The notes beneath the pieces were generated by a model. That model saw only the letters and a program-made list of their open reading frames with translations. It did not search any database and was not told where the DNA came from. From assembly GCA_001797815.1 (NCBI GenBank), contig MGQK01000053.1, positions 109,597 to 118,408 on the forward strand: 8,812 nucleotides of DNA, given 5' to 3'. Each line of letters starts with the position of its first letter. Within the stretch, counting starts at the first letter, position 1. Shown here piece by piece: positions 1-8,812 of this stretch. A program made the position numbers and the translations under genes. The stretch comes from Deltaproteobacteria bacterium RBG_13_61_14. Lineage in GTDB: Bacteria > RBG-13-61-14.

Positions 1-464
1 CCCTCCAGCTTCTCCATCAGGTAGCCGGCGTTGTCCTCCCCGAACCGCTCCCGATAATAGGCATAGCTCTGCTCCAGCCGCTTCGCGCTCGGCTGGGTCC
101 CGGTCTCGATCCAGCCCGGGCTGAACCAGTAGGTGGCCGGATGCCGGGTGAAATAGGTCTGATAGCGCTCCTTGGACCCGAGCAAAAAGGTGATGCAGTC
201 GTGAGCCCGGGCAATGATCCAGGGGGTCTTTTGGGTCTTGACCCCGCAGGTGCCCAGGCAGCAAAGCCCGTAACCGACCAGGATCCGATCAAACCCCTCT
301 GCTTCCGCCTGGTCCAGGGCCGTCTGCAACTCGCGGCGCAGCCGGGCCGGGTCCAGGTGAAGGCCCTGGGGCAAAAAGCGGAAGTGAATATCGTGAGGGG
401 AATCCGCGGCGAAGCGGCAGAGCTCCCGCCACAGCACCCGGCAGGCAATCAAGCACAGCTTCAC
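1..464 (-). CDS. DUF1638 family protein, 3' end beyond the window
   Basis: I recognise this as a DUF1638 family member; the family has no settled biochemical role that I can state. The visible 154 residues begin VKLCLIACRVLWREL and contain a cysteine-rich stretch, GYGLCCLGTCGV (residues 64-75), then RAHDCITFLLGSKERY (86-101) and a TYWFSPGWIETG segment, which together are the typical family pattern. I see no signal peptide or membrane segment, so it is probably cytoplasmic. The GTG start at 464 is chosen because a GGGAGG ribosome binding site lies 9 nt upstream inside the last purF codons and the purF TAG ends only 3 nt before it, so translation is probably coupled to purF. The clustered cysteines and the conserved His-Asp-Cys suggest metal or cofactor binding, which is inference. 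The C-terminus lies past position 1. Confidence 0.85.
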   Translation of the reverse strand, partial: MKLCLIACRVLWRELCRFAADSPHDIHFRFLPQGLHLDPARLRRELQTALDQAEAEGFDRILVGYGLCCLGTCGVKTQKTPWIIARAHDCITFLLGSKERYQTYFTRHPATYWFSPGWIETGTQPSAKRLEQSYAYYRERFGEDNAGYLMEKLE

Positions 465-467
465 CCG

Positions 468-1898
468 CTACAGCCTCCCCACTTCCCGGATGAACAGGTC
501 CATCTGCCGCCGGCGGATGCTCTCCGGAAACTCGATCGGATACTGCCCGCTGAAGCAGGCGTCGCAATACCCGAGTCCCGAAGGCTCCACCGCCTGCCAC
601 AAGCCGGCCAGGGAAAGGTAGCCGAGCGAGTCGGCGCCGATGAACTCCCGGATCTTCTCGACCTGGCCGTCGCGGGTGTTGTAGATCAGCTCTTCGCGGG
701 TCGGGGTGTCAATGCCGTAGAAGCAGGAGCCGGCAATGGGCGGCGAGCTGATCCGCATGTGCACCTCCCGGGCCCCGCCCTGCTCCCGGAGCATGCTCAC
801 GATCTTGCGGGAGGTGGTGCCGCGCACGATCGAGTCGTCCACCACCACCACCCTTTTGCCCTGCAAGACCTCGCGCACCGCGTTGAGCTTGACCTTCACC
901 CCGAAATGCCGGATGGATTGGCTCGGCTCGATAAAGGTCCGGCCCACGTAATGGTTGCGGATCAACCCTTCCTCAAAGGTCAGGCCCGAAGCCCGGGCAA
1001 AGCCCATGGCCGCGGGCCGGCCCGAATCAGGCACCCCGATCACGATGTCCGCTCTCGCCGGCTGCTCCTTGGCCAGTTGCTCGCCCAGGCGGATCCGGGT
1101 CTGATAAACATTGCGGCCGAAGACCGTGGAGTCGGGCCGGGCAAAGTAAATGTGCTCGAAAATGCAGGCCTTGGCCGGCCGGGGCGCGAACGGCTTGAAC
1201 GACTCGATCCCGTGGGCGTCCACCACGATCACCTCGCCCGGCTCGATCTCCCGCTCGTAGTGCGCGCCGATCAGGTCAAGGGCGCAGGTTTCCGAGGCGA
1301 TCACCACCGTCTCGCCCAGCCGGCCCAGCACCAGGGGCCGGATCCCGTTTGGGTCGCGGGCCGCGGCGAGCTGGCTTTCAGTGAGGAAGACCAGGCAATA
1401 GGAGCCTTGGATCTGGTCCAGGGCCGTGGTGATCTTGTCAATCAGCCGGCCGGAGCGCGCCGAGGCCATCAGGTGCACGATCACCTCGGTGTCCATGGTG
1501 GTCTGGAAAATGGCCCCGTGCTCTTCCAGCTCTTCCCGCAGCTCCCGGGCATTGACCAGGTTGCCGTTGTGAGCCACCGCCAGCCGGCCTCGGCTGGAAT
1601 CCATGGCAAAGGGCTGGGCGTTCTTGAGGAGTGAGGCGCCGGTGGTGGAGTAGCGGACGTGGCCGATGGCCATGTGCCCGGGCAGTTGCAGCAGGATCTC
1701 GTGCTTGAAAATGTCCTGGACCAGGCCCATGGCCCGGTGCGAGCTCATGAACCTCCCGTTGGAAGAGACGATGCCGCCCGATTCCTGGCCCCGGTGCTGC
1801 AGCGCATACAGGGCCAGGTAAGCCAGCTTGGCCGCCTCCGGGTGGCCGTAAATCCCCACGACCCCGCACTCTTCTCTCCACTCATCCACCGCGCTCAA
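468..1898 (-). CDS. purF: Amidophosphoribosyltransferase (glutamine PRPP amidotransferase)
   Basis: It catalyses the first committed step of de novo purine synthesis: PRPP plus glutamine gives 5-phosphoribosylamine. The protein is 476 aa, normal for the family. The N-terminal Ntn-hydrolase glutaminase domain has its nucleophile at Cys11 ([10 protein letters not shown]) behind a short propeptide, with [10 protein letters not shown] at 33-42 and AHNGNLVN at 109-116. The C-terminal phosphoribosyltransferase domain has the PRPP loop [13 protein letters not shown] (350-362). Cys245, Cys392 and the Cys445-x2-Cys448 pair match the 4Fe-4S ligands of the Bacillus-type enzyme, so an oxygen-sensitive cluster is expected. 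The start is uncertain: TTG at 1898 has an AGGAG almost touching it, while GTG at 1889 has the same AGGAG at about 10 nt and would give a 7-residue propeptide. It is followed after 3 nt by the DUF1638 gene, so the two probably share a transcript. A likely promoter lies at 1934-1961. Confidence 0.97.
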
Positions 1899-1933
1899 AC
1901 TCCTGGAAGGATTCCTGAGAAACTCCCTCCTTT

Positions 1934-1961
1934 AGTATAGCCCATTCCACCACTTTTCCAA
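1934..1961 (-). promoter_or_regulatory. Putative sigma-70-type promoter of purF
   Basis: On the minus strand TTGGAA (1961-1956, four of six matches to TTGACA) is followed after 16 bp by TATACT (1939-1934, five of six matches to TATAAT). Transcription would start near 1927, about 30 nt before the purF start. A strong AAAGGAGGG stretch lies just downstream but is too far from purF to serve it as a ribosome binding site. I see no recognisable purine-repressor operator. Confidence 0.5.
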
Positions 1962-1963
1962 CT

Positions 1964-2000
1964 TAAAAACAAGCCTCCGCCCACTTCGAAAAGCGGGCGG
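1964..2000 (-). terminator. Weak terminator-like hairpin upstream of purF
   Basis: CCGCCC (1977-1982) pairs with GGGCGG (1995-2000), with three further inner pairs around a small loop. Read on the minus strand, the stem is followed after 7 nt by TTTTT (1969-1965). That spacing is long for an intrinsic terminator, so the call is weak. It would stop minus-strand readthrough from the repeat region before the purF promoter. Confidence 0.3.
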
Positions 2001-2050
2001 GAAGGGTGAAGGATGAAGATAACCTTGAACCTGAACTTGAACGGATAAGA
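2001..2050. repeat. Composite heptamer and hexamer tandem array
   Basis: Three 7-bp units of the form GAAGGRT (2001-2021, the last diverged to GAAGATA) are followed by three 6-bp units, TTGAAC, CTGAAC and TTGAAC (2025-2042). Read on the minus strand the hexamers are GTTCAA/GTTCAG preceded by TATCC and followed by AAGG, closely resembling the plus-strand hexamer array at 4286-4311. Confidence 0.75.
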
Positions 2051-2081
2051 TTTCACGCCAAGGCGCAAAGCCGCCAAGATA
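2051..2081. repeat. Octamer repeat, copy 1 (TTTCACG plus CAAAG units)
   Basis: TTTCACG is followed by three 8-bp units, CCAAGGCG, CAAAGCCG and CCAAGATA. The same architecture and leading TTTCACG recur at 4177-4207, so this is a dispersed repeat type and not a chance run. Confidence 0.7.
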
Positions 2082-2101
2082 ATTTTTCACCACAGAGACA
2101 C

Positions 2102-2153
2102 CCCTCGGCCTGAGCTCCATTCGGCCCGAGCTCATGGCCGAGGGCGGGCCGAA
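2102..2153. repeat. Two interleaved inverted repeats interrupting a CACAGAGA-type repeat
   Basis: CCCTCGGCC (2102-2110) pairs with GGCCGAGGG (2136-2144), and TTCGGCCC (2120-2127) pairs with GGGCCGAA (2146-2153). The order is a-b-a'-b', so either one hairpin at a time or a pseudoknot could form. The segment sits between ACCACAGAGACACC and GCAGAGAGCACAGG, as if inserted into a CACAGAGA-type repeat. It shares the motif GAGCTCAYGGCCGA with the 80-bp element at 2857-2939 and may be a diverged relative. Confidence 0.6.
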
Positions 2154-2233
2154 GGCAGAGAGCACAGGGGAGGAAGGGAAAAACTAACCATTAAGGAACC
2201 AAGGCTCCAAAAGGGGGAGAGAAAGAAATTATC

Positions 2234-2267
2234 CACGAAAAGACACGAAGGGACACGAATAAGCACG
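2234..2267. repeat. 10-bp tandem array, CACGAAnnnn units
   Basis: Three units of 10 bp each begin CACGAA (2234, 2244, 2254), followed by a partial fourth (CACG at 2264). The rest of each unit varies. I see no coding role. Confidence 0.7.
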
Positions 2268-2277
2268 GTCCACTCTC

Positions 2278-2307
2278 TTAAAAAACTGCAACATTTCTCC
2301 ATATAAT
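2278..2307 (+). promoter_or_regulatory. Promoter-like site with perfect TATAAT
   Basis: TTAAAA (2278-2283, four of six matches) is followed after 18 bp by a perfect TATAAT (2302-2307) in an AT-rich pocket. It reads rightward into repeats, with an ATG at 2319 that opens an unconvincing ORF. It could drive a small RNA, or be chance in AT-rich DNA. Confidence 0.3.
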
Positions 2308-2355
2308 AAGGGAAGTAAATGAACTGGGCAAAGACAAAATCAAGGGCCGTCCTCA

Positions 2356-2383
2356 TTGATATAACCTATTGTATTTACATAAT
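2356..2383 (+). promoter_or_regulatory. Second promoter-like site
   Basis: TTGATA (2356-2361), 16 bp, CATAAT (2378-2383). A hairpin-capable segment follows at 2394-2427 (GCTG/CAGC outer pairs, CCC/GGG and TGGC/GCCA inner pairs) without a U-tract. No gene follows on this strand for 800 bp, so its meaning is unclear. Confidence 0.25.
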
Positions 2384-2552
2384 TTTTCTGTGTGCTGCCC
2401 TTGGCCGTGTGCGCCAGGGACCGCAGCTTAAAAAGGACAAAAAATCGCGTTTTCGGGCCAATGTTTCCATTTCTGTAAAGCCCCGCTTCACATTTTCTTC
2501 CTTTTCTTCCAATTCCCCTCAACTCCTCAGTCTTTTCCGAGAGTTATCTCCC

Positions 2553-2582
2553 CGACATACAACATACGGCATACGACATACC
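2553..2582. repeat. Heptamer array A (CGACATA, four units)
   Basis: Four consecutive 7-bp units: CGACATA at 2553 and 2574, with variants CAACATA (2560) and CGGCATA (2567). Two related units (TTACATA, CGACATA) recur at 5695-5708 just after the rel stop codon. Confidence 0.85.
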
Positions 2583-2599
2583 CTCTTCCAACTTCCCCC

Positions 2600-2683
2600 C
2601 ATTTTGCACGCCAACCACCCCATCCTGCACGGCAACCACCCCATCCTGCTCAGCAACCACCCCATCCAACGCGGCAACCACCC
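2600..2683. repeat. 21-bp tandem array, four units
   Basis: Four 21-bp units start at 2600, 2621, 2642 and 2663. Each begins CAT and ends with CAACCACCC; the first has CATTTT and the others CATCC. The middle six to eight bases vary. A partial fifth start follows at 2684. The period is three times 7, so the array reads as heptapeptide repeats in open frames on both strands, but neither reading frame looks like a real protein. Confidence 0.9.
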
Positions 2684-2758
2684 CAGGGTTCCGGCCTGGG
2701 GACCTCTACTCCAAGCACTGTGCACTGCTTCAGAGGTGTCAAGGTCTCAGGGGAATCC

Positions 2759-2786
2759 GTTGACGGTTGGCGGCTTGCAGTTGGCG
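2759..2786. repeat. Heptamer array B (GTTGRCG, four units)
   Basis: Four 7-bp units: GTTGACG, GTTGGCG (at 2766 and 2780) and the variant GCTTGCA (2773). The same unit type recurs in array D at 4049-4076. Confidence 0.85.
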
Positions 2787-2794
2787 TAAGGTAG

Positions 2795-2814
2795 GGGCGC
2801 GATTCATCGCGCCC
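2795..2814. repeat. Perfect 9-bp hairpin palindrome
   Basis: GGGCGCGAT (2795-2803) and ATCGCGCCC (2806-2814) are exact inverted repeats with a 2-bp centre. It resembles the small palindromic intergenic repeats common in bacterial genomes. There is no U-tract, so it is not a convincing terminator. Confidence 0.75.
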
Positions 2815-2856
2815 AGGATGCGCCGGCCAGCTCGCCCACGCATAACTAAAATGTAG

Positions 2857-2939
2857 CCGCGACCGTTCGGCTGCATTCGACAAGCTCAGGCCCCGAGATT
2901 GCCGAGGGGAGCTCACGGCCGAAGCCGCCCCGGTCGCGG
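2857..2939 (+). repeat. 80-bp palindromic element, copy 1
   Basis: The unit is bounded by a perfect 9-bp inverted repeat, CCGCGACCG (2857-2865) and CGGTCGCGG (2931-2939), with internal inverted pieces (TTCGGC and GCCGAA). The 80 bp at 2851-2930 match the reverse complement of 5606-5685 at 78 positions. No ORF is encoded, so if mobile it would need a transposase acting in trans. Confidence 0.85.
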
Positions 2940-2960
2940 AGCCAAGAAAAGAAAAACGAT

Positions 2961-2990
2961 CCACAGATTCCGCAGATTTCACAGATTTTC
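2961..2990. repeat. 10-bp tandem array with CAGATT core
   Basis: Three 10-bp units each carry CAGATT at roughly the same phase (2961-2990). A similar AATCTGTGAAAA, in the other orientation, occurs near 4160. Confidence 0.6.
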
Positions 2991-3000
2991 TTGTTCTGAA

Positions 3001-3035
3001 GCCTAAAGCCCAAAGCCTAATGCCTAATGCCTCCT
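3001..3035. repeat. Heptamer array C (GCCTAAT, four to five units)
   Basis: Units at 3001 (GCCTAAA), 3008 (GCCCAAA), 3015 and 3022 (GCCTAAT), with a decayed fifth (GCCTCCT) at 3029. It ends 8 bp before the -35 hexamer of the promoter for the 3174 gene. Confidence 0.85.
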
Positions 3036-3042
3036 CCGGTCC

Positions 3043-3071
3043 TTGACAACCCTACTCCATCATGCAATAAT
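3043..3071 (+). promoter_or_regulatory. Strong sigma-70-like promoter for the ORF at 3174
   Basis: A perfect TTGACA (3043-3048) is separated by 17 bp from AATAAT (3066-3071, five of six). Transcription would start near 3078, leaving a leader of about 96 nt. A 7-bp hairpin, TCCGGCC (3073-3079) with GGCCGGA (3086-3092), would lie at the 5' end of the transcript. Confidence 0.6.
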
Positions 3072-3130
3072 CTCCGGCCATGGAAGGCCGGATCAAACCC
3101 GAAGCCAAAAGCGAGCTGAACATTACAATG

Positions 3131-3149
3131 AGTATGGTGTCCCCAAATT
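3131..3149. repeat. Left inverted repeat flanking the 3174 ORF
   Basis: ATGGTGTCCCC (3134-3144), extended imperfectly to AGTATGGTGTCCCCAAATT, is exactly inverted relative to GGGGACACCAT at 3968-3978. It lies in the leader of the gene, about 30 bp before its start codon. Confidence 0.75.
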
Positions 3150-3173
3150 TCCCGCACTCCTCAAGGCAAGAAG

Positions 3174-3941
3174 ATGCAAGGAATCAATTTTCAGAGAACC
3201 TACCGGCTGGATCAGGCCTACAATCAAGTTAAACACCAAGCCGCAAAATTTTTGAAGGATTATCTCCACGATCCGGGCCTGTTCATTTTTGATGATCTCA
3301 GCACAAGCGTTACCTTTACCTCAGAGCGTCTGATCCCCCTTCGCGCCAGCGGCCGGCCTTGCGTGATGCTGATCTTCTCCAATCCCCATCCCCATTCGAT
3401 TCGGCAAGGCATGTTCCTGTCCCCCAACCGCCGCAACCTGCCCAATTCATTTTGGCAAACAATGTCAGAAGCGGGGTGGTTCAATATTTACGCAAGCAAT
3501 TTGGCCCCGGCACAACTTCGAGACATTTTTCTTCGAGTCGAATACGACAGCCCCTTCGAGCTGATTTTTTATTGCTATTATGCTTTCCCCTCTGATTTTC
3601 CCGAAGACCTTCCCAAGATTTTTAGCCAGGAGTTTTTTCGGAATGTTATTGAGCTGGCCGCAAAAAAGGAATTTCTCAAAACCTTGACCCGAGAAAAAGT
3701 CCGGGCGGTAGTCACCTTTAACAAAGGGGTATTCAACCGCATCGCAAAAAAGAAAATAACTCGCTATCTCAAAATTCTGAACGACCGCGGTTGCATTCGA
3801 AGCGAAATTGCAGAATTACAAGGGATGGTCCCTATCCATTTAACTTATCCCACCGGATGGCGCTACCACCGCAATGCCCGTGCTCTCAAACAAGATAATC
3901 TCAAACAGATCAAGCAGATGATTCTCGATAACCTCACTTAA
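3174..3941 (+). CDS. Uncharacterised protein, possibly uracil-DNA-glycosylase-like
   Basis: I do not firmly recognise this 255-aa protein. It is soluble, without signal peptide or membrane segment. Notable stretches are VMLIFSNPHPHSIRQGMFLS (64-83), SFWQTMSEAGWFNIY (92-106), VVTFNKGVFN (179-188) and HLTYPTGWRYHRN (222-234). The Asn-Pro-His-Pro stretch near a Gly-x-Phe-Leu-Ser, a hydrophobic strand ending FNKG and a C-terminal YPTG-His pattern loosely recall uracil-DNA-glycosylase superfamily proteins; this is a guess from memory of motif layout. ATG 3174 is the only good start after the in-frame TGA at 3129; AAGG lies 7 nt upstream. The gene opposes all its neighbours, is visibly richer in A and T, and has its own promoter (3043-3071). 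The flanking inverted repeats at 3131-3149 and 3962-3986 suggest acquisition as a unit. Real gene: likely. Function: unknown. Confidence 0.7.
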   Translation: MQGINFQRTYRLDQAYNQVKHQAAKFLKDYLHDPGLFIFDDLSTSVTFTSERLIPLRASGRPCVMLIFSNPHPHSIRQGMFLSPNRRNLPNSFWQTMSEAGWFNIYASNLAPAQLRDIFLRVEYDSPFELIFYCYYAFPSDFPEDLPKIFSQEFFRNVIELAAKKEFLKTLTREKVRAVVTFNKGVFNRIAKKKITRYLKILNDRGCIRSEIAELQGMVPIHLTYPTGWRYHRNARALKQDNLKQIKQMILDNLT

Positions 3942-3961
3942 TCCGACAGCTTGAATTCGTG

Positions 3962-3986
3962 AATTCGGGGGACACCATCCTTAATT
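3962..3986. repeat. Right inverted repeat flanking the 3174 ORF
   Basis: GGGGACACCAT (3968-3978) inside AATTC-GGGGGACACCAT-CCTTAATT is the exact 11-bp inverse of 3134-3144. It begins about 20 bp after the stop codon, just past a GAATTCGTGAATTC direct repeat. Confidence 0.75.
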
Positions 3987-4022
3987 CAGTTGATTAGGCA
4001 TTAAACGGGAAATAAAAAGGAT

Positions 4023-4038
4023 GACAGGCAGGAATGCC
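4023..4038. repeat. Partial copy of the GACAGGCA palindrome
   Basis: GACAGGCAGGAATGCC matches the left three quarters of the hairpin at 4106-4125 with one substitution and then diverges, so only the inner GGCA/TGCC stem remains. Confidence 0.55.
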
Positions 4039-4048
4039 GTTTAAGAAG

Positions 4049-4076
4049 GTTGACGGTTGGCAGTTGACGGTTGGCG
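4049..4076. repeat. Heptamer array D (GTTGRCR, four units)
   Basis: Four 7-bp units alternate GTTGACG (4049, 4063) with GTTGGCA (4056) and GTTGGCG (4070). They are the same unit type as array B at 2759-2786, 1.3 kb away and in the same orientation. Confidence 0.85.
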
Positions 4077-4105
4077 GAAAGCAGTGGAAAGTGATTCAAA
4101 TGGTT

Positions 4106-4125
4106 GACAGGCAAGAATGCCTGTC
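4106..4125. repeat. Perfect 8-bp hairpin palindrome GACAGGCA/TGCCTGTC
   Basis: GACAGGCA (4106-4113) and TGCCTGTC (4118-4125) are exact inverted repeats around AGAA, followed by CCCCCTT. There is no U-tract. It looks like a short dispersed palindromic repeat; a partial copy lies at 4023-4038. Confidence 0.75.
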
Positions 4126-4176
4126 CCCCTTCCAGATTTAGAAGTTTGAGCTTTTCTGAAAATCTGTGAAAAGGGG

Positions 4177-4207
4177 TTTCACGCCAAGTCGCAAAGGAGC
4201 AAAGGAA
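4177..4207. repeat. Octamer repeat, copy 2
   Basis: TTTCACG followed by three 8-bp units (CCAAGTCG, CAAAGGAG, CAAAGGAA). It has the same layout as 2051-2081. Confidence 0.7.
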
Positions 4208-4251
4208 AAGAGGAAATTGTTCCAAGTTCAGCTTGAAGAGGTTTTCCCCAC

Positions 4252-4279
4252 CTGCGACCTACGACCTACGACCTACGAA
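4252..4279. repeat. Heptamer array E (CTACGAC, four units)
   Basis: CTGCGAC at 4252, CTACGAC at 4259 and 4266, CTACGAA at 4273. Six bases after it the hexamer array at 4286 begins. Confidence 0.9.
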
Positions 4280-4285
4280 GATTCC

Positions 4286-4311
4286 GTTCACGTTCACGTT
4301 CACGTTCAAGG
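4286..4311. repeat. Hexamer array (GTTCAC, four units)
   Basis: Three exact GTTCAC units (4286, 4292, 4298) and a fourth GTTCAA (4304) followed by GG. It parallels the minus-strand hexamers at 2025-2042, including the closing GTTCAAGG. Confidence 0.9.
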
Positions 4312-4329
4312 GTAATAAATTTCTTCCCC

Positions 4330-4357
4330 TGCCTACTGCCTACTATCTACTGCCTAC
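4330..4357. repeat. Heptamer array F (TGCCTAC, four units)
   Basis: TGCCTAC at 4330, 4337 and 4351, with TATCTAC at 4344. The array overlaps the end of the isomerase remnant: the stop codon and last residues of that fragment (4343-4357) are made of array sequence. Confidence 0.9.
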
Positions 4358-4434
4358 TGTTTTCAGATGCCTTTCCACCATCTCGATCCGATCATTGCCC
4401 CAGAACATCTCATCGCCCACGAAAAGGAATTCCC
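4343..4434 (-). pseudogene. C-terminal remnant of a 2-hydroxychromene-2-carboxylate isomerase-like gene
   Basis: On the minus strand this reads EFLFVGDEMFWGNDRIEMVE, then RHLKTVGSR and a TAG at 4345-4343. It matches the C-terminal end of the intact gene at 4983-5576 (FFVGEEMFWGNDRIEMVERF). The central 38 bp (4371-4408) are identical to 5008-5045. Outside that block the aligned codons differ only at third positions (GTG/GTC, GAT/GAG, GAG/GAA), so the fragment came from a coding allele that had diverged under selection. It has no start codon and abuts the brnA stop. Its last codons run into heptamer array F. It is best explained as a leftover of a recombination or insertion event that placed brnTA beside the intact gene. 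Confidence 0.8.
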
Positions 4435-4662
4435 TTACTCATACTTGGAGGCGTAGAGTTCCAGGACCCGGCGGATCATTTTTTGGTAGGGGGTTTTGTG
4501 TTTTTTCGCCTGTTTTTTGAAGAAGGCCACGCTGGTTTTGCTCAGGTTGAGGGTGACTTTGACGGCGTCGGGTTTGAGGACGAGTTGTTCCGGCGGAGGC
4601 AGGAAATCCCGGACCACTTCCATGGCCAGGGGCTTATCGGTGTAGCGAATTTTCTTTTTCAT
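4435..4662 (-). CDS. brnA: BrnA-family (ribbon-helix-helix) antitoxin
   Basis: This 75-aa antitoxin should bind and neutralise the BrnT toxin encoded just upstream and, as in characterised BrnTA pairs, repress their shared promoter. The first 30 residues (MKKKIRYTDKPLAMEVVRDF and on) would be the toxin-contacting part. The rest, VTLNLSKTSVAFFKKQAKKH and the PYQKMIRRVLELYASKYE tail, is the DNA-binding ribbon-helix-helix domain seen in this antitoxin family. ATG 4662 has an AAGGAAGGGAAG ribosome binding site just upstream and lies inside the toxin gene, overlapping its last 29 bp, so translation is probably coupled. The stop codon at 4435 directly abuts the isomerase remnant. Family assignment is by sequence pattern; close CopG-like antitoxins are the alternative name. 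Confidence 0.88.
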   Translation of the reverse strand: MKKKIRYTDKPLAMEVVRDFLPPPEQLVLKPDAVKVTLNLSKTSVAFFKKQAKKHKTPYQKMIRRVLELYASKYE

Positions 4663-4921
4663 AAACTTCCCTTCCTTTCCGCCAATAGCCGGCGCCGATA
4701 ATCCGGATCACATCTTCACGATAAGTGAAGCGGACCGTAAGAATCCCGCCCTCGACTTCGCCCAGGCAGTAATAGCGAGGCTCAGCTCCGCTGTGCTTCA
4801 GGTCCCGCGCGATCACACGCCGCGGGTCCAAAAAGGCCATTTGGGCCAGGGCGAAGGCAACGCCGTGCTTGCGCCGATTGGCGGCGTCTTTTTTCTCGTC
4901 CCATTCAAAGCGAACGCCCAT
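4634..4921 (-). CDS. brnT: BrnT-family toxin (DUF497), predicted ribonuclease
   Basis: It is predicted to be the toxin of a type II toxin-antitoxin pair; BrnT proteins have a RelE-like fold and block translation by cutting RNA. The 95-aa protein has the family signature FEWDEKKDAANRRKHGVAF at 4-22, an FLDP segment at 30-33, then EPRYYCLGEVEGGILTVRFT (47-66), REDVIRIIGAG and the C-terminal WRKGREVYE. The Lys-His-Gly and the later Arg and Glu residues, which matter in the family, are present, so the toxin looks intact. ATG 4921 is the only in-frame start after a TAA about 30 bp upstream; GAAGG touches it, so initiation may be inefficient. It is the first gene of the pair, 61 bp after the isomerase stop, with operator-like repeats in that gap. 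Confidence 0.9.
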   Translation of the reverse strand: MGVRFEWDEKKDAANRRKHGVAFALAQMAFLDPRRVIARDLKHSGAEPRYYCLGEVEGGILTVRFTYREDVIRIIGAGYWRKGREVYEKENSLHR

Positions 4922-4930
4922 CCTTCTGCC

Positions 4931-4980
4931 CGGGCGCTGATATTATCCATATAATTAACCATACAACTATCGGGCGCTAA
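4931..4980 (-). promoter_or_regulatory. Putative brnTA promoter and operator repeats
   Basis: Two copies of CGGGCGCT (4931-4938, 4971-4978) frame two copies of ATTAWCCATA (4942-4951 and 4954-4963, nine of ten matching) spaced 12 bp apart, about one helical turn. On the minus strand this gives GATAAT as a possible -10 element without a clear -35. Paired sites at helical-turn spacing suit cooperative binding by a ribbon-helix-helix antitoxin, which is inference. Confidence 0.45.
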
Positions 4981-4982
4981 TG

Positions 4983-5576
4983 TCAAGCCTTTCGGCCCTG
5001 AAGAAATCTTTCCACCATCTCGATCCGATCATTGCCCCAGAACATTTCCTCGCCGACGAAGAAGGTCGGCGCGCCGAAAGCGCCGCGGCGGACCGCCTCT
5101 TCGGTATTGGCCCGGAGCTTGTCCTTGATGGCCTGGTCTTCGATCCGGGCCGCGATCTTGGCGCCGGGCAGACCCAGGCTGTCGGCTATTTTTTGGAGGA
5201 CGGTTGTCTGGCTCAGGTCCTGGCCTTCGGTCCAATAGGCCTGGAAGAGCGCGGCCGAGAGTTGGAGGAACTGGCCCAGCTCTTCCGCAGCCAGGGCCGC
5301 GCGGAGCGCCGGGACCGAGCGGAGCGGAAAGAGGCTCGGCCACTGGAACGGCACCTGATAAAATTCGGCCCAGCGTTTGAGGTCGGTAATCATGTATTTG
5401 GCTTTGGCCGGGATGGAGGCGGTCATGGCGTTGCCGGCCTCTTTGAAGACATGGCCCAGGGCAAATGGCCGCCAGATCACCGGCGCCCCGGTCCGCTTTT
5501 CCAGGCCCTCCATCCGGGTGCTGGCCAGGTAGGAGTAGGGACTGGCGAAATCGTAGAAGAATTCGATTTGCTTCAT
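4983..5576 (-). CDS. 2-hydroxychromene-2-carboxylate isomerase family protein (DsbA-fold, kappa-GST-like)
   Basis: Members of this thioredoxin-fold family include the glutathione-dependent isomerase of naphthalene breakdown and many uncharacterised relatives; no degradation genes lie nearby, so the substrate here is unknown. The protein is 197 aa, normal for the family. It starts MKQIEFFYDFASPYSYLAS, with Ser12 in SPYS where DsbA has its redox cysteine, so it should not act as a thiol oxidase. The helical insertion spans roughly 55-160 (VIWRPFALGHVFK marks its start), the cis-proline loop is GAPTFFVG, and the tail EMFWGNDRIEMVERFL is typical. ATG 5576 is preferred to an upstream start at 5648: it has AAAGGA about 8 nt upstream, fits the family start, and the extra 24 residues would be translated repeat sequence. 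Its last codons are duplicated beyond brnTA at 4371-4408. Confidence 0.92.
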   Translation of the reverse strand: MKQIEFFYDFASPYSYLASTRMEGLEKRTGAPVIWRPFALGHVFKEAGNAMTASIPAKAKYMITDLKRWAEFYQVPFQWPSLFPLRSVPALRAALAAEELGQFLQLSAALFQAYWTEGQDLSQTTVLQKIADSLGLPGAKIAARIEDQAIKDKLRANTEEAVRRGAFGAPTFFVGEEMFWGNDRIEMVERFLQGRKA

Positions 5577-5594
5577 GGATCGTTTCCTTTCATT

Positions 5595-5679
5595 CCGCGA
5601 CTGAAGGGCGGCTTCGGCCGAGAGCTCCCCTCGGCAATCTCGGGGCATGAGCTTGTCGAATGCAGCCGAACGGTCGCGG
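5595..5679 (-). repeat. 80-bp palindromic element, copy 2 (inverted)
   Basis: It is the reverse-complement copy of 2857-2939, with 78 of 80 positions identical over 5606-5685. Its terminal inverted repeat is CCGCGAC (5595-5601) and CGGTCGCGG (5671-5679), with 2 extra bases near the left end compared with copy 1. It sits between the rel stop and the isomerase ribosome binding site, so it would be transcribed as a hairpin between the two genes. Confidence 0.85.
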
Positions 5680-5716
5680 CTACATCTCTTTTCCTTACAT
5701 ACGACATACTTTTCCT

Positions 5717-7888
5717 TCAGGCTTTCAGCCGCTCCACCGAGATCACGCCTTCGATTTTTTCCAGCTTCTTGATCATCCGGCGGAGCTGCCCGGCGCTCTT
5801 CACCTCCACCTCAAAGGTGTTGACGGCCTTCTGGTCGTCGGTGGTGCGCACCAGGGCGCGGGAGATGTTGCCGTGGGCTTCGGAGATGGCGCCGCCCATC
5901 TGGGCCAGCAGTCCGGGCCGGTCGGCGCAGAGCACCTCGATGGTGACGGTGCGGATGCCTTTGACCCGCTCGCCCCAGTGCACCGGCAGCAGCCGGTCCG
6001 GGTCGGCTTCGCGCGCGCGGGCGCATTGGGGCCGGTGGACCTCCACCCCCTGGCCCTCCTTGGTAAAGGCCACGATCTCGTCGCCGGGGAGGGGCGAGCA
6101 GCAGGCGCCGAACTCGATCAGCGGATCATCGAAGCCCTGCAGGACCAGTCCGCCCTCCGGGAGGGTCGGCTCGGCCGGGGCCTGGGCCGGGGCTTTGCGT
6201 TTGGCCGAGGGAGGGCCGGCCAGGCGCTGTCTTCGGAGCCGATCGTGGGGGACCATGCGGGCCAGGACCTTGCGGTGGGGGAACTTGCCGTAGCCGATGG
6301 CCTGGAGGAGTTTTTGATGATCGGTGAACTTGAACTGCTTGGCCACCCGGCCGAGCACCCCGCTCTTGATCGCCCGGTCCAGGTGGATGTTGTAGCGGAG
6401 CAAGTCCGCCTCCAGGATCTGCCGGCCCAACTCCTCGCTGCTCCCGACCTCGCGCCCGTGCAGCCAGTGCTGGATCTTGTTGCGGGCCTGGGCGGTCTTG
6501 GCCAGGTCGAGCCAGGCCTTGACCGGGTGGGCGTCGCGGCTGGTGATGATCTCCACCGTCTCCCCGCTCTGCAGGTTGTAGTTGAGCGGGACGATGCGGC
6601 CGTTGACCCGGGCGCCGGCGCATTGGCAGCCGATGGCGCTGTGGATGCTGAAGGCGAAATCAATGGGGGTCGCGCCCTTGGGCAGCTCGCGCAGGTCGCC
6701 TTTGGGGGTGAAGACAAAGACCTCGTCCGGGAACAGGTCGGACTTGACCGACTCCAGGAACTGGTGGGGATCGTGCAACTCCTTTTGCAGCTCGACCAGG
6801 CGCTTGACAAAGCCCAGCGTCTTGTCGTCCGCCTCCGGCGCCAGGGCCCCGCCCTCCTTGTAGCGCCAGTGCGCGGCGATGCCGAATTCCGCCACTAGGT
6901 GCATCTCCTGGGTCCGGATCTGGATCTCCACCCGCTGGCCGCCGGGACCGATCACGGTGGTGTGCAGCGACTGATACATGTTCGGCTTGGGAAGCGCGAT
7001 GTAGTCCTTGATCCGGCCCGGCACCGGCGCCCAGAAGGAGTGGATCACGTAGAGCGCCTCGTAACACTCCCGGATGGTCTGGCAGAGGATGCGGAACGCC
7101 ACCAGGTCGTGAACCTGGTCCAGCGAGAGCTTATGGGTCTCCATCTTGTGGTAGATGCTGTAAAAGGGCTTGTGCCGGCCTTCCACCTGGGCCTCGATCC
7201 CGGCCGCGGCCAGCTTTTGGCCAAGGACCGACTGGACCTCCTCGATCCCGGCCTGCTGGGCCCGGTGGATCTGGGCCACCTGCTTGACCAGCCGGAAATA
7301 GAGGTCGGGCTTGAGAATGCGGAAGCTCAAGTCCTCCAAATCGGACTTGATCCAGTAGATCCCCAGCCGCGACGCCAGGGGCGCGTAAATTTCCAGGGTC
7401 TCTTCCGCCATCCGGAACCGGCGCGCTTCCGGCAAATAGTCAATGGTCCGCATGTTGTGGAGCCGGTCGGCCAGCTTGATCAGGATCACCCGAAGGTCCT
7501 CGGCCATGGCCAGGATCATCTTCCGGAAATTCTCCGCCTGTGCCTGGGGCCGGGAGGCCCGCGAGATCATGCTGATCTTGGTCACCCCGTCCACCAGGCC
7601 GGCGATCTCCTTGCCGAACTCCCGGTGGAGCTCCTCCAGGGTGGTGGAGGAGTCTTCCAGGGTATCGTGGAGCAGGCCCGCGCAAATCCCGGGCGCATTC
7701 AGCCGGAGTTCGGTCAGGATCCCGGCTACTTCCAGGGGATGGGAGAGGTAAGGCAGCCCGGAGGCCCGCAACTGCCCCTTGTGCAGGGTGGCGCTCCAGA
7801 CGTAGGCCTTGTTCACCAGGTCGGCATCGGCCTGCGGGTCGTAAATAAGCAAGCGCTCGATGATCTCGTGGATCCGGATCACCGCCAT
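5717..7888 (-). CDS. rel: Bifunctional (p)ppGpp synthetase/hydrolase, RelA/SpoT family
   Basis: It makes and degrades the alarmone (p)ppGpp in the stringent response. It is 723 aa, full family length. The N-terminal HD hydrolase domain keeps His50, His74-Asp75, Glu78-Asp79 and Asp141 (HDTLED, DRLHNMRT), so hydrolysis should be active. The synthetase domain (about 235-345) has HDLVAFRIL with Asp261, YQSLHTTV at 305-312 and Glu321 in EIQIRT. Arg292-Ile-Lys-Asp295 is the RxKD signature of bifunctional enzymes, not the ExDD of synthetase-only RelA. TGS spans about 388-450, the conserved cysteine region holds ACCSPLPGDEI (595-605), and a C-terminal ACT domain covers about 648-720. In TGS the position often His (GHRC in E. 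coli RelA) is Cys421 (GCQC). ATG 7888 fits the family start but has no clear ribosome binding site; it follows rpoZ by 50 bp, behind a hairpin. Confidence 0.97.
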   Translation of the reverse strand: MAVIRIHEIIERLLIYDPQADADLVNKAYVWSATLHKGQLRASGLPYLSHPLEVAGILTELRLNAPGICAGLLHDTLEDSSTTLEELHREFGKEIAGLVDGVTKISMISRASRPQAQAENFRKMILAMAEDLRVILIKLADRLHNMRTIDYLPEARRFRMAEETLEIYAPLASRLGIYWIKSDLEDLSFRILKPDLYFRLVKQVAQIHRAQQAGIEEVQSVLGQKLAAAGIEAQVEGRHKPFYSIYHKMETHKLSLDQVHDLVAFRILCQTIRECYEALYVIHSFWAPVPGRIKDYIALPKPNMYQSLHTTVIGPGGQRVEIQIRTQEMHLVAEFGIAAHWRYKEGGALAPEADDKTLGFVKRLVELQKELHDPHQFLESVKSDLFPDEVFVFTPKGDLRELPKGATPIDFAFSIHSAIGCQCAGARVNGRIVPLNYNLQSGETVEIITSRDAHPVKAWLDLAKTAQARNKIQHWLHGREVGSSEELGRQILEADLLRYNIHLDRAIKSGVLGRVAKQFKFTDHQKLLQAIGYGKFPHRKVLARMVPHDRLRRQRLAGPPSAKRKAPAQAPAEPTLPEGGLVLQGFDDPLIEFGACCSPLPGDEIVAFTKEGQGVEVHRPQCARAREADPDRLLPVHWGERVKGIRTVTIEVLCADRPGLLAQMGGAISEAHGNISRALVRTTDDQKAVNTFEVEVKSAGQLRRMIKKLEKIEGVISVERLKA

Positions 7889-7916
7889 GGCTTAACCCCG
7901 GCGATCAGAAGCGCGC

Positions 7917-7933
7917 GCCCCCGCCACGGGGGC
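7917..7933 (-). other. GC-rich hairpin between rpoZ and rel
   Basis: GCCCCCG and CGGGGGC form a perfect 7-bp stem around a 3-nt loop, beginning 5 nt after the rpoZ stop codon. No U-run follows on the minus strand, so it is not a standard terminator. It may protect or process the mRNA between the two genes. Confidence 0.5.
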
Positions 7934-7938
7934 CGGGA

Positions 7939-8193
7939 TCACCCTTCGTCCTCGACCGGGGTCACCGGCACCAGCTTGGGCGCTTTTTTGGAAGGCTTTT
8001 TCGGCGGCGGCTGGATGGCGATCACCCTGCCCGCGGCCAGCTCGCGCAGCGAGGTGATGATATCCTTGTTATCGGAAGACACCATCCGGTTGGAACCGGC
8101 CAAGAGCTGCTTGGTGCGTTTCACCGCCAGCATCACCAAGGCAAACCGGTTGGGGACTTTTTCCAGACAATCTTCAATCGTAATCCTGGCCAT
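7939..8193 (-). CDS. rpoZ: RNA polymerase omega subunit
   Basis: Omega helps assemble RNA polymerase by holding the beta' subunit and in proteobacteria contributes to a ppGpp binding site, which fits its place beside rel. The 84-aa protein starts MARITIEDCLEKVPNRFALV, with AVKRTKQL at 24-31 and DNKDIITSLRELAAGRV forming the conserved core. The last 25 residues are a Pro/Lys-rich, then acidic tail (PPPKKPSKKAPKLVPV). ATG 8193 is chosen over an upstream start at 8217: it matches the family N-terminus and has AAGGAG about 10 nt upstream, inside the final codons and stop of gmk. The gap to gmk is 7 bp, so they are almost certainly co-transcribed. Confidence 0.96.
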   Translation of the reverse strand: MARITIEDCLEKVPNRFALVMLAVKRTKQLLAGSNRMVSSDNKDIITSLRELAAGRVIAIQPPPKKPSKKAPKLVPVTPVEDEG

Positions 8194-8200
8194 GCTCTGC

Positions 8201-8812
8201 TTACTCCTTCTCCGCAAAGGTTTTAAAAATCCGCTCCACCGCCTCGCGCCGCGGCTCGCGCCGGCAAGCCTCGGCCGTGATCACGGCCCAGAGCTCCTCC
8301 ACCGCGCGCGCAAAGCTGTCATTAATCACCAGGTAGTCGTACATGCCCCATTCCTGCACTTCGGAGCGGGCCGTCTCCAGTCTCTTCGCCACCTCCTCGG
8401 CCGATTCGGTGCCCCGGCCCAAAAGCCTCTCCTGGAGCGCCTGCCAGGAAGGCGGCAACACAAAGATAAAGCGTCCGCGCGGGTATTTCTCCCGCAACTG
8501 CCGGGCGCCCTGGCAGTCAATCTCCAGGAGCAGGTCAATCCCCTCGGCCTCGGCTTCTTCCAAATAGCGCTGCGAGGTGCCATACTTGCGGCCATGCACC
8601 CGGGCCCATTCCGCAAACTCGCCGGCACGGACCATCCGGTCAAACTCGGCTTCGGAGACGAAGAAATAATCCTTGCCGTGGACCTCTCCGCTCCGGGGCG
8701 GCCGGGTGGTATAAGAGCAAGACCAGCGCAAAGGTCGAGCGCCATCCGCTTGAACCCGGCGGAGAACCTCCTGACAGAGGCTGGTTTTGCCGGCCCCTGA
8801 AGGCGCGGAAAC
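8201..8812 (-). CDS. gmk: Guanylate kinase, 5' end beyond the window
   Basis: It phosphorylates GMP to GDP with ATP, supplying GTP and the guanine nucleotides that rel turns into (p)ppGpp. The frame is open to position 8812, giving 203 visible residues. They begin VSAPSGAGKTSLC, which holds the P-loop (GAGKT), so only a handful of N-terminal residues are missing. The GMP-binding region follows: SYTTRPPRSGEVHGKDY, then GEFAEWARVHGRKYGTS, then the nucleotide-domain strand LLLEIDCQGARQL, and the lid and adenine region with RLLGRGTES and KRLETARSE. VINDSFARAVEEL closes the core. It overlaps nothing and ends in a TAA that contains part of the rpoZ ribosome binding site. Confidence 0.96.
   Translation of the reverse strand, partial: VSAPSGAGKTSLCQEVLRRVQADGARPLRWSCSYTTRPPRSGEVHGKDYFFVSEAEFDRMVRAGEFAEWARVHGRKYGTSQRYLEEAEAEGIDLLLEIDCQGARQLREKYPRGRFIFVLPPSWQALQERLLGRGTESAEEVAKRLETARSEVQEWGMYDYLVINDSFARAVEELWAVITAEACRREPRREAVERIFKTFAEKE

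Follow-up and report, generated by a model that had tools for sequence, protein, structure and literature searches.

Intergenic heptamer arrays of a deltaproteobacterium resemble small unexplained insertions rather than random copying errors

The stretch of DNA analysed here (the window; 8,812 nucleotides, MGQK01000053.1:109597-118408) comes from the 4.74 Mb draft genome of Deltaproteobacteria bacterium RBG_13_61_14; the genomes searched included two order-level relatives and no other member of its genus. Most of its heptamer arrays lie within a long non-coding stretch between purF and a group made up of a BrnTA-like pair, a DsbA-family gene and relA (Table 1). The BrnT toxin gene was recognised in Pfam, and the adjoining BrnA/CopG-like antitoxin scores weakly. 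An ORF sits inside the array-rich stretch and had no match in Pfam, NCBIfam or PDB sequence searches. It is bracketed by an imperfect inverted repeat whose motif is also found at two places near a Y1 transposase gene in locus L288, so a Y1-type element may carry the ORF as cargo.

Several other repeats share the region. The 80-bp inverted repeat on either side of the array-rich stretch is a recent dispersed repeat and is not heptamer-related. The GTAG-led palindrome has relatives that recur across the genome in pairs (GTAGGGGCG...CGCCCCTAC, 8-12 nt apart), and the unit of the 21-bp tandem repeat is three times seven. A separate inverted-pair repeat, built of CACAAAG/GCAAAG words (TTTAACCACCAAGACACAAAG ... 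CTTTGTG..GGTTAAA), was seen at L249:9309, L243:4130 and L228:3524; its interior is of near-constant length (104-108 nt) and its polarity is the opposite of that described below, A/C-rich first. Similar words occur twice in the window.

Table 1. Genes, heptamer arrays and other repeats of the window (positions counted from its first nucleotide; TRF, Tandem Repeats Finder)
Feature	Position	Strand	Form and evidence
purF	468-1898	minus	
Words similar to CACAAAG/GCAAAG	about 2053-2260 and 4179-4206		
Heptamer array, unit CATACGA on +	2553-2581	- (C-rich on +, G-rich strand -)	TRF and consensus; ~4.1 units
21-bp tandem repeat (CCCCATCCTGCACGGCAACCA)	2597-2685		four copies
Degenerate heptamer array, GTTGACG/GTTGGCG (reverse complement CCAACCG)	2759-2786	+ (G-rich)	read from sequence; third unit disrupted
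REP-like palindrome, GTAGGGGCGCGATTCATCGCGCCC	2791-2814		GTAG-led
Inverted repeat, 80 bp (GCCGCGACCGTTCGGCTGCATTCGACAAGCTCAGG...)	2851-2930 and 5606-5685		98% complementary
Heptamer array, CCTAAAG/CCCAAAG/CCTAATG on +	2999-3032	-	TRF; ~4.9 units; 0 in 500 shuffles
Imperfect inverted repeat (ATGGTGTCCCC / GGGGACACCAT)	3131-3159 / 3953-3981		brackets the ORF
ORF	3174-3941		255 aa
Segment complementary to part of the CCTAATG array, TTAGGCATTA	3994-4003		
Heptamer array, GTTGACG/GTTGGCA alternating	4049-4077	+ (G-rich)	TRF (4049-4075); four units
Heptamer array, unit CCTACGA on +	4250-4278	-	TRF; four units
Heptamer array, unit CCTACTG on +	4329-4359	-	TRF; 4.4 units, 31 bp
BrnTA-like pair, DsbA-family gene, relA	4435-7888	minus	
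BrnT toxin gene	in 4435-4921	minus	Pfam 1.5e-22
Two-unit relative, TACATACGACATA	5696-5708	-	read from sequence

All six arrays listed in the initial annotation are present, far above chance. Five were picked up by Tandem Repeats Finder; the sixth, at 2759, is real but degenerate (GTTGACG GTTGGCG GCTTGCA GTTGGCG) and was missed. The arrays at 2759 and 4049 do lie in the opposite, G/T-rich orientation, and the two-unit relative reported after rel is also there. Array lengths of 28-34 bp, corresponding to four units and a partial fifth, agree with the near-constant copy number that had been described. In the region 1900-4434 the three strongest period-7 arrays score at least 12, a level reached by 0.0 arrays per shuffle in 500 dinucleotide shuffles. 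The relatedness of the units, previously presented as a chain of close variants, is modest among these six arrays, since 102 of 5000 letter-shuffles were equally close. A search of positions 1880-5000 against Rfam gave no family above the gathering threshold and one sub-threshold chance match. There is no clean inverted pair of arrays in the window itself, which counts against the insertion reading developed below; the best inverted relation, between the arrays at 4049-4077 and 4329-4359, is weak and G-rich first. The short segment that complements part of the CCTAATG array stands just outside the inverted repeat flanking the ORF and is possibly a split partner of that array, though in an unusual C-rich-first order.

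We sampled 60 stretches of the same genome totalling 1.08 Mb, part arbitrary contigs and part contigs with a hit, so that the sample is not fully random. Period 7 accounted for 100 arrays; the period ranking next had 21, mainly in coding sequence. The excess of heptamer arrays over chance that had been anticipated is therefore found. Indeed, 76 of the 100 are intergenic, with intergenic DNA making up only about 12% of the sample, and no other period yielded more than the eight intergenic arrays of period 8. Array lengths are mostly ~23-32 bp, the commonest being 31; they peak near 30-32 in viral contigs, and loci from other genomes have a mode of 30-32 with a long tail. Once rotation and strand are removed the units fall into 43 classes, and joining classes one change apart places 40 of them in a single component, whereas for letter-shuffled units the largest component averages 7 classes and never exceeds 18. 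Thus, the chain of variants in the window does exist, as one small section of a larger cloud. Likewise, the shared units and near-constant length uphold the view that unrelated slippage events did not produce the arrays. Given their over-representation and mainly intergenic position, they are best read as belonging to the known kind of heptameric intergenic simple-sequence repeats.

The two order-level relatives sampled contain almost no arrays, which likewise weighs against the insertion reading. Arrays of the window's YCAACYG type were found in Microcoleus, Nostoc and Lyngbya, as expected from the likeness to cyanobacterial repeats that had been suggested, and also in Desulfobacterales, Bacteroidetes and others. 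The reversed-unit control for the first degenerate search pattern was not informative, since the unit when reversed coincides in part with rotations of its own family. Five unit classes are shared across phyla against 3.3 expected, which is not significant overall; the other-phylum loci were ascertained with one unit-family pattern, which affects this comparison of vocabularies and not the polarity test described next.

Genome-wide, the arrays have an inverted-pair architecture of fixed polarity that was absent from the initial annotation and is poorly displayed by the window. An inverted partner lies within 150 bp of 43 of 119 arrays, compared with three for a direct partner and four in a control that used the flanks of other arrays. 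About two thirds of the arrays have no detected partner, which again counts against insertion. In 28 of the 29 pairs from the window's own genome the G/T-rich array lies 5' to the A/C-rich one, and the G-rich-first order, scored by G-C skew, prevails by 41:1 in genomes of other phyla and by 62:2 in viral contigs. No polarity rule applies to the non-array inverted repeats of the window's genome (31:25). Because the order is strand-symmetric, the polarity belongs to the element itself and does not reflect the direction of transcription. In the window's genome, paired elements take up almost all of the spacer between co-directional genes; as a rule they start 2-28 bp past one stop codon and end 0-79 bp ahead of the next start, as judged from a simple ORF caller that gave doubtful calls in one other genome (G031). 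Separately, one contig (L206) has apparent phage structural genes, with inverted heptamer pairs (AGGCAGT...ACTGCCT) and other palindromes between many consecutive genes. Integron cassettes were considered for the viral contig with dense hairpins and dropped, given the apparent phage structural genes and the position of the hairpins between genes.

The unit ATTTTGG, common in the window's genome, allowed a comparison between sister species. Three tandem copies occur in 14 of 386 genomes, spread over many families, and the reversed unit in one. In the wider ATTTTNG family both the start and the end phase of the array are fixed and lengths pile up near 31 bp, with a weak signal of shared ancestry from position-specific variants (p about 0.03). 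G031 has 33 matches, most of about 31-37 bp and largely solitary, a further point against insertion. In G278, ~45 copies match an (ATTTTGG)4ATT array over roughly 29-41 bp, many of them in plus-then-minus pairs, of which the clearest have 31-bp arms. The interiors of these pairs measure 84-411 bp and are nearly all mutually unrelated; one, of 411 bp, is single-copy. At four gene junctions occupied in G278, its congener G386 has no element. The spacing between the aligned parts is 18 bp in G386 against ~220 bp in G278 at one junction, 2 against 184 at another and 1 against 227 at a third; at the fourth, G386 has a TAATG stop-start overlap where G278 reads TAA, array, interior, array, ATG. This evidence comes from one genus other than the window's lineage and from one unit type, without an outgroup. 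Because the short forms resemble ordinary overlapping or touching operon junctions, the alignments suggest that gain in G278 is more likely than loss in G386. At one further orthologous site both species have an array pair with different interiors, and at two more the intergenic regions are long in both, and different. The outer flanks of 13 elements revealed no consistent target-site duplication. The earlier proposal of a copied or 'replicating' repeat therefore stands in part, in that sister genomes gain or lose the paired units as wholes.

The reading that we favour, while giving it no more than even weight, is that the arrays mark recurrent non-coding insertions with heptamer-array ends, of which the window holds mostly solitary or decayed members. 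A full element would consist of a G-rich array, a unique interior of ~10-400 bp and an inverted C-rich array, each end being a ~31-bp array of four heptamers and a partial fifth. Such elements would be gained as one unit at gene junctions, often in operons, and their units would then diversify by point change, giving a connected cloud of unit types within one genome. The putative agent would be an enzyme supplied in trans and acting on paired or folded arrays; the polarity, the sharp ends and the gain of units as wholes suggest that it would recognise ends in their entirety. The mostly solitary arrays of the window are probably remnants, and would have originated by the same process as the G278 pairs, in which case the stretch would be a mosaic of decayed or partial members and other dispersed repeats. 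The arrays might also have some effect on mRNA.

The elements have terminal inverted repeats, as MITEs do, and they are present or absent at orthologous sites, whether by gain or by loss. However, target duplication is absent and no interior is common to the copies, which disfavours an ordinary MITE. Mobilisation by Y1/RAYT transposases was considered and rejected; no responsible enzyme was found, arrays being near only one of 19 Y1_Tnp genes. A broader version of the insertion reading, which we regard as unlikely in its full extent, would be a widespread, hitherto undescribed class of bacterial insertion cassettes in which arbitrary short DNA is held between inverted ~31-bp heptamer arrays in an obligatory G-rich-first order, inserted at operon stop/start junctions without target duplication by an enzyme able to read many different heptad ends.

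The main alternative, which needs no mobile element and which we think somewhat unlikely, combines slippage with fold-back: 7-nt slips of the polymerase would create tandem heptamers, and a self-pairing G/T-rich nascent 3' end would fold over and copy itself into inverted arrays, G-rich arm first. Work cited in PMC4679880 and PMC4692102 has put forward a preference of DNA polymerase for 7-nt slippage as the cause of the bacterial heptamer excess. Such a process would account for the polarity, the absent target duplication, the unrelated flanks and the mostly unrelated interiors. It would predict a decaying length distribution, whereas arrays of the ATTTTNG family concentrate near 31 bp and begin and end in a fixed phase. 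Nor is the second arm an exact copy of the first, since the two arms of one element often carry different unit variants, and sister genomes differ by entire array-interior-array units, 160-220 bp at a time. Slippage alone thus fits poorly.

It is improbable that the pairs are selected RNA hairpins, that is, intercistronic stems whose complementarity is maintained because they stabilise operon mRNA, process it in an RNase III-like manner or insulate it. The pairs do lie between co-directional genes, four paired examples have single-strand folding z-scores of -5.3 to -9.6, both arms of one element match even though the unit differs from element to element, and the one orthologous site noted above has kept its array pair with different interiors. 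However, among arm mismatches on the sense strand G-U is no commoner than A-C (13 against 19), solitary arrays have only a weak sense-strand preference (16:9), and only about a third of the arrays are paired at all. An RNA function would also leave the 7-bp period and the polarity unaccounted for.

A role as G-quadruplex elements, in which four units would supply four G-runs and so explain both copy number and G-rich polarity, appears very unlikely. Quadruplex formation has been proposed for GGGAATC in Xanthomonas and GGGGAYT in Nostoc, and Xanthomonas is reported to have G-rich heptamers in convergent pairs (PMC4692102). At least four GG runs are present in most arrays of G278 (24 of 29) and G031 (20 of 26), whereas in the window's genome no more than 31 of 84 have four, with two or fewer in 35. 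Moreover, families of the GTATATC type, which have no G-runs, still follow the pairing. Finally, hardly any weight can be given to the proposed ~28-bp binding platform for a single regulator or nucleoid protein: constant length and period would suit it, and tandem heptad operators such as the sites of the ribbon-helix-helix omega repressor are known, but 43 unit classes in one genome and a third of the arrays being arms of inverted pairs do not support it, the pairs occupy tight operon spacers and not upstream regions, and their polarity would go unexplained.

Reports of heptamer excess between bacterial genes go back to 2007, and the guess usually made at its cause is polymerase slippage. The ~31-bp length, the pairs of a single polarity across phyla and the presence or absence between sister species turn a vague statistical excess into a definite object, one with ends, an orientation and empty sites, whose mechanism can now be tested. 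If the arrays are mobile elements, they would be a source of new intergenic DNA within operons that had not been set apart before.

Literature searches with the array strings returned unrelated papers only. We did not find in the literature a single genome with a connected cloud of dozens of heptamer units, a ~31-bp array length common to several phyla, the polarity stated as a general rule, or element-free sister junctions. Several known systems nevertheless share individual features with the arrays. MITEs and REP/REPIN sequences are also small non-coding intergenic insertions with inverted ends; in the present elements target duplication, a shared interior and a tie to RAYT genes are all absent. 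The TAACTGA repeats of Beggiatoaceae are similar in being short intergenic heptamer sets (2-6 copies) with a patchy distribution across phyla (PMC4679880). They differ in that related heptamers are rarely or never repeated and the sets are mostly forward, upstream of start codons (PMC4679880), whereas the units found here form a cloud of relatives and do not clearly prefer one strand. The STRR sequences of cyanobacteria are likewise head-to-tail heptamers between genes, but belong to a different phylum and are rarely paired in the loci seen here. Geobacter metallireducens has 'four tandem heptanucleotide' elements of GGGACCG in 49 copies, and class 3 sites of five tandem MTYCTGA drawn as opposite-strand pairs, so that a fixed number of four or five tandem heptamers is common to both systems (PMC2700814). 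However, each Geobacter class has one unit, and the sites are read as regulatory RNA or regulator-binding sites, without presence/absence evidence (PMC2700814). The GGGAATC repeats of Xanthomonas and GGGGAYT repeats of Nostoc resemble the present arrays in their period of 7 and their dispersed, mainly intergenic distribution, and Xanthomonas has ~70 convergent pairs per genome, once on the plus and once on the minus strand (PMC4692102), which is the polarity found here (28:1 in the window's genome and 41:1 in others). Within a genome those repeats are all of one unit type, in longer arrays that can reach 14 or 26 units, and they have G-quadruplex potential (PMC4692102), whereas the arrays described here comprise at least 43 unit types in a cloud, measure ~31 bp, include many units without G-runs and are present or absent as whole elements.

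Follow-up and report, generated by a model that had tools for sequence, protein, structure and literature searches.

An AT-Rich Gene Lies Between Two Inverted Repeats

The window, i.e., the whole stretch of 8,812 nucleotides analyzed here, carries at positions 3174-3941 (+) a coding sequence for P0001, a UDG-superfamily-like protein of 255 aa recognized through its homologues and fold matches. The gene runs opposite to purF, a BrnT/BrnA-like pair, and the genes for DsbA, SpoT, rpoZ, and gmk, confirming the original prediction that it opposes its neighbours from purF through gmk. It is also more AT-rich than these 62-66% GC genes, as had been claimed, with a GC content of 46.9% compared to 65.5% in purF, 65.7% in SpoT, 62.0% in DsbA, and 59.5% in the whole window. 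Between positions 3134 and 3978, P0001 is the sole gene. In our best reading of the sequence, the GC contrast and the restriction of its relatives to four Anaerolineae metagenome-assembled genomes (MAGs) point to a horizontally acquired single-gene islet.

The gene is enclosed by the exact inverted 11-bp copies ATGGTGTCCCC (3134-3144) and GGGGACACCAT (3968-3978), which lie well above chance for the window: shuffled windows contained 0.14 core matches with at most one mismatch, and two were reached in just 1 of 200 shuffles. The conserved unit spans 26 bp (AATTCGGGGGACACCATACTTAATTC) with a sharp boundary at either side, and the 11-bp arms are its cores. The left 26-bp repeat, at about 3125-3150 (-), has a degenerate outer half and scores 18.5 bits, while the right one, AATTCGGGGGACACCATCCTTAATTC, at about 3962-3987 (+), scores 42.6 bits; the best score in shuffled sequence was -2.0. 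Next to the right repeat, toward the gene, TGAATTCG occurs twice in tandem (3952-3967, +), the second copy extending over the initial 6 bp of the 26-bp repeat. The predicted 11-bp inverted repeat is therefore exact, but it is part of a longer repeat that belongs to a genome-wide family and is not unique to this gene.

A promoter between the repeats had also been proposed. The promoter-like TTGACA-17-AATAAT at 3043-3071 (+) is real and scores 11 of 12 (a mean of 1.3 promoter-like sites is expected by chance in shuffles), but it lies 62 bp from the left repeat on its outer side and is thus not carried by P0001 within the repeat pair. Since the start codon is only 29 bp away from the left core, this promoter, if used, starts transcription outside the unit.

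Close to the islet, a BrnT-type toxin gene (PF04365, E=1.5e-22; 4634-4921, -) is followed by a short BrnA-like frame at about 4430-4660 (-), forming a toxin-antitoxin pair. The non-coding DNA at 2597-2680, 3001-3030, and 4250-4360 is rich in short tandem words, among them 21-bp CCCCATCCTGCACGGCAACCA units, GCCTAAT, CGACCTA, CGTTCA, and CTACTGC. Another dispersed repeat family is represented by GACAGGCAGGAATGCC, found twice in the window (4019-4038 and 4102-4121) and also adjoining L036:3589.

P0001 Is Predicted to Adopt a Uracil-DNA Glycosylase Fold

P0001 matched nothing in Pfam, NCBIfam, PHROGs, PADLOC (PADLOC-DB 2.0.0, 2023), or a PDB sequence search. No significant sequence or profile similarity was found to any of the UDG families tried, and hhalign of the P0001 family against UDG sequences was not significant at a Neff of only 1.8. 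PF03167 did not match P0001 either; the genome's only match to this family is another gene, at G000:C22. P0001 is therefore assigned by fold and not to the PF03167 family.

The AlphaFold2 model of P0001 is weak (pLDDT 54), and the first 33 of 217 Foldseek matches obtained with it all belong to the UDG superfamily (TDG, MUG, family 4 UDG, and UdgX). A 49%-identical homologue gave a better model (pLDDT 72, pTM 0.76), for which the first 30 structure matches were again all UDG-superfamily proteins, with probabilities up to 1.00; TDG and Thermus UDG aligned with this model over 151-176 residues at a Z of 8.2. Across Foldseek and VIA-align and both models, nearly all top rows were members of this superfamily, so that the structure search for a uracil-DNA glycosylase fold suggested in the original prediction had a positive outcome. 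These models indicate that P0001 very probably belongs to the UDG superfamily by fold, and that its family is a new divergent family within it.

Each of the three motifs that had looked catalytic contains invariant residues. NPHPHS (3381-3398, +) is the candidate UDG motif 1, in which N70, P71, H72, P73, and S75 are invariant. FNKG (3717-3728, +), with F182, N183, and K184 invariant, stands after a predicted core strand at residues 176-181. YPTGWRYH (3846-3869, +), the candidate motif 2, has P226, T227, G228, W229, and Y231 invariant and comes after a strand predicted at 220-224 in the weak P0001 model. Both NPHPHS and YPTGWRYH are thus largely invariant and each placed after a predicted strand. 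In an hhalign alignment that was not significant, the conserved NP of NPHPHS falls on the NP of GINPG in Escherichia coli Mug; by analogy to TDG/Mug, N70 is a candidate catalytic residue.

TDG/Mug (family 2) enzymes are the best structural matches, and the NP...S...G pattern of motif 1 and P-T/S-G of motif 2 resemble Mug. P0001 differs from them in showing no significant sequence similarity and no PF03167 match, and it is longer, with about 50 N-terminal residues mostly uncovered by the TDG/Mug matches.

Relatives of P0001 Are Rare and Lack the Flanking Repeats

Four relatives, nearly full length and 45-53% identical, were found in Anaerolineae MAGs. They are rare: the protein search matched 4 of 396 sampled Anaerolineae, one of them only partially. 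A fifth, truncated sequence (L019) retains LLLLGNPASHSVSAGMCF. Viral contigs, plasmids, and phages yielded no relative. None of the four relatives is flanked by the repeats, so that these are a feature of the present genome rather than of the gene family. The comparison of homologues proposed in the original prediction accordingly gave a mixed outcome: absence of flanking repeats at all four speaks against it, yet none of them is in a syntenic position.

In L012, the homologue stands beside restriction-like genes encoding an SNF2 helicase, a NOV_C protein, and a methylase-like protein, and adjacent to a PARG-like gene. An ADP-ribosylglycohydrolase gene is adjacent to the homologue in L011; the hydrolase genes beside L011 and L012 belong to different families (PF03747, E=2e-79; PF10021, E=4e-44). 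The homologues in L009 and L010 are located among metabolic or unclear genes. Just upstream of the L010 homologue, a short frame (L010:4497-4820) without a Pfam match contains KVVILLHGKVL, which recalls a UDG core strand.

The Repeats Are of a Kind Found Around Y1 Transposases

The 4.7-Mb genome contains 62 copies of the 11-bp core and none of the reversed control. Three arrangements were seen: hairpin pairs, with the GGGG ends outermost and a distance of 29-49 bp from core to core; compact palindromes of 26 bp (GGGGACACCATnnnnATGGTGTCCCC); and solo sites. The first two arrangements are also situated between or inside native genes. Palindromes inside or at the edge of native ORFs were noted at L034:1441-1672 and L031:1809-1874 and in L023, L026, L027, and L032, with up to three within one gene in L034. 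The notion that a solo site is what remains of a hairpin pair after one half has decayed was rejected, as the second-half score on the outer side was no better than on the inner side. At solo sites, the 30 bp on the gene side are enriched in AATT (P=0.006). AATTC-word stutters stand right at the GGGG edge of the repeat, as TGAATTCG twice in the window and as GAATTCT twice and CAATTCG twice elsewhere.

The repeat sequence has no copy in genomes G001-G006, the GGGGACACCATACTTAATTC repeat family was not found in two genomes of the same order, and viral contigs and plasmids gave no match. As a word in the literature, the 11-bp core returned unrelated matches only. Di Nocera and colleagues described RAYT-like "TIRYT" genes with flanking inverted repeats that have GGGGWSAS in common and are dispersed as singles and dimers (PMC3733652). 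GGGGACAC matches this motif, published for repeats around IS200-like transposases (PMC3733652), and is hence a repeat of a known kind. Among the genome's 20 Y1_Tnp matches, the one at G000:C46:40554-40874 (L028:1513-2178) was the only repeat-bordered gene in the flanks examined. Together, the GGGGWSAS-type motif and the copies bordering a Y1_Tnp gene assign the repeats to the RAYT/TIRYT kind and support the earlier suggestion that repeats of this type accompany insertion-type elements.

As in the published "TIRtrons" (PMC3733652), a GGGGWSAS-type motif, dispersed dimers and singles, and a Y1_Tnp gene bordered by copies are present; unlike in TIRtrons, the outward pairs bound foreign cargo genes instead of the transposase. 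REPINs (PMC3116915) likewise consist of inverted short-repeat pairs forming hairpins, comparable to the +/- pairs 29-49 bp apart, and differ from the present family in its solo sites, which have no second half and stand at the edge of AT-rich islets.

Outward-Facing Repeat Pairs Bound AT-Rich Islets

In tests of orientation and GC content devised after the pattern had been noticed, neighbouring sites 0.4-3 kb apart formed 11 outward-facing pairs, including that of the window, no inward-facing pair, and eight pairs in the same orientation (outward versus inward, P=0.001); the enclosed DNA was lower in GC than the flanks in 11 of 11 pairs (mean 39.0% versus 54.9%, P=0.001); and at 53 usable solo sites GC was 44.5% on the GGGG side versus 52.8% on the other side (P=1.5e-5), a contrast absent from hairpin pairs.

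Genes enclosed by a pair, or lying on the GGGG side of a solo site, were regarded as cargo, with gene calls around repeat sites based on a rough codon model. The cargo includes a SIR2-domain protein with a PIN protein (L037), a CAP12-type TIR (L033), GmrSD_N plus FRG (L079), AIPR (L046), an SMC-like PDC-S06 protein (L054), an endonuclease/exonuclease/phosphatase-family protein (L086), a methyltransferase (L052), a carboxylesterase (L021), and small membrane or lipoprotein genes. Matches to defence models comprised SIR2, CAP12-type TIR, GmrSD_N (NsnA model), FRG/PDC-S15, AIPR/AbiU, and PDC-S06; in a small PADLOC control, ten native genes gave two matches, both generic. The best reading of these observations is that the genome has at least 11 repeat-bounded AT-rich islets including the one in the window, several of them with defence-like genes. 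On another contig, an ADP-ribosylglycohydrolase gene (L024:1-801, -; PF03747, E=2.5e-21) is located near another GGGGACACC site.

From the AATTCG edge outward, sites resemble one another in small families over 50-300 bp, whereas the insides are unrelated. The solo sites L033:1849(+), L039:1710(-), and L046:1563(-), for example, have 244-300 bp of outward sequence in common at 90-95% identity, with unrelated inner sides. A simple cassette model does not predict such outward-running families; they may stem from insertion beside non-coding DNA that is itself repeated, or from foreign DNA having been captured at the repeat edge.

No flush target-site duplication was detected at any of the 11 pairs, unlike at a classical DDE transposon. 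IS200/605-type enzymes are not known to make target-site duplications. The search for empty sites returned none: junction-spanning matches were the sequence itself or short stretches over one repeat-type end. In the related genome G002, SpoT-rpoZ-gmk is kept, and within 20 kb around it purF, DsbA, and the BrnT gene were not found, so that G002 offers no empty-locus comparison. An autonomous copy was not found, nor is there a transposase gene between the inverted repeats of the window. An autonomous insertion sequence or TIRtron was ruled out, since P0001, the sole enclosed gene, has no transposase similarity; an integron gene cassette was ruled out as well, because the repeats in the window and at the ten sibling pairs are inverted and not in the same orientation.

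A Possible Defence Glycosylase in a Repeat-Bounded Islet

Brig1 and Brig3, which belong to the UDG superfamily, protect E. coli against T-even phages by excising modified bases from the phage DNA (PMC11078745, PMC13160076). P0001 resembles them in fold, in size (Brig1 has 261 aa), and in its foreign setting (PMC11078745, PMC13160076); one of its four homologues is in a restriction-like island, and two have ADP-ribosyl hydrolase genes nearby. In contrast to them, the window gene stands alone between repeats, and the likeness is one of fold, size, and setting; no Brig entry appeared among the solved-structure matches of P0001. We consider the chances about even that the locus represents an acquired Brig-like defence glycosylase in a repeat-bounded islet. 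P0001 would most likely be a monofunctional DNA glycosylase, its closest folds being thymine-DNA glycosylase, Mug, and family 4 UDG; it would excise modified bases from the DNA of invading phages, and the resulting abasic sites would stop replication, as with Brig1 and Brig3. We infer this activity and substrate from the modelled fold. The defence role itself, judged from the setting, could equally well be right or wrong; it is suggested because of the foreign composition, the rarity, the defence-like cargo at sibling sites, and the neighbours in L012 and L011. The islet is bounded by two outward-facing 26-bp repeats of the type that surrounds Y1 (RAYT/TIRYT) transposases, and such islets may have been placed by a Y1 transposase acting in trans, a plausible mode of mobilization. 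Several observations count against this explanation: the lack of UDG sequence and PADLOC matches, the settings in L009 and L010, the homologues without repeats, the missing target duplication and empty site, the degenerate outer half of the left repeat, and the shared outer sequences. Overall, what the original prediction observed is partly confirmed and its interpretation partly supported, including the view that P0001 is an acquired, AT-rich passenger gene and not a transposase.

Concerning the repeats, it is quite conceivable, if somewhat short of probable, that ordinary RAYT/TIRYT repeats spread by themselves into loose intergenic DNA and came to flank a foreign gene already present, the inverted pair being a coincidence plus insertion preference and not the ends of a mobile unit. 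Hairpin pairs and palindromes among native genes, the common sequence running outward from sites, the repeat-free homologues, and the target duplication and empty site that were not found all agree with such self-spreading. However, random settling predicts neither the excess of outward pairs (11 versus 0) nor the lower GC inside all 11, and the solo sites have no second half and consistently point their GGGG end to the AT-rich side. Another reading, which we hold to be doubtful, is that foreign genes, often ones for defence, are moved singly by a RAYT/TIRYT-type Y1 (HUH) transposase, each as a non-autonomous cassette with 26-bp outward-facing ends. If so, the genome carries a dispersed antiviral-gene cassette system; that, jointly with this, the cargo of the window cassette is a new DNA glycosylase family is a similarly doubtful proposition.

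Concerning the protein, P0001 might instead be a base-excision-repair glycosylase for uracil or mismatches, acquired as a spare repair enzyme without a defence role. The UDG-superfamily fold fits this, as does the fact that the genome's single PF03167 gene is a different one, but it is made unlikely by the very sparse distribution, by the position of P0001 as an AT-rich orphan whose sibling sites hold defence-like cargo, and by the restriction-like surroundings of the L012 homologue. More improbable still is that the family has ADP-ribosyl hydrolases as partners in acting on DNA that is ADP-ribosylated or glycosylated, where the hydrolase would trim the adduct and the glycosylase would remove the base. 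A hydrolase gene, each time of a different family, directly adjoins two of four homologues, and a gene predicted to encode an ADP-ribosyl glycohydrolase was likewise present on the brig3 fragment (PMC13160076); yet defence against T4(5hmC) did not require that gene (PMC13160076), the comparison covers four loci only, and no such gene adjoins P0001, its nearest analogue (L024) being at another repeat on another contig.

To return to the defence glycosylase in a repeat-bounded islet, its meaning depends in part on the repeat pairs. RAYT-type transposases have long been regarded as domesticated and as spreading only tiny non-coding repeats. If the pairs are true unit ends, these enzymes would shuttle whole genes too, and the repeats could guide searches for unknown defence genes. 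Quite apart from the islets, the family of P0001 seems to add another divergent branch to the UDG-fold enzymes, one that, alongside Brig1-3, could target modified phage DNA.
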